Below, piece after piece: positions 1 through 55,238 of a DNA stretch of 55,238 nucleotides; position 1 is the first letter of the stretch; each line of letters starts with the position of its first letter. The notes under the pieces are model-generated. The model was not told the DNA's origin. It saw only the letters and a list, made by a program, of their open reading frames with translations, and did not search any database. The stretch is from contig JARKQH010000075.1 in assembly GCA_029974925.1 (NCBI GenBank), positions 1 to 55,238 of the forward strand. Direction: 5' to 3'. Source of the DNA: Verrucomicrobiota bacterium. GTDB taxonomy: Bacteria; Verrucomicrobiota; Verrucomicrobiia; Limisphaerales; UBA8199. The position numbers and the translations under genes are program-made.

Positions 1-1
1 G

Positions 2-97
2 ACGTTCGACAAAGACTTGCTGACTCTGGAGAAGCCCTACGGAGTGCAGTGCCTTCCCCCCCGCAGCTTTATCCGGGCAATCCTGTCCAACCCCTGA
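2..97 (+). CDS. PIN-domain toxin, C-terminal fragment (cut by window edge)
   Basis: The frame is open from base 2 to a TGA at 95-97 and gives about 31 residues. 'TFDKDLLTL' followed by 'LPPRSFIRAIL' resembles the C-terminal end of COG1569-type putative PIN-family toxins, where the Asp of the DKDLL segment is one of the metal-binding acidic residues. Those proteins are predicted ribonucleases of toxin-antitoxin pairs. The antitoxin and most of the toxin lie outside the window. The stop codon sits inside the first bases of repeat R1, as it does for the PIN gene that ends at 23650. The family call rests on a short segment, so it is tentative; the open frame and the toxin-rich context support it. 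Confidence 0.5.
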   Translation, partial: TFDKDLLTLEKPYGVQCLPPRSFIRAILSNP

Positions 98-217
98 TTC
101 TTTCCCGCAGCTCCCCGCCGCTATCTAGGTTCCGCCCCACAAACCACAGGGCCGGCAGCCCGCGCAATTCCTCCGGGTCGAAGCCGCAGGCCGCCGCACA
201 CACGGCAACCGTGTTAC
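91..217 (+). repeat. Toxin-downstream repeat, copy R1
   Basis: First of five related copies (R1-R5). It opens with CCCCTGATTC, which contains the stop codon of the upstream PIN gene, continues through a C-rich tract, a 'GGTTCCGC' box, a 'GCCGGCAGCCCGCGC' box and 'TCCGGGTCGAAGCCG', and can be followed to a GTGTTAC at 211-217 that is shared with R4. By eye it is roughly 85-90% identical to R2 over 100 bases. Read on the minus strand it encodes 'CGFDPEELRGLPALWFVGR', matching the same reading in R2. Right boundary is approximate. Confidence 0.7.
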
Positions 218-305
218 ACCCGACCTCGAAGCCGGGCCGGGGGATGCCGGTAAGGGGGTCAGGAGTGGCCAAAAGCAGACAAAGGTGGCCAGCAAGGCGG
301 CTTGA

Positions 306-327
306 TTCCTGATAGTTGTTATAGGAA
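306..327 (+). promoter_or_regulatory. Putative antitoxin operator (inverted repeat)
   Basis: TTCCT at 306-310 and AGGAA at 323-327 form an inverted repeat about 10 bases before the GTG start of the antitoxin. AGGAA may also serve as its ribosome binding site. The same arrangement, TTCCT with GGGAA, precedes the broken paralogous module at 22490-22511, although the bases between the arms differ. Autoregulation of toxin-antitoxin promoters by the antitoxin is general knowledge; binding here is inferred. Confidence 0.35.
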
Positions 328-336
328 ATTCCCATT

Positions 337-564
337 GTGAAAACTCTGAAAGTTGATGCGTGCAAACGTATTCGGCTCCCGGATGCACGTCCTCGCCAGG
401 TGTTTGCTTACGAAAACCGCGGGGATGGCACTATCCTCCTCACTGAAGTCAAGCCCAAGGCCCAAGAGCCGTTTCCGCCCGGCAGCCTGGCCAAGTACAT
501 GACCAAGGAGCGGGACGAACTGGAAACCGCCATTGTGCGCGGTTGTGTCCAGGGGCCGGTATGA
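337..564 (+). CDS. AbrB/MazE-like antitoxin of the PemK-type pair
   Basis: A 75-residue protein starting with GTG at 337, preceded by AGGAA. The N-terminal half ('RIRLPDARP', 'VFAYENRGDGTILLTEV') has the short-strand pattern of SpoVT/AbrB-type swapped-hairpin DNA-binding antitoxins. The C-terminal half would be expected to bind and block the toxin. Its TGA overlaps the toxin ATG by four bases (ATGA), so translation is probably coupled. Expected role: neutralise the PemK-like ribonuclease and repress its own promoter. A degraded paralogue begins at 22518 with nearly the same first 14 residues. The antitoxin call rests mainly on position, size and the AbrB-like pattern. Confidence 0.7.
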   Translation: MKTLKVDACKRIRLPDARPRQVFAYENRGDGTILLTEVKPKAQEPFPPGSLAKYMTKERDELETAIVRGCVQGPV

Positions 565-893
565 AGGACCAGTTTGATGTATGGGAATTCGACTTCCCGC
601 AAAAAGGACCGCATCCGGTCGTTTTGATTTCGCCGCCTGATCGCTGTGCCAGGTCAAAAATCGTCAATGTGCTGTTTTGCACCAGCCAGCGCCAAAGTCG
701 GATGCCCTATCCCTTTGAAGTAACGCTCAACGGCGCCGATGGTATGGACTGGGAAACGTTTTGTGATTGCTCCATAGTGTATGCCATTGAATCGGCAAAA
801 CTCACACACCGCCGAGGCCGCGTCAGCCGGGAGCGCCGAAACGCAATTCGCGCCAAGATTCGCGATGTGTTTCGCCTCGCAGCGTTGGACTAA
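561..893 (+). CDS. PemK/MazF-family toxin (mRNA interferase-like)
   Basis: The ATG at 561 overlaps the antitoxin stop; the frame runs upstream to 543, but the coupled start is preferred. It gives 110 residues, the usual PemK/MazF size. 'MKDQFDVWEFDFPQKGPHP' followed by 'VVLISPPDRCARS' matches the family's N-terminal strand and basic loop region. Family members cleave mRNA at short motifs. The next part ('VLFCTSQRQSRMPYPFEV', 'DWETFCDCSIVYAI') fits the remaining strands, and the C-terminal helix is basic. Its TAA is directly followed by repeat R2. The second copy at 22518-22834 keeps the same C-terminal region but is cut off from a proper start. Activity is not shown by sequence alone. Confidence 0.82.
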   Translation: MKDQFDVWEFDFPQKGPHPVVLISPPDRCARSKIVNVLFCTSQRQSRMPYPFEVTLNGADGMDWETFCDCSIVYAIESAKLTHRRGRVSRERRNAIRAKIRDVFRLAALD

Positions 894-1027
894 CCCCTGA
901 TCCTCCCCCGCAGCTCCCCGCCGCTGTCGAGGTTCCGCGCCACAAACCACACGGCCGACAGCCCGCGCAGCTCCTCCGGGTCGAAGCCGTGCGCCGCCGC
1001 CAACTCGAGCGCCCGCAGAAACTGCAT
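890..1027 (-). other. Small reverse ORF (45 codons) inside repeat R2
   Basis: On the minus strand an ATG at 1027 opens a 45-residue frame ending in TAG at 890-892, opposite the PemK toxin stop. It contains 'HGFDPEELRGLSAVWFVAR' and 'NLDSGGELRGRIRG'. R1 encodes almost the same peptide in the same frame, with changes such as L for V and G for A, and R4 keeps a decayed version. It may be the remnant tail of a once-repeated gene, or a by-product of a DNA element that is conserved for another reason. No family recognised and no clear ribosome binding site. Confidence 0.2.
894..1004 (+). repeat. Toxin-downstream repeat, copy R2
   Basis: Begins at the base after the PemK toxin stop codon with CCCCTGATCCTCCCCCGC and runs to about 1004. 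GCTGTCG and CGACAGC within it form a 7-bp inverted repeat. The box CGCAGCTCC occurs twice. Downstream similarity to the R1 flank continues loosely ('AAGCAGACAAA' at about 1033-1043 and 233-243). The repeat is followed after about 70 bases by the 3' end of a tRNA-Arg gene on the other strand. Confidence 0.7.
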
Positions 1028-1071
1028 CTGGAAGCAGACAAATCCGCCAGGCCGCTCCCCCTCCAGGGGGT

Positions 1072-1147
1072 TGGTACCCCCACCCTGAATTGAACAGGGA
1101 TCAACGGTTTAGGAAACCGCCGCTCTATCCATTTGAGCTATGGGGGC
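1072..1147 (-). tRNA. tRNA-Arg (anticodon CCT)
   Basis: The minus strand folds as a complete tRNA with an encoded CCA: acceptor GCCCCCA/TGGGGGT, D-arm AGCTC...GAGC, anticodon stem GCGGT/ACCGT around the loop TTCCTAA (anticodon CCT, reads AGG), a four-base variable loop, and T-arm CCCTG-TTCAATT-CAGGG. Length is 76 with CCA. Its 3' end faces the toxin-antitoxin module and repeat R2; tRNA 3' ends are common integration sites, which may matter here. Confidence 0.96.
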
Positions 1148-1473
1148 AAGCCTGCAGCAAAACATACGGAAACAGGGGGCCTAGGGCAAGGAGGCGTTGG
1201 GCAACCTCGGTGCGGCTTCCATCCTGTGGCATCCGTTTTTCGACGAAACAACGCCGCGGCTCGAGGGCGCAACCGATTGAAATCTCGTTCGCTTTGGCGA
1301 AACCGCCGGACGTGGGTTTGCCCCCCCCCATCCCGCGCCGGGCGGCTCATCTCGAAGCAGCCGCCCAGGGTTTCGGATTGCGGGGAACCACCAACCGGCT
1401 GCGTCTGGAACCGGTCAAAAATCTCCTGTTGCCAGCCACCGGTGAATCTGCTATGTGTTCACTGAAGCTGGAA
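1148..1473. other. Spacer between two tRNA genes
   Basis: 326 bases between tRNA-Arg (minus) and tRNA-Gly (plus). Short frames on both strands have no ribosome binding sites, no family features and mutually overlapping compositions, so I call no gene. Promoters for both divergently placed tRNAs must lie here, but no convincing -35/-10 pair stood out. A run of eight C lies at about 1321-1328. Confidence 0.5.
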
Positions 1474-1547
1474 GCGGGTGTGGTTCAGTGGTAGAATGCG
1501 GGCTTCCCAAGCCTGAGATGAGGGTTCGATTCCCTTCACCCGCTCCA
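1474..1547 (+). tRNA. tRNA-Gly (anticodon CCC)
   Basis: A complete tRNA fold: acceptor GCGGGTG/CACCCGC, D-arm GTTC with AGTGGTA loop, anticodon stem CGGGC/GCCTG with loop TTCCCAA (anticodon CCC, reads GGG), T-arm with TTCGATT loop, discriminator T and an encoded CCA. Length is 74 with CCA. Confidence 0.96.
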
Positions 1548-1713
1548 ACTCGCCAGCCTCAATCCCAAGCCCTTGCAGCCGAGCGGTTGTGTCAACCGTT
1601 TTAGCCTGTTGCTTTGGTTTCGACCGAACCTCTCCGAACCCAATCCGCCCATCCCCCTCGCACGCGCAACCCGATTGCCGTCCAGAACCCCGAAGCGGGT
1701 TCCGCCGCCCACC

Positions 1714-1746
1714 CCAAGGTTGCCCCCGACGGGGGGGCTACCTTGG
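1714..1746. repeat. Intergenic GC-rich hairpin
   Basis: CCAAGGT-T-GCCCCC pairs with GGGGGC-T-ACCTTGG, giving 13 pairs with one T-T mismatch and a five-base loop. It has no T-run and is not next to a gene end, so it looks more like a dispersed REP-type palindrome than a terminator. The stretch from 1548 to 2044 (497 bases) otherwise holds only the direct repeats listed next and the leader of the PEP-CTERM gene. Confidence 0.5.
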
Positions 1747-1777
1747 GTCGCCCTGAGAACCCGGAACAGAATTCAAC

Positions 1778-1885
1778 ATGTCCGAAATGTGATAAAATCA
1801 TGTCCGAAAAGTGTCATTGCGAGTCCCAATCCCCGTCCCAAACCCTCACCGACTTCATGTCCGGAAAGTGTACTAAGATGTCCCC
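1778..1885. repeat. Direct repeats with ATGTCCGAAA core, resembling an insertion-sequence end
   Basis: ATGTCCGAAATGT (1778), ATGTCCGAAAAGTGT (1800), ATGTCCGGAAAGTGT (1857) and a partial ATGTCCCC (1878) lie in one orientation within 108 bases. Multiple short direct repeats of the TGTCCGGAAAGTG type are seen at ends of some transposons, where transposase binds. No transposase gene is in the window, so this may be a relic end or an unrelated binding-site array. Confidence 0.4.
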
Positions 1886-2044
1886 TAATGGTACAGACCT
1901 GGCCTGAGTTTTCGTGAATAATGTAGGGGTAGTTGACGAAGTGTGGGCCGCTGCAGCGCTCATGTTTCCGAGACCGGGCAAACAAAAAAATCGGGAAACA
2001 CAGAAAGACTGATCAGTCAAATAACAAAAGAAAGGGGCAAACTT

Positions 2045-2629
2045 ATGGGAAAATTAATTAAATACGCAGCAGCCCTTGCGGCTGTTGGATTGTTGGGGGT
2101 GGCGACGAGTGCGAGGGCGACGATTACCTTTACGCCCCCAATAACTGTCAGTTCTGCAAACATCGTAGGGGCCGCTGATATTCTTCAGACGGATACGGCG
2201 CAGGGCGAGATTACAACAGTGCTTCCGATCGCCCAGCAGTTGTTGGACTTGGTAGCCGGTTACGACGGTCTTATTGGTGGCCGGAGGTACCGGACTTCTT
2301 CTGTTGATTATAACGGAACCCTAGTGCTGAGCACAGCCGCAAAAGATGGCAGCGGCAACGTGAATGTTCCCGCTGGCTGGGAGTTTGTAGCCGGCAAGTA
2401 CGACGGCCAAAACGCAGGCTACATCCTTTTCTACCTGGGCTACCAAGATGCGGTACTGCCGAGCACGTCCTATGCGATATGGGGCAATAACTCCGGCCAG
2501 TTCGGTCTTTCTGGCTGGTATGCCTTCAATCCCATACCCGAACCCTCCACAGTAATGGCCGGCGCCTTGCTGCTGTTGCCATTTGCGGCGAGCACGGTGC
2601 GTTACGTGCGCCGGAATCGCAAGGCATAG
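2045..2629 (+). CDS. PEP-CTERM sorting domain protein
   Basis: Secreted 194-residue protein of unknown function. The ATG at 2045 is chosen because an AGAAAGGGGC ribosome binding site precedes it and because it starts directly with a signal peptide ('MGKLIKYAAALAAVGLLGV', cleavage near 'SARA'). The same frame extends upstream to 1943 without support. The mature part has no domain I recognise. The C-terminus is a standard PEP-CTERM signal: 'PIPEPSTV', a hydrophobic stretch, then the basic tail 'RYVRRNRKA'. In bacteria with exosortase such proteins are cleaved at the PEP motif and linked to extracellular polysaccharide. No exosortase gene is in this window. A 12-bp perfect hairpin follows 31 bases after the stop. 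Confidence 0.88.
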   Translation: MGKLIKYAAALAAVGLLGVATSARATITFTPPITVSSANIVGAADILQTDTAQGEITTVLPIAQQLLDLVAGYDGLIGGRRYRTSSVDYNGTLVLSTAAKDGSGNVNVPAGWEFVAGKYDGQNAGYILFYLGYQDAVLPSTSYAIWGNNSGQFGLSGWYAFNPIPEPSTVMAGALLLLPFAASTVRYVRRNRKA

Positions 2630-2660
2630 TCCTTGACCAGATTGGTTTTGGTTTCTCGCA

Positions 2661-2690
2661 AATCGGGCCGGCCGCAACGCCGGCCCGATT
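2661..2690 (+). terminator. Hairpin after the PEP-CTERM gene
   Basis: AATCGGGCCGGC at 2661-2672 and its exact complement at 2679-2690 give a 12-bp stem with a six-base loop. Only a short T pair follows, so it could act as a terminator or an mRNA-stabilising structure. Confidence 0.55.
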
Positions 2691-2958
2691 CCTGTACAGG
2701 GGTCCCTTCGAATGCCAGCCGCGTTCCGGCTCCACTGAAACGCGCCCCTCCACGTTAACCCGCCGTTTCATCCGCCGCGGGGTTGCGCTCCGTTTCGCTT
2801 CGCCGGCCGGGTTCATCCCGCCATCCCTTCGAGATTGTCCGGTTTGTTTGCCCGCCGGCGCCTCTGGTTCCGGTTCGTTGGTTCCGCACGCGCCCGAAGC
2901 CGGCCCGTCTTTTTTTATACAAATTCCGCCGCGCCGGTGTCTATGGGATGAGAAACGA
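2691..2958. other. Spacer before the sigma factor gene
   Basis: Together with the hairpin this makes 329 bases between the PEP-CTERM and sigma factor genes. Frames crossing it have no recognisable protein features. A T-tract followed by TATACAAAT at about 2911-2924 could be a -10 region for the sigma gene, but no matching -35 was seen. Confidence 0.3.
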
Positions 2959-3513
2959 ATGGCTGACGGCAAGGCAGAGCCGGGATGGTGCGAGGCGCTC
3001 TACGAGAGCGTGGCGCCCGGGTTGATTCTTTACGGACGCGCCTTGGGTCTGAGCCATTGCGAAGCCGAGGATGTCCTGCACGAGACCTTTTTGAGCCTGA
3101 TGGAACGCGGCGCCCCGCCGTCCCAGCCCCGCCATTACTGTCTGCGAAGCTACCGGAATCGCGCGCTGAATTTCCGCCGGTCGTTCTGGCGGCGCCTGAC
3201 GCGCGAGCTGGAATCGCGCCGCTGGTTCGAGCGGTCGGCGGACGAGTCGCCCGCCGAGCGGCGGGCCATGGCGGAGCTGGCGCGCCTGCCCCGGGAACAG
3301 CGCGAGGTGATTGTGCTGAAGGTCTGGCACGGGCACACGTTTGAAGAAATTGCCGCCCTCCTTGAGATTTCCCCCCACACCGCCGCCGGCCGCTACCGCT
3401 ACGGCCTGCAAAAACTCCGAACCCGATTGGAAAGGACAGGTTATGAATACGACGAGCGAATTCGAGACCCGATTGCGTTCCTGGAAACCGCGCCCCCCCT
3501 CGGCGAGGGTTAA
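2959..3513 (+). CDS. ECF-type RNA polymerase sigma factor
   Basis: From the ATG at 2959 ('MADGKAEPGWCEALYES') the product has 184 residues, typical for ECF sigma factors; the open frame continues upstream to 2848 without a family match. The region-2 helix is seen around residues 28-48 ('EAEDVLHETFLSLMERG'). The region-4 helix-turn-helix is seen around residues 108-155 ('LARLPREQREVIVLKVW', 'TFEEIAALLEISPHTAAGR'). It would direct RNA polymerase to a small regulon. The last 71 bases overlap the start of the next gene, and that gene in turn overlaps the DUF2723 gene, so the three are probably one transcript. ECF factors are usually held by an anti-sigma factor encoded next door, which makes the next gene the candidate. 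Confidence 0.87.
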   Translation: MADGKAEPGWCEALYESVAPGLILYGRALGLSHCEAEDVLHETFLSLMERGAPPSQPRHYCLRSYRNRALNFRRSFWRRLTRELESRRWFERSADESPAERRAMAELARLPREQREVIVLKVWHGHTFEEIAALLEISPHTAAGRYRYGLQKLRTRLERTGYEYDERIRDPIAFLETAPPLGEG

Positions 3514-3826
3514 GCGCCGCCTCTTTGGCCGCCCTTGGGCGCTCCGCGAGGCCGTGGCGTTCCGCTTCACCCGCCTGGCGCCGGTGGCGGCTGCGGTCGT
3601 GGTCCTATGGACCGTCGCCACCCAGCGCAACGACAACGGACTGGGTGGTGGAGGCGGCTTTTCGCCCCTGCTGGCCAGCAACGCCGCCGCCGCAACCGCC
3701 CTTAACGGAAGCCCCGGAATCGGTTCGACGGGATTTGCGGCCCAAACTTTTGATTGGACAAATGGCAGAAGTTCGACTTCTAGTATCAGTTCTCTCAAGG
3801 CTTCGAGAAGAACAAACGGATCATGA
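3443..3826 (+). CDS. Small single-span membrane protein, candidate anti-sigma factor
   Basis: 127 residues from the ATG at 3443, preceded by GGACAGG. The N-terminus is basic and cytoplasmic in character ('[19 protein letters not shown]', 'ARVKRRLFG'). One membrane segment lies at about residues 46-62 ('[15 protein letters not shown]'), followed by a Gly/Ala/Ser-rich tail. It starts inside the sigma factor gene and its TGA shares four bases (ATGA) with the DUF2723 start. Placement and topology fit a membrane anti-sigma factor. However, no zinc-binding HxxxCxxC motif is visible and the cytoplasmic part is short, so this is inference from context. Confidence 0.65.
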
Positions 3827-6800
3827 GTAACGATAAAGTCAAATTGCCGGGGGCCAAACCGGCTGCGGCGGCTCCTGCACCAACTGCCAAGGCCCAGGCT
3901 TCCACCCATGTCGCCCCCCTGTTCCGGCGGATTGACTGGATCACCTTCCTGATCACTTTCAGCGTGGTCATGCTCGGGTACTACCTGACGCTGGCGCCCG
4001 AGTTGACCCTCGAGGACTCGGGCGAGCTGGCCACCGGCTCGATGTACGCGGGCATCCCCCACCCGCCCGGCTATCCGGTCTGGACGATTTACACCTACCT
4101 TTGGACGGTGCTGCTGCCGGTTGGCAACATTGCCTGGCGGGTGGCCCTGGGCACAGCCTTTAGCGGCGCCCTGGCGGCGGGTTTGCTGGGGCTGTTGGTC
4201 TCGCGCGGCAGCTCCCTCCTCATGGAAGGCATTGAAGAGCTCAAGGCCATGAGCGGCAACTGGGAGAGCTCGATCTGCATGATCTCCGGTTTTGTGGCGG
4301 GAATGCTGATCGGCTTCAACGGCTTCATGTGGAGCCAGGCGGTCATCGCCGAGGTGTACGCCACCAGCGTGGCCTCCTTCATGTTCGTGCTGCTCTGCCT
4401 GCTGCGCTGGATTTACGCCCCCCACCAGCGCCGCTTCCTCTACTATGCGATGTTCGCCTTCGGCATCAGCTTCACCAACCACCAATCCCTCATCGTCGCC
4501 GCCATGGGCATCGAAGTGGCCATCGCCGCGGCCGATTATCGCCTGGGCCGCAACCTCTTCCTTTGGAACAGCATCATTTACCTGGCCGGCCTCATTCTCA
4601 AGGCGCAAAAAATGATCGGCACCCTGGATGCCAACCCCGCCATCTTTGCCATTTTCAACGTGGTGGGCATCGGCTCGATTGCCGCCTATCTCTGGTTTGC
4701 GAACCTGACCAAGGAAACCTTCAACGAGTTTTGCGCCGACCTCCTGGCCCTGCTGGCCGTGGTGTTCCTGGCCCTGGTCCCCCGGCTGGGGGTTTTTGGG
4801 CTCCTGCTTTCCCTCGGCGCCATCGCCGGTTTCCTCAAGTTCGCCTGGCAGAATCGCAAGCTGGGCTGGGAATGGCTCACTGTGCTGATCTGCGGTGTGT
4901 GCTGGCTGGCCGGCGCGTTGTTCTATCTCTACATGCCCATCGCCGGCATGACCAATCCCCCCATGCAATGGGGTTATCCGCGGACTGTGGAGGGCTTCTG
5001 GCACGCCTTCACCCGCGGCCAGTACGAAAAGGCCAACCCGACCGACATCATCGGCGACCCGATGCGGTTCATCACCCAGTTGGGGATGCTGGGCACGGGG
5101 ATCGTCGAGGAATTCAACTGGGTGTATGCCTTCCTGGCGCTGGTTCCCTTCCTGTTCTTCACCAAACTCCACCGGCGGGAGCGCTCGTGGTTGATCGGCA
5201 TCGCCGCCATTTACCTCTGCTTGGGCGTCCTGCTGCTCATCCTGCTCAATCCGCCGCCGGACCGCGCCGCGCAGGACCTGGTCCGCGTGTTTTTCGGCGC
5301 TTCGCACATGCTCATCTCCCTGCTGGTCGGTTACGGCATGACGCTGGTGGCGGCGTACATGGCCACGCACTATCACCAGTTCCGCTCCTGGGGGTTGATT
5401 GGCGGCGCGGTCGCCGTGGCCCTGGCCCTCTTCACATTCGTGACGCATACCCGCGACACCTACTTCGGTCAAACCGCCTCCGTGAGCCTTTCGCAACTGG
5501 CCGCGCTGGTCAGCGATGCCTTCACCGACAAGGACCAGTTCGGCGTGCCGATCTTCGCCGGCCTGATCCTGATCGCCATGACCGTGATCTTTGTCGCCAG
5601 CGTGCTGGTGTATCGCAACCGGGCGCCCTTGCTCATCACCCTGGGCATGTTCGCCCTCATGCCCGTTTATCCGGTCATGACTCACTGGGCCAACAACGAG
5701 CAACGCAATCATTGGTTCGGTTATTGGTTCGGCCACGACATGTTCACTCCGCCGTTCAAGGACGCCAATGGGCAGCCGCTTTACCCGGAAATGACCAAGG
5801 ACGCCGTGCTGTACGGCGGCACCGATCCGGGCCGCTTCTGCCCGACCTACATGATCTTTTGCGACAGCCTCACGCCGTCCAATTGCCTGCCGGTCATGGA
5901 CCAGTCCTTCGACCGCCGGGACGTGTATATCATCACCCAAAACGCCCTGGCCGACGGCACCTACCTGAACTACATCCGCGCCCATTACAACCGCAGCCAG
6001 CAGATTGACCCGCCCTTCTTCCAGGAGTTCTTCCGGTCCCAGCGCGAACGCGAGGAAAACTACAAAACCAATTTCTTCGCCCGCGCCATGATCCCCCTGG
6101 ACCGCTTCTTCACCGATTTGGGCGCCCGCATCGAGAAGCGCCGGCGCACCTTCACCTCCTGGTTCGTCGAAGACCATTTCCTGGACCTGCCGGCTTTCGC
6201 CGCAAAGCTGCGGCCCCATCCCGAGCAGGACCCTCTGTCCAAGTTCATTTACGACACCCTGCCGGCGGAAACCCGCCAACTGCTCGCGTCCAACAGCGAC
6301 CCGGCGGCGCTGCGCCGGGCCCTGGCGCGCGACCTGAACCTGCTGCTTGACCGCGAACTGCAGATCAAGAGCCAGATCGCAAAGAAAAAAGCCGAAATTG
6401 CCGAATTGAACGAGTATCTCTCCCGCCGCAACAGCGAGAGCAAGAGCAAGCGCCTGGAGACCCTCACCACCGAAGTGGCCGCCCTGGAGAAGGTCCCGCC
6501 CTTGTACGACCCGGAGCGCTTCAAACATGTCGCGCTGTCGGAATACCTTCAGGATTTCATCAAGGAAAATCCGCAAAGCCACACCCGGGTGCGCCTGAAC
6601 CGCCTCCTGCTCGAGGCGGCCTATCCGACGGCCATCGCCAAAACCAAGGGGGGCGTTTATCCGGACCGGGAAATCTACATCGCCAGCCCCCGCGATTCAC
6701 AACGCTGTTTCGAGGAATACCTCCAGGATGCGCAGCTTCGCCTCCAGCGCAACCAGCTCAAGCCGGGGGAAGACGTTCGGATTGTGGACAACCGGGTTCA

Positions 6801-8163
6801 GGTTTCCGGCCAGGTGGCCGTGATGGCCATCAACGGCCTCCTGACCAAGGTCATGTTCGATCGCAATCCCAAGAACGAGTTCTTCGTCGAGGAAAGTTTT
6901 CCGCTGGACTGGATGTATCCCCACCTCACCCCCTTTGGCATCATCATGAAGATCAATCGCCAGCCGGTGCCGGAGCTTACCGAGGACATCGTCCGCCGCG
7001 ACCACGAGTTCTGGACGCGCTTTGCCCGCGAACGCCTCATCGGCGACTGGCTGACCTATGACACCAAGGTTTCGGAAATCGCCGCGTTCGTCGAGCGTGT
7101 TTACCTGCGCAAGAATTTCAAAGGCTTCACCGGCGACCGGAAGTTCGTCCGCGACGACCAGGCGCAAAAGGCGTTCTCCAAGCTCCGCAGTTCCATCGGC
7201 GGGGTGTACAACTGGCGCATTGCCAATTCCAAACCCGGCAGCGCCGAGCAGCAGCGCATGATCAAGGAGGCCGACTTCGCCTTCCGTCAGGCTTTTGCCT
7301 TCTGCCCCTACAGCCCGGAGGCGGTGTTCCGGTATGTGAACCTGTTGCTGAGCCTGCAGCGCTTTGATGACGCGATCATCGTCGCCACCACCTGCCTCAA
7401 GCTCGATCCCTACAACGCCCAGGTCCTTGACCTGGTCAGACGTCTGCAGGAGTGGAAAAAGGAACGCGGCAACTACACCCCGCCCACGCTGAATGTGGCC
7501 GAAATGGAGCAGTCGCTGCAGAACAATCCCGCCGACTTCCAAACCGCGTTCAACCTGGCCAGCGCCTACCTTCAGATGCAAAACCAGGCTCGCGCCTTCG
7601 AGGTCCTCGACCGGGTCCTCAACCATCCCAAGGCCGACCCCGCCGCTTTTCGCGCGCTGATCAAGGCCTACAACAGCATGGGCAACCAGGCCCAGGTTCA
7701 GGCGGTGGTCGCCAAACTCCAAACCCTCGTCCAGTCCAACCCCGCCAACTTCGATGCGGCCATTGCCCTGGCCGAGGGCTATCGCGAACAGCAAAAGATG
7801 GACCTGGCTCAACAAACCCTCGAACAGGTGCTCAACCACCCGCAACTGGACGCCAACGCCGCCCTCCAGCTCGCCCAGCAGTACGCCGCCCTGCTCAATT
7901 ATCCCAAACTGGAAACCACCCTGGACCGGCTGGTCAAGCTCGCCCCCGATTCTCCCGAGGCCTGGTACGATCTGGCCGCCTTGAAAGCCACGCTCGGCAA
8001 GGGCCCCGACGCCCTCAAGGTGCTGCGCCGCGCCATCGAGTTAAGCAACGACCGGCTCAAAAAAGACCCGAAGCAGCGCGACCTCGTGGCTGAGGCCGAA
8101 AAGGATCCCCGCTTCGCTCAACTGAAGACAAACCCTGAATTTCTGGAAGCGCTGAAGAAGTAA
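3823..8163 (+). CDS. DUF2723 membrane protein with C-terminal TPR region
   Basis: A 1446-residue inner-membrane protein. Residues ~38-105 carry the DUF2723 (TMEM260-like) signature: a first membrane helix, then '[17 protein letters not shown]' and '[11 protein letters not shown]', followed by many hydrophobic helices up to about residue 630. Acidic residues in the first loop are typical of GT-C-fold glycosyltransferases; TMEM260 in animals is a protein O-mannosyltransferase, while bacterial members are uncharacterised. Residues ~640-1140 are soluble, with a Lys/Glu-rich coiled coil near 845-890. From ~1146 to the end there are TPR-like repeats ('[19 protein letters not shown]', '[19 protein letters not shown]'). 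It probably glycosylates exported proteins or envelope material. The start overlaps the preceding gene by four bases, and a strong terminator follows. Confidence 0.85.
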
Positions 8164-8186
8164 AGGCGCGCGGCGGCGCGCTTTTC
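8164..8186 (+). terminator. Rho-independent terminator of the sigma/DUF2723 operon
   Basis: GCGCGC at 8166-8171 and 8176-8181 around a GGCG loop, flanked by A residues on the left and followed by TTTTCTT. It begins right after the stop codon. Confidence 0.75.
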
Positions 8187-8236
8187 TTCCCCCCGCCAAA
8201 ACCGTTCGGCGCCCGGCCCCGCCAAGGGACACCGCA

Positions 8237-8623
8237 TTACTTCTTTTTCTTCGAGGGTTCCTCGCCGGCTGGCTTGGGCCCGAAACGCAAGGTGCTCAGC
8301 ACCAGATTGCCGTTCTCCGCCGTCTTGAAATACCCGCTGACCATCTCACCCACCACCGCGTCCTTGAGGGTGGCCGGTTTTCCGTCCTTGGTCATTTTGG
8401 TGTCCGGCGTTACGTGAAAGGTCCGCGTTCCCATCGTAATGGTCCGCGCGGCGGGGTCCACGGCTTTAAGCCGGCCGTGGAACGGCCCCGCCGTTTGCTT
8501 CTTTTTGGCGGGTTGCGCCGCCGCGGGTGGGGCGGTTCCCCCCGCCCGGTTTTGGGCGGAAGCCGTGGGGGCCCCAAACACCAGCGTGGCCGTGATGGAG
8601 AGCAAGGTTATCGTCTTGAGCAT
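8237..8623 (-). CDS. Small secreted protein, DUF5666-like fold possible
   Basis: A 128-residue protein with a signal peptide ('MLKTITLLSITATLVFG', likely cleaved after 'TASA'). An Ala/Pro/Lys-rich linker follows, then a compact domain at residues ~48-110: 'GPFHGRLKAVDPAARTITM', 'FHVTPDTKMTKDGKPATL', 'VVGEMVSGYFK'. This 'property of x, gamma-type value, allowed change' strand pattern resembles small periplasmic DUF5666-type beta-barrel domains, but the match is by eye only. The C-terminus is very basic ('EEPSKKKK'). Its start lies 10 bases after the lptE stop, so it is the last gene of a bamD-like/lptE unit, and a role at the envelope is likely. Function unknown. Confidence 0.7.
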   Translation of the reverse strand: MLKTITLLSITATLVFGAPTASAQNRAGGTAPPAAAQPAKKKQTAGPFHGRLKAVDPAARTITMGTRTFHVTPDTKMTKDGKPATLKDAVVGEMVSGYFKTAENGNLVLSTLRFGPKPAGEEPSKKKK

Positions 8624-8633
8624 AAAGGGTCGG

Positions 8634-9188
8634 CTACCAGCTCCCGTCTGCCAGCAAGGCCGTGATGTTCCGGGCCAGGTCCGCCGCCAGCAGCGGCAGC
8701 GCCTGCCGCTCCGCGCTGGCGAGGTCCGAGCCCACCCGGATCAGCGTCACCCCGTTCACCGGCCGGTTCAGAATCACCTTGCCGGAAGACCGTTCGGTCG
8801 CGGTCACCTGGGCGGTGAGAAGCAGCCGAAAATCGCGGACCGTCAGCGCGTCGTTGGGCGCGAGGCTGAGTTCGAACCGTTGGTAGCGCGTGAGAATGCC
8901 GCTGACCACGATATCCCCGTCGTCGCGCGTCGCCAGCCGGTAGGTGCCGTCCCGCTGAAGCTGCTGCCGGAGGGCGCGGGTGCACGGGTCGGACAGGCGC
9001 GGCTCCAAAGTCTGGTTCAAAAACGGCTGGACCTGGACGGACTTTTCGCCGGCGGCCACCCCGCTGGTTGGCCCGAGCCGGTAACCCGCGCAACCGCTCA
9101 GCACCAGGCTGGCGGCCGCCAGCAGCGACACCGCCAGCCCGCGCAGGGCGGCCGGCCAACGGCAACGGCTGGGTCGGGAGTGAAACAT
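8634..9188 (-). CDS. lptE: LPS-assembly lipoprotein LptE
   Basis: A 184-residue outer-membrane lipoprotein. The N-terminus has an Arg-containing signal peptide ending in the lipobox 'LSGC', followed directly by 'AGYRLGP', the typical start of mature LptE. Later segments 'VQPFLNQTLEPRLSDPCTRAL' region, 'RYQRFELSLAPNDALTVRDF' region and 'ADLARNITALLADG' match the family's length and helix/strand pattern. LptE plugs the LptD barrel that places lipopolysaccharide in the outer membrane. It lies four bases downstream of a bamD-like gene, so two outer-membrane assembly factors share a transcript. The family is divergent, and the call relies on the lipobox, the GYRL start and the size. Confidence 0.8.
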   Translation of the reverse strand: MFHSRPSRCRWPAALRGLAVSLLAAASLVLSGCAGYRLGPTSGVAAGEKSVQVQPFLNQTLEPRLSDPCTRALRQQLQRDGTYRLATRDDGDIVVSGILTRYQRFELSLAPNDALTVRDFRLLLTAQVTATERSSGKVILNRPVNGVTLIRVGSDLASAERQALPLLAADLARNITALLADGSW

Positions 9189-9191
9189 CGG

Positions 9192-10178
9192 TTATTTCTT
9201 CTGAGCTTCGAGCATTTGCTTCAGTTCTTCAATCCGGGTCCGGGCCCGGGCCGCATACTCGGAATTCGGGTCCTTCCAAACCACATCCCCGTAATAAATC
9301 AACGCGCTGTTCCACTTCTTGTATTTCTCGTAGAACTGCGCCGTCTGGAAGCTGCCCCGGGCCTGCTCGGTCTTCAGCGCCGCGACGATCTTTTCGGCCT
9401 CCGGCACCCGCGAGTCCTGCGGATACAACGTCATGAAATCCGTAAAGCTGGCAATCGCCTGGGCGGCCGCGTTTTGGTCGTATTCCGCCGTCTTGGCCTG
9501 CTTTTGGTAAGCCAATCCCTGCCGATAGAGCGCCTCGGCGGCGACCTGGGGCCGGTCATGATACCGGTCGGCCGCCAGCTCGTAGGCCTTCGCCGCCAGC
9601 GGATACTTGCGCTGTTTCTCGCGGGCCGCCCCCACCTTCAACTGCGCCTGCGGCGCAACCTCCGAATAGGGGCCGGTTTTGACAATCTTCTCATACATCT
9701 CCGCGGTCTTTTCCATCGAGGGAAAGGTCGGAATCACCCCCCAAAGTCGGAACCGTTTGCCGGCCAGAAACTGGTCCGCAATCGCCACCTGCCGCTGAAC
9801 CACCTCGGAAAAATTGGCTGTCTTCGGATGTTTCTCGAGGAGTTTCTGATATTCCTTGAAGGCTTTTTCCGCCCTGCCTTTGGCCTCATAACAGCGCGCC
9901 ACCAGGTACTGCGCCTGCGGCGCATAGTCCGAAATCGGCCACTCCTTGACCGCCCGCCGCGCCGCGCGGAGGGCCAGCCCGTAGTCTTTCTGATCGAACG
10001 CCGCCTGGGCCACGTCCAGTTGCTCCTTGGCGGTCGTCCGGCGCCATTTCCCCTCCGAACCCACGGGTTCGTAGGTCCACCCTTCGCCCGGCCGGTAAAT
10101 GAGCGGGGCGGGCGAACTGAATGGCAACGCCACCAGCAGCGCAACCACTCCCAGGCAGACCAGAAACCGAAAACGCAT
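9192..10178 (-). CDS. BamD-like TPR protein (outer-membrane protein assembly)
   Basis: 328 residues with an N-terminal hydrophobic signal ('FLVCLGVVALLVALPF') and no lipobox Cys, unlike E. coli BamD. The rest is TPR-type helices in pairs: 'FDQKDYGLALRAARRAVKE', 'PQAQYLVARCYEAKGRAEK', 'AFKEYQKLLEKHP', 'SALIYYGDVVWKDPNSEYA'. The spacing matches the BamD/YfiO and YbgF/CpoB group, which scaffold the outer-membrane barrel assembly machinery. It is larger than typical BamD (~245 residues). Position immediately before lptE supports an envelope role. An alternative is a general periplasmic TPR protein. The promoter should lie in the 141-base gap to the divergent helicase gene. Confidence 0.75.
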   Translation of the reverse strand: MRFRFLVCLGVVALLVALPFSSPAPLIYRPGEGWTYEPVGSEGKWRRTTAKEQLDVAQAAFDQKDYGLALRAARRAVKEWPISDYAPQAQYLVARCYEAKGRAEKAFKEYQKLLEKHPKTANFSEVVQRQVAIADQFLAGKRFRLWGVIPTFPSMEKTAEMYEKIVKTGPYSEVAPQAQLKVGAAREKQRKYPLAAKAYELAADRYHDRPQVAAEALYRQGLAYQKQAKTAEYDQNAAAQAIASFTDFMTLYPQDSRVPEAEKIVAALKTEQARGSFQTAQFYEKYKKWNSALIYYGDVVWKDPNSEYAARARTRIEELKQMLEAQKK

Positions 10179-10319
10179 ATGGGCGCACGGTAGCCACCCC
10201 CGTTTTCCGAGTCAAGAAAGCGGCAAGCCCCGCGGCCATGCCCGAGGCCGTGGGGCTGCCGAGGATGAAAGGGGCTCGCCTCTTTTGTTCCGGGGCCGCT
10301 TCAGGCAGACTGGGGGCGG

Positions 10320-13300
10320 ATGAGCAACGTCGAGCTTACACCGGGACTGCTGGCGGAACTGGCGGGGTGGGAGGCCGTCAAGCAGGCGCGCAGCCTGCTT
10401 GCGGGAGGCCGCGTCGTGGCCTCCTCCTGGCAGGCGCCCCTGCTCAAGGGTTCCGTCCGCGAAGGCGCCGCCACTTTCCTGGCCGGCCTGGTGATCCGAA
10501 ACTCCGGCGACGCGGACAATCTCTGTTCGTGCCGCGATTCCCGCCAGCGGGGCATCATTTGCGCCCATTCGGTGGCCGTTGGCCTGCACTTCCTTCAGGG
10601 CCAGGCGGCGGCCGCGCCGCCCCCCTCCGCCGCCGCCCAGCCGCCAGCCCATGCGCCGGCCCGGCCAAAGCCCGCAGCCGCGCCCAAGGCCTTGCGCCGG
10701 ACACCCGTTGGGCAACCCGGCGAGCCGCTGGAGCTCCACCTCATCTTTCCGCCAAACCTGGGGGAGGCACTGGGGCGGGGCAAGGTCATGATTTGCCTCG
10801 AGGGCGGCTGGCAGCGGGGACGGGCGCCCTTGAACACGCTGCCCCGCGAACTGGCTTTCGCGCTTTCCGAACAGGACAGCGCTGTGCTGGACGCGCTCGA
10901 GCGGTTGACCGAGGGCGACACGCCCGCGCTGGTCATGCTGAACCCGGCGCAATTGGCCGAGCTGCTGCCGAAGCTGATCGGGCACCCGCGCGTGACGCTC
11001 GGCAAGGCCCAACCGCTGACCATTGCAGGCGAGGCGATGGCGCCGGCCCTCGAGGCGCGCCTGGAGCCAAATGGCGAAATAGTGCTCCGGCTGGACGGCC
11101 CCCCTCCGGAGCGAGTCTTCGGCGCCGGCCCCCGTTGGGGGTTGCGGAACCGCACCCTTCAGCCGCTGAGTCTGCCCCTCACCCTGACCGCGCTGCTGGA
11201 TGGGCCGTTGCGCTTGCCGCGCTCCCGCGTGCCGGCGTTCCTGAGCCTCGAGTGGCCGGGGCTGGCTGCCCAGGGCCGCATCCGGGCCGGCTTCACCCCG
11301 GAAGATTTCATTCTGGAACCGGTTGATCCGGAATTCCGACTGCACCTGGCGGGCGGGCTGGCCCGGCTCGAGGCGAGGCTCGAATGTTTTTACGGCGCCA
11401 CGCCCGCCGCGGATTTGAAGGACATCCCCTGGCTGCCGGACCCGCAGTGCCCCACCCGCTATCGGGCGCGCAACCTGGCCGCAGAACAGGCCGCCCTGGC
11501 GCGGCTGCTGCGCTGCGGGTTTGCCGGGCCCGACCCGCAGGGCCTCTGCCATTTGAAAGGGCAGGAACTCGTGCTGAACTTCTTTGCGCGGGAATATCCG
11601 CGGCTGGAACGGGAGTGGCGCGTCACGCTGGAGGAACGGCTCGAGCGGAGCGCCGGGCGGCAACTGGAGCGGATCGAGCCGCGGTTTGAAATTCGGGCGC
11701 CCGGGGAGAACTGGTTCGAGTTAAGCGTGACCTACTCGAGTTCGGGCGGAGAGCGCTTTTCCGCGGCGGACATTCAGCGCCTGCTGCTCTCGGGCCAGAG
11801 TCATGCCCGGCTTCCCAACGGAAAGTTCGTCCTGCTGGACACCGGCGCGGTCGAAGAGTTGCAGGAGGTGCTGGGGGACTGCGCGCCGCGGCAGGAGGCC
11901 GGGGTCTTTCGGCTGGACAATGTCCAGGCCGGGTTCCTCGAGGCCACGCTTCGCCAGGAAGGCCGGTGGCAGGTCCAGGCTCCCGCCGCCTGGCTCGAAC
12001 GCGCCGCCCGCCAGACCGGGCGGCAAAAACCCGACCCCCTCCCGCTGTACGACCTCGAGCCGGTGTTGCGGCCCTATCAAAAAGAGGGCGTTGCCTGGCT
12101 GCATTTCCTGCGCGCCAACGGTTTTGGCGGCATTCTCGCCGACGAAATGGGGCTGGGCAAAACGCTGCAGGTCCTGGCCCTGTTCGAGGCCTTGAGGCGC
12201 TCGGGGAACGCCAATCAAAAGAAACCTCACCTGGTGATTTGCCCGACTTCCCTCGTTTTCAACTGGGCCGCCGAGGCGGCGAAATTCACGCCGGGGCTGC
12301 GGGTGCTGGCCCTGCACGGACCCCGCCGCCACGAACAATTCAGCCAGGCGCCGGCGTCCGACCTGGTCATTACCAGCTACGCGCTGGCCCGGCGTGACGC
12401 CGCGCACTATCGCGGGCTGGAATTCGACACGGTCGTCCTGGACGAAGCCCAACACATCAAAAACCGGCAGACTCAAAACGCCCAGGCCGTCAAAAGCCTC
12501 CGCTCCCGGCACCGCCTCGTGCTCACGGGCACGCCGCTCGAAAACTCGGTGCTCGATCTCTGGTCCCTCTTCGATTTTCTGATGCCCGGTTACCTCGGCG
12601 CGGCGCGCGATTTTCGCGAGCGTTACGAGTTGCCCATCGTCCGGGACCGGAACGCCGACGTGCAGAACCGGCTGGCGCGGCGCGTGCGGCCGTTCCTGTT
12701 ACGGCGGCTGAAGCGGGACGTGGCCGCCGACCTGCCCGGGCGGATCGAGCAAGTCAGCTTCTGCGACCTGTCCGAGCCCCAGCGCGCCGTTTATCAACAG
12801 GTGCTCGAGGCCAGCCGGAGGGAAATCGTTAATGCCGTCGAGGCCAACGGACTGGCCCGGAGCCGGATGGTCGTGCTGACCGCCCTGTTAAGACTGCGCC
12901 AAATCTGTTGTGACTTGCGGCTGCTCGACCCCGGCCGCGGCGGGGACGCGGCGGAACCGCCGGCCACGGCCGGTTCCGAAGCGGCGGGTGGCGCCGGCGG
13001 GGAGACGTCGGGCAAAGTCGAACTATTCCACGAGTTGCTCGAGGAAGTGTTGGATGGGGGGCATCGGGCGCTGGTGTTCAGCCAGTTCACCACCATGCTC
13101 GGTTTGTTGCGGGACGAACTGGCCGCGCGAAGCATCCCCTTCTGTTACCTGGACGGCGCGACCCGGGACCGCGCGGAAGTCGTCGGCCGTTTTCAGCGCG
13201 ACCCGGGCATTCCCGTGTTTCTCATCAGTCTGAAAGCGGGTGGCGTGGGGTTGAATCTGACCGCGGCGGACACGGTGATTCACTTCGACCCGTGGTGGAA

Positions 13301-13514
13301 TCCAGCCGTGGAGGCCCAGGCCACCGATCGCGCCCACCGCCTGGGTCAGCGGCGGGTCGTCACCAGCTACAAGCTCATCACCCGCGGCACGGTCGAGGAA
13401 AAGATTCTCCATCTGCAAACCCGGAAGCGCGCGCTGGTCCGGACCCTGCTCGCCGAAGACCAATTGGCCGAGGCCCTGGACTGGGAGGATATCAAGGAAC
13501 TGCTTTCGGATTAA
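10320..13514 (+). CDS. SWIM zinc-finger SNF2-family helicase
   Basis: A 1064-residue protein. Residues ~68-85 form a SWIM zinc finger ('CSCRDSRQRGIICAHSVAV', CxC...CxH). A Pro/Ala-rich linker and a long bacterial SNF2-associated region follow. The SNF2 ATPase starts near residue 580: motif I 'GGILADEMGLGKTLQVLAL', motif II 'VVLDEAQHIKN' near 705, motif III 'LVLTGTPLENS'. The C-terminal helicase lobe has 'LVFSQFTTMLGLLRDEL' near 918, 'SLKAGGVGLNLT' and motif VI 'QATDRAHRLGQ' near 1000. All core motifs are intact. SNF2 enzymes translocate on double-stranded DNA and move or strip bound proteins. The ATG at 10320 follows TGGGGGCGG, and the gene stands alone, divergent from the bamD-like gene. Confidence 0.95.
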   Translation: MSNVELTPGLLAELAGWEAVKQARSLLAGGRVVASSWQAPLLKGSVREGAATFLAGLVIRNSGDADNLCSCRDSRQRGIICAHSVAVGLHFLQGQAAAAPPPSAAAQPPAHAPARPKPAAAPKALRRTPVGQPGEPLELHLIFPPNLGEALGRGKVMICLEGGWQRGRAPLNTLPRELAFALSEQDSAVLDALERLTEGDTPALVMLNPAQLAELLPKLIGHPRVTLGKAQPLTIAGEAMAPALEARLEPNGEIVLRLDGPPPERVFGAGPRWGLRNRTLQPLSLPLTLTALLDGPLRLPRSRVPAFLSLEWPGLAAQGRIRAGFTPEDFILEPVDPEFRLHLAGGLARLEARLECFYGATPAADLKDIPWLPDPQCPTRYRARNLAAEQAALARLLRCGFAGPDPQGLCHLKGQELVLNFFAREYPRLEREWRVTLEERLERSAGRQLERIEPRFEIRAPGENWFELSVTYSSSGGERFSAADIQRLLLSGQSHARLPNGKFVLLDTGAVEELQEVLGDCAPRQEAGVFRLDNVQAGFLEATLRQEGRWQVQAPAAWLERAARQTGRQKPDPLPLYDLEPVLRPYQKEGVAWLHFLRANGFGGILADEMGLGKTLQVLALFEALRRSGNANQKKPHLVICPTSLVFNWAAEAAKFTPGLRVLALHGPRRHEQFSQAPASDLVITSYALARRDAAHYRGLEFDTVVLDEAQHIKNRQTQNAQAVKSLRSRHRLVLTGTPLENSVLDLWSLFDFLMPGYLGAARDFRERYELPIVRDRNADVQNRLARRVRPFLLRRLKRDVAADLPGRIEQVSFCDLSEPQRAVYQQVLEASRREIVNAVEANGLARSRMVVLTALLRLRQICCDLRLLDPGRGGDAAEPPATAGSEAAGGAGGETSGKVELFHELLEEVLDGGHRALVFSQFTTMLGLLRDELAARSIPFCYLDGATRDRAEVVGRFQRDPGIPVFLISLKAGGVGLNLTAADTVIHFDPWWNPAVEAQATDRAHRLGQRRVVTSYKLITRGTVEEKILHLQTRKRALVRTLLAEDQLAEALDWEDIKELLSD

Positions 13515-13628
13515 GGCCGGCGGGCAGCGGGGTTTGCGGCCGGAGCGGCAGAGACGCGAAACGGGCGCGGAATTTGCGCTTTTGCTCGGGGTGCGCCTCT
13601 GCTTCAATTGTGAGGCAAGAATTGAGTT

Positions 13629-14378
13629 ATGGCTGGACATAGCAAATGGGCAAAGGTCAAGCACTTCAAAGGCGCGATTGACGCCAAGCGCGGGAAGATT
13701 TTCTCGAAGCTGAGCAAAGAGATTTCGATCGCGGCCAAGCTGGGCGGGGGCGACCCGGACATGAACCCGCGGCTGCGGATGGTGTTGTTGAAGTGCCGGG
13801 CGGCGAACATGCCCAACGACAACATCGAGCGCGCCATCAAGAAGGGCACGGGCGGCGGGGAGGCCGTCACTTATGAGGACCTGACTTACGAGATTTACGC
13901 TCCGCACGGCGTGGCCATCCTGGCGGAAATCAGCACCGACAACCGGAATCGCACGGCGTCGGAAATTCGCAGCCTCGTGACCAAGCACGGCGGCTCCATT
14001 GCCACCCAGGGTTCCGTCAGCCGCCTGTTTCACCGCAAAGGCCAGCTCATCGTGCCGCGGGAGGCCGCCGACGAGGACACGCTCATGGAGGTCGCCCTCG
14101 AGGCCGGGGCCGAGGATTTCAAGGCCGACCCCCAGGGTTATGAGATCATTACCGAACCGGCCCGGTTCGAGCCGGTGCTCAAAGCGCTGGAAGCCCGCGG
14201 CATCAAGCCGGCGGTGGCCGAAGTGACCGAATTGCCCACCGTGACCGTGCCGCTGCAAGACCCGGCGGCCCTGGCCGCCGTCGAGCGGCTCATTGAGGCC
14301 CTCGAAGACCACGATGATGTCAAGGAGGTCTATTCCAACGAGGAGTCCCCTGACGACGCCGCGCCGGCCGCCGCTTGA
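13629..14378 (+). CDS. YebC/PmpR-family protein
   Basis: 249 residues, the family's usual length. It opens with the hallmark 'MAGHSKWAKVKHFKGAIDA' followed by 'KRGKIFSKLSKEI'. 'NMPNDNIERAIKKGTGG' and 'YEIYAPHGVAILAEISTDN' are also characteristic. The C-terminal acidic domain with 'TVTVPLQDPAALAAVERLI' is complete. YebC-type proteins include DNA-binding regulators such as PmpR and, by recent work, ribosome-associated factors that help with polyproline stalling. The sequence cannot decide between the two. The gene sits 114 bases after the helicase and 60 bases before the MMPL exporter, so it could be co-transcribed with the latter. Confidence 0.95.
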   Translation: MAGHSKWAKVKHFKGAIDAKRGKIFSKLSKEISIAAKLGGGDPDMNPRLRMVLLKCRAANMPNDNIERAIKKGTGGGEAVTYEDLTYEIYAPHGVAILAEISTDNRNRTASEIRSLVTKHGGSIATQGSVSRLFHRKGQLIVPREAADEDTLMEVALEAGAEDFKADPQGYEIITEPARFEPVLKALEARGIKPAVAEVTELPTVTVPLQDPAALAAVERLIEALEDHDDVKEVYSNEESPDDAAPAAA

Positions 14379-14438
14379 GGCCCGGCTGCCGCGGGGGCCG
14401 GCCCCGGCTTCGCCCACCCAACGCCGCTCGCGTTTCGG

Positions 14439-17195
14439 ATGAACATCAAGCCGCTGAACGAGTCGGGGTTGCTGGCGCGCTGGCTCAACTGGCTGGCAAG
14501 GCAGGTGATCCGTTACCGTCGCTGGCTGGTGGCGCCGCAGGTCTGTCTGTTTGTCCTCTGCGTCCTCTATACCGTCAGGCACCTCGAGTTTGACAACAAA
14601 CGGAGCAGCCTGGTTGGCCGCGACCAGCGTTATCACCGCCTCTATCAGGAATTCAAGGAGGAGTTCCCCACCCAGGACGACCTGGTCGTCGTGGTGGAGA
14701 GCGAGGAGGCGGAGAAGAACCGGCAATTTGTCGAGCGGCTGGGCGCCAAGCTCGAGCGGGAGACCAACACCTTCAACCACGTGCTCTACAAGGGGGACCT
14801 CAAAATGCTCGGGGCCAAGGCCCTCCTGTTTGTGCCGGAGGGGGACTTGGCGCAGCTCAAGGCCACGCTGCACGATTACCGCCCGTTCATCCAGAAGTTC
14901 AGCCAGTCCACCAACCTGGTTTCGCTGTTCCAAATGCTCAACACCCAGTTTCGCACCGCGCGAAAACAGGAGCAGTCGGAAAGCGAATCGCTCGTCAAGG
15001 CCCTGCCCGCCCTCGAGCGGATTGTGCGGCAGACCACCAGCAGCCTGCGCCGCAGCGGCACCCCGCCCTCCCCCGGCATCACCGCTCTGTTCAACCCCGA
15101 GCGCGGGGCGGAACAGAAGCTCTACCTGACTTCCGCCGACGGGCGCATCTACCTGGTCACGGTCCAGGCGCCGCGGGCGGAGTTGAACGACCGGGCCATC
15201 CAACGCCTGCGCGAACTGGTCCAGGAAACGCGCATGGAAGTGCCGGGCTTGAACGTCGGCCTCACCGGCGAGCCGGTCCTCGAGCTGGATGAAATGAACC
15301 AGTCCCGCCGGGACACCACGGTTGCCAGCCTGGTGGCGCTGATTCTCTGCGCCTTTATTTTCATCTACGGCTACCAGGAAACCGGGCGGCCCATCAAAGC
15401 CACCCTCTGCTTGATCCTCGGCCTGGGCTACACGATGGGCTTCACCACGCTGGTCATCGGCCACCTGAACATCCTCACCATCACGTTCGTTCCCATCCTC
15501 ATCGGCCTGGCCATTGACTATGGCGTCCACCTGATCTCCCGCTACGAGGAGGAGCTGCGTCATGGCAAGAGCGAGGAAGCCGCCCTGACCCGGGCCATGG
15601 TGTACACCGGGCAGGGCATCTTCACCGGCGCCTTCACCACGGCCGGCGCCTTCCTGGCCATGGCCCTGACCAATTTCCGCGGCATCCAGGAAATGGGAAT
15701 CATTTGCGGCGGCGGCCTGCTCATCTGCCTGGTTCCCATGATGACCGTGCTGCCCGCGCTGCTGTTGCGCGGGCGCCAGAATGTGATGGATCACGAGGCC
15801 GGCAGCCGCCTGGACCACCGCGCCCGCATCGAAAACCTCTGGCTCCAGCGGCCCGTGGCGGTCGTCGTCATCACCCTCGCCCTCTGCGCGCTGAGCGCCT
15901 CGCAATTGCGGAAAGTGACGTTCGACTACAACCTGCTCCACATGCAGAGCAAGGGGCTGGCCGCCGTTCAGTTCGAGCACAAGCTCATCGAGTCTTCCTC
16001 CAAATCGGTCCTCTACGCCGCCGTGGTGACCACCAATCTGCAGCAGGCCCTGGCCCTGGAACACCAGATCACCAACCTCACCAGCGTGGCCAGCGTGAAT
16101 TCCATCACCCAGTTCCTCGCCGAGGACCAGCGCCGGAAACTGGAAACCGTGTCCGAGCTCAAGCGCGACCTGGCCTCGCTGGAGTTTGCGCCCCTGGACC
16201 CCCGGCCGGTCAACGTGCCCGAGCTCAGCGCCACCCTCTATTCCTTCTACGGTTACCTCGGCGCGGCTCGTGAAGTGGTGCAGACCAATGACCCCCCGCT
16301 GGCGGATCAGCTTTTTTCCTTGCGCGAAGCCGTGGGCGAACTTCGCAAGGAAATGCAGCCCGGAGAAACCAACGCGGTGATCGAAGCCAGGCTCAGTGAA
16401 TTTCAGCGCGCGCTGTTTCGCGACCTTCACGACACGTTTGCCGCGCTCAAGCACCAGGATGACACCGGCCCGCTTCGCATCGAAGACCTCCCCCCCGTTC
16501 TGCGCGACCGCTTTATCGGCGTCACCGGCAAATACCTCATCATGGTTTACCCCCGCCACGACGTCTGGCAGCGCGAGCATCAACAGGAATTCATTCGCCA
16601 GCTCCAGACGCTCGACCCCGAGGTGACCGGCACGCCCGTGCAACTCTATTATTACACGGAATTGCTCAAGACCAGTTACGAGGACGCGGCGCGTTACGCC
16701 CTGCTTGCCATCGCCCTGCTGGTCTTCCTCCACTTTCGCAGTCCGCTTTCGGTCGCCCTGGCGCTCACGCCGGTGATTGTCGGCTTTCTCTGGCTCGGCG
16801 GAATCATGGGCTATTTCGGCATCCCGCTGAACCCGGCCAATATCATGATGCTGCCGCTGGTGATCGGGATCGGGGTCACCAACGGCATTCAGGTCCTGAA
16901 CCGCTACGCCGAAGAGCAGCACCCCGCCATGCTGGCCCGCAGCACGGGAAAGGCCGTGCTGGTCAGCGGGCTGACCTCCATCGCCGGTTTCGGCAGCCTG
17001 ATCCTCGCCCAGCACCGGGGCATTCAAAGCCTCGGGCAGGTCATGGCCATCGGCCTTTCCACCTGCATGATTGCCGGTCTGACGTTCCTGCCGGCCTTGC
17101 TCAACCTCCTTGGACACATCCGCGTGCGCCCCTATGTAAAACGACCCAGCGCCGACAATGCACGATCGGCACTGGGCCGGGAGGAACCGAGGTAA
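14439..17195 (+). CDS. MMPL/RND-family exporter (HpnN-like)
   Basis: A 918-residue inner-membrane transporter with the internal duplication of the RND superfamily. One membrane helix lies at ~25-45, a periplasmic domain at ~50-280, five helices at ~285-450 including 'FVPILIGLAIDYGVHLISRYEEE' (its first 18 residues span a proton-relay type helix), a second periplasmic domain at ~480-740, and five helices at ~745-905 with 'GIGVTNGIQVLNRYAEEQ'. Size and pattern fit the MMPL group that moves lipids, including the hopanoid transporter HpnN. No hopanoid synthesis gene is visible nearby, but the Mla lipid-transport genes lie 1.7 kb downstream, so a lipid substrate is a fair guess. The start is weakly supported because no strong ribosome binding site precedes it. 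Confidence 0.88.
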   Translation: MNIKPLNESGLLARWLNWLARQVIRYRRWLVAPQVCLFVLCVLYTVRHLEFDNKRSSLVGRDQRYHRLYQEFKEEFPTQDDLVVVVESEEAEKNRQFVERLGAKLERETNTFNHVLYKGDLKMLGAKALLFVPEGDLAQLKATLHDYRPFIQKFSQSTNLVSLFQMLNTQFRTARKQEQSESESLVKALPALERIVRQTTSSLRRSGTPPSPGITALFNPERGAEQKLYLTSADGRIYLVTVQAPRAELNDRAIQRLRELVQETRMEVPGLNVGLTGEPVLELDEMNQSRRDTTVASLVALILCAFIFIYGYQETGRPIKATLCLILGLGYTMGFTTLVIGHLNILTITFVPILIGLAIDYGVHLISRYEEELRHGKSEEAALTRAMVYTGQGIFTGAFTTAGAFLAMALTNFRGIQEMGIICGGGLLICLVPMMTVLPALLLRGRQNVMDHEAGSRLDHRARIENLWLQRPVAVVVITLALCALSASQLRKVTFDYNLLHMQSKGLAAVQFEHKLIESSSKSVLYAAVVTTNLQQALALEHQITNLTSVASVNSITQFLAEDQRRKLETVSELKRDLASLEFAPLDPRPVNVPELSATLYSFYGYLGAAREVVQTNDPPLADQLFSLREAVGELRKEMQPGETNAVIEARLSEFQRALFRDLHDTFAALKHQDDTGPLRIEDLPPVLRDRFIGVTGKYLIMVYPRHDVWQREHQQEFIRQLQTLDPEVTGTPVQLYYYTELLKTSYEDAARYALLAIALLVFLHFRSPLSVALALTPVIVGFLWLGGIMGYFGIPLNPANIMMLPLVIGIGVTNGIQVLNRYAEEQHPAMLARSTGKAVLVSGLTSIAGFGSLILAQHRGIQSLGQVMAIGLSTCMIAGLTFLPALLNLLGHIRVRPYVKRPSADNARSALGREEPR

Positions 17196-17266
17196 ACACC
17201 CTCTGCTCTATGAAGAGAATAGGAAGGCGGATGGATAAAGTCAACAGAACAATGAGGGAAAAAGGC

Positions 17267-18790
17267 ATGAAAGAGACACCGATAACGTTAACGCCAGCCC
17301 GCTTTGCCCAAGCCGTCACCAGCCTCCTCCTCGTGCTCTTTTCATCCTCACCCCTTGCCCAGCCCCTCGACACCCACGGTGACGACCTCTGGAACTGCGG
17401 TCCGCTGGTTGACAGGTTCTCCCTCACGCTGACAAGCGGGCAGCGAACTGAAGTGCTCGGCCCATTTTACTATTACGAGGCCCAGCCTGAGCAAACAACC
17501 TGGGCGGTGCCTCCGCTGTTTTCGTCCAGCCGGAATCCAGGCTTGGAAACACGGGAGTACGATTTCCTTTATCCCTTGCTAACCTATGACCGTTTTGGAG
17601 ACCAATATCGCTGGCAGTTGATCCAACTGCTGAGTTTTGCGGGCGGCCCGACGCAGACGGAAACGAATCGCGATCGTTTCACGGTGTTTCCCTTCTATTT
17701 TCAGCAGCGTTCCTCCGATCCCGGAGAGAACTACACGGCCTTGTTTCCGATTTACGGCAATCTCAAGCACCGGCTGATGCGCGACGAGATTCATTTCGTC
17801 CTGTTTCCCGCCTACAGCCGGACGAAAAAACGCGACGTGGTGACGCACAACTACCTGTACCCGGTTTTTCACCGTCGCAGCGGCGACGGGCTGACCGGGT
17901 GGCAGGTCTGGCCGTTGGTGGGTCATGAAGTCAAGCGGGAGACAACGCGCACCAACGATTTTGGCGAGACCGAAAAGGTGGGCGGACACGAACGGTGGAT
18001 GGCCCTTTGGCCGATTTTCTCGGAACAGCGGCTGGGGTCGGGAACCACCAACCCGGTCTGGCACCAGGCGTTATTGCCCGCCTACTACCTGAGCCGCTCA
18101 CCCGCGCGGGACCAGACCACCGTCCTCTGGCCCTTCTTTTCACGGATTGAGGACCGGGAGAAGAAGTATGTCGAGTGGCAGGCGCCGTGGCCTATTGTGG
18201 CGGTGGCGCGCGGGGAAGGAAAGACGGCGACGCGGGTGTGGCCGCTGTTCAGCCGCAGCCAATCCGAGGTCATAAGCAGCGAAACCTACCTTTGGCCACT
18301 GTACCGCCACAAGCGGGTGCAGGCAGACCCGCTGGACCGGGAACGGACCCGCATTCTCTACTTTCTTTTTTCGGACGTGAACGAGAAGAACACCGAGACC
18401 GGCAGGAGCCGCGAATGGCAGGCGCTTTGGCCCTTTTACTTTCACCGGCAGGAAGCGGATGGCAGCCGGCGGCTGCAGGTGTTGGCGCTGCTCGAGCCCA
18501 TCCTGGCCAACAACGAAAACATCGAGCGCAACTACTCGCCGCTCTGGGCGTTGTGGCGGTCCGAGCACCGCCCCGAAACGGGCCGGTCGAGCCAGTCGCT
18601 GCTGTGGAATCTCTACCGCCGGGAAACCTCGCCGGAGGAAAAGAAATGGTCCGCGCTTTTTGGATTGTTCCAGTATCGCTCGGGGACTCAAGGGAAGCGG
18701 GTGCGCCTGTTTTTCCTTCCCTTCAGCGGCCCCCGGAAGACCGCGGAGGGAGCGCCGCCAGCGGGCGCGCCGGCGCGGTCTGAAAATTGA
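17267..18790 (+). CDS. Secreted protein of unknown function with recurrent W-P-L/F motifs
   Basis: 507 residues from the ATG at 17267, chosen because GAGGG lies eight bases upstream and a signal peptide follows ('FAQAVTSLLLVLFSSSPLA'). In-frame ATGs at 17210 and 17231 are possible. The mature part is built from repeated short segments rich in aromatics: 'LGPFYYYEAQPEQTTWAVP', 'FLYPLLTYDRFGDQYRW', 'TVFPFYFQQR', 'LYPVFHRRSGDGLTGWQVW', 'ALWPIFSEQR', 'LWPFFSRIEDREKKYVEW', 'LWPFYFHRQEADGSRR'. Each unit looks like a strand, a charged turn and a W/F-P-F/L strand. This suggests a beta-propeller or outer-membrane barrel. It lies between the MMPL exporter and mlaE, so envelope or lipid transport is plausible. 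I do not recognise the family. Confidence 0.8.
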   Translation: MKETPITLTPARFAQAVTSLLLVLFSSSPLAQPLDTHGDDLWNCGPLVDRFSLTLTSGQRTEVLGPFYYYEAQPEQTTWAVPPLFSSSRNPGLETREYDFLYPLLTYDRFGDQYRWQLIQLLSFAGGPTQTETNRDRFTVFPFYFQQRSSDPGENYTALFPIYGNLKHRLMRDEIHFVLFPAYSRTKKRDVVTHNYLYPVFHRRSGDGLTGWQVWPLVGHEVKRETTRTNDFGETEKVGGHERWMALWPIFSEQRLGSGTTNPVWHQALLPAYYLSRSPARDQTTVLWPFFSRIEDREKKYVEWQAPWPIVAVARGEGKTATRVWPLFSRSQSEVISSETYLWPLYRHKRVQADPLDRERTRILYFLFSDVNEKNTETGRSREWQALWPFYFHRQEADGSRRLQVLALLEPILANNENIERNYSPLWALWRSEHRPETGRSSQSLLWNLYRRETSPEEKKWSALFGLFQYRSGTQGKRVRLFFLPFSGPRKTAEGAPPAGAPARSEN

Positions 18791-18917
18791 CTGTGCCACC
18801 TTTTCAGATACAGTCGGGAAGCCCGGGCAACGAACCGGGCGCCCGGCCGGGCGAAGTTGACGGCGGACGCCTGAAGCAGGGCGGTTCGGGAAGACGACGC
18901 TGCCGGGGTGAACAGGT

Positions 18918-19655
18918 ATGTTTCAAAATATCGGAGAAATGGTGATTTTGTTCTGGCGCACGCTGCTGGCCCTGCCGCAGACGTGGCGCCAGCGGCAAAA
19001 GGTGTTCGACCAGTTTTTCGAGATCGGCAACGCCAGCCTGCTGATGGTCTGCATCCTGTCGTTTTTCATCGGCGGCGTCATCGCCCTCCAAACGGGACCG
19101 GTGCTGGTCGAACGCGGCCTGGCCAGCGCCGTCGGCGGCGTGGTCGGCATCGCCATCTGCAAGGAGCTGGCGCCGGTCATGATGTCCATCCTGATTGCCG
19201 GCCGGATTGGTTCGGCCATGGCCGCCGAGATCGGCTCGATGCGGGTGTACCAGGAGATTGACGCGCTGCGGACGATGAATATCAACCCCATTACGTACCT
19301 GGTGCTGCCGCGGCTGGTGGCCATCGCGGTGGCGCTCCCCTTGCTGGTCATTTTTTCGATCCTGGTGGGCTGGCTTGGCGGCGCCCTGGTCTCGGTCGCC
19401 AACACCCGGATTGACATCCCTTTCGAGTCGTTCTTCACCACCCTCGACGATGTGGTGGCACTGAAGGATGTGGTCAACGGCGTGTTCAAGAGCTTCATTT
19501 TTGCGCTGGTGGTGGGCACCGTCTGCTGTCACCAGGGCCTGATCACGCGGGGAGGGCCGCGCGGTATCGGCCGGTCCGTCACCAAAGCGGTGGTCAACTC
19601 GATCGTGCTGATTGTGCTCTTTGACTACATCCTCACCCGCATCCTGTTGCGCTGA
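18918..19655 (+). CDS. mlaE: MlaE-family ABC transporter permease
   Basis: A 245-residue inner-membrane protein of the MlaE/YrbE family. Hallmarks are 'FFIGGVIALQTGPVLVERG', 'IAICKELAPVMMSILIAGR', 'IGSAMAAEIGSMRVYQEID' and 'ALRTMNINPITYLVLPR'. With MlaF and MlaD it forms the complex that moves phospholipids between inner and outer membrane and maintains lipid asymmetry. Its TGA shares one base with the mlaF ATG at 19655, and mlaD follows 10 bases after mlaF. No mlaA, mlaB or mlaC gene is seen here. The ATG at 18918 has AACAGG very close upstream. Confidence 0.95.
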   Translation: MFQNIGEMVILFWRTLLALPQTWRQRQKVFDQFFEIGNASLLMVCILSFFIGGVIALQTGPVLVERGLASAVGGVVGIAICKELAPVMMSILIAGRIGSAMAAEIGSMRVYQEIDALRTMNINPITYLVLPRLVAIAVALPLLVIFSILVGWLGGALVSVANTRIDIPFESFFTTLDDVVALKDVVNGVFKSFIFALVVGTVCCHQGLITRGGPRGIGRSVTKAVVNSIVLIVLFDYILTRILLR

Positions 19656-20416
19656 TGAACCAGGCCAATTCCAACCTTCACGGGGTCGGCGTCCAGGTTC
19701 GGGGGCTGCAAAAGAGCTTCGGCGGCCAGCGGGTGCTCAAGGGGCTGGATTTCGACGTCCAACCGGGAGAGATCTTTGTGATCATGGGGCCCAGCGGCAG
19801 CGGCAAGTCGGTGCTGTTGAAACACCTGGTGGGGTTGGAGGAACCGGACGCCGGCGACATCCTCATCCAGGGGGAATCCATCCGCTCCGGCGACGTGCTG
19901 AGCAAATACCGCCTGGCGATGGTGTTTCAATCCGGCGGGCTGCTGAACTCGCTGACCGTGGGCGAAAATGTCGGGCTCTACCTGAGCGAACATCGGCTCA
20001 AGCCGCCCGAGGAAATTGCGCGCATCGTGAACGAGAAGCTCGAGGTGGTCGGGCTGGCGGGCACGCAGGAGAAAATGCCTTCGGAACTCTCCGGCGGCAT
20101 GCGCAAGCGCGCCGCCATTGCCCGGGCCTTGGTCATCGAACCGCAGTTGATCCTTTACGACGAACCGACCAGCGAGCTGGACCCGCTGTCGGCCGTGATC
20201 ATTGCCGAGGAAATCGTCAGCCTCAACCAGCGAACGGGGGTGACCTCGCTGGTGGTATCGCACGATCGCGAGCTGGCCTTCGGGGTGGCCGACCGCGTCG
20301 CCGTGATTCACGAAGGCCGCATCCTGACAATCGGCACCCCCGAGCAGGTCCGCCAATGCGCCGAACCCCTCGTGCGGGAATTCCTCAGCGCCGGATTTAA
20401 ACGCAACTCCTCCTAG
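19655..20416 (+). CDS. mlaF: MlaF-family ABC transporter ATP-binding protein
   Basis: 253 residues with all ABC ATPase motifs: Walker A 'GPSGSGKS' near residue 45, Q-loop 'MVFQSGGLLNSLTVGENVG', signature 'LSGGMRKRAAIARAL' near 145, Walker B 'LILYDEPTSELDP' near 168, and the switch His in 'LVVSHDRELAF'. 'QSGGLLNSLTV' and the 'GGMRKR' signature are typical of MlaF-type lipid transporters rather than other importers. It powers the MlaE permease encoded immediately upstream. Confidence 0.95.
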   Translation: MNQANSNLHGVGVQVRGLQKSFGGQRVLKGLDFDVQPGEIFVIMGPSGSGKSVLLKHLVGLEEPDAGDILIQGESIRSGDVLSKYRLAMVFQSGGLLNSLTVGENVGLYLSEHRLKPPEEIARIVNEKLEVVGLAGTQEKMPSELSGGMRKRAAIARALVIEPQLILYDEPTSELDPLSAVIIAEEIVSLNQRTGVTSLVVSHDRELAFGVADRVAVIHEGRILTIGTPEQVRQCAEPLVREFLSAGFKRNSS

Positions 20417-20426
20417 CTGTCTGGTT

Positions 20427-21443
20427 ATGAAAAACACGCTTGAAACTCGACTCGGCATTTTCGTGGCCCTGGTGGTGATCGCCGCCGTGTTGATCCTGGA
20501 AACCCTCGGCGGCATTGACCTGTTCCAGCGCGGCTATTATGTCGCCGCGCTCTTCGACAACGTCCAGGACCTCAAGGTGGGCGACCGCGTCAAGATGGCC
20601 GGCGTCGAAATCGGCCGCGTCCACGGCATCGAACTGACCAACAACAAGGTGCTGGTGAACATGAAGCTCAAGGAAGGCGCGCAGGTGAGAACCGACAGCA
20701 TTGCCCGGGTCCAATTCACCGGCTTGATGGGACAGAATTACGTGGCCATCAGCTTCGGCTCGCCCGGCGCCCCCCTGGCCGCGCGGGAAAACACCTACCT
20801 GGCCACCGCGGAGCAGCCCGACCTGGCCGCCATCATGCAAAAGATGGACAACGTGGCCTCCGGGGTGGAAAACCTCACGCGCAGCTTTACCGGCGAAAAG
20901 ATTGACAATCTGCTCGGTCCGTTCACGGATTTCATCAAGGCCAATCAAGTGCCCCTGACCACTACCATTGCCAACCTCCAGAAGATTTCCTCCCAGATCA
21001 CACGCGGGGAGGGGACGATCGGCAAGTTGATTTACGACGACGCCCTGTACCAGTCCACGCATGCCGCCATCACCAACATTCAGGAGCTGAGCGCGGACGT
21101 GAAGCTGGGGTTGGCCGATGCCCGGCAGGCCATGAGCGACGCCCGCCTGGCCATTGGCGATGCCCGCGAGCTCATGGCCAACGCCAAAGCTGGCCAGGGC
21201 ACCGTCGGCAAGCTGCTCACCGACGAGGCGCTCTACCGCGAAACCACCAATGCCATGACCCAGCTCCGTGAGATTCTCCAGAAGATGAATCAGGGCCAGG
21301 GCACCGTCGGAAAACTCATCAACGACCAGGAATTCTACAAGAACGCCAAACTGAGCCTGCAAAAAGTGGATAAAGCCACCGAAAGCCTGGAAGACCAGGG
21401 CCCGCTGAGCGTCATCGGCCTGGTGTTCGGGAACCTCTTTTAG
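20427..21443 (+). CDS. mlaD: MlaD/MCE-family substrate-binding protein
   Basis: 338 residues. One N-terminal membrane anchor ('LGIFVALVVIAAVLILETL') is followed by an MCE domain at residues ~35-115 ('VQDLKVGDRVKMAGVEIGR', 'IARVQFTGLMGQNYVAISF'). The rest is a long helical C-terminal part. This part carries three copies of a short motif: 'GEGTIGKLIYDDALYQ', 'GQGTVGKLLTDEALYRE', 'GQGTVGKLINDQEFYKN'. E. coli MlaD has only ~183 residues, so the C-terminal extension is more like the Mce proteins of actinobacteria and plastid TGD2-like proteins. It should form the hexameric periplasmic ring of the MlaFED complex. It is the last gene of the operon, with 17 bases to the convergent FN3 gene. Confidence 0.92.
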   Translation: MKNTLETRLGIFVALVVIAAVLILETLGGIDLFQRGYYVAALFDNVQDLKVGDRVKMAGVEIGRVHGIELTNNKVLVNMKLKEGAQVRTDSIARVQFTGLMGQNYVAISFGSPGAPLAARENTYLATAEQPDLAAIMQKMDNVASGVENLTRSFTGEKIDNLLGPFTDFIKANQVPLTTTIANLQKISSQITRGEGTIGKLIYDDALYQSTHAAITNIQELSADVKLGLADARQAMSDARLAIGDARELMANAKAGQGTVGKLLTDEALYRETTNAMTQLREILQKMNQGQGTVGKLINDQEFYKNAKLSLQKVDKATESLEDQGPLSVIGLVFGNLF

Positions 21444-21460
21444 CTTCGCTGGCGCGGAGC

Positions 21461-22291
21461 TCAGGAGGTGACCTGGCGCGCGCGGTAAAACCGGCGGGGT
21501 TGGCTGGTTGCGGCGGTGTCTGTGAACTGGGCGGCGCCGGCGGAGTTGGCTGTCACCGTTCCCAGCGCCTGCCACTGGCCGAGGGCCCCCGCTCCTTGGA
21601 TTTCATAGGTGAAGCCTGGCGCGCCGGCCAGGCTCACCACGGCCTGTTTCTGCGCGTTGAGCCGGAGGAAAAGCCTGGCGGTTTGCGGAGCGCTGAGGAG
21701 CCGCAAACGATAGAAGCGCGCGGGGTAAGCCGCGGCGTTGGTGTCGGTGAACTGCGCCGAACCGGCCGCGTTGAGTGTCACAGTGCCCAGCGAAAGCCAT
21801 TTGCTGAAGGTCTGGCTGCCCTGCACTTCGTAGGTGTAACCCGCCGGCCCGGTGACGAAGAGCACAGCTTCTTTTTGCGGAGTGATGCGCACGACGAGGC
21901 TGGGCTGGGTGGGGCTCGGGACCAACTGGCTGACCTCGGTCGAAAAGGCGCTTTCCAAGCCGCTGCTGGAGAGGGCGGTGGCGGCAAAATAGTATCGCAC
22001 GCCCGCACTCAGACCGGTCACGGTGGCCCGGTTGGTGTTGCCCACCGCCAGGAATTGGGTGTAGGTGCCGGGGGCGGTGCCATAATAAATCCGGTAGCCG
22101 GTCACCGTGGTTGAAGGGCTGGGGTCCCAAGCCAGGGTCACGCTGCCGGCGCGGGCAGTCCCCACAGTCAGAACCGCGATCAGGAGGTTCACAAAAACGC
22201 GCCGGCGACAAACCGCCCCGCGCGGGCGGGGGCCTCCCGCAGCGGCCGGTTCGATGCCAGGGTCAGCAGAAAAAATCGGTTGCTTCAGCAT
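21461..22291 (-). CDS. Secreted fibronectin type III protein with two C-terminal beta repeats
   Basis: 276 residues. A long, basic N-terminal region precedes a hydrophobic signal ('VFVNLLIAVLTVGTARA'), so a start nearer the signal is possible, for example the GTG inside 'RVFVNLL'. One FN3 domain lies at ~48-125 ('SVTLAWDPSPSTTVTGYRI', 'VTGLSAGVRYYFAATALSS'). Two repeats of ~65 residues follow, each with 'YEVQGSQTFSKWLSLGTVT'/'YEIQGAGALGQWQALGTVT' then 'AQFTDT' and 'ARFYRLRL'/'RRFYRARQ'. The '-A/RRFYR-' ending recurs in the partial gene at 55147. Such proteins are likely extracellular and adhesive or structural; there is no enzyme motif. Confidence 0.8.
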   Translation of the reverse strand: MLKQPIFSADPGIEPAAAGGPRPRGAVCRRRVFVNLLIAVLTVGTARAGSVTLAWDPSPSTTVTGYRIYYGTAPGTYTQFLAVGNTNRATVTGLSAGVRYYFAATALSSSGLESAFSTEVSQLVPSPTQPSLVVRITPQKEAVLFVTGPAGYTYEVQGSQTFSKWLSLGTVTLNAAGSAQFTDTNAAAYPARFYRLRLLSAPQTARLFLRLNAQKQAVVSLAGAPGFTYEIQGAGALGQWQALGTVTANSAGAAQFTDTAATSQPRRFYRARQVTS

Positions 22292-22489
22292 GTACTAATG
22301 GGAACAGGGAGAGGTCGCGCTGTGAACTTGGGACCTTTCCGGTTGGCCCCTAGGCAAATCCTTGGGCGATTTTTTTGAACGCTGGCGCGCAGGGTGCCGG
22401 CGCCCTTCGGCATCTCGCTGGGCTGGGCGTGCCGCGGGCAGAGCCCGCCAGTGCCGGCCACGACTGGCGTGGCTGCCAGAAGCGCTCGA

Positions 22490-22511
22490 TTCCTGGCAGC
22501 CGTTACGGGAA
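22490..22511 (+). promoter_or_regulatory. Operator-like inverted repeat of the broken PemK-type module
   Basis: TTCCT at 22490-22494 and GGAA at 22508-22511 stand in the same place relative to the start as the TTCCT/AGGAA pair at 306-327. Flanking bases (CGATTCCTG and GGGAAATTCCCAT-type) are also shared, so this module arose from the same ancestor, promoter included. Confidence 0.3.
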
Positions 22512-22517
22512 ATTCCC

Positions 22518-22834
22518 ATGGTGAAGAGGTTGAAGGTGGATGCCTGCAAACGCATCCGGTCGTTTGGACTTCGCCGCCGGACCGCTGTGCCAGGGTGGGA
22601 ATCGTCAACGTGCTGTTCGGTGCCAGCCAACGCCAAAGTCGCATGCCCCATCCCTTTGAAGTGGGGCTGAAAGGCGCCGGGGGGATGGACTGGGAGACGT
22701 TTTCCGACTGCTCCATGCTCCATGCCCTCGAATCGGGAAAGCTCACGTGCCGCCGAGGCCGCGTCAGCCGGGACCGGCGAAACGCAATTCGCGCCACGAT
22801 TCGCGATGTGTTTCGCCTCGGAGGGGTGGGCTAA
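22518..22834 (+). pseudogene. Broken antitoxin/PemK toxin pair (internal deletion)
   Basis: The ATG at 22518 opens 'MVKRLKVDACKRIR', matching the first residues of the antitoxin at 337. At CGCATCCGG (22551-22559) the DNA jumps straight to the middle of the toxin, matching from CGCATCCGG at 610-618 of the intact pair. The antitoxin there has CGTATTCGG at 367-375, so a 243-bp loss between these near-identical 9-mers explains the join. The antitoxin and toxin use different frames, so the fused frame reads nonsense ('SFGLRRRTAVPG'). The toxin's own frame still gives 'VVWTSPPDRCARVGIVNVL' and an intact C-terminal end ('AIRATIRDVFRLGGVG', TAA 22832-22834) without a proper start. Repeat R3 follows one base later. 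Confidence 0.85.
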
Positions 22835-22835
22835 A

Positions 22836-22915
22836 CCCTGATCCTCCCCCTCGGCGCCCCCCCACGGTCCGGCTTCCGTGCCACCCAAGACCGGGCCGGC
22901 AGGCCCCGCGCGGGC
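22836..22915 (+). repeat. Toxin-downstream repeat, copy R3
   Basis: Begins one base after the toxin-frame stop with CCCTGATCCTCCCC and includes 'CGGTCCGGCTTCCGTGCCAC' (22863-22882) and GGGCCGGCAGGCCCCGCGC. It is nearly identical to R4 over its first 75 bases and more distant from R1/R2. It lacks the 'GTCGAAGCCG' box and appears cut short where the leader of the next module begins. CGGTC and GACCG can pair. Confidence 0.65.
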
Positions 22916-22979
22916 AAGAGTGGCCGGCCGGGACTTGGGCCGGCTTGCGTTTACTGCTGAAATCGGCCAAAATTGTAAG

Positions 22980-23192
22980 ATGAAGACAGTCTCCGTGCGT
23001 GATTTCACGACCCGCTTTGCGACGTTGAGCCATTCCCCGCTGAAAGTCCGGCGCCGGGGCAAGATTCTCGGGACCTGGACCCCGGAACCCAAGGCTCCGG
23101 CGCCCCTGGATGTCATGAAACGGTTGAAGCAACACTTTAAGCAGCCGTTGCCATTCACGGGTTTGGAGGTCCTGAAGGAGGGCAAAAGGTGA
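22980..23192 (+). CDS. Phd/YefM-like antitoxin
   Basis: 70 residues from the ATG at 22980. 'MKTVSVRDFTTRFATLSHSP' followed by 'LKVRRRGKILGTWTP' matches the N-terminal DNA-binding fold of Phd/YefM-type antitoxins, which have a 'V-R-x-F/L...V.RRGK.....P' pattern. The C-terminal part ('LKQHFKQPLPFTGLEVLKE') would bind the toxin. Its TGA overlaps the GTG start of the PIN toxin by four bases, the same coupling as in the PemK pair. Family members repress their own promoter and block the toxin nuclease. Upstream lies R3, so the module's promoter must be within the ~60 bases between them. Confidence 0.75.
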   Translation: MKTVSVRDFTTRFATLSHSPLKVRRRGKILGTWTPEPKAPAPLDVMKRLKQHFKQPLPFTGLEVLKEGKR

Positions 23193-23650
23193 TCTACGCG
23201 GATTCGAGCTTCCTGTTTTCATTCTATGCTCTGGATGGCAACTCGCCCGCCGCGGCCGCCGCTTATGCCACTGACGGCCGGCGGCCTCTTTTGCTCACTC
23301 CCTGGCAGCGGTTCGAGTTGAGAAACGCCGTTCGCCTGGCAGTCCATCGTCTAAAACGGGCGAGGCTCTCCATCCTCTTTCGTCCTGCCCACGTCTTCAA
23401 GCAGGTCCAGGAGGACCTGGATGCCGGCCGGTTGCGCCACGCCGAAGTGGATTGGCGCGAGAGCCTCCGCCTTGCCGAGGAGTTAAGCAGCCAGTACACC
23501 GAAACAACCGGACCCGGCGCAGTGGATGTATGGCACGTTGCCGCAGCCGTTCTGCTCGAAGCGGATACCTTTTGGACGTTCGATGATGAGCAACGGCTCC
23601 TGGCTGATCGGTGTGGGCGATTCCGCAAGGTTCCCAAACTAACACCCTGA
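23189..23650 (+). CDS. PIN-domain toxin (VapC-like)
   Basis: 153 residues from the GTG at 23189 ('MIYADSSFLFSFYALD'). The four acidic positions of a PIN ribonuclease can be placed: Asp in 'YADSSF', Glu in 'RFELRNAV', Asp in 'GAVDVWHVAAAVLL' and Asp in 'FWTFDDEQRLLA'. PIN toxins cut tRNA or rRNA in a metal-dependent way. Its partner is the Phd-like protein just upstream. The stop TGA (23648-23650) lies inside the CCCTGATCC that opens repeat R4, so the last codons of the gene are made of repeat sequence. Confidence 0.88.
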   Translation: MIYADSSFLFSFYALDGNSPAAAAAYATDGRRPLLLTPWQRFELRNAVRLAVHRLKRARLSILFRPAHVFKQVQEDLDAGRLRHAEVDWRESLRLAEELSSQYTETTGPGAVDVWHVAAAVLLEADTFWTFDDEQRLLADRCGRFRKVPKLTP

Positions 23651-23773
23651 TCCTCCCCCTCGGCGCCCCCCCCACGGTCCGGCTTCCGTGCCACCCAGGA
23701 CCGGCCCGGCAGGCCCCGCACCTCCCGCAGGTCGAAGCCGCAGTCGGCCGCAAACTTGAGGCAAACGTGTTAC
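23642..23773 (+). repeat. Toxin-downstream repeat, copy R4
   Basis: Opens with ACACCCTGATCCTCCCC, which includes the PIN toxin stop, and can be followed to GTGTTAC at 23767-23773, the same end as R1, making about 130 bases. It contains CGGTCC and GGACCG (6-bp inverted repeat), 'GGCCCGGCAGGCCCCGC' and 'GGTCGAAGCCGCAG'. The minus-strand reading 'CGFDLREVRGLPGRSWVAR' is a decayed form of the peptide in R1 and R2. Confidence 0.7.
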
Positions 23774-23859
23774 CCCCCTTGCGCCCGCCCTGGGCGTGCC
23801 GGCAGGGGGCCTGGGGCCGGACAAGGTGGCCATGCCCCCCGCTTGAAATCCGCTGTGTT

Positions 23860-23880
23860 ATACATACACTGTGGATGTAT
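23860..23880 (+). promoter_or_regulatory. Putative VapB operator and -10 region
   Basis: ATACAT (23860-23865) and ATGTAT (23875-23880) form a 6-bp inverted repeat with a nine-base spacer that runs into the vapB start codon. TTATACAT just upstream resembles a -10 element, which would make the transcript very short-leadered or leaderless. This is the usual place for VapB autoregulation. Confidence 0.4.
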
Positions 23881-24106
23881 GGGAAAGTCGGCCAATCTCA
23901 GTGATGAAGCTTATGCGCTGCTCAAAGCCAACAAGCGGAGCGAAAAAGAGAGCCTGAGCCAGGTCATCTTGCGGATGGTCCCGAAACCCATCCGCACGTT
24001 CGGGGACCTCGAGAAGCACCTCGAGGGCCTGGATGATTCGGTTTTTGACCGGATAGACGTCGAGGCCCTCCGCCGCGTTCGGGAGCGCAAACGCCATGCT
24101 CACTGA
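23879..24106 (+). CDS. vapB: VapB-type antitoxin (DUF217-like)
   Basis: 75 residues from the ATG at 23879: 'MGKSANLSDEAYALLKANKR' then 'SEKESLSQVILRMV', the ribbon-helix-helix pattern of DUF217/VapB antitoxins, where '.LSDEAY..L...K...ESFS..I..L' is conserved. The C-terminal half ('LEGLDDSVFDRIDVEALRR') is the toxin-binding part. It overlaps vapC by 11 bases. Hardly any leader separates the gene from the -10-like box, so initiation may be leaderless. It follows repeat R4 by about 105 bases. Confidence 0.82.
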   Translation: MGKSANLSDEAYALLKANKRSEKESLSQVILRMVPKPIRTFGDLEKHLEGLDDSVFDRIDVEALRRVRERKRHAH

Positions 24107-24482
24107 TACCACCTTCTGGATTGACCTCCTCGAGGAACGGCGCCAATACGGGCACAAGGCCGCGCTCCAGCGAGGCCCGGCACACGCGTTCCTCGCCTCG
24201 CACCGCGCGCACGAGCTGAGTGTTTCCATTGTCACATGGGAGGAACTGGCCGAGGGCGTTGACAATCCGGCCGCCATGGATGCCTTGCTTCAGGGGGTTA
24301 GAATTCTGCTCCTGCCTAAACAGGTCGCCTGGGAGACCAGCCGTATTCAGCGCGAAGTGGGCCGGCGTCTGGGCGAGAATGACGCCTGGCTCGCCGGCAC
24401 GGCGCGAGCCTGGGGTATGCGGCTGGTCACACGCGATGCCGCGTTTGCGCGCGTGCGGCGTCTGAACTGCGTGGCTTATTAA
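24096..24482 (+). CDS. vapC: VapC PIN-domain toxin
   Basis: 128 residues, standard VapC size. Catalytic acidic residues: Asp4 in 'MLTDTTFWIDLLEE', Glu in 'SIVTWEELAEGVDN', Asp in 'LGENDAWLAGTARAW' and Asp in 'RLVTRDAAFARV'. VapC proteins are ribonucleases that cut tRNA or 23S rRNA. The order vapB-vapC with a short overlap is standard. The TAA is directly followed by R5, and the proS gene begins 165 bases downstream. Confidence 0.93.
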   Translation: MLTDTTFWIDLLEERRQYGHKAALQRGPAHAFLASHRAHELSVSIVTWEELAEGVDNPAAMDALLQGVRILLLPKQVAWETSRIQREVGRRLGENDAWLAGTARAWGMRLVTRDAAFARVRRLNCVAY

Positions 24483-24575
24483 CGGGCAAACCTCCCCCTC
24501 GGCTCCACGCCGCTGTCCAATTGCCCGCCACCCAGGACACGGCCGGCAGGCCGCGCAGCGCCGGCTGCCGGCACA
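24483..24575 (+). repeat. Toxin-downstream repeat, copy R5
   Basis: Most diverged copy. It starts at the base after the vapC stop, lacks the exact CCCTGATCC opening (GGGCAAACCTCCCCCTCGG instead) but keeps 'CGCCGCTGTCC', 'GCCACCCAGGACACGGCCGG' (24529-24548) and 'CAGGCCGCGCAGC' in the same order as R2-R4. TGTCC and GGACA can pair where R4 has GGTCC and GGACC. Confidence 0.55.
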
Positions 24576-24646
24576 CCTTCGGGAAGCCAATTCCTCTCAG
24601 TTCAAGTTCGACAACGGCGCGGCAACCCGCCACACTCCGCCCCCGT

Positions 24647-26362
24647 ATGCGTTGGACCGAGACTCTGATACCCACGTTGAAGGAGACGCCGGCGGAGGCC
24701 GAGATCGTCTCCCACAAGCTGCTGTTGCGGGCGGGATTGATCCGGAAACTGACGGGAGGTTTGTACACGTTCCTGCCGCTGGGACTGCGGGCGTTGCGAA
24801 AGGTCGAACAGATCGTGCGCGAAGAGATGAACCGGGCCGGCGCTCTCGAGGTGCTCATGCCGGCGCTCCAGCCGCCCGACATCTGGCAGCAAAGCGGCCG
24901 CTACGAAGCCGCGCGTGACGTCCTGTTCAAGGTGCGGGACCGCGCCAAGAAGGAGTGGGTGCTGGGCCCCACGCACGAGGAAGTCATCACTTCCCTGGTC
25001 GCGGGGGAAATCAGCAGCTACCGGCAGATGCCCAAGAATTTTTACCAGATTCAGACCAAATTCCGCGACGAAATCCGCCCCCGCTTCGGCCTGATGCGGG
25101 CCAAGGAGTTTGTGATGAAAGACGCCTACAGTTTCGACGCGACGGACGAGGGGGCGCAGGCCAGTTACCGCAAAATGTACGACGCCTATGCCCGCATCTT
25201 CCAACGGTGCGGCTTGAAGGCCATTCCGGTGGAGGCGGACACCGGCGTCATGGGCGGCAAGTTTTCCCACGAATTCATGGTCCCGGCCGAAACAGGGGAA
25301 AATGAAGTCGTGTTCTGCGAGGGCTGCGGCTACGCCGCCAACGTCGAGAAAGCCTCGAGCAAATGGTCGGCGCCCAGCCCGCCCCAGGCCCCCTCAGGCG
25401 CGGTCGAGCGTTTCCCCACGCCGGGGGTCGCCACCATTGAAGACCTGGCCCGGCCGCCGTATGGCGTCCCCGCCAGCCGCCAGATCAAGACGCTGGTCTT
25501 TCTGGTGGAAAGCAAGCCGGTGTTGGTTCTGTTGCGCGGGGACGACCAACTCAACGAGGCCAAGCTGGCCGGCGTGCTCGGCACGATCACCTTCCGCGCC
25601 GCTGAATCCGAGGAAATCCATGCGGCGCTGGGGGCGCACCCCGGCAGCCTGGGCGCCGTGGGTGTCACGCAATACCCCGTTTACGCCGACGAACGGCTTC
25701 GGGATACCGCCGGCATGACGACCGGCGCCAATGCCGATGGCTACCACCTCCGCAACGTTGCCCTGGGGCGTGACATCGCCGTCACCCGCTTCGCCGACCT
25801 GCGCCTGGTTCGCGCCGGCGAGCCTTGCCCCCACTGCGGCCAGCCGCTGAAAGTCCAGCGCGCCATCGAAGTTGGCCACGTCTTCAAACTGGGAACGAAG
25901 TACTCGGAAGCCCTCAACGCCCTGTTCCTGGACGAAACCGGCAAACAGCAACCGGCGGTGATGGGCTGCTACGGAATCGGGGTCACTCGCACCCTCCAAG
26001 CCATCATCGAGCAAAGCCACGATGACTTTGGCATCATCTGGCCGATGAGTGTCGCCCCCTACACCGTCTGCGTTACTCCCCTGTCGGTCGTCCCCGGCAG
26101 CGACGTCCTCCGCCGCGCCGAGGAAATCTACGCCGCCCTCTCCGCGCAGCAGGTGGATGTGATTCTGGACGACCGCAACGAACGGCCGGGAGTGAAGTTC
26201 AAAGATTCCGAGCTGGTCGGGTTCCCGATCCGCGTTGCCATCGGCGAGAAGTCCCTCGCCAAAGGCGAGGTTGAAATCAAGCCAAGGGCTGGTGCGCTCC
26301 TGTCCGTTAAAGCCGATGAAGCGGTGGCCCGGGTCCTCGAACTCATTCGCCAGGCGGCCTGA
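24647..26362 (+). CDS. proS: Prolyl-tRNA synthetase
   Basis: 571 residues, the standard length of the bacterial-type enzyme with an editing insertion. The ATG at 24647 gives the usual N-terminus 'MRWTETLIPTLKETPAEAE'. Class II motifs are visible: motif 1 around 'GLRALRKVEQIVREEMN', motif 2 'YQIQTKFRDEIRPRFGLMR' with 'KEFVMKDAYSFD', and motif 3 'MGCYGIGVTRTLQAIIEQ'. The editing (INS) domain lies at ~230-385, with 'KTLVFLVESKPVLVLLRGD'. The C-terminal anticodon-binding domain has 'DVILDDRNERPGVKFKDSE'. It charges tRNA-Pro in the cytoplasm. It is convergent with a prepilin-like gene and probably monocistronic. Confidence 0.96.
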   Translation: MRWTETLIPTLKETPAEAEIVSHKLLLRAGLIRKLTGGLYTFLPLGLRALRKVEQIVREEMNRAGALEVLMPALQPPDIWQQSGRYEAARDVLFKVRDRAKKEWVLGPTHEEVITSLVAGEISSYRQMPKNFYQIQTKFRDEIRPRFGLMRAKEFVMKDAYSFDATDEGAQASYRKMYDAYARIFQRCGLKAIPVEADTGVMGGKFSHEFMVPAETGENEVVFCEGCGYAANVEKASSKWSAPSPPQAPSGAVERFPTPGVATIEDLARPPYGVPASRQIKTLVFLVESKPVLVLLRGDDQLNEAKLAGVLGTITFRAAESEEIHAALGAHPGSLGAVGVTQYPVYADERLRDTAGMTTGANADGYHLRNVALGRDIAVTRFADLRLVRAGEPCPHCGQPLKVQRAIEVGHVFKLGTKYSEALNALFLDETGKQQPAVMGCYGIGVTRTLQAIIEQSHDDFGIIWPMSVAPYTVCVTPLSVVPGSDVLRRAEEIYAALSAQQVDVILDDRNERPGVKFKDSELVGFPIRVAIGEKSLAKGEVEIKPRAGALLSVKADEAVARVLELIRQAA

Positions 26363-26534
26363 GCCCCCGGCCCGGCCGTGGCGGCATGGACAGGCGCAGC
26401 GGGGCTTTTCGCGGAAGCGCCGCCAGGTTGGGCGGCCGTGCCGATGCCCACTCAGGGCCGTTGTCGGCTGATGGGCGGCCGACCCCGCCCAAGCCTCCTC
26501 GTTGAGCCCTGCAGGATGCGCAACGGCCTTGGCT

Positions 26535-27368
26535 TCAATCCCCCGTCGCGCTGCCCGGAACGCAATGCAGCAAACCGGGCCGATTCAGCCGCTCGCGGTT
26601 GAATTTTTCGAAACTCACGTTCTCCACGTGCCCGCTGAAGCCCAGCAGAATGCCCCCCTTTCGGCCGTGCCGCCGCCCCAAGCCTTCCCCTTCGCTGGGG
26701 TAACTGCTGGCATCATTGTAGCAGCTTTGGCCCGGGAAATGTTGGTAGTAATTCGGTTCGTCGGGTTCCCAAACGAAATAAGCCGCCTGATTGAAGGCGC
26801 CGAGCCGGTAGGTGCGGCCGCCCAGGGCGCCGTAACCGCTCACCGCCCCGTTCCAGATATAAGTGGATTGCTTGTTCGGCCGAATCGTCCAGTAGGGGTT
26901 GGCCGACGCGTTGGTTTTGTCCGTGGGACACCAGTACACCTTCCGATTTTTCAGGTAGCTCCAAATCTGCCCGCCCTCGTAGGCCAGTTCGGGATTCACG
27001 TTGTAAGGCGCGGCGGTCATGTTCGGCGGGCTGTTGCCACTGGGGGTGTAGAGCCAGCCGGGGTGCACATTGCCCCAGTTGGGCGAAGCCATCCGGTCCT
27101 GGTTGTCGGCGGCGTACATGTGCGCCGCGGTCCCGATTTGCTTGTTGTTGCCGACGCAGGTGGTCCGCACCGCCTTGTCTTTGGCCATGGCCAAAGCCGG
27201 GAGCAACATCGCCGCCAGAATCGCGATGATGGCGATGACCACCAGCAATTCAATCAACGTGAAAGCCGCGACCGCCTCCGGGAGGCTGCTCGCATCGCGG
27301 TTCTGCCGCGGTGGCTTCACCCCTGGGAAACCGGATTCAGGGTTGCTGTCGGTATGGCTTGTGGGCAC
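26535..27368 (-). CDS. Prepilin-like secreted protein (type II pseudopilin N-terminus)
   Basis: 277 residues from a GTG at 27368; a GTG 16 codons later (27320) would avoid the overlap with the upstream gene and is an equally good start. The prepilin signal is '[19 protein letters not shown]', with Ala rather than the usual Gly before the cleavage-site Phe. The mature helix is followed by a globular domain ('[19 protein letters not shown]', 'YWCPTD') seen in the large PVC-group family of such proteins. The end 'CVPGSATGD' matches 'CNPGSPTGD' of the gene at 49329. Role unknown; such proteins are often numerous in these bacteria. It overlaps or abuts the TPR gene upstream, so both may share a transcript. 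Confidence 0.85.
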
Positions 27369-29829
27369 GGTAAAGCTCGAGAAATTGAGTGTTGGCTTCA
27401 GCTATTTGACCTTGGCCCGCCGCCCGGGCGCGGTCAAGCGCTTTCTCGGCGGCGGCGATCGCCTCGGGGAACCGCCCCACCTCGGCGTAGGCGGCCGCCA
27501 GGGTTCCGAGGAAGGCGGCCTCAGTGCCGTGGGTGAGTTCCACCGCCTTTTCGGCCAGGGTCACCGCCTCGGGGCCGTTGCGAAGGCCGGCGTCGGGATG
27601 GGTGGCCAGGAGCCAGGCCAGGTCGTTCAGATAGATGGCGGAGTTGGGGCTGAGTTGGACGGCCTGCCGATAATGCGGCACGGCGGCGGCAAGCTGTCCC
27701 TGGGCGTGCAGGCAAACCGCCAGGGAGTGATGGACCTGGGCGACGGCGTTGCCACCGGCGGCCCGGCTCTCCAAACCGCGCAGCAAGTCGGTGAAGACGG
27801 CCGCGGCCTCGGGGAGCTGCCCCTGGTTGAGCCGGGCCACGCCCAGCTTAAACCGCGCCTCGAGGTCGTCAGGTTTCAAGCGGCTGGCGGTTTCATACGC
27901 ATTGGCCGCCGCCGCCCAGTCGCCCTTGGCTTCCAGCGCCGCAGCGAGATTGAAGCGCGCATCGGCGTTGTCGGGGCGCGCCCGAAGCACCGCCTCGAAC
28001 TGGGCAATGGCCTCGTCAAACCGTTTCTGGCCCGCCAGCAGGGCGCCCAGGCTCAACCGCACCTCGGCATAGTCCGGCCGCAGGGCCAGCGCTGCCTCGT
28101 AATCCCGAACCGCCTCATCGGCTCGGCCTTGTCTGGCCCGCGAGATGCCCAGGTTGTAGCGGGCTTCAACGAAGCCTGGTCTGAGCTCAAGCGCGGCCAG
28201 GTAATGCTTTTCCGCCTCGGCGAACTGGCCGGCCTCGGCGGCGAAGTTTCCCAAATTGTAATGGCCCGAGGGAGTCGGCCGAATATCCATGGCCCGGCGC
28301 ATGAGCTCGACCGCCTCCGGTGTGCGCCCCTGCCGGGCGCGGCATAGCGCGAGATTGACCAGTGCCTCGGGGTAGTTCGGACGAACCTCGAGCGCCTTTT
28401 CAAACTGCGCCTCGGCCTCGGCGGCTTTCCCGGCGTCCAGCAGGCTCGATCCCAGGTTGTTGTGCGCAATCGCGTTTCGCGAGGTGGAGGCGACCGCACG
28501 GGCAAACAACGTCGTGCTGTCCTTCCAATGGTGCACCTGTTTCCACGTCACGGCGGCCAGCGCCGCCAAGACCACGGCCGCGGCCACCCCCAGTGCCGCG
28601 GGCCCCACACGGATTTGCGGCCCAACAAACGTTTCCGGGGGCCGCGGGGCAGCCTGAGGCTGGACCGCCGGGCCGGGGGCCGCCCATTCGGCAAGAGCCC
28701 ATGAAATCATGATAAAAATGCCCAGCAGCGGGAGATACGTGTAGCGGTCGGCCATCGCCTGTTGACCGACCTGAACCAGGCCAATGACCGGAACCAGCAT
28801 GCCGAGGTACCAAAACCAGCCGACGGCCAGATAGGGACGCCGGCGGATTTGCCACAACACCAGGACGGTGACCCCCGTCAAGAGCACCCCCGCCCCCAGC
28901 ACCCAAAGCGCCGGCCACTCCTTCGGCGTCGGCAGCGGATAAATCACGGCCAGGTCCGACGGCCAGACAGTCTTGCCAAGATACCGAACGTAGGAGACCA
29001 GCGCGTTGGAAATCCTGAAATCCAGCGGAAGCGCTTCCAGGGAAGCGACCGCTCCCCCCTGTTTTTGCGCAGAAAACGTGAGCAGGCTCGACCCCGCACT
29101 CAGCGCAAAAAACGCGGCCTTGTCGAGGAGGACGGACACCGGAAACGGGCGGCGCTCGAGCGCAAACCGTTTCAGGGGCCAGAAATCCAGCAATAGCAGC
29201 ACGCAGGGGACCGTCACCAGCATCGGCTTGCTCATCAGCCCCAGCGCAAAGAATGCCAGCGCCAGCGTGTACCAACCCCACGTTCTTCGCGCGCTCCCAC
29301 CCCGCCCCGGCGCCGTGCCGTCGGCGGTCTGGCGGTGGCGCGCATATTCGCCATAAGCCCACAATGTGAGGACAAAGAACAGGCCGCTCAGCACATCCTT
29401 GCGCTCCGCCACCCAGGCAACGGACTCGACATGCAGCGGGTGGAGCGCGAACAGGGCGGCAACGAAAGCGGCCGGCCAGAAGGCCCCGGTGAGGCGGGCG
29501 AGCACCAGCAGGAGCAGCACGGCGGTTGCGGCATGAATCACCAGGCTGGTCGCGTGATGGCCTGCCGGATTCCGCCCAAACCATTCCACATCCAGCATGT
29601 GCGACAGCCAGGTCACCGGATGCCAGTTGCCCGCATGTCCCCCCTCGAACGCCCAGGCCACGTTGTCCCGGGACAACCCCTGCAGCACGCGGGGGTTTTC
29701 GGTCACATAATCCGGATCATCGTACGAGACAAAGCCATTCCGGAGTGAGGGAGAGTAAACGGCAAGGGTCAGCGCCCCCAGCAGCACGCACGCCAGCAGC
29801 CGGCGCTTTGCCTGAGCATTCCAGTCCAT
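27337..29829 (-). CDS. Multi-span membrane protein with C-terminal TPR repeats (PMT/TMTC-like)
   Basis: 830 residues from the ATG at 29829. The N-terminal ~430 residues contain about ten membrane helices. The first loop has '[16 protein letters not shown]', whose DD pair matches GT-C-type glycosyltransferases, and '[19 protein letters not shown]' is the signature of this bacterial family and of eukaryotic TMTC O-mannosyltransferases. From ~455 to 800 there are TPR units: '[19 protein letters not shown]', '[19 protein letters not shown]', '[19 protein letters not shown]'. Likely function: sugar transfer to exported proteins, with TPRs for substrate binding; the enzyme activity is inferred. It is the second GT-C-plus-TPR protein of the window, the other being at 3823. 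Confidence 0.85.
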
Positions 29830-29988
29830 CAAGGACAGCCAATGTCGTCAAAGCGGGCCGCCAGTTCAATGCCGAAACGCGGCGGGGTTTTGAGACGCGC
29901 TGATACGCGAAAAACCCCGCGGCAATCCCTGGTTTCGCCTGCAACATCCCGCGAACCACCCCCCGGAGTTTCCCGTTCCGACGGGACG

Positions 29989-30021
29989 AAAAATCCCCGG
30001 CCGGGTCGCCCCGGACCGGGG
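29989..30021 (-). terminator. Terminator of the porin gene
   Basis: On the minus strand CCCCGG (30021-30016) and CCGGGG (30000-29995) form a stem followed by ATTTTT. A second perfect hairpin, TCCCGT/ACGGGA with a four-base loop, lies just beyond at 29971-29986. Confidence 0.55.
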
Positions 30022-30043
30022 AAGCGGAAGCGCGGCGGGCGAA

Positions 30044-31528
30044 TCAGAAGGTCAGCATGACTTCTCCCCGCAGGAAGCTCATCTGGTCCCGTTGGTTGTA
30101 GTAGTCACCCTCCCAAACGGATTCGGCCCAGAGGTGAGCGTTCAGGTACTTGTTAAACTGATACTTCAGCACCAACTGCGCGTAGTGGCCGCGGAAATTG
30201 CCGTCGCCACTGAACAAGCCGGGCGCCACCGTGCGCGTCGGGACCTCCTGCGGCGCAAAAAGGGCATTGTACATGGCGCTGAAAGTCAGCTTCTTGACGG
30301 GGTTGACGCTCCAGGCAAGGCCGAAACGGCCGATATTGTTAATCTGCGCGATCTTGCCGCTGGTTTCCAACGGGTAGGAGTAGATATACAACTCGCTCCA
30401 CCGCGGCCACCGGCCCCAGAGCAGATCGAACATCTCGTCCGTCCCCTCGGTGTCCGGATCGTCGCCCGACAGGAACTCGCCCACCAGGCTCAGTTCGTTG
30501 TTCATTTTGTCCTTGAACATGTAAGTGAGCTTGGCCTTGCCGCCGTAGGCATCAATAGTTCGCGGTCCGTACTGGGCGGCGGAAGCCAGGCTGGTCCGGA
30601 TGGAATCGCCCTTGCTGCCGAATTGATACGCGCCTTCAACCGAATACTTCCAGTGTTCCGCCGGCGTGCCGGTGATCTTGGCCCCGACGGTGTAGATGTC
30701 GGCATTATCGCCTTTGTTGGCCCAGACTTGGTCGTCGTGCTTGTAGATGAAATAGCCATCAATCTGCATGTTCTCGATGGACTTGTTGGACCCGTACAAC
30801 ACCAGACCCGACTCCCGCTGCTCGGTCAGCGAGTAATTCTTCGAGTAATCCAGGGTCGGCAGCCAGGCGTCCGGCTGAGGACTGTGGTAGATGCCAATCA
30901 GGTCCAGGCGCGTCTTGATGTCCTTCAACTCGTAAGTCACCCGCGCCGCATCCAGGAAGAAACTCCAGGAGCCGTCCCCCGGCGTGCCGTCAGCCACCAG
31001 CCACCAGTCGTAAAAATCCCCCAACAGGATGTCCTGCCGCCCCACCGTCAGGCTCAGGGGCTCGTGGCCAAAGGCCTGCTTCCACTGCACATTCAGGTTG
31101 TCCAGAATGCCGTAACGCCATTCCAACCCGGTCCCCCGCTGCACGCCCGACGAGTCCGCATTCTCCTTCCACGCCGCGAAGGAATTCTTCATCCACTCCC
31201 GCGGCTCGGCCGAGAGCCGGGCGTTGACCGACAGGTTGGTCATCACCCGCGCGTTGGCCCAAAGCCGCGCCCGAAAACGAATCACGTCCTGCTCGTTGAG
31301 GCTGGCCGCATCGTTTTCACTCAGGGTGAGGGCATTGTTGAAATACTCGTTCCGAGCCCGGAAATCCGCCCCCCACGTCAGCCAATCCGTGGGATTCTTC
31401 ACGTCTTTCACAAACTCGTCGAAGGCGGATGGGGGCGGCGGGGAGGCTGCTGCGGCTGACTGCGCTTGCGCCGCCAGGCCCGTCACAGCCAGAACGCCGA
31501 TGATGAGGATCTTGGTTTTGGTTGTCAT
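30044..31528 (-). CDS. Alginate-export-type outer-membrane porin
   Basis: 494 residues from the ATG at 31528, which opens straight into a signal peptide ('KTKILIIGVLAVTGLAAQA'). The frame extends upstream to 31804 without coding features. The body fits the alginate-export (AlgE-like) barrel domain: 'WLTWGADFRARNEYFNNA', 'VIRFRARLWANARVMTNLS', 'LNVQWKQAFGHEPLSLTVG' and 'RQDILLGDFYDWWLVADG'. It ends with alternating strands and a C-terminal aromatic ('RGEVMLTF'), as expected of an outer-membrane barrel. Family members export or take up acidic or neutral oligosaccharides; the substrate here is unknown. It is a single gene with its own terminator. Confidence 0.88.
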   Translation of the reverse strand: MTTKTKILIIGVLAVTGLAAQAQSAAAASPPPPSAFDEFVKDVKNPTDWLTWGADFRARNEYFNNALTLSENDAASLNEQDVIRFRARLWANARVMTNLSVNARLSAEPREWMKNSFAAWKENADSSGVQRGTGLEWRYGILDNLNVQWKQAFGHEPLSLTVGRQDILLGDFYDWWLVADGTPGDGSWSFFLDAARVTYELKDIKTRLDLIGIYHSPQPDAWLPTLDYSKNYSLTEQRESGLVLYGSNKSIENMQIDGYFIYKHDDQVWANKGDNADIYTVGAKITGTPAEHWKYSVEGAYQFGSKGDSIRTSLASAAQYGPRTIDAYGGKAKLTYMFKDKMNNELSLVGEFLSGDDPDTEGTDEMFDLLWGRWPRWSELYIYSYPLETSGKIAQINNIGRFGLAWSVNPVKKLTFSAMYNALFAPQEVPTRTVAPGLFSGDGNFRGHYAQLVLKYQFNKYLNAHLWAESVWEGDYYNQRDQMSFLRGEVMLTF

Positions 31529-31872
31529 AGGATGGATTTGAACCGGGAGGGGCGAGTATCGCCCATGACCCGGGTTCGCTTGTTTCATAGGTTCGCTCTG
31601 CTCTCGCGGCGCTTCTGCCAAAAGCGCTGCTTGCTTTCGCCCGGCTTCCGCTCGGGTCCGGGCCAGGTTGTCCGCCCACAGCAAGACGGACACCTTTCCA
31701 GCCCGTCTTTTAGTGGGACGACCGAATCCTAGCGGGGAATGGCCCAAAGGTAAAGCGTAGAATAAGAGATTCTCCGCATTTTTCGGTGCGCTCTTAATGC
31801 TCATTTATTGTCCTGAAAACACCAATAAAAGACAATCTCGCGAAGGCTTGGCGGCCCGCGCTCCCGCAGGCT
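31529..31872. other. Divergent spacer upstream of porin and thioesterase genes
   Basis: 344 bases that must hold promoters for both genes. The porin frame stays open through most of it, but it contains no ribosome binding site and no protein-like segment. A GCGCTTCTGCC...AAAGCGC-type inverted repeat near 31608-31630 could form a hairpin in the porin leader. No riboswitch class recognised. Confidence 0.3.
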
Positions 31873-32331
31873 ATGCTTGACCCCATCATGAGCCTCCTGT
31901 TGGACGTGATTGAGCTGCGGGTGCGCTACAGCGAGACGGACCAGATGGGCACCTTTTACAACGCGCGGGCGCTGGAGTGGTTTGAATGCGGCCGCAGCGA
32001 ACTGATTCGCCACCGGATGAACATGTCCTATGCCGAAGTCGAGGCGCAGGGCTTGTTTCTGCCGCTGGTGGAGGCGCATCTGGAATTCCAGGGCGGCGCG
32101 CGATACGACGATCTGCTGCGAGTGGAATCGGCGCTGGATTTTCAAGGGCGGGCGCGATTGCGTTTTGACGTTCAGATTACGCATGCCGGCAGCCGCCGGC
32201 CGGTCGTCCGCGGTTACACCGTGCATGCGTTTACGGACCGGCAGGCCCGTCCGGTTCGCCCGCCGCCCTGGTTTGTCACACGCTTGCGGGAGGCGGCCGG
32301 CGCGGCGGTTCCGGAACCGCGGTCCTGCTGA
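31873..32331 (+). CDS. YbgC/4-hydroxybenzoyl-CoA-thioesterase-type hot-dog protein
   Basis: 152 residues from the ATG at 31873, or 147 from the ATG at 31888. 'RVRYSETDQMGTFYNAR' and 'LEWFECGRSELIRH' are the family signature, with the catalytic Asp in 'ETDQMG' and the helix leading to it. The second strand set ('LEFQGGARYDDLLRVES', 'ITHAGSRRPVVRGYTVHAF') completes one hot-dog fold. These enzymes cleave acyl-CoA or aryl-CoA thioesters. The phenylacetate-CoA ligase gene 83 bases downstream makes an aryl-CoA substrate a reasonable idea. Confidence 0.87.
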   Translation: MLDPIMSLLLDVIELRVRYSETDQMGTFYNARALEWFECGRSELIRHRMNMSYAEVEAQGLFLPLVEAHLEFQGGARYDDLLRVESALDFQGRARLRFDVQITHAGSRRPVVRGYTVHAFTDRQARPVRPPPWFVTRLREAAGAAVPEPRSC

Positions 32332-32414
32332 ACGAGCCGGTCTGCAGAAATTCGGCGTTGCGCGCGGGGCGCCGCTTCGGTTAGAAACAGCCTGGTCATA
32401 ACGCCGCAAGAACT

Positions 32415-33746
32415 ATGAGCAAGAACCCGAATGCGCCGGCCGGAACGTTCCACCCCGTCAGTGCTCCCGATTTTCTTCCCCTGCCCCAGTTGCGCGCGCT
32501 TCAACTGCAGCGCTTGAAACAGATCGTCGAACGCGCCTATGAGCGCGTGGCGCTGTTTCGCCAGCGGATGAAGGAACGCGACCTGACGCCGGAGGACGTC
32601 ACCCGCCTGGAGGACATCAGCAAACTGCCGTTTACCGTCAAGACCGACCTGCGGGACACGTATCCCTTCGGCCTGTTTGCCAGTCCCATGCAGGAAATCG
32701 TGCGGTTGCACGCCTCGAGCGGCACCACCGGCAAACCCATTGTCGTGGCCTACACCCGCGAGGATGTTCAGGTCTGGACCAATGTGATGGTGCGCAGTTT
32801 CGCCGCCTGCGGACTGCACGAGGGCGACATCATCCAAAATGCGTACGGTTATGGTTTGTTCACCGGCGGCCTGGGGGCGCACTACGGCGCCGAGGCGCTG
32901 GGCGCCACCGTCATTCCCATTTCGGGCGGCAACACCCAGCGCCAGCTCATGGTCATGAAGGATTTTGGGACCACGGCCATTTGCTGCACCCCGAGCTACT
33001 TCCTCCATCTCATTGACCAGGCCGAGGAGGAAGGCATCCGGCTCAAACAACTCCCGCTGCGGGCCGGGGTCTTCGGCGCCGAACCCTGGACCGAATCCAT
33101 GCGCCGCCGCATCGAGGCCGACAGCGGCATCAAGGCCTACGATATCTACGGCCTGTCCGAAATCGTCGGCCCCGGTGTCGCCATGGAGTGCGAGTGCCAG
33201 GCGGGACCGCACATCTTCGAAGACTACTTTTACCCGGAAATCGTGGACCCCAAGACCGGCAAACCCCTGCCCGACGGCGAGGAGGGCGAACTGGTGCTCA
33301 CCACGCTGGGCAAGCAGGCCATGCCCATGATTCGCTACCGCACCCGCGACATCACCGCCCTGGCCTCCGACACCTGCGACTGCGGGCGCACCCTCCGCCG
33401 CATCAAGCGCATCTCCCGCCGCAGCGACGACATGTTCATCATCCGCGGCGTCAACGTTTATCCCTCGCAGGTCGAAACCGCCCTCCTCAAGGTCGAGGGC
33501 GCGCTGCCGCACTACCAGATCGTGCTCACCCGGGAGCGGGACCTGGATGTGATGGAGGTGCAGGTCGAGGTCACCCCCGAGGTGTTCGGCGACACCGTGG
33601 GGGCGCTGGAGCAGTTGCAGCAGAAGCTCAGCCGCTCCATTGAATCCACCGTCGGCGTGCGCGCCAATGTGCGGCTGGTGCAACCCCGCACCTTGCAGCG
33701 CAGCGAGGGCAAGGCCAAACGCGTCATTGACCAGCGCAAACTGTAA
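32415..33746 (+). CDS. Phenylacetate-CoA ligase family protein
   Basis: 443 residues, standard for PaaK. The ATP-binding motif '[16 protein letters not shown]' lies near residue 97. '[19 protein letters not shown]', '[17 protein letters not shown]', 'YRTRDITAL' and '[20 protein letters not shown]' follow in the expected order, and the C-terminal domain is complete. The reaction is carboxylate plus CoA plus ATP to acyl-CoA, AMP and PPi. In many bacteria without phenylacetate catabolism a PaaK-like gene sits next to an ACT-domain gene, as here, often linked to branched-chain or aromatic keto-acid metabolism. No other paa genes are present, so the substrate is open. Confidence 0.92.
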
Positions 33747-33761
33747 CCCCGCGAAACCCTT

Positions 33762-34202
33762 ATGAAAGTAAAACAATTGTCGCTGTTTCTGGAAAACAAG
33801 CCGGGCGCCCTCAGCCACCCCATCAAACTCCTGGCCAAGGCCGGCTTCAACCTCCTGACCCTCTCGCTGGCGGACACCCAGCAGTTCGGCATTCTCCGCC
33901 TGGTGGTCCGGGACTGGCAGAAGGCCAAGAAACGGCTGGAGTCGGCCGGGTTCGTGGTCAAGGTGACGGACCTGGTCGCGCTGGAGGTGGCCGATGAGCC
34001 GGGCGGGCTGGCGCGGGTCCTGGCCTGCCTCGAAAAGGCCGGCGTGAATGTCGAGTACATGTACGGCTTCACCCTCAAGCACGAAGGCAAGGGCCTGCTG
34101 GCGTTCCGCTTTGACGACCCCGACCAGGCCATCGCGGCCCTGCAGCGCAAAGGCATGAAGCCGGTCAGCTCCGCCGAACTGTTCAAACGCCTCGAAGACT
34201 GA
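33762..34202 (+). CDS. Tandem ACT-domain protein
   Basis: 146 residues made of two ACT domains: 'LSLFLENKPGALSHPIKLL' at the start and 'LEVADEPGGLARVLACLEK' from about residue 69, each with the '-N/E-x-PG-x-L' turn that binds amino acids. It begins 15 bases after the phenylacetate-CoA ligase stop. Stand-alone ACT proteins sense amino acids; this pairing with a PaaK-like ligase is common, but its regulatory meaning is not established. Confidence 0.9.
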   Translation: MKVKQLSLFLENKPGALSHPIKLLAKAGFNLLTLSLADTQQFGILRLVVRDWQKAKKRLESAGFVVKVTDLVALEVADEPGGLARVLACLEKAGVNVEYMYGFTLKHEGKGLLAFRFDDPDQAIAALQRKGMKPVSSAELFKRLED

Positions 34203-34263
34203 CGTCCGCCCGCCGGGCGCCAGACCGGCCGGCACTCCTTCCGCAGCCCAAAACAAAACCACT

Positions 34264-35349
34264 ATGCCCCCTTTGGTCTCCCGCCTTGTCCCCCGTTTTT
34301 CCGCCGGCGCCTGGCTGCCGGGCGGTCTGGTGATAATAGCCGCCCTGGCGGTGAGCGGCTGCCGCCACGGCCGCGCCCCGGCCCCCTGCTGCGCCTCGGC
34401 GGCGATGGCGGATGCCCCCGCTCTGGCCGCCCGCTCGAACGCCGTGGCGGCGGCCGGCACGAACCGCGCCGTGCGGCTTCCCAAACGGCTGACCTACACC
34501 CCGCGGCCCTATCCCGTGGACGAGCGGGGGTTCTCGCCCGTGGACAAGGCGCTGGCGAAGGCTTATGCGCGCGAGGAGATGATCGCGGATGACGACGAGG
34601 GTTCGCTGAACCCGTACATCCTGCGCGTGGTCGCGGCTTACCCGCTGGACGGGTCGTATCCCTATCATTGCAGTTGGGAACCGCGGGAGTATGACATCTA
34701 CAACGGGGTGACCCAGGACCTGTGGTATCAGGGCATGGTCGTGGCCAAGGCGTACCCGGACGGCTCGCGCTGCAGTTACTGCTGCGGCTTCACCTTCGAG
34801 GTGTTCGTGCGCGCCATGAAGCTGCGGAACATCCAGAAAGGACTGGACCCGGACGACTTCAACGGCATGACCTTTCACGACCTGTTCAACCTCCTGCAAA
34901 TCTGGTATATCGAGGGCAAAGGCGATTCCGAACAGCGGGGGATTGTCGCCTACGGCCTGGGCCGGGCCATCACGGACTTCGAGCAGGCGCGGCCAGGCGA
35001 CATCCTGAGTTACAGCACCACGCCGCCGGGAGGACATTCAACCATTTTCATTGATTGGCTGCGCGACGAACAGAATCGCATCATCGGCTTGAAGTACTTT
35101 TCCTCGAACCTGTCCGGCACCCGCGGCGTCGGCTACGGCTCGGGCAAGTTCAGCGATGCCAACAACGGCCGCGGGATTCTGCGCAACTCGGTGAAAATCG
35201 CGCGCGTCGGGGCCATCAAGGACTACCGGCCGTTCAACCGGGCGGAGATTCCCTGGCGCAACGCTTACGCTCCCACCCAGCCGGACCGCGTTCTTTATCT
35301 GCCCGCTCCCACCGCCACGCCGGCGGGAGCGGCTGACTCCAAGCCTTGA
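34264..35349 (+). CDS. Lipoprotein with NlpC/CHAP-like peptidase features
   Basis: 361 residues. The signal peptide ends in a lipobox ('ALAVSGC'), so the protein is lipid-anchored. A Cys sits in 'CSYCCGFTFEVFVRAM' at the start of a helix. Later 'FEQARPGDILSYSTTPPGG' is followed by 'HSTIFIDWL', giving the Cys-helix ... PGD ... His-strand order of NlpC/P60 and CHAP papain-fold hydrolases, which cut peptidoglycan peptides. The spacing between Cys and His (~90 residues) fits. The family is not one I can name, and the three Cys near the active site make the nucleophile uncertain. Its TGA overlaps the TTG start of the gamma-glutamyltransferase gene, so both act in one transcript, perhaps on gamma-glutamyl-containing peptides. 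Confidence 0.75.
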   Translation: MPPLVSRLVPRFSAGAWLPGGLVIIAALAVSGCRHGRAPAPCCASAAMADAPALAARSNAVAAAGTNRAVRLPKRLTYTPRPYPVDERGFSPVDKALAKAYAREEMIADDDEGSLNPYILRVVAAYPLDGSYPYHCSWEPREYDIYNGVTQDLWYQGMVVAKAYPDGSRCSYCCGFTFEVFVRAMKLRNIQKGLDPDDFNGMTFHDLFNLLQIWYIEGKGDSEQRGIVAYGLGRAITDFEQARPGDILSYSTTPPGGHSTIFIDWLRDEQNRIIGLKYFSSNLSGTRGVGYGSGKFSDANNGRGILRNSVKIARVGAIKDYRPFNRAEIPWRNAYAPTQPDRVLYLPAPTATPAGAADSKP

Positions 35350-37076
35350 ACTGCGGGCCGGCGAGACTCCAGGTCAACCCCTTCGCCGCGAGGCGCCGGG
35401 GTGCGCGCGCCTGGCAGGGCTGGGCAGCGGCTTTCCTTTTCCTCCTGATTTCAGCCGCCGGCGCTGCGCCGGCGACCGGCGCCCGCGGCATGGTCGCCTC
35501 CGGCCATCCGCTGGCCACGCACGCCGGCCTGGCCGTGCTCCAGGCCGGCGGCAACGCGATTGATGCGGCCGTCGCGGTTGGACTCACCCTCGGCGTGGTG
35601 GACTCGCACAATTCCGGCATCGGCGGCGGCTGTTTCCTGCTGATTCGCCTGCCCGGCGGGCAGGTGGTTGCGATTGACGGACGGGAGACCGCCCCCGCCG
35701 CCGCCACGCGTGACCTGTTCATCCGAAACGGCAAACCGGCGCCCGAGTTGAGCCAGACCGGGCCGCTGGCCAGCGGCGTGCCCGGCGAACTCGCCGCGTT
35801 TGACCATGCGCTGCGCCACTACGGCCGCAAATCGCTCGCCGACCTCTTGCTGCCCGCGGCGAACCTGGCGGAACAAGGGTTCACGCTCGATGCCACCGAT
35901 GAGGCGCGCCTTCAGTCCGTGGCGAAGGACCTCGCGCGGTTCAAAGCCGCGCGCCGGGTCTTTTTTTCGGGCGCCCGCCCCCTCGCCCAAGGCCAGCGGC
36001 TCAAGCAGCCGGACCTCGCGGCCACCTACCGGCAAATTGCCAGGCACGGCGTGGATTGGTTCTATCGCGGTCCCTTTGCCCAAAAGACCGCCCGCTGGAT
36101 GAAGGCCAACGGCGGGCTGCTCACCGCCGCGGATTTCGCGAATTATTCCGTCGTTTGCCGCGAGCCGGTTTCCACCACCTACCGCGGCTGTCAAATCGTG
36201 GCCTTTCCCCCGCCCGGCTCGGGCGGGGTTCACCTGCTCCAGATGCTCAACATCCTGGAAAACTTTGACCTGCGGGCCATGGACGACGCCGACCGCTGGC
36301 AGGTCATGGTTGAAACGATGAAACTGGCCTTTGCGGATCGCGCCTTCTGGCTCGGAGACCCCGACTTTGCCAGGGTGCCCCGCGGGCTGGTCTCCAAGTC
36401 GTATGCCGCGGCGCTGGCCCAACAAATCCGCCTGGACCGGGCGGCCCCAGTGCCGGCGCACGGCCAGCCGCCGGGCGGCCTCGAGGACGCGTTCGAAAAA
36501 CACACCACCCACTTCTCGGTGGCCGATGCGGAGGGCAATTGGGTCGCCTGCACCGCCACGATCAACACCACCTTCGGTTCCAAGGTCGTCATTCCCGGAA
36601 CCGGCGTGGTGTTGAACAACCAGATGGATGACTTTTCCATCCAGCCGGGCGTTCCCAATTACTTCGGCCTGGTCGGAGCCGAGGCCAACGCCATCGAGCC
36701 CCGCAAACGCCCCCTCTCAAGCATGTGCCCCACCCTGGTTCTGCGCGACGGCCAGCCCGTTCTCGCCCTCGGCGCCGCCGGCGGCCCAAAGATCATCTCC
36801 GCCGTCCTCCTCAGCCTCGTGGCGTGCCTGGACCTCGGCCTCTCCCCCGCCGACGCCCTGGCGGCCCCCCGCCTCCACCACCAATGGTCCCCGGACGAGC
36901 TGTTGGTCGAGAAAGACTTTCCGGCGCCTCTCCGCGAGGCGTTGCGCGGCCGCGGCCATGCCGTGGGTGAATTGCGCTCGCACTCGATCGCCCAACTGGT
37001 GGCGTATGACCCGGCGGCGAAGCGCTTTACCGGTGTCGCGGACCCGCGGTCCCGGGGCCTCGCCGCGGGCTGGTAA
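35346..37076 (+). CDS. ggt: Gamma-glutamyltransferase
   Basis: 576 residues from a TTG at 35346 that overlaps the previous stop (TTGA). The TTG is needed to include the signal peptide ('WAAAFLFLLISAAGAA'), because the next ATG lies inside the mature enzyme. The N-terminal part has 'GMVASGHPLATHAGLAVLQ' and 'GIGGGCFLL'. The autocleavage nucleophile is the Thr in 'KHTTHFSVADAEGN', near residue 388, which starts the small subunit. 'SSMCPTLVLRDGQPVLALG' and 'GGPKI' bind substrate. The enzyme hydrolyses or transfers gamma-glutamyl groups, e.g. of glutathione, in the periplasm. Length and motifs are complete. Confidence 0.95.
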   Translation: MNCGPARLQVNPFAARRRGARAWQGWAAAFLFLLISAAGAAPATGARGMVASGHPLATHAGLAVLQAGGNAIDAAVAVGLTLGVVDSHNSGIGGGCFLLIRLPGGQVVAIDGRETAPAAATRDLFIRNGKPAPELSQTGPLASGVPGELAAFDHALRHYGRKSLADLLLPAANLAEQGFTLDATDEARLQSVAKDLARFKAARRVFFSGARPLAQGQRLKQPDLAATYRQIARHGVDWFYRGPFAQKTARWMKANGGLLTAADFANYSVVCREPVSTTYRGCQIVAFPPPGSGGVHLLQMLNILENFDLRAMDDADRWQVMVETMKLAFADRAFWLGDPDFARVPRGLVSKSYAAALAQQIRLDRAAPVPAHGQPPGGLEDAFEKHTTHFSVADAEGNWVACTATINTTFGSKVVIPGTGVVLNNQMDDFSIQPGVPNYFGLVGAEANAIEPRKRPLSSMCPTLVLRDGQPVLALGAAGGPKIISAVLLSLVACLDLGLSPADALAAPRLHHQWSPDELLVEKDFPAPLREALRGRGHAVGELRSHSIAQLVAYDPAAKRFTGVADPRSRGLAAGW

Positions 37077-37204
37077 GGGCGGGGGGCGCGGCTGTAAATC
37101 ACGCGCGCTAATAACGTAAGTGAGCATAGCTTAAAAGTGCTTGCACGCTTATGTCCCGGGTGCTACCTTTCCCCCGACTTTTTCTGAACATAACCAAAAC
37201 TATT

Positions 37205-37909
37205 ATGAAACGACATCTGGCTCTGGCCGCTGTGACCGCGCTGGCTTCCGCCTTTGCGGCCACCGCGGGTGACGTTGTGGGAACCATCACCCTCAAGGGC
37301 ACCCCGCCCAAGGAAAAGGACATCACCCCGCTGAAGGAGGACCCGAATTGCGGCAAACTTCACACTGCCATGCCGACGACAAAGTTTTATGTCGTGGGCG
37401 CCAAGGGCGAACTGGCCGACGTGGTGGTTTCGCTCGAGGGGATCAGCGGCAAGTCCACCGGGGCGAGCGCCAAGCCGGTGGTGATGGACCAGAAGAATTG
37501 CATTTACGTGCCCCAAATCCTGGCGGTGCAGACCGGCCAGAAGCTGGTGGTGAAGAACTCCGACCCGGTCCTGCACAATGTGCACTCCGTCCCGACCGTG
37601 GCCGGCAATCCCGAGGATAACAAAGCCCAAATGCCGGGCGGGGCCGATTTGACGTTCTCCTTTCCCAAGGCCGAGGAATTCATCAAGTTCAAGTGCGACG
37701 TGCATCCGTGGATGTTCGCGTGGGTGAGCGTGTTCGATCATCCCTATTTCGCCGTCAGTGGCGCGGATGGCACGTTCAAGATCGCCAATGTGCCCCCCGG
37801 CAAATACACCTTGAAAGCCAATCACCGCAAGGCCGGCGTGGTCACCCAGGAAATCGAAGTCAAGGACGGCGCGCCGACCACGGTGGCGCTGAGCCTGGAC
37901 GCCAAATAA
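37205..37909 (+). CDS. Cupredoxin-like periplasmic protein with carboxypeptidase-regulatory-like end
   Basis: 234 residues from the ATG at 37205, with signal peptide 'MKRHLALAAVTALASAFAA'. The middle part resembles a type 1 copper domain: His in 'NSDPVLHNVHSVPT' and the Cys-x2-His-x2-Met set in 'FKCDVHPWMFAWV'. The last ~45 residues ('ADGTFKIANVPPGKYTLKA') form a carboxypeptidase-regulatory-like beta sandwich. It stands 71 bases before ctaA and heads the oxidase cluster, so it may carry electrons to, or bind copper for, the terminal oxidase. The copper ligands are predicted, not proven, and a pure structural role is possible. Confidence 0.82.
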   Translation: MKRHLALAAVTALASAFAATAGDVVGTITLKGTPPKEKDITPLKEDPNCGKLHTAMPTTKFYVVGAKGELADVVVSLEGISGKSTGASAKPVVMDQKNCIYVPQILAVQTGQKLVVKNSDPVLHNVHSVPTVAGNPEDNKAQMPGGADLTFSFPKAEEFIKFKCDVHPWMFAWVSVFDHPYFAVSGADGTFKIANVPPGKYTLKANHRKAGVVTQEIEVKDGAPTTVALSLDAK

Positions 37910-37980
37910 GCGTGGGACTTTGAAGCCGCCGTGGTGAACTGCCCGGCGGCTTGGTTTTTCTCCATCAGACGGCGCAGAAC

Positions 37981-39297
37981 ATGGATTTGGCTGAAAAGGG
38001 TTCCCGGCCTTTGCACTGGTTTGCGTTTTTGACCGCCGCGGCGACGCTGGTGCTGCTGGGCATTGGCGGGCTGGTCACCAGCCACGGCGCGGGGATGGCG
38101 GTGCCGGACTGGCCGACCACCTATGGCTACAACATGTTCTTTTTCCCATTCTCTTACTGGATGGGAGGCATCTTCTATGAGCACAGTCACCGCCTGGTGG
38201 CCACGCTCGTAGGCGTTCTGGTCGTGGCCCTGACCCGCTGGCTGGGCGGCCGGCCCTCCCGACTGCCTTTGGCAATCATCGGCGGGCTCGAGTTATTGGC
38301 CGGCCTGGCCCTCGGCGCCCTCGGACCGAATTGGAGGGGCGCGGGTCATTTTCTGGCGGGAATCGGGGGCGTGGTGCTGCTGGCAGCGGCGGTCTGGGCG
38401 CGCAACGCCCCGGCTCCCCGACCGCTGCCATTGCTGGGATGGGTGGCTTTCTTCGGAGTGCAAATCCAGGGCTTGCTGGGCGGGTTGCGCGTGGTCCTTT
38501 TCCAGGATGAAATCGGAATCTTCCATGCAACGCTCGCCCAATTGTTTTTCCTCCTGCTTTGCCTGGTTGTCCTGCTGACCAGCCGTTGGTGGAGAACGCT
38601 GGCGGCAGCACTGTCAACGGTCGGCGGGGGGCCCTCTTCGCGGTTGTCCTGGTGGATGCTGGCGGCCACGGCCTTGATCCTGTTCCAGTTGATGATCGGC
38701 GCCACCATGCGGCACCAGCATGCCGGCCTGGCCATTCCCGATTTCCCCCTGGCCTATGGCAAACTCTGGCCGGCCATGGATGCGGACTCGGTGGCGGCCT
38801 ACAATCAGCAGCGTCTCGAAGTCACGGCGCTCAACCCCATCACCGCCTTCCAGATCGGCCTTCAGATGACCCACCGGCTGGTGGCCCTGCTCATCCTGGT
38901 GGCGGTCGGCGTCTGCGCCGCCAAGGCGTGGCGTCTGGCCCGCCGCTCCGGGCGCGCGCAAGGCGCGGTGGCAACGAACCGGCCGGTTCAAAGCCTGGCC
39001 CGGATCAGCCTCGTCTGGTTCGACTTGATTCTTGTCCAAGCCCTGCTCGGCGCGGCGACCATCTGGTCCAACAAGGCCGCCGACCTGGCGACGGCGCATG
39101 TGATTTTTGGCGCGCTCTCCCTGGCGCTGGGGGGCATTGTCACCGTGATCTCCTTCAAGCTTCCTGCCCCGGCGCAGGCTGGACTCCCCGTACTCGAGCC
39201 CGGTGGCCGGCAAGGGTGGAACGCCACGGCCAATGCGATGTCCCAGCCATTTTCGAGCCGGCCATTGCCCTCCGGCGCTGCCAGTCACACGAGTTGA
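37981..39297 (+). CDS. ctaA: Heme A synthase (COX15/CtaA)
   Basis: 438 residues from the ATG at 37981; an upstream TTG would add ten residues. Eight membrane helices in two related halves. Heme-binding His residues stand in 'GGIFYEHSHRLVATLVG', 'ATMRHQHAGLAIPDFPL', 'QMTHRLVALLILV' and 'ATAHVIFGALSLALGG'. 'GAGMAVPDWPTTYGYNMFF' is the conserved first loop. The enzyme oxidises the heme O methyl group to heme A for the aa3-type oxidase encoded downstream. It is four bases from ctaB. The length exceeds Bacillus CtaA and fits the proteobacterial/mitochondrial COX15 type. Confidence 0.94.
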   Translation: MDLAEKGSRPLHWFAFLTAAATLVLLGIGGLVTSHGAGMAVPDWPTTYGYNMFFFPFSYWMGGIFYEHSHRLVATLVGVLVVALTRWLGGRPSRLPLAIIGGLELLAGLALGALGPNWRGAGHFLAGIGGVVLLAAAVWARNAPAPRPLPLLGWVAFFGVQIQGLLGGLRVVLFQDEIGIFHATLAQLFFLLLCLVVLLTSRWWRTLAAALSTVGGGPSSRLSWWMLAATALILFQLMIGATMRHQHAGLAIPDFPLAYGKLWPAMDADSVAAYNQQRLEVTALNPITAFQIGLQMTHRLVALLILVAVGVCAAKAWRLARRSGRAQGAVATNRPVQSLARISLVWFDLILVQALLGAATIWSNKAADLATAHVIFGALSLALGGIVTVISFKLPAPAQAGLPVLEPGGRQGWNATANAMSQPFSSRPLPSGAASHTS

Positions 39298-39300
39298 TTC

Positions 39301-40209
39301 ATGAAAGTCACGGCACCATCCCTTCCGGCCGCTGCGGTGGCCGAAAAAAGTCGCTGGGCGCTTTATGCCGATTTATTCAAGGCACGCCTCAGCACCCTGG
39401 TCCTCCTGACCACCTTGGTCGGATTCTACCTGGGCGCCGCCGGGCCCGTGGACTACTGGCGCTTGGTCCACACGATGCTCGGCACCGCTCTGGTCGTGGC
39501 GGCCGCCGCGGCGCTCAATGAGTTGTGGGAACGCCGCTTCGACGCCCGCATGAAACGCACGCAGGACCGGCCGCTCCCCTCCGGACGCCTGCAGCCGGAG
39601 GCCGTCTTCCGCCTCGGCGTCTCGTTTGCGCTGGCGGGACTCGTTTACCTCGCGGTTGCGGTCAACCTCACCACCGCCCTGCTGGGCGCCCTTTCACTGT
39701 TCTGTTACCTGTTCCTTTACACCCCGCTCAAGCGCGTCACCTCGTGGAACACGGCGGTGGGCACCATCCCGGGCGGATTGCCGCCCCTCATGGGCTGGAC
39801 GGCGGCGCGAGACGGCTTCACTCCCGAGGGCTTGTCGCTGTTGGTCATTCTGGCCCTCTGGCAAATACCGCATTTCATGGCGATTGCCTGGATCTACCGG
39901 GACGACTACGCGCGGGCGGGCTTCAAAATGCTGCCCGTCGTCGAGCCCGACGGGAAGCGCACCGCCCGGCATGCCTTGCTCAGCACCCTGCTGCTGTTGC
40001 TGGCGGCCGTCTGGCCCTTCTTCCTCGGGCTGACCGGCAAGACCTACCTGGCTGGCGGACTCCTTCTGAGCCTGGCTTACGTCTGGCAGGCCCGCCGCTT
40101 TGCGCTCGACTTGAACCTGTCCAGCGCCCGCAGGCTGTTCCTGGTTTCCATCCTCTACCTCCCCCTGCTGCTGGGGTTGATGGTTTTGGACAAGGCCCGC
40201 TTTTATTGA
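39301..40209 (+). CDS. ctaB: Protoheme IX farnesyltransferase (heme O synthase)
   Basis: 302 residues, a UbiA-superfamily membrane prenyltransferase. The first Asp-rich motif is 'NELWERRFDARMKRTQDRP', the second 'WIYRDDYARAGFKMLPVVE'. 'TPLKRVTSWNTAVGTIPGG' and 'PPLMGWTAA' are characteristic of CtaB/COX10. It attaches a farnesyl group to heme B to make heme O, the substrate of CtaA encoded immediately upstream. About 100 bases separate it from ctaD, where a separate promoter could lie. Confidence 0.95.
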   Translation: MKVTAPSLPAAAVAEKSRWALYADLFKARLSTLVLLTTLVGFYLGAAGPVDYWRLVHTMLGTALVVAAAAALNELWERRFDARMKRTQDRPLPSGRLQPEAVFRLGVSFALAGLVYLAVAVNLTTALLGALSLFCYLFLYTPLKRVTSWNTAVGTIPGGLPPLMGWTAARDGFTPEGLSLLVILALWQIPHFMAIAWIYRDDYARAGFKMLPVVEPDGKRTARHALLSTLLLLLAAVWPFFLGLTGKTYLAGGLLLSLAYVWQARRFALDLNLSSARRLFLVSILYLPLLLGLMVLDKARFY

Positions 40210-40312
40210 GGCTACCCCCCTTGGCATAGGACAATAGCATGAATTCGGGCGATCGAACCTTGTTATTCAAAAGCCAAAATAGGGCAACTCCTCCATCCTA
40301 TCGCGATTGACC

Positions 40313-42121
40313 ATGCAGGCAACCTCCCCGGCCATTCCCGCTTCAACTCACCATCCGGCGCACCACCCCGAGACGGGTTTCTGGCGCACGTACATTTTCT
40401 CGACCGATCACAAAGTCATCGGCATTCAGTATGGCATCACCGCGCTGTGTTTCCTGTTTTTCGGTTTCCTCCTGATGCTGATGATGCGCTGGCAGATTGC
40501 GCATCCCGGCGAGCCGGTGCCCATCGTGGGGCCGTTGCTGGCGGCGGTCCTGGGCGATGTGGCGGCGCGGGGCGTCATGTCGCCGGACCTCTACAACTCG
40601 TTCGGGGCGATGCACGGGACCATTATGGTGTTCCTGGGGGTGGTGCCGTTGGCGGTGGGCGCCTACGGCAACTACCTCGTGCCACTGCAGATTGGCGCCA
40701 ACGACATGGCCTTCCCCCGTCTGAACATGATGAGCTACCAGCTCTATTTCCTGGGCGGGATTGTCATGCTCACCAGTTTCTTCATTCCTGGCGGCGCCGC
40801 GCAGGCGGGCTGGACCTCCTACTCGCCGCTCGCCACCGCCATTCCGACCGACGGCCAGACCTTCTGGCTGATCGGAATGGTCTTTCTGATCACCTCCTCG
40901 CTGCTGGGGTCGGTGAATCTGATCACCACCATCATTCAACTCCGGGCGCCGGGCTTGACCTGGATGCGGCTGCCGTTTTTTGTCTGGGCGCAATTCACCG
41001 CCTCGTTTTTGTTGCTGCTGGCGTTTCCTCCGCTCGAAACCGCCGGCATCCTGCAGTTGATGGACAAGCTGGCGGGCACGAGCTTCTTCCTCCCGACCGG
41101 TCTGGCCATCGGGGGCAAACTGGCCGACATCAGCGGCGGGGGCAGCCCGCTGCTTTGGCAGCACCTCTTTTGGTTTCTGGCCCACCCGGAGGTTTACGTG
41201 CTGATCCTTCCGGCCATGGGGATCATCGGGGAAATCATCGCCAACAACACGCGCAAGCCGCTCTGGGGTTACAAATCGCTGGTGTTCTCCGTGCTCATGA
41301 TTGGCTTCATCTCGTTTCTGGTCTGGGCGCACCACATGTATTTGACGGGCATGGGCACCCGGATTTCGGCCTTCTTCCAGACCACGACGATGATCATTTC
41401 GATTCCCTCGGTGATCATCCTCACGGCGTTGTTAATCTCGCTCTGGGGCGGGTCCATCCGGTTCAACACCCCGATGCTTTTTGCGCTGGCGTTTTTGCCG
41501 ATGTTCGGCATCGGCGGCCTGACGGGCCTGCCGCTGGGGTTCAGCGCCAGTGACATTCACCTGCACGACACCTACTACGTGATTGGGCATTTCCACTACG
41601 TGGTGGCGCCGGGCACCATCTTCGCGCTGTTTGCGGGCATCTACTACTGGTTTCCCAAAATCACCGGACGCCGCATGAACGAGTACTGGGGCAAGGTTCA
41701 TTTCTGGGGCTCCCTCCTGTTCATGAACCTGATCTTCATGCCGATGTTTGTCCAGGGCTTGGCCGGCATGCTGCGCCGCATGTCGGATGGCGGCCTGCAA
41801 TACTCGGCCGCGAAAGTCCCGGGGGTGGCCGGGGCCTTGAGCGGCCCCATCCTGGGCCTGAACAACTTCATCCTCTGGGCGGCCGCCGGCCTGGCGATTG
41901 CGCAGATTCCCTTCATCATCAACTTTTTCTGGAGCATCGCCAAAGGCCAGCCGGTGCGGAGTGACAATCCATGGGAAGCGACCACCCTCGAATGGCAGAC
42001 CCCCACCCCGCCCCCCCATGGCAACTTCCTCAAACCTCCCCAGGTCTATCGCGGCCCTTACGAATACAGCCTCCCGGGTTACGACAAGGATTACGTGCCT
42101 CAAAACCAGCCCCCGGGCTGA
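40313..42121 (+). CDS. ctaD: Cytochrome c oxidase subunit I
   Basis: 602 residues from the ATG at 40313 (a TTG two codons earlier is possible). Twelve helices with the heme-copper oxidase signatures: 'FGAMHGTIMVFLGVVPLAV' (low-spin heme His), 'HPEVYVLILPAMGIIGEII' (CuB His, cross-linked Tyr and the D-channel Glu, as in A1-type enzymes), 'WAHHMYLTGMG' (two CuB His) and 'HDTYYVIGHFHYVVAPGTI' (heme a3 and heme a His). It reduces O2 to water and pumps protons. The C-terminal extension ends in a Pro-rich cytoplasmic tail. It is followed after 36 bases by subunit III. Confidence 0.97.
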   Translation: MQATSPAIPASTHHPAHHPETGFWRTYIFSTDHKVIGIQYGITALCFLFFGFLLMLMMRWQIAHPGEPVPIVGPLLAAVLGDVAARGVMSPDLYNSFGAMHGTIMVFLGVVPLAVGAYGNYLVPLQIGANDMAFPRLNMMSYQLYFLGGIVMLTSFFIPGGAAQAGWTSYSPLATAIPTDGQTFWLIGMVFLITSSLLGSVNLITTIIQLRAPGLTWMRLPFFVWAQFTASFLLLLAFPPLETAGILQLMDKLAGTSFFLPTGLAIGGKLADISGGGSPLLWQHLFWFLAHPEVYVLILPAMGIIGEIIANNTRKPLWGYKSLVFSVLMIGFISFLVWAHHMYLTGMGTRISAFFQTTTMIISIPSVIILTALLISLWGGSIRFNTPMLFALAFLPMFGIGGLTGLPLGFSASDIHLHDTYYVIGHFHYVVAPGTIFALFAGIYYWFPKITGRRMNEYWGKVHFWGSLLFMNLIFMPMFVQGLAGMLRRMSDGGLQYSAAKVPGVAGALSGPILGLNNFILWAAAGLAIAQIPFIINFFWSIAKGQPVRSDNPWEATTLEWQTPTPPPHGNFLKPPQVYRGPYEYSLPGYDKDYVPQNQPPG

Positions 42122-42157
42122 GCCGCGCCACGCAACCGACTGCCCTGACTCAAAACC

Positions 42158-42928
42158 ATGGACATTCCTTACACCGTTCAACCCCGGCCGGACACCGGCG
42201 TGTACAACGCCAAGGTGGGCATGTGGCTCTTTCTGGCCTCCGAGGTGATGCTCTTCGGCGGCCTGTTTTCGGCCTATATCCTTCTGCGCGTGGCCGCGCC
42301 GGAAGGCACCTGGCCGCATGGATGGCTCAGCATCCCCCTCGGCACCCTCAACACCCTGATCCTGGCCCTGTCAGCCGTCACCGTGCTCCTGGCTTGGGCC
42401 GCCTGCAAAGCCCGGATGTTTGACCGCTACAAGTTCTTTCAGGGCATCACGCTCCTGCTGGGGGTGATCTTTCTGGGCATCAAAGGCTACGAATACCACG
42501 ACAAACTCACTCACTACACCGTCGTGCTCAAGGATGGACGCATCGCCGACGGCCACTGGGTCTCGGCCACCCCCTCCGAGGTGGTCCTCAAGGGCGAATT
42601 CGTCGCCGAACGCTCCGAGCTGGCCGACCGCCGCGGCCGCGCCAAGGCCCACGAGGAAATCCGCCTCGCCCGCGACCAGGTCCAGAAAATGCAGGTTTAC
42701 GGACCGGCCTATAACACCTACTTGGCGCTCTATTTTACCATGACCGGCCTCCACGGCCTCCATGTCCTCGGCGGCCTGGTGGTGTTTGCCTTCCTATGGG
42801 GGCCGGGCAGCCGCTTGTGGAAGACGGACCCGGACCGATTCACCAACCGGGTCGAAGTGGCGGGGCTGTTCTGGCATTTTGTGGACTTGGTGTGGATTTT
42901 CCTGTTCCCAGTATTATATTTAACCTGA
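42158..42928 (+). CDS. ctaE: Cytochrome c oxidase subunit III with a soluble insertion
   Basis: 256 residues. 'VGMWLFLASEVMLFGGLFS' and 'YLALYFTMTGLHGLHVLGG' and 'VAGLFWHFVDLVWIFLFP' are the subunit III signatures. Between 'GYEYHDKL' (~residue 110) and 'AYNTYLAL' (~184) sits a hydrophilic ~70-residue block ('HYTVVLKDGRIADGHWVSA', 'VAERSELADRRGRAKAHEE') that typical subunits III of this helix number do not have. It would project between two helices. Four bases separate the gene from the subunit IV gene. Confidence 0.93.
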   Translation: MDIPYTVQPRPDTGVYNAKVGMWLFLASEVMLFGGLFSAYILLRVAAPEGTWPHGWLSIPLGTLNTLILALSAVTVLLAWAACKARMFDRYKFFQGITLLLGVIFLGIKGYEYHDKLTHYTVVLKDGRIADGHWVSATPSEVVLKGEFVAERSELADRRGRAKAHEEIRLARDQVQKMQVYGPAYNTYLALYFTMTGLHGLHVLGGLVVFAFLWGPGSRLWKTDPDRFTNRVEVAGLFWHFVDLVWIFLFPVLYLT

Positions 42929-42931
42929 TTT

Positions 42932-43243
42932 ATGAGCAATATTGATGGCAACCCTTTCCAGCAGCAGGTCCGCCGCTGCGGCGTGATCTTCGCCGCCGTG
43001 GCCTGTGGCACCTTGCTGATGGTGGGCGCCGCCTATGCCCCACTGGGCGCCGCCGCGGTGAAAATCGGGCTGATTCTGGCGGCGGCGGCCGTCAACGCCT
43101 CGCTGGTGGCGGGCTACCTGATGCACCTTTTTTCCGAGCGCCGGGCGATTTACGCCGTGCTGCTGTTCACCGCCGTCTTTTTCGTGGCGCTCCTGGGGCT
43201 GTCGGTCTGGGCGCAACATGATCACCCGGTGGTCGCAAGGTAA
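42932..43243 (+). CDS. Cytochrome c oxidase subunit IV-like small membrane protein
   Basis: 103 residues with three hydrophobic helices ('CGVIFAAVACGTLLMVGAA', 'VKIGLILAAAAVNASLVAG', 'LLFTAVFFVALLGLSVW'). The third-from-end segment 'LVAGYLMHLFSERRAIY' is typical of prokaryotic COX4 (CtaF/CyoD-like) subunits, which stabilise the CuB centre region during assembly. Position right after subunit III supports the call. Confidence 0.8.
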   Translation: MSNIDGNPFQQQVRRCGVIFAAVACGTLLMVGAAYAPLGAAAVKIGLILAAAAVNASLVAGYLMHLFSERRAIYAVLLFTAVFFVALLGLSVWAQHDHPVVAR

Positions 43244-43249
43244 CGGCTT

Positions 43250-43459
43250 ATGTCTCTGAAAGCGGTTCATCTGGTTTTTGTCACGGCCCTCAGCGCCTTG
43301 TGCGCCGGGCTGGCGGTTTGGAAGCTGGTGGATTTCTTCCGTCCCACCGGGCAGGCGGGCGACCTGGCGCTGGGCGTGGTCGGATTGCTTTGCGCGGCGG
43401 GGGTTGTGGTTTACGGGCGTTACTTCCTCAAGAAACTCAAGTCGGTGGGCTATTTATGA
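43250..43459 (+). CDS. Small two-helix membrane protein in the oxidase operon
   Basis: 69 residues with two membrane helices: 'VHLVFVTALSALCAGLAVW' and 'LALGVVGLLCAAGVVVYGR', with a short loop containing 'VDFFRPTGQAGD' and a basic C-terminal end ('YFLKKLKSVGYL'). It lies seven bases after subunit IV, and its TGA overlaps the next gene by four bases (ATGA). No family recognised. By place it may be an accessory subunit or assembly factor. Confidence 0.72.
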   Translation: MSLKAVHLVFVTALSALCAGLAVWKLVDFFRPTGQAGDLALGVVGLLCAAGVVVYGRYFLKKLKSVGYL

Positions 43460-43716
43460 AACGATGGATGCAATGGAGCTTGCGAGCGGGGCTGGCGGCT
43501 GTGGTGCTGGCGCCGGGCTGGGCCTCGGCCTGCTCGATCTGTTATGGCGAGCCGGATTCTCCCGTCTCCAAAGGCCTGACCTGGGCCATTCTGGCCCTGG
43601 TGATGGTGGTCATGACGGTGCTGAGCGGGGCGGTGGCGTTCTTTGTTCAGGCCAGCCGCAAGGCGGCCTTGGTCCAGGCTGCGGAAAACGCGGTGGCGCT
43701 GGTTGAGAAGTCATGA
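43456..43716 (+). CDS. Small secreted/membrane protein with CxxC motif in the oxidase operon
   Basis: 86 residues from the ATG at 43456. A signal-like N-terminus ('LRAGLAAVVLAPGWASA') is followed directly by 'CSICYGEPDSPVSKGLTWA', which has two Cys spaced CxxC, then one helix ('AILALVMVVMTVLSGAVAF') and a charged tail. The CxxC lies on the periplasmic side and could bind copper or be redox-active. It overlaps both neighbours by four bases, so expression is tightly tied to subunit II. Family not recognised. Confidence 0.75.
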   Translation: MKRWMQWSLRAGLAAVVLAPGWASACSICYGEPDSPVSKGLTWAILALVMVVMTVLSGAVAFFVQASRKAALVQAAENAVALVEKS

Positions 43717-44477
43717 ACCAACTGATGGAAAGATTCCTGGGTTTGCCGCCCCTGGCCTCGGAGCATGGCCAGGGCGTCAATGATCTGATTTCCTACCTCC
43801 ACTGGCTGATGATCATCCTGTTTGTGGGGTGGTTGTGTTACTTCGGCTTTGTGTTGTGGCGGTTCAACCGCCGGCGCAACGCCAAAGCCGACCCCGTCGG
43901 CGTCCGCAATCACGCCTCCAGCTACCTCGAAATTGTCGTGGCGGGCGTCGAAGCCAGTCTGCTGCTCTTTGTGGCGATTCCGCTCTGGGCGCAGCGCGTG
44001 GACCAATTCCCCAGCCAGGACGAATCCACCGTCCTGCACATTGCCGCCCAGCAGTTTGCCTGGAACGCCCGCTACGCCGGAGCGGATGGGGAATTCGGCC
44101 GCCAGGACCGCGCCCTGGTCAGCAATGACAACGTGTTCGGGATTGATCCGGCGGATCCGAAGTCCAGGGACGATGTGCAGGTGCTCAACGAGATTCATGT
44201 GCCGGTTAACAAACCCGTCATCGCCTACGTCACTTCGAAGGACGTCATTCATTCGCTCAAAATCCCCGCCATGCGGGTGACGCAAGATGCTACCCCGGGC
44301 CTGCGGGTGCCCATCTGGTTCAAGCCGGTGAAGGAGGGACGCTACCAGATTTACTGCGCCCAGCTCTGCGGCAACGGCCATGCCAGCATGGCCCAGGGGT
44401 TCCTGGTGGTCGAAAGCCAGGAAGCCTATGACCGCTGGCTGGCCTCGAAGGTCGGCGCCGCCACCAGCTTTGAATAG
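43713..44477 (+). CDS. ctaC: Cytochrome c oxidase subunit II
   Basis: 254 residues. Two membrane helices ('LHWLMIILFVGWLCYFGFV' and 'VVAGVEASLLLFVAIPLWA') are followed by a periplasmic cupredoxin domain. The CuA site is complete: His in 'DVIHSLKIPAMRV' and 'YCAQLCGNGHASMAQG' (CxxxCxxxHxxM). There is no attached cytochrome c domain. Its ATG overlaps the stop of the CxxC protein. In most bacteria subunit II comes before subunit I; here it is the last structural gene, 1.6 kb after it. Confidence 0.95.
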   Translation: MNQLMERFLGLPPLASEHGQGVNDLISYLHWLMIILFVGWLCYFGFVLWRFNRRRNAKADPVGVRNHASSYLEIVVAGVEASLLLFVAIPLWAQRVDQFPSQDESTVLHIAAQQFAWNARYAGADGEFGRQDRALVSNDNVFGIDPADPKSRDDVQVLNEIHVPVNKPVIAYVTSKDVIHSLKIPAMRVTQDATPGLRVPIWFKPVKEGRYQIYCAQLCGNGHASMAQGFLVVESQEAYDRWLASKVGAATSFE

Positions 44478-44575
44478 CCATCGCCCGCTTTCGCCGCGAT
44501 GGCCTCCCCGCCCGGGCGCGGTCCAAGGCTCGAGGCTTGCCCGCGGCTCGCAATCAATCTTATTCTCCTGTCCCG

Positions 44576-45238
44576 ATGAATGAGCGCTCACGAAGCAACC
44601 AGCGGATGCTGGGGTTGGGCTTGGGGCTGACGCTGGCGCTCCTCTTGCTCGCATTGCTGCTGAGCGTGCTGCGCCTGCGGACGAACCCGGCGCGGGCCAC
44701 TGCGCTCCCGGTTTACGGCCAGGTGGCCGATTTCCTGTTGACCAACCAGCATGGCCAGGCGGTTTCGCTCTCCAACCTCCTCGGCCGGGTCTGGATCGCG
44801 GACATTGTCTTCACGCGCTGCGCCGGGCCGTGCCCGCGCATGACGCAAAAAATGGCCGGCATTCAGGCGGCGCTGGACCCGGCGGAGCGCACGCGGCTGG
44901 TGACGCTGACGACCGACCCGGATTTTGACACCCCGGAAGTGTTGCGGGCCTATGCGCAGCGGTTCAACGCCGACCCCGCCCGGTGGATGTTTTTGACGGG
45001 GACCAAGGCGCAGATCGCCCGCCTGGCGGTGGATTCCCTCAAATTAACCACCGTGGAAAAACGGCCCGAGGAACGCGAGTCCCCCGAGGACCTGTTCATT
45101 CACAGCACCATTTTTGTGGTGGTGGACCGGCAGGGACGGCTGCGGGGGATTTTCGAAACCGAAGGGGAGGGGATTGATTCCCAGACCGTGACCCGCCAGG
45201 TGCTGGCCACCGCGCGGCGCCTGGAGCGCGAGCGATGA
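44576..45238 (+). CDS. SCO1/SenC-family copper chaperone
   Basis: 220 residues from the ATG at 44576. One N-terminal membrane anchor ('LGLGLTLALLLLALLLSVL') and a thioredoxin-like domain. The copper ligands are present: CxxxC in 'FTRCAGPCPRMTQKMAG' and His in 'DLFIHSTIFVVVDRQG'. SCO proteins deliver copper to, or reduce, the CuA centre of subunit II, which is encoded just upstream. The gene overlaps the DUF420 gene by four bases. Confidence 0.93.
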   Translation: MNERSRSNQRMLGLGLGLTLALLLLALLLSVLRLRTNPARATALPVYGQVADFLLTNQHGQAVSLSNLLGRVWIADIVFTRCAGPCPRMTQKMAGIQAALDPAERTRLVTLTTDPDFDTPEVLRAYAQRFNADPARWMFLTGTKAQIARLAVDSLKLTTVEKRPEERESPEDLFIHSTIFVVVDRQGRLRGIFETEGEGIDSQTVTRQVLATARRLERER

Positions 45239-45678
45239 GCCTGGCCGACCTGCCGGCCGTCAACGCCGGCCTCAACGCGCTGAGCACGATTTTTTTGACC
45301 GCCGGCTACGTGTATATCCGGCGCCAGAACCGCACCGCCCACCGCAAGTGCATGCTGGCGGCGTTCACCACCTCGGTTCTGTTCCTGGCCTCCTACCTCA
45401 CCTACCACACTTACGTCGCCTACGTCCTCAAGCGCGGCCCCACCGTCTTCAAGGAGCCGGAGTGGTTTCGGCCCATTTACCTGGCGATTCTGGGCTCCCA
45501 TACGCTCCTGGCCATGCTGGTGGTGCCCCTGGCCCTGGCCAGCCTCTATTACGCGCTGCGCCAGCGGTTCGACTCTCACCGGCGCATCGCCCGCTGGACC
45601 TGGCCGGTGTGGATGTACGTCTCGGTCACCGGCGTGTTGATTTACCTGCTCCTTTACCAGGTGTTTCCCCAGCATTGA
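45235..45678 (+). CDS. DUF420 membrane protein (CtaM-like oxidase assembly factor)
   Basis: 147 residues with four helices: 'LPAVNAGLNALSTIFLTAG', 'MLAAFTTSVLFLASYLTYH', 'YLAILGSHTLLAMLVVPLA' and 'WTWPVWMYVSVTGVLIYLL'. Conserved His residues stand in 'RTAHRKCML', 'LTYHTYVAY' and 'GSHTLLA'. DUF420 includes CtaM/YozB, required for a functional aa3 oxidase in Firmicutes and thought to act on heme A insertion. It is the last gene of the oxidase cluster. Confidence 0.88.
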   Translation: MSLADLPAVNAGLNALSTIFLTAGYVYIRRQNRTAHRKCMLAAFTTSVLFLASYLTYHTYVAYVLKRGPTVFKEPEWFRPIYLAILGSHTLLAMLVVPLALASLYYALRQRFDSHRRIARWTWPVWMYVSVTGVLIYLLLYQVFPQH

Positions 45679-45684
45679 GGACCG

Positions 45685-46440
45685 TCACTCGGTCAGGTTC
45701 TTGAGCTCATCCCGCACCTGGGCGGCGCGCTCGTAGTCCTCGCGTTGAACCGCTTCTTCCAGCGCCCGTTCGAGCCGCTCGCGGGGCGTCAGCGGCCGTT
45801 GGGCCTCAATTTCCTCCCGCAACGCCTCGAGCGAGCACACCTCGCCGCTCTGCTCGGCCGCCTCGGAACGCCCGTGTTCGCGAAAGAACGCGCGCACGTG
45901 CTCCAGGCCTTCCTCGACGGCTTCGATCGCCAGGGCATGGTCCCGCGCCGCGAGGGCCTCGGCGGCTTTCGCGCGCGACAGCACGAGCCAGATTTGCGGC
46001 TCGAACTGGCCCAATGACCACGCCAGCTCCGTGTTCCCGGCGTGCCGGGACACGAAATTCAAAACCGCCAGATTTCGCTCCGCGTCCCGAACCACCGCGG
46101 CGTATTCCTCGAGTTGCAGCAGGCAAAAGCACCGCTGATGATACTGCAGCGTCTCCAGTTGCAGCTTCGCGCAATCCTCGGCGCCCAGCCGGAACCCGGC
46201 GTCTTCTCCCTCATGCGTCGCCACATGCTTGTAGAGCCGGGATTGATAGTACTCGAAGAGCGACGGGAACCCACAAGGCCGTTTGCCGTCCGGCCGGCCT
46301 TGAAGGTTCATCTGCAGCAGGCCGAGGTCCACCCGCAACTGGATTTTTTCCGAACCGTCCCGGCCGCGAAACCGGCGTACGAGCACCTGCCCGGGCCGAA
46401 ACTCCCATTGGTCCAGCAAGTGCGAGATGTCGAAATCCAT
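45685..46440 (-). CDS. UvrB/UvrC-motif protein
   Basis: 251 residues. The last ~35 ('RERLERALEEAVQREDYER' then 'AAQVRDELKNL') form a UvrB/UvrC helical hairpin motif, the part through which UvrB and UvrC interact; it also occurs in McsA/ClpB-type regulators. The remaining ~200 residues ('SHLLDQWEFRPGQVLVRRF', 'RVDLGLLQMNLQGRPDGKR') are conserved-looking but not a domain I know, without the zinc-binding Cys pairs of McsA. It ends six bases from the convergent DUF420 gene. A DNA-repair or proteostasis role is only suggested by the motif. Confidence 0.82.
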   Translation of the reverse strand: MDFDISHLLDQWEFRPGQVLVRRFRGRDGSEKIQLRVDLGLLQMNLQGRPDGKRPCGFPSLFEYYQSRLYKHVATHEGEDAGFRLGAEDCAKLQLETLQYHQRCFCLLQLEEYAAVVRDAERNLAVLNFVSRHAGNTELAWSLGQFEPQIWLVLSRAKAAEALAARDHALAIEAVEEGLEHVRAFFREHGRSEAAEQSGEVCSLEALREEIEAQRPLTPRERLERALEEAVQREDYERAAQVRDELKNLTE

Positions 46441-46471
46441 GGCGCGAATATGAAACGCACGGCCGGGGAAG

Positions 46472-47326
46472 TCAACGCCGGCCGCCGGCGGGGGACCGCG
46501 GCAGTTTCCGCGGACTCCTGGCGCCGCCGGCCAGCAGGCCGATCAATCCGGCGTGCAGGGCGCGCGGCGCCCCCGCCACCTGGTAACTGCGGCCATACGT
46601 CCCGGCCTCGACCTCCAAAACCAGCGGCCGCCCCGCCAGGTCCGTCACCCGCCCGCCCGCCTCCGGCAGCATCAAACACACTGGCGCGATGTCCCAAATC
46701 TTGGTGTTCAAATTGACAAAACAGCCGAAGCGGCCCTCGAGCGTGTAGCAAAAATCCACCAGCGAGTTCGTCGCCCGGATGTTCCGCACGCCGCACCCCA
46801 CCCGCCGCAGCAGCTCCACCTGGCCGCGGGTGCTTCGGGTCGTCCCGCTCGGATCAAACCCAAACCCGCACAGCACCGTGGACAGGTCCTTCATCGCGGG
46901 GGCCTGAATCCGGCGCCCGTTTTTCCGAACCCCGGCGCCGGCGGCGGCGAAATACAGCGCATCGGCCACCGGCAGGTACATCGCCGCCGCCACCGGCCTC
47001 CGCCCCCGCAGCAGGGCGATCTGCACCCCGAACCACGGCAGCCCCGCCAGAAAATTCGACGTCCCGTCCAGCGGGTCCAGAACCCACGTCCGCCCGGACC
47101 TTCCCGGCCGGAACCCCGCCTCCTCGGAAATGAGGCCATCCTCCGGGAACCAGCGGTTCAAACGCTTGAGGACGCAAGCCTCGGACGCCAGGTCCGCCTC
47201 GCACACCATGCTGTACGGGCTCTCCTTTTGCCGAACGTTTCGAACGCGCCCGAAATGCCGCATCAAAACCGCACCGGCCTCCCGGACCATCCGGCTCATG
47301 CACTGCTCCAACTCGTTTGCTTTCAT
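46472..47326 (-). CDS. Inositol-monophosphatase-family protein
   Basis: 284 residues from the ATG at 47326, preceded by GGGGGCG; upstream ATGs at 47341 and beyond are less likely. Metal-binding motifs are complete: 'LISEEAGF' (motif with EE), 'WVLDPLDGTSNFLAGLPWF' and 'IWDIAPVCLMLPEAGGRV'. The fold covers IMPase, fructose-1,6-bisphosphatase-like and 3'-phosphoadenosine 5'-phosphate phosphatases, all Mg-dependent and Li-sensitive. The sequence does not fix the substrate. It lies 31 bases upstream of the UvrB/C-motif gene on the same strand, so both may be co-transcribed. Confidence 0.92.
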   Translation of the reverse strand: MKANELEQCMSRMVREAGAVLMRHFGRVRNVRQKESPYSMVCEADLASEACVLKRLNRWFPEDGLISEEAGFRPGRSGRTWVLDPLDGTSNFLAGLPWFGVQIALLRGRRPVAAAMYLPVADALYFAAAGAGVRKNGRRIQAPAMKDLSTVLCGFGFDPSGTTRSTRGQVELLRRVGCGVRNIRATNSLVDFCYTLEGRFGCFVNLNTKIWDIAPVCLMLPEAGGRVTDLAGRPLVLEVEAGTYGRSYQVAGAPRALHAGLIGLLAGGARSPRKLPRSPAGGRR

Positions 47327-47423
47327 GCTCGCCCCCAGCATCCCTCCTCCGGCCGCGGAGAGCAATGCCGACTTGGCACTGGCAGCGGGTAGTCGGTTTG
47401 AAGGGCGGAGGCCTTGCGAAATG

Positions 47424-47453
47424 AAAAGAGCTGGCACGGTGACCCATGCCAGC
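47424..47453 (-). terminator. Terminator of the fasciclin gene
   Basis: On the minus strand GCTGGCA (47453-47447) and TGCCAGC (47436-47430) form a 7-bp stem with a ten-base loop, followed by TCTTTTC. It stands 32 bases after the fasciclin stop codon. Confidence 0.65.
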
Positions 47454-47485
47454 CCCGGGAAGGATCGAATGTCTGAGCCGCCCGC

Positions 47486-48817
47486 CTATTTCGCCGGGGG
47501 CAGCAGCACGCGGTTGATCAGGTGAGCGATGCCGTTGGCGGCCTCTACGTTGGCCTGAATCACCTGGGACCGGTTCACATACACCTTGCCATCCCATCCC
47601 AGCCACACAAGGACGTTGTCGCCCTGCAGCGTGGGAACCACCCGCTCCTTGAGCAGGGTCAGGGCCTTCTTTTCACCCGCGACCACGTGGTAAAAAAGCA
47701 CGGCTTTCAGGGCTTCCGGATCCGCGATCAGGCTGGCCAGCGCGCCGCTGGGCAACGCGGCAAACGCGGCGTCGGTCGGCGCAAAGACGGTGAACGGTCC
47801 GTTGGTTGCGACGACGTCGCTCAGCCCGGTAAGCTCCAGCGCGGTCAGCAGGGTGGTGAAACGTCCGTCCGCCTTGAGCAGGTCCAGCAGGTTGGGCGCC
47901 GGCGGCGGCGGCAGCAGAACCTTGTCAATCACATGGATCAAGCCGTTCGGCGCCTTCACGTTGGGGTTGATCACCCGCGAGTCGTTGACATAAAGCTGCC
48001 AGTTCTTGAGCGACGCCTTGACCGTCGAACCTTCCAGCGTGGTGGCGGTCCTGGCCAGCAGCAGTTCGGCCGAGCTGGTCTTCCCCGCCAACGCGTGATA
48101 GAGCAGGATGCGGGTCAGTGCCGGAATATCGTTCAGCAATGCCTCAACGGTGCCCGGCGGCAGAGCGGCAAAGGCGTCGTCCGTGGGCGCAAACAGGGTG
48201 AACACCCCGCCGCTGGCGACCGTCTCAGTCAAGCCGGCGGCGTCCAAAGCGGCCAGCAGAGTCGTAAACCGCCCATCCAGCTTCAGCACATCCACAATGC
48301 TGGTGACCGGGAGGTCCGGTTCCGGCGGCAGCAACACCCCGTCAATCACGTGAATCAGCCCGTTGGCCGCGAAACGGTTGGCCTGCAGCACCCGGTTGCC
48401 ATTGATGGTCACTTTCAGGCCATCTCTGACCACCACCACGGCATTGCCCTCCAGGGTCACGGGGGTGTTGGTGGCCAGGAGCTGCCAGGAATACTGCCTT
48501 CCTCCCAGCACATGATACAACAGAATATCCGTCAAAGCGGGAATGTTTCCGAGCAGACTTTCCACTGTGCCGGCGGGCAGCCGCGCAAACGCGTCGTCGG
48601 TCGGCGCCAGAACCGTTAGCGGCCCGGCAGTCTCCACCGTGGACTTCAGCCCCGCCGCGTCGAGGGCCGCCAGCAACGTCGTGAAGCGTCCATCCCGTTC
48701 CAAGACCTGCACCAGGTTTGGGTAAGGGGTTGCCTGCGCGCTTTGAACCGCGATGGAGGCCAGCAAGCAGGCTCCTGCCGCCATCGAAACCATGGATTTG
48801 AGTCGAACGTTTTTCAT
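47486..48817 (-). CDS. Secreted protein with three fasciclin (FAS1) domains
   Basis: 443 residues from the ATG at 48817, with signal peptide 'MVSMAAGACLLASIAVQSA'. Three FAS1 domains of ~130 residues follow at about 32-165, 168-305 and 308-440. Each opens with '-LVQVLERDGRFTTLLAALD'-type sequence, has the H1 motif 'TVLAPTDDAFARLPAGTVE' / 'TLFAPTDDAFAALPPGTVE' / 'TVFAPTDAAFAALPSGAL', and ends with the H2 motif 'NGLIHVIDGVLLPP'. FAS1 proteins mediate adhesion at cell surfaces. The three domains are very similar, indicating recent internal duplication. No anchor is seen, so the protein is probably released or periplasmic. Confidence 0.93.
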   Translation of the reverse strand: MKNVRLKSMVSMAAGACLLASIAVQSAQATPYPNLVQVLERDGRFTTLLAALDAAGLKSTVETAGPLTVLAPTDDAFARLPAGTVESLLGNIPALTDILLYHVLGGRQYSWQLLATNTPVTLEGNAVVVVRDGLKVTINGNRVLQANRFAANGLIHVIDGVLLPPEPDLPVTSIVDVLKLDGRFTTLLAALDAAGLTETVASGGVFTLFAPTDDAFAALPPGTVEALLNDIPALTRILLYHALAGKTSSAELLLARTATTLEGSTVKASLKNWQLYVNDSRVINPNVKAPNGLIHVIDKVLLPPPPAPNLLDLLKADGRFTTLLTALELTGLSDVVATNGPFTVFAPTDAAFAALPSGALASLIADPEALKAVLFYHVVAGEKKALTLLKERVVPTLQGDNVLVWLGWDGKVYVNRSQVIQANVEAANGIAHLINRVLLPPAK

Positions 48818-49328
48818 GTCTGTCTCTTTCTGTTTCAACCGTCTGAACCCTTCAGCCGGCGGCGGCGGCATTCCTGCGCCTGCATGGACAACCGTAGAAC
48901 AGGATTAGCCTCTGTCAAAAAAGTCATAAGCATATCTGCAAGCCCGGTGTCTCGCGTTCGGTTCCCGACCGCTGGCAGGCGGCTGAAAGACTGGCTTGTG
49001 GAAAAGCGGGCGGTTGGGAATCAACCGCTTGCGCAGGGAACTCTCTCCAGGGCGTTTCAGCCCCGGCCCCCGGTTTGGCGGTCGAGTTTCGGGGCCGGCG
49101 ACCCGGATTGGGCAACTTTTCCCGATCGCCGTTCTGCCTGCGGCGTGGCGCTCAGGAGAAGTCAAATCCAAAGCGGTCAAACTTTGCGGGTTGAACAAAC
49201 TTTGGCGCTGGCTTATCTTCTCGTCGTATGCAGCCCCGGTTCGCCCGAATGGCGCGTTCTGTCTGCGCCCGCCTTGAAGTGCGGGGGAGAGGGCTTTTTC
49301 TCACTGCATGCGGAAAGCGAGGTTTTGA
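48818..49328. other. Divergent spacer between fasciclin and prepilin-like genes
   Basis: 511 bases. Frames crossing it on either strand lack family features and ribosome binding sites. It should contain promoters for both genes; one candidate on the plus strand is listed separately. No repeat of the R1-R5 type occurs here. Confidence 0.4.
49191..49219 (+). promoter_or_regulatory. Candidate sigma-70 promoter for the prepilin-like gene
   Basis: TTGAAC (49191-49196) and TATCTT (49214-49219) are separated by exactly 17 bases, each matching four of six consensus bases. The box CAAACTTTG(C/G)CG occurs twice around it, at about 49178 and 49196. The leader to the ATG at 49329 would be about 105 bases. 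Confidence 0.35.
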
Positions 49329-50072
49329 ATGAACCAGTCACTCAAGTTGTTCCGCCGCAAGACCCGTCCGGCGGCGTTTACTCTCATCGAGCTTTTGGTT
49401 GTCATTGCCATCATCGCCATTCTGGCCAGCATGCTGTTGCCGGCCCTGGCCAAGGCCAAGGAGAAAGGCATGCGCGCCAAGTGCATTGGCAACATCAAGC
49501 AAATCCTCCTCAGCACCCACATGTACACGTCGGATTTCAATGACACGCTCCCCTATACCTCTTGGAGCTCAGGCACTTACGACGTGGCCAACTGGTGCTA
49601 TACCCGCACCCGCAATGCCACCAACAAGGACAATGTCGAACTCGGCCAGCTCTGGCCTTATCACAACCAAAAGCTGCTTTACTGGTGCCCCATCGAGCAA
49701 ACCAACAACGCCTTCTTCCGGCAGCGCGAAATGCAGGTCTGCAGTTACACCATGAACGGCTCGGTCTCCGGCTTCAAAACCGACCCCACCGGCCGCCCGT
49801 GGGTCAGCTACAAACTCGCCCAGTTCAAACCTCACTACATGATTTATTGGGAATCCGACGAACGGCAGCCCTCCTATTACGACAACGTCGCCAGCCGGCC
49901 CAACGAAGGCGGCAGCCAGCGGCACAACGGCGGCATCGTTATGGGCATGTTCGGCGGCCAAACCGAGTTCATCAAGTACCGGGCCTATGCCATGGAGGCC
50001 GGCATGGGCGGCTATCCGGGCCAGCGCCCGGGCCGCATGTGGTGCAATCCCGGCTCGCCCACCGGCGATTAG
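49329..50072 (+). CDS. Prepilin-like secreted protein
   Basis: 247 residues. A short basic leader ('[16 protein letters not shown]') precedes '[19 protein letters not shown]', so the prepilin peptidase site would again have Ala, not Gly, before Phe. The globular part has '[19 protein letters not shown]', '[13 protein letters not shown]' and 'YWCPIEQTN'. These match the other copy at 26535 in order and in the Cys positions. The end 'CNPGSPTGD' is also shared. The family is abundant in Verrucomicrobiota and Planctomycetes; export by a type II/IV-pilus-like machinery is assumed from the N-terminus. A small lipoprotein gene starts 26 bases downstream. Confidence 0.9.
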
Positions 50073-50097
50073 TCCCCGGCCAGTTGTCCCTCCTTCC

Positions 50098-50502
50098 ATG
50101 AAGACATTCGTGCCTCCTTTTCCCACCGGCTGCGCTCTGGTCGCCAGTCTCCTCCTCGGGCTTGCCGGATGCTCGAAGTCCTCGGACGAAGGCATCCCCT
50201 CCGGCCGCCCGCCGGAACCCAAAGCCGCCGCCTCCCAGTTGCAGCAGGCCTTTTCCACCGCGCCGCCCGAAGTCAAACAATCCGCCACCACCGCGTCCGA
50301 AGCCTTGCGCACCGCCGATTACTCCCGCGCCGTCCAGGCCCTCCAGGCCATCAAAGCCCGCCAGAATCTCTCCTTCGAACAGGGCATGGCTGTTCATGCC
50401 TCCGAACTGGCGCTCGAGGCCAAGCTCATCGCCGGCGTCGAGGCCGGCGACCCCAACGCCAAACGCGCCTACGAAGCCCTGAAGCGCAGCCGCCGTCAGT
50501 AA
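50098..50502 (+). CDS. Small lipoprotein of unknown function
   Basis: 134 residues from the ATG at 50098. The signal peptide ends in the lipobox 'LLLGLAGC', followed by 'SKSSDE'. The rest is mostly helical and Ala/Lys-rich ('LQQAFSTAPPEVKQSATTA', 'YSRAVQALQAIKARQNLSF'), suggesting a helical hairpin or a single TPR-like unit. It is 26 bases after the prepilin-like gene and probably co-transcribed, so it may help that protein's export or act at the envelope. Family not recognised. Confidence 0.75.
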   Translation: MKTFVPPFPTGCALVASLLLGLAGCSKSSDEGIPSGRPPEPKAAASQLQQAFSTAPPEVKQSATTASEALRTADYSRAVQALQAIKARQNLSFEQGMAVHASELALEAKLIAGVEAGDPNAKRAYEALKRSRRQ

Positions 50503-50575
50503 GCCCGGTGGCCGCCCGCCGCGTGCAGGGTTCCCACAGGCGCGAGGCGATTTGCAACACGGCCTGTCCCCCCCT

Positions 50576-51736
50576 TCAGCCTCGGTTCAAGCGGAATTTC
50601 AGGTACGCGATATAGTCGCAGAAGTTTTTCCACGACACGTCCGGCGGCACGCTGTGGTCCAGCTCCGGGATGTAGCCGCCCTGCTCGACCAGGGGCATGA
50701 CACGATCCACCTCCTTGCGCATGGCCTCGCCGCCGCCGGACAACACCCGTTTGTCAATGCCGCCCACGATGCCGAGGCGGTGGCCGTATTCCTTGCGAAC
50801 GGCAACCACATCCATGCCCGACTGCACTTCGAAGGGCCACAGGTGATCAATGCCGGCCTCCAGCCAAAGGGGGATGAGCGTCCGAATATCGCCGTCGCTG
50901 TCGAGGCCGATATGCTGGATGCCCTGTTGGCGCAGCCAGCCGCAGACGCGTTCGTAATGACGGAAGGCGAACTTGCGGAAGAGCGCGGGGCCGACCAGCG
51001 GGCCCCCCTTGTAGGCCATGTCCTCCCAGAACCAGAACACCTCGAAACGAGTGTGCTGCAGCACTTCGGCGGTGATTTCGATCAGCCGATCCGCCCGCTC
51101 CTCCATCATGCGTTCGATCAGGCGGGGTTGGTCGTAGAAGGCCACGCACAGATTCTCGACCCCCAGCATGTTGCGCAGCGAGCCGAAAAAACCGCCCCAG
51201 CGGTCAGCCCAGCACTTGCGCGGCCACTGCTCGCCGGGGGCTGCGCCCCGCGCGGCCGCCTGCTCTTCCGCCCGCAGTTCGCCTTTGCCCACGGCGGCCT
51301 GGACGCGGCCGCTGGCCACCATGCTGCGCCATGCGGCGGACAGGCGTCTATCGGCGTGGAGCGCGAGGCGTTCAGCGGCGAACTTCTCGAATTCCGCCTC
51401 GTTTGCCACCGGGAACTTGACGAACTGGGGCATGCTCGTGTCGCGGTTCTTTTTGAACTCCCGCATGACAATGCCCTCATGGTTCACGTAGGTGACCGTT
51501 TCCTCATCCTCGGCAATCACTTCGTGCTCGAACTCCGGGACCGGCCCATACCACGGGTCCACGCGCACCAGCCGGTCCAGCTCGAAATAATCGTCCAACG
51601 GGGTGCCGTCCCAACCCTCCTGTTTCCAACGCTCGGCGGTTTCGTCCCAGAGAAACGCGCCCCAGCGCGCCCAGGGTTTGGCAACCGGCTTGAACTGGAG
51701 GGTGTCGAGGAATCGCTGGCGGGAGGTCGGATTCAC
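50576..51736 (-). CDS. Uroporphyrinogen decarboxylase (URO-D) family protein
   Basis: 386 residues from a GTG at 51736. 'VFWFWEDMAYKGGPLVGPA' region, 'IQHIGLDSDGDIRTLIPLW', 'DHLWPFEVQSGMDVVAVRK' and 'GIVGGIDKRVLSGGGEAM' match the URO-D-fold proteins related to MtaA/CmuA corrinoid methyltransferases rather than HemE, which would be ~350 residues with a different N-terminus. Such URO-D paralogues are numerous in PVC bacteria and are often next to glycoside hydrolases, as here; they are suspected to act in demethylation. The gene starts 13 bases after the GH78 gene ends, in the same direction. Confidence 0.85.
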   Translation of the reverse strand: MNPTSRQRFLDTLQFKPVAKPWARWGAFLWDETAERWKQEGWDGTPLDDYFELDRLVRVDPWYGPVPEFEHEVIAEDEETVTYVNHEGIVMREFKKNRDTSMPQFVKFPVANEAEFEKFAAERLALHADRRLSAAWRSMVASGRVQAAVGKGELRAEEQAAARGAAPGEQWPRKCWADRWGGFFGSLRNMLGVENLCVAFYDQPRLIERMMEERADRLIEITAEVLQHTRFEVFWFWEDMAYKGGPLVGPALFRKFAFRHYERVCGWLRQQGIQHIGLDSDGDIRTLIPLWLEAGIDHLWPFEVQSGMDVVAVRKEYGHRLGIVGGIDKRVLSGGGEAMRKEVDRVMPLVEQGGYIPELDHSVPPDVSWKNFCDYIAYLKFRLNRG

Positions 51737-51749
51737 GGCGCTGGCGGGT

Positions 51750-54700
51750 TCAGGGTTTGCTCACAAACTGGTAGTGGCCCGCCCCCACCTTGAGCACCAG
51801 GCGGCCGGCGGCCGCCTCCACCACCCGCACGCCCGGCGCCCGGGCCAAGGGCCGGCCGCTTTCCCGCACCGCCGCCGCATCGCGGGCCGGGACGTGAAGC
51901 GTCGCCGTGCTGTTGGGGGGAATGGTGAGGGTCCACTCGAAGCGGTTTTCCTTGAGCTGCCACTCGCTGCGGATCAGGCCGTGGGGAGAGCGGTGGCTGG
52001 CTTTCACAAAGGTCAGATCGCCCACCGGCTGGGGCTTCATCACGATATGCCGGAAGCCCGGCTGCGCCGGATCACTCTGGATGCCCGCCAAATATTCGTA
52101 GAGCCAGATGACCAGGTCGCCGACCAGCATGACGTGGTTGTGCGAATTCATCGCCGGATCGGCCGTGTCCCCATTCCACAATTCCCAGATGGTGGTGGCG
52201 CCCTTTTCGATCATGTATCCCCAACTCGGATAAGTGGTGTTGGTGGCAAACCGGTAAACCAGGTCCGGCCGGCCGCCGTCGGATAATACCCGGCACAGCC
52301 ATTGCCCGCCAATCAAACCCGTGCCCACGTGGCCCTGGGTTTCGTCGGTGATCTTGCGCACCAGATGATCGAACACGCGCGGCCGCTCCCCCGGCGGCGC
52401 CAGATCAAAGGCCAGCGGCAGCACGCAAGAGGTCTGCGAGCCGTTGTCGTAGTACCCCTTCTCCGGATGGTAGAGGCGCTCGTTGAAGGCGGCTTTCAGC
52501 TCCTCCGCGCGGACGGCAAACCGCCGGGCGTCTTCCGGCTTGTCCAGCAGCGTGGCATAACGCGCCATCAACCGGAGGCAGTGGGCAAAATAACTGGTGG
52601 CCAGAATCACCGGGGCCGTCTTGCGCGCGGGATCCTGCGAATGAATCAACTTGGGATCCTCCGGCGGCACACACCAGTCGCCGTACTGGTCCCGGGCGAT
52701 GAGGCCATTGGTGATGAAGCTGCTCAGGTGGTCAACCCACTTCACCATGCTGGGATAGTGCCGCGCAATCACGCCGGTGTCGGCATACTGGTCCAGCAAC
52801 GCGCCCGGGATAATGACCGTGCTGGCCGGCCAGGTGACGTTGTCGCTGTAAAGCGGCCAGTAGGGCGGGTTCACGTCCGACACGCTCCCGCTGTCCTTCT
52901 GACCGTCGGCAAAATCCCGCACCCACTTGGCATAGAGAGCGGAGATATCGAACAGGAAGGATTCTCCGCGAGAAAAAGCCGAGCGGTCCCCCAGCCAGCC
53001 CTGGCGCTCGTCCCGCTGCGGGCAATCGGTGCTGATGCTGCGGTAATTGCCCCGCGTGCCCCACACCACATTGCGATAAATGCGGTTGAGGGTGGGGTGC
53101 GAGCAGGCGAAGGCGCCCGCCGCGGCCAGATCGTCGTTCACAACCCGGCCGCGGATGGCTTCCAAGGTGGGGCGCCCGGGGTAGCCGGTGACTTCAACAT
53201 AGCGAAAACCATGATAGGTGAAGCGCGGCTCGTAGATCTCGGTGCCCCGGCCCTTCAACGTGTAAAGGTCGGTCACCTTGGCATCGCGCAGGTTATCCAG
53301 GTATAGCGTCCCGTCGGGCTGGAGCGTCTCGGCGTGACGAAGCCGGACCACCGTGCCGGCCGGGCCGCGGACCCGGAGCTGGCACCAGCCCACCATGTTC
53401 TGGCCAAGGTCGAAGATGAAGACCCCGGGCCGGGGCTCGGTGAGGGCGATGGGTTTGAGTGTGCCGGTGACCCGAATCGGGTTGATCATTTCCGCGCAAA
53501 GCGCGCCTTTTGGGCCGGCCACCTCCTGCGCCGAAGCCCAGGTGGCATCCTCGAAACCCGCTGCTGCCCAGCCCCGCAATTCGCGGCGGGCGTCATATTC
53601 CTCGCCGTCGTATTCGTTGTTGGCTCGGATTGGACCGTCGGTGCTGAGCTTCCAGGACCCGTCGCTCACGACGACTTCGGTTGTGCCATCGGCATACTCG
53701 ACCTCCAGTTGCAGCAGCAGCTTGGGAAAACCGTAGCTGATGGTATGAGTGGGCGAACTGGCCCGCGGCGCAAAGTAACGCCCATTCCCGAGCCAGACCC
53801 CCACCGCGTTGCGGCCCCGGCGCAGCCGGTCCGTCACGTCATGCGTCACGTAAAAAACCCGCGCGTCATAATGGGTCAGCCCCGGCGAGAGGACCGCATC
53901 CCCCACCTTTTCCCCATTGATGTACAACTCCGAAAGGCCCAAGCCGCTGAAATAAACCGTGGCGCGCCGAACGGGGCGGGCGACTTCAAACTCCTTGCGC
54001 AATTGCCGCGCCGGCAGGCGGCGGTCTCCCTCCAGTCGTATTTCGCCCCAGGGCTCCATGCCGGCCGGCCCCAGCACCCGCGCGGGCGGCCACCCCGAAT
54101 CGTCGAATTCCAGCGACGTCCACCCCGCCGGTTCGGAATCCGACGTCCGCCATCGCGCGCCGGTGGGAACGACGAGCGACTCCCCGGATTCAAACTCCAC
54201 CACCAGTTTGCCGGTCAGACCCGCCGGGTTGGGAGTGTCGCCGCTGTTGCGCACCCAGGCCGCGATGACATTCCGGCCTGGCTGCAGGTGGCCTTTCACC
54301 TCCATCACCCCCGGCACCTTGAAGTTTTGTCCCGCCCCCGCATGCCGGCCGTTGACCGCGCAGGCAAATTCGTTGTCGCCGGCCAGCAGCAACTGCGCGC
54401 GGCGAATGGGACGGTCCGGCAGCTCGAAGCGGCAGCGAAAGGTGCGCAGGACGGCTGGCACTGCGTTGAAGTCCCCGTCCGCCGCGTGCCAGATCCAATC
54501 CGCGCCCTCGAATCGCGGCGTGACGTGGTCGTCCTCCTTCCCGATCCACCGGCCCTGCCAATCCGTGGGCCGCAGCAAGCCCATGCTCCAGGAAGCGGTT
54601 TCGCTCCAGCGCGACACCTTCCCCGCCTCATCCCAAATGCGAACCCTCCAGTGACAGGCCTGGCGGGAAGCCAGCTCGCGCCCCGCGTAGCGCACCAGAT

Positions 54701-55001
54701 GCGACTGGTCGGACGGCACCTTGCCGCTGTCCCACAAGTCCGCCCGCCCCGCTTTCAATCGGTCCGGACTGGACGAGACTTGAACCTGAAAGGCCGTCTG
54801 GCGCGCGCCGCGCCGGTTCGACTGCATCTGCCAGCTCAAGCGGGGAGCGGCCGCATCAATGCCCTGGGGATTGACCAGAAACTCGCATCGCAGCTCGCCG
54901 ACCGTGGCCGCCCAGCCCGGCGCAGCGGCGCACAAGGCCAGGCCGCCCCAGCACCAGAGCGTCCATCCCGCCTGTTTCAGTCTCTTTTGCCATTTCATCA
55001 T
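51750..55001 (-). CDS. Alpha-L-rhamnosidase, GH78 family
   Basis: 1083 residues from the ATG at 55001 (a second ATG follows directly), preceded by GGAAAGG. The signal peptide is 'LKQAGWTLWCWGGLALCAA'. The domain order is that of bacterial GH78: N-terminal 'LRCEFLVNPQGIDAAAPRL' with 'SWQM', 'RLSW'-type strand domains, an added carbohydrate-binding-like part at ~130-260, 'YFSGLGLSELYINGEKVGD', the (alpha/alpha)6 barrel from ~640, and the catalytic stretch 'STDCPQRDERQGWLGDRSA' with the acid in 'RDERQGWLGD'. The second acid is likely in the 'TTIWELWNGD' segment. It releases rhamnose from pectin-type or bacterial polysaccharides outside the cytoplasm. Confidence 0.93.
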   Translation of the reverse strand: MMKWQKRLKQAGWTLWCWGGLALCAAAPGWAATVGELRCEFLVNPQGIDAAAPRLSWQMQSNRRGARQTAFQVQVSSSPDRLKAGRADLWDSGKVPSDQSHLVRYAGRELASRQACHWRVRIWDEAGKVSRWSETASWSMGLLRPTDWQGRWIGKEDDHVTPRFEGADWIWHAADGDFNAVPAVLRTFRCRFELPDRPIRRAQLLLAGDNEFACAVNGRHAGAGQNFKVPGVMEVKGHLQPGRNVIAAWVRNSGDTPNPAGLTGKLVVEFESGESLVVPTGARWRTSDSEPAGWTSLEFDDSGWPPARVLGPAGMEPWGEIRLEGDRRLPARQLRKEFEVARPVRRATVYFSGLGLSELYINGEKVGDAVLSPGLTHYDARVFYVTHDVTDRLRRGRNAVGVWLGNGRYFAPRASSPTHTISYGFPKLLLQLEVEYADGTTEVVVSDGSWKLSTDGPIRANNEYDGEEYDARRELRGWAAAGFEDATWASAQEVAGPKGALCAEMINPIRVTGTLKPIALTEPRPGVFIFDLGQNMVGWCQLRVRGPAGTVVRLRHAETLQPDGTLYLDNLRDAKVTDLYTLKGRGTEIYEPRFTYHGFRYVEVTGYPGRPTLEAIRGRVVNDDLAAAGAFACSHPTLNRIYRNVVWGTRGNYRSISTDCPQRDERQGWLGDRSAFSRGESFLFDISALYAKWVRDFADGQKDSGSVSDVNPPYWPLYSDNVTWPASTVIIPGALLDQYADTGVIARHYPSMVKWVDHLSSFITNGLIARDQYGDWCVPPEDPKLIHSQDPARKTAPVILATSYFAHCLRLMARYATLLDKPEDARRFAVRAEELKAAFNERLYHPEKGYYDNGSQTSCVLPLAFDLAPPGERPRVFDHLVRKITDETQGHVGTGLIGGQWLCRVLSDGGRPDLVYRFATNTTYPSWGYMIEKGATTIWELWNGDTADPAMNSHNHVMLVGDLVIWLYEYLAGIQSDPAQPGFRHIVMKPQPVGDLTFVKASHRSPHGLIRSEWQLKENRFEWTLTIPPNSTATLHVPARDAAAVRESGRPLARAPGVRVVEAAAGRLVLKVGAGHYQFVSKP

Positions 55002-55146
55002 AAAGCCTTTCCAGGTTCGCCCCGCGCCCCCCCGCCGCCCGGCCCGTGCCGGCCGGCGGAAGCCTCGCCTCGCTCCCAGACCAGCGCCGATTGGGCAAGC
55101 CCCGCGTCCACCCAAAGCTTTCGGCGGCGCCGCTATTCCGGGGAGG

Positions 55147-55238
55147 TCACGGCCACTGGAAGCGATAAAAACGCGCGGGTGCGGATGCCGGCTGCTCGAC
55201 GTGCAGAAAGCCGTCGGCATCGGTGGTGTTCGTCGAGA
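55147..55238 (-). CDS. C-terminal end of a secreted protein (cut by window edge)
   Basis: On the minus strand the frame is open from the window edge to a TGA at 55147-55149 and gives about 30 residues. It ends 'DADGFLHVEQPASAPARFYR' followed by 'FQWP'. The '-PARFYR-' ending is the same as in the beta repeats of the FN3 protein at 21461 ('YPARFYRLRL', 'PRRFYRARQ'), a frequent C-terminal pattern in extracellular proteins of this bacterial group. The gene lies 145 bases upstream of, and on the same strand as, the GH78 gene. Confidence 0.55.
   Translation of the reverse strand, partial: STNTTDADGFLHVEQPASAPARFYRFQWP

Follow-up and report, generated by a model that had tools for sequence, protein, structure and literature searches.

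This locus raises the question of which protein, if any, connects an MlaEFD complex with the outer membrane in a bacterium whose genome yields neither MlaA nor MlaC. In PMC10665443, MlaEFD is described as widespread in diderms and MlaA, MlaB and MlaC as mostly proteobacterial, the MlaD of PVC bacteria is said to lack the barrel found in Veillonella, and the replacement of missing Mla parts by non-homologous proteins is raised as a question for Veillonella. The window, by which we mean the whole stretch of 55,238 nucleotides analysed from a Verrucomicrobiota bacterium, carries mlaE, mlaF and mlaD behind a gene for a protein that we call X.

The locus and protein X

The features of the locus are as follows:
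14439..17195, + strand: HpnN-like MMPL/RND exporter, 918 aa (PF03176, E 3e-51; TIGR03480 HpnN, E 1.8e-177)
17267..18790, + strand: protein X, an ORF of 507 aa with a presumed signal peptide (about residues 1-31) followed by a predicted beta-meander
17267..17359, + strand: putative signal peptide of X, with an SPLA-QP junction and, in the AlphaFold2 model, a hydrophobic helix at residues 10-26
18918..19655, + strand: MlaE permease, 245 aa (PF02405, E 1.2e-71; TIGR00056 above its cut-off)
19655..20416, + strand: MlaF ATPase, 253 aa (PF00005, E 1.6e-32; NF008809 MlaF, E 3.4e-53, under its cut-off)
20427..21443, + strand: MlaD, long type, 338 aa (PF02470, E 1.1e-18; AlphaFold2 model)
21006..21317, + strand: part of the MlaD extension that bears its three GTxGKL repeats, read from the sequence

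These Pfam and NCBIfam matches confirm what the first-pass annotation had assigned as MlaE, an ABC ATPase, MlaD and an MMPL exporter, and an MlaE permease, an ATPase and an MCE-domain protein, the core of an Mla/MCE system, are thus co-encoded at 18918-21443. The exporter scores 592 against TIGR03480, under the cut-off of 752, and is therefore called HpnN-like only. The ORF of X and its spacing agree with those annotated before, with 71 bases to the end of the MMPL gene (17195) and 127 to the start of mlaE (18918). An alternative in-frame ATG at 17210 would give a protein of 526 aa; the start at 17267, with AGGGA seven bases before it, appears likelier.

Homologues of X were taken from the window's order, from the rest of the phylum and from genome contigs. 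The 53 order loci are the X-positive relatives minus two at contig ends (G023, G042). Outside the order 60 loci were fetched from 59 genomes (G252 twice), one being lost at a contig end; they were hand-chosen, mainly as the better-scoring ones, from 119 genomes with X, some of which have more than one match. Searching genome contigs with one sequence alone brought up no relatives; with an alignment as query there were 216, and we worked with the best 80. One of these 80 records bears the title Omnitrophota (L136). On plasmids X gave a single chance-level match (E 0.7), inside a WD40 gene. Alignment A1 comprises 49 of the 53 order loci plus the window (L034, L056, L057 and L083 excluded), A2 comprises 78 of the best 80 contig loci (excluding L145, with an immediate stop in the chosen frame, and L147, at a contig end), and A3 comprises 56 of the 67 MlaD from the genome-contig loci.

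A signal peptide on X had been proposed before, and our reading of the sequence by eye, together with the helix in the model, points the same way. Near the N-terminus, a segment of 12 residues of which 9 or more are hydrophobic is present in 36 of 50 sequences in A1 and in 62 of 79 in A2, two overlapping sets whose N-termini are starts chosen by script. A lipobox-like pattern occurs in just 8 of 129 alignment rows from these overlapping sets, so most X homologues, judged by this pattern, are not lipoproteins. The protein was thought to match no known family, and this holds: Pfam gives no family at E<=1, no PDB sequence match was found, and PF04333 (MlaA) and PF05494 (MlaC) are absent from 50 X homologues at E<=0.1. 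The sole NCBIfam match, at residues 429-467, is to LA_1737_Cterm (NF047486; E 0.23); its score of 11.4 bits is far under the cut-off of 60, only one of the 50 homologues matches (best E 0.049), and we do not regard homology with this family as established. A literature search for LA_1737 in connection with the leptospiral outer membrane brought up no paper. The repeats described earlier as "at least seven" W/F-P-L/F strands are real and were undercounted: by a somewhat looser pattern, X holds 13 [WFLY]-P-hydrophobic motifs; shuffling its residues 2000 times gave 1.0 on average and never more than 5.

Gene order and occurrence across the phylum

Whether the gene order is conserved was the check proposed in the first-pass annotation, and we found that it is, across the phylum. 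Outside the window's order, mlaE follows X at 53 of the 59 usable loci, and all three mla genes do so at 52 of them; within the order mlaE follows X at 41 of 51 loci. Among named genome contigs, some of which also belong to the order set, 69 of 78 show the X-mlaEFD order. The link between X and mlaEFD is old. The adjacency to the MMPL exporter, pointed out earlier as well, stands within the order, where the MMPL gene adjoins X in 32 of 47 usable loci, and fails elsewhere, with an MMPL gene upstream of X in 0 of 57 loci. X lies apart from mlaEFD in eight of the order's genomes, and in seven of those it is still beside the MMPL gene; MlaC, too, is found beside an MMPL gene in 5 of 20 mlaC loci, a parallel pairing. 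These neighbourhoods would fit an X that is primarily the partner of the HpnN-like exporter, acting on hopanoids or other lipids, whose place before mlaEFD reflects shared envelope regulation. However, the absence of the exporter outside the order, where mlaE nearly always lies downstream, makes such a primary partnership unlikely in our judgement.

Neither PF04333 nor PF05494 was found in the whole assembly of the window, which is 97.6% complete, in agreement with the absence of mlaA and mlaC noticed at first. Of the order's 58 genomes, that of the window among them, 56 have X, which appears as one match in 52 and as two complementary pieces in four; one of the two genomes without it (G013) has MlaE only as a 35% paralogue. 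Over 288 genomes of the phylum, MlaA occurs in 13 of 120 genomes with X vs 100 of 168 without (Fisher p 4e-18), and MlaC in 7 of 120 vs 23 of 168 (p 0.03), both tests ignoring descent. X was present in 0 of 20 listed genomes that have no MlaE (one further MlaE-negative genome is unlisted), and at none of 20 mlaC loci examined, drawn from 20 of 30 MlaC-positive genomes. By-eye comparison shows the contrast within a single family (f50): both MlaA and MlaC are present in each of the five genomes without X, which belong to three genera, and among the 19 with X, MlaC occurs in one and MlaA in another. The exclusion is incomplete: MlaA or MlaC coexists with X in 14 of the 120 genomes, including two of the 11 X genomes of family f79, which have both. 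In the 13 co-holders for which the place of X is listed, the genes are on different contigs or far apart. That X is common where MlaA and MlaC are absent is the pattern expected of a partner that replaces them.

In 57 of 268 genomes counted as MlaE-positive (one unlisted negative included), none of X, MlaA and MlaC was found. Thirteen mlaE loci from such genomes contained X in no case, and 11 of them encode an MlaD of 252-355 aa; X is evidently dispensable for some systems with a long MlaD. A quick MlaE tree, built from 108 of 134 rows with 15 order-level X-linked MlaE kept and with long branches that meet, places all mlaC-linked MlaE on one side of one branch (SH-aLRT 94); on it the X label changes six times, part of which is due to relocated orthologues labelled O.

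Predicted structures of X and MlaD

The AlphaFold2 model of X (mean pLDDT 91.8) has 44 short strands between residues 48 and 481, with a mean of 5.9 residues, and one short helix at 417-427. Apparently, X is a long thin ribbon of about 20 beta-hairpins in a single open sheet, elongated and with one aromatic-proline edge. Of 20 alternate turns, 15 have a proline conserved in 99% or more of 79 sequences, vs 0 of 22 turns on the opposite edge. One edge carries a row of hydrophobic tips and the other mostly polar turns, the exceptions being one polar turn on the tip edge and one hydrophobic turn on the opposite edge. Such invariance of the proline points to a role in packing the fold, and these residues may serve the fold alone. 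We did not find amphipathic faces in the sheet (hydrophobicity 0.37 vs 0.38, with approximate registers).

The first-pass annotation had asked whether X is a propeller or a barrel, and the model indicates neither. Neither a propeller nor a closed barrel has support in the model or among the listed fold-search matches, and strands of this mean length, where about 9 residues or more would be expected of membrane-spanning ones, speak against an outer-membrane barrel. Nor is a known enzyme fold, which would have made X an unrelated protein, among the matches listed. These include no global match to X (TM by query at most 0.20), absence from the listing being no proof of a new fold. The top 20 local matches have Z scores of 8.0-10.5, covering 113-270 residues with an rmsd of 3.9-25 Å. 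Sheets of OspA, MORN and CPAP proteins, which are binding or structural proteins, are among the local matches, and so are parts of porins and of LptD. OspA, MORN repeats and the TCP10/G-box of CPAP consist, like X, of tandem antiparallel hairpins and match it locally with Z of about 8-10.5. X differs from them in its roughly 20 hairpins and in an aromatic-proline tip at most of its alternate turns; there is no global match, and a sequence relation is not established.

Single-layer beta repeats are found across many functions. X could be a periplasmic or secreted beta-repeat protein with an unrelated function, for example in binding cell wall or polysaccharide, that merely shares the operon, and the existence of MlaEFD with a long MlaD but without X is compatible with that. 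The phylum-wide linkage to mlaEFD and the low overlap with MlaA argue against it, and we regard an unrelated function as improbable.

The model of MlaD (mean pLDDT 74.6) has a transmembrane helix at 3-26, an MCE domain at about 36-127 and a helical extension at 133-335, in which the confidence is mostly 44-76. It shows no strand past residue 127 and hence no C-terminal outer-membrane beta-barrel. The MlaD of X loci has a median length of about 325 aa vs 152 aa at mlaC loci, approximate values since the homologue starts were picked by script, and the lengths of X and MlaD are not correlated (Spearman 0.23, p 0.15, n=41; 0.08, p 0.59, n=51). The triple GTxGKL motif noticed in the extension is indeed there (residues 194-201, 256-263 and 290-297, with short helix breaks in the model), and at least one GTxGKL-like motif occurs in all of 41, all of 67 and 49 of 51 MlaD encoded at X loci, vs 0 of 12 at mlaC loci. 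The extension had been suggested as a possible contact with X. Similar repeats (of the type GxGPxxxLLTD, read by eye) occur in a Bacteroidota MCE protein, a long MlaD unrelated to X, and the repeats are thus no special sign of such contact.

A possible fourth component of the Mla system

We lean towards the view that Verrucomicrobiota have a distinct Mla (MCE) lipid-transport system of transenvelope type with X as its fourth component, a dedicated partner of MlaEFD on the periplasmic or outer-membrane side in the place of MlaC and MlaA. The proposal in the first-pass annotation, of an outer-membrane or periplasmic stand-in for these two proteins, is thereby partly supported, through the conserved order and the presence of X mostly where they are absent. 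The conserved linkage, the near-exclusion with MlaA, the correlation with long MlaD and the predicted fold have been computed. X would be exported to the periplasm and act with the inner-membrane MlaEFD, on the outer-membrane side, where E. coli has MlaC as a shuttle and MlaA as a lipoprotein of the outer membrane. The MlaD of this system, long and helical, may build a tube like the one proposed for Veillonella but without an outer-membrane barrel, and X would supply the missing link from MlaD to the outer membrane; contact with MlaD, lipid handling and a direction of transport would be presumed along with this location.

Compared with the six-part Mla system of E. coli (MlaFEDB, MlaC, MlaA), homologues of MlaE, MlaF and MlaD are likewise encoded in a single operon, and X takes genetically the place of MlaC and MlaA. 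Unlike in E. coli, MlaA and MlaC are not found in this genome, X matches neither Pfam model, and MlaD has 338 aa with a predicted helical extension. The transenvelope MlaEFD of Veillonella parvula shares an elongated MlaD with a helical extension, predicted here, and the lack of MlaA and MlaC. It differs in that the Veillonella MlaD has a C-terminal barrel, which our model lacks, and in that an additional, apparently exported protein precedes mlaE here, none being mentioned in the passages of PMC10665443 consulted.

Bridge-like lipid-transfer proteins such as TamB/YhdP and LptA are elongated beta proteins proposed to move lipids across the periplasm. By analogy, X may be a bridge of this kind, evolved in Verrucomicrobiota as an alternative to MlaC and MlaA, in which a single-layer beta ribbon spans the periplasm and lipid tails move along the aromatic-proline edge between MlaD and the outer membrane. 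We offer this more specific idea tentatively and consider it doubtful; unlike those proteins, X has short strands, an apparently open single sheet and no family match. Literature searches on Mla with Verrucomicrobia found no description of such a partner (most subscription journals lay outside the coverage), and those on single-layer sheets with lipid transfer found nothing useful.

X is a concrete candidate, in one phylum, for the missing outer-membrane connection of a barrel-less MlaEFD. The phylum also provides an internal contrast for comparison, between X with a long MlaD and MlaC/MlaA with a short one.

The gene for X and its neighbours

The 507-residue aromatic-repeat protein, X, is encoded between an MMPL exporter gene and the genes for the MlaEFD pump core (MlaE permease, MlaF ATPase and MlaD MCE protein):

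14439-17195, + strand, HpnN-like MMPL exporter
17267-18790, + strand, X, family-less gene of 507 codons
18918-19655, + strand, mlaE
19655-20416, + strand, mlaF
20427-21443, + strand, mlaD, long

X begins with an apparent signal peptide, and the motif hydrophobic-[aromatic or aliphatic]-P-hydrophobic occurs in it 13 times (2000 shuffles: mean 1.0, maximum 5). The first-pass annotation had stated that X matches no known family, and this was borne out: Pfam gave no match at E<=1, and the sole NCBIfam match, LA_1737_Cterm, fell far under its cut-off. Searches with 50 homologues returned at most scattered weak matches (best E 0.089 in Pfam and 0.015 in NCBIfam, each for 1/50), and their profile matched no PDB sequence at E<=10. 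Shortly before X, the MMPL gene contains within its 3' end a 15-pair inverted repeat (17142-17179), which is followed by T on the - strand reading only.

There is one copy of X in the window's genome. It is present in 56/58 genomes of the order, the window's own counted (in four of the 56 as two complementary pieces), and in 120/288 genomes of the phylum, where MlaE is found in 267/288; some genomes outside the order have more than one match. Among the best 80 of 216 relatives, the closest named ones are mainly Limisphaerales / Verrucomicrobia subdivision 3 assemblies, a group to which the window would probably belong as well.

Gene order was compared in 53 loci from the order, 80 named genome contigs, a set that overlaps the former, and 60 loci hand-picked elsewhere in the phylum, counting those in which the sequence continued for 1 kb or more in the direction concerned. 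We found mlaE downstream of X in 41/51, 69/78 and 53/59 loci, respectively, and MMPL upstream in 32/47, 71/78 and 0/57. The conserved arrangement looked for after the first annotation therefore holds across the phylum for X-mlaE and only within the order for MMPL-X: the link with mla is old and that with the exporter is confined to the order. Ten order loci have no mlaE beside X. In eight of the nine such genomes checked, an orthologous mlaE (67-89% identical) lies at another site, and X adjoins MMPL in seven of these eight; the ninth (G057, 82% complete) shows MlaE paralogues only. As for the two order genomes without X, G013 carries only a 35% MlaE paralogue and G020 is 57% complete. The window's genome also has two extra mlaE-mlaF pairs on contigs other than that of X (G000:C304:6589-7221 and G000:C190:1187-1810), whose MlaE are 37% and 27% identical to that of the window.

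X in relation to MlaA and MlaC

The absence of mlaA and mlaC noticed in the window extends to its genome, where neither was found; in the order, MlaA occurs in 11/58 genomes and MlaC in 1/58. Over the 288 genomes, and ignoring kinship, MlaA is present in 13/120 genomes with X vs 100/168 without (Fisher p 4e-18), and MlaC in 7/120 vs 23/168 (p 0.03), the latter being a weak contrast. Within family f50, all 5 X-less genomes (three genera) have both MlaA and MlaC, and the 19 X genomes include one with MlaC and a different one with MlaA. In family f56 both occur in 2/2 X-less genomes and neither in the one with X. In family f79 both are present in 2/11 X genomes, and the two X-less ones have both and neither, respectively. 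X, MlaA and MlaC are all missing from 57/268 genomes counted as MlaE-positive (one unlisted negative included), which argues against a strict rule. Thirteen mlaE loci from such genomes contain no X, and MlaD measures 252-355 aa in 11. At two loci of this kind (L318 and L319, from G079 and G091), a 267-aa protein of no recognised kind is encoded directly 5' of mlaE.

Two apparent types of Mla locus

MlaC is present in 30 genomes, and no X was found at the 20 mlaC loci inspected among them. By eye, mlaE, mlaF and mlaD adjoin mlaC and mlaA in eleven (L260, L261, L265, L266, L268-L270, L273, L274, L278, L279), an MMPL exporter gene stands beside MlaA-MlaC in place of mlaEFD in five (L267, L271, L272, L275, L276), and four have neither. 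The MMPL pairing resembles that of HpnM/HpnN in hopanoid clusters. At the eleven loci the MlaD open frames are mostly short, spanning 152-183 aa in nine; the other two, which overlap mlaF, have 251 and 335 aa. With start codons picked by script, MlaD has a median of 328, 326 and 324 aa in the three sets of X loci vs 152 aa (range 147-335) at mlaC loci (n=12, one not adjoining mlaC). At least one GTxGKL-like motif was found in 41/41, 49/51 and 67/67 of the former and in 0/12 of the latter. In a quick tree, the mlaC-linked MlaE (11 rows) fall on one side of a single branch (SH-aLRT 94). Taken together with the distribution of X, MlaA and MlaC, this suggests that the phylum has two alternative Mla modules.

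MlaA matches often lie within open frames of 600-800 aa. In the one covered by a domain scan (L195:1321-3312, G045; 664 aa), an MlaA domain near the N-terminus precedes a weak match to an alpha/beta-hydrolase (E 2.9e-4, below cut-off), possibly an MlaA-lipase fusion.

Predicted shape and putative role of X

The AlphaFold2 model of X (79 sequences; mean pLDDT 91.8, pTM 0.78) comprises a signal helix, 44 strands of mean 5.9 residues and a single helix (417-427), with alternate turns making two edges. A proline conserved in at least 99% of the 79 sequences occupies 15/20 turns of the first edge and 0/22 of the second, whose turns are mostly polar; each edge has one exception, a polar turn on the first and a strongly hydrophobic one on the second. 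Foldseek gave no global match among the matches listed (TM by query <=0.20). A second structural search gave local matches to a radial spoke complex (Z 10.5), CPAP (9.9), OspA (9.7), MORN1 (8.8) and ApoB (8.4), which we take to be single-layer antiparallel sheets, and lower-ranked ones to parts of porins and LptD. From the model we infer that X is an elongated open meander that, at about 4.8 A per strand, could be roughly 200 A long, a length resembling the width of the periplasm. In the MlaD model, a TM helix and an MCE domain are followed by a low-confidence helical extension, and there is no barrel.

Gene linkage supports that X belongs with MlaEFD, and distribution supports that it replaces MlaC/MlaA; X is taken as a candidate outer-membrane-side partner of a transenvelope-type MlaEFD. 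It might act as a lipid rail, a membrane comb or an anchor. The length of X does not track that of MlaD, a rough test found no amphipathic sheet faces, and the prolines may serve folding alone.

Excerpts of PMC10665443 describe a long MlaD carrying a barrel, report that PVC bacteria lack such barrels and, for Veillonella, ask whether non-homologous proteins stand in for missing parts. In these excerpts, and in parts of the literature on Mla in Verrucomicrobia, we came across no protein resembling X. The same excerpts report short MlaD as restricted to Proteobacteria; in contrast, short MlaD occurs together with MlaC and MlaA at mlaC loci read in this phylum, which widens that picture.
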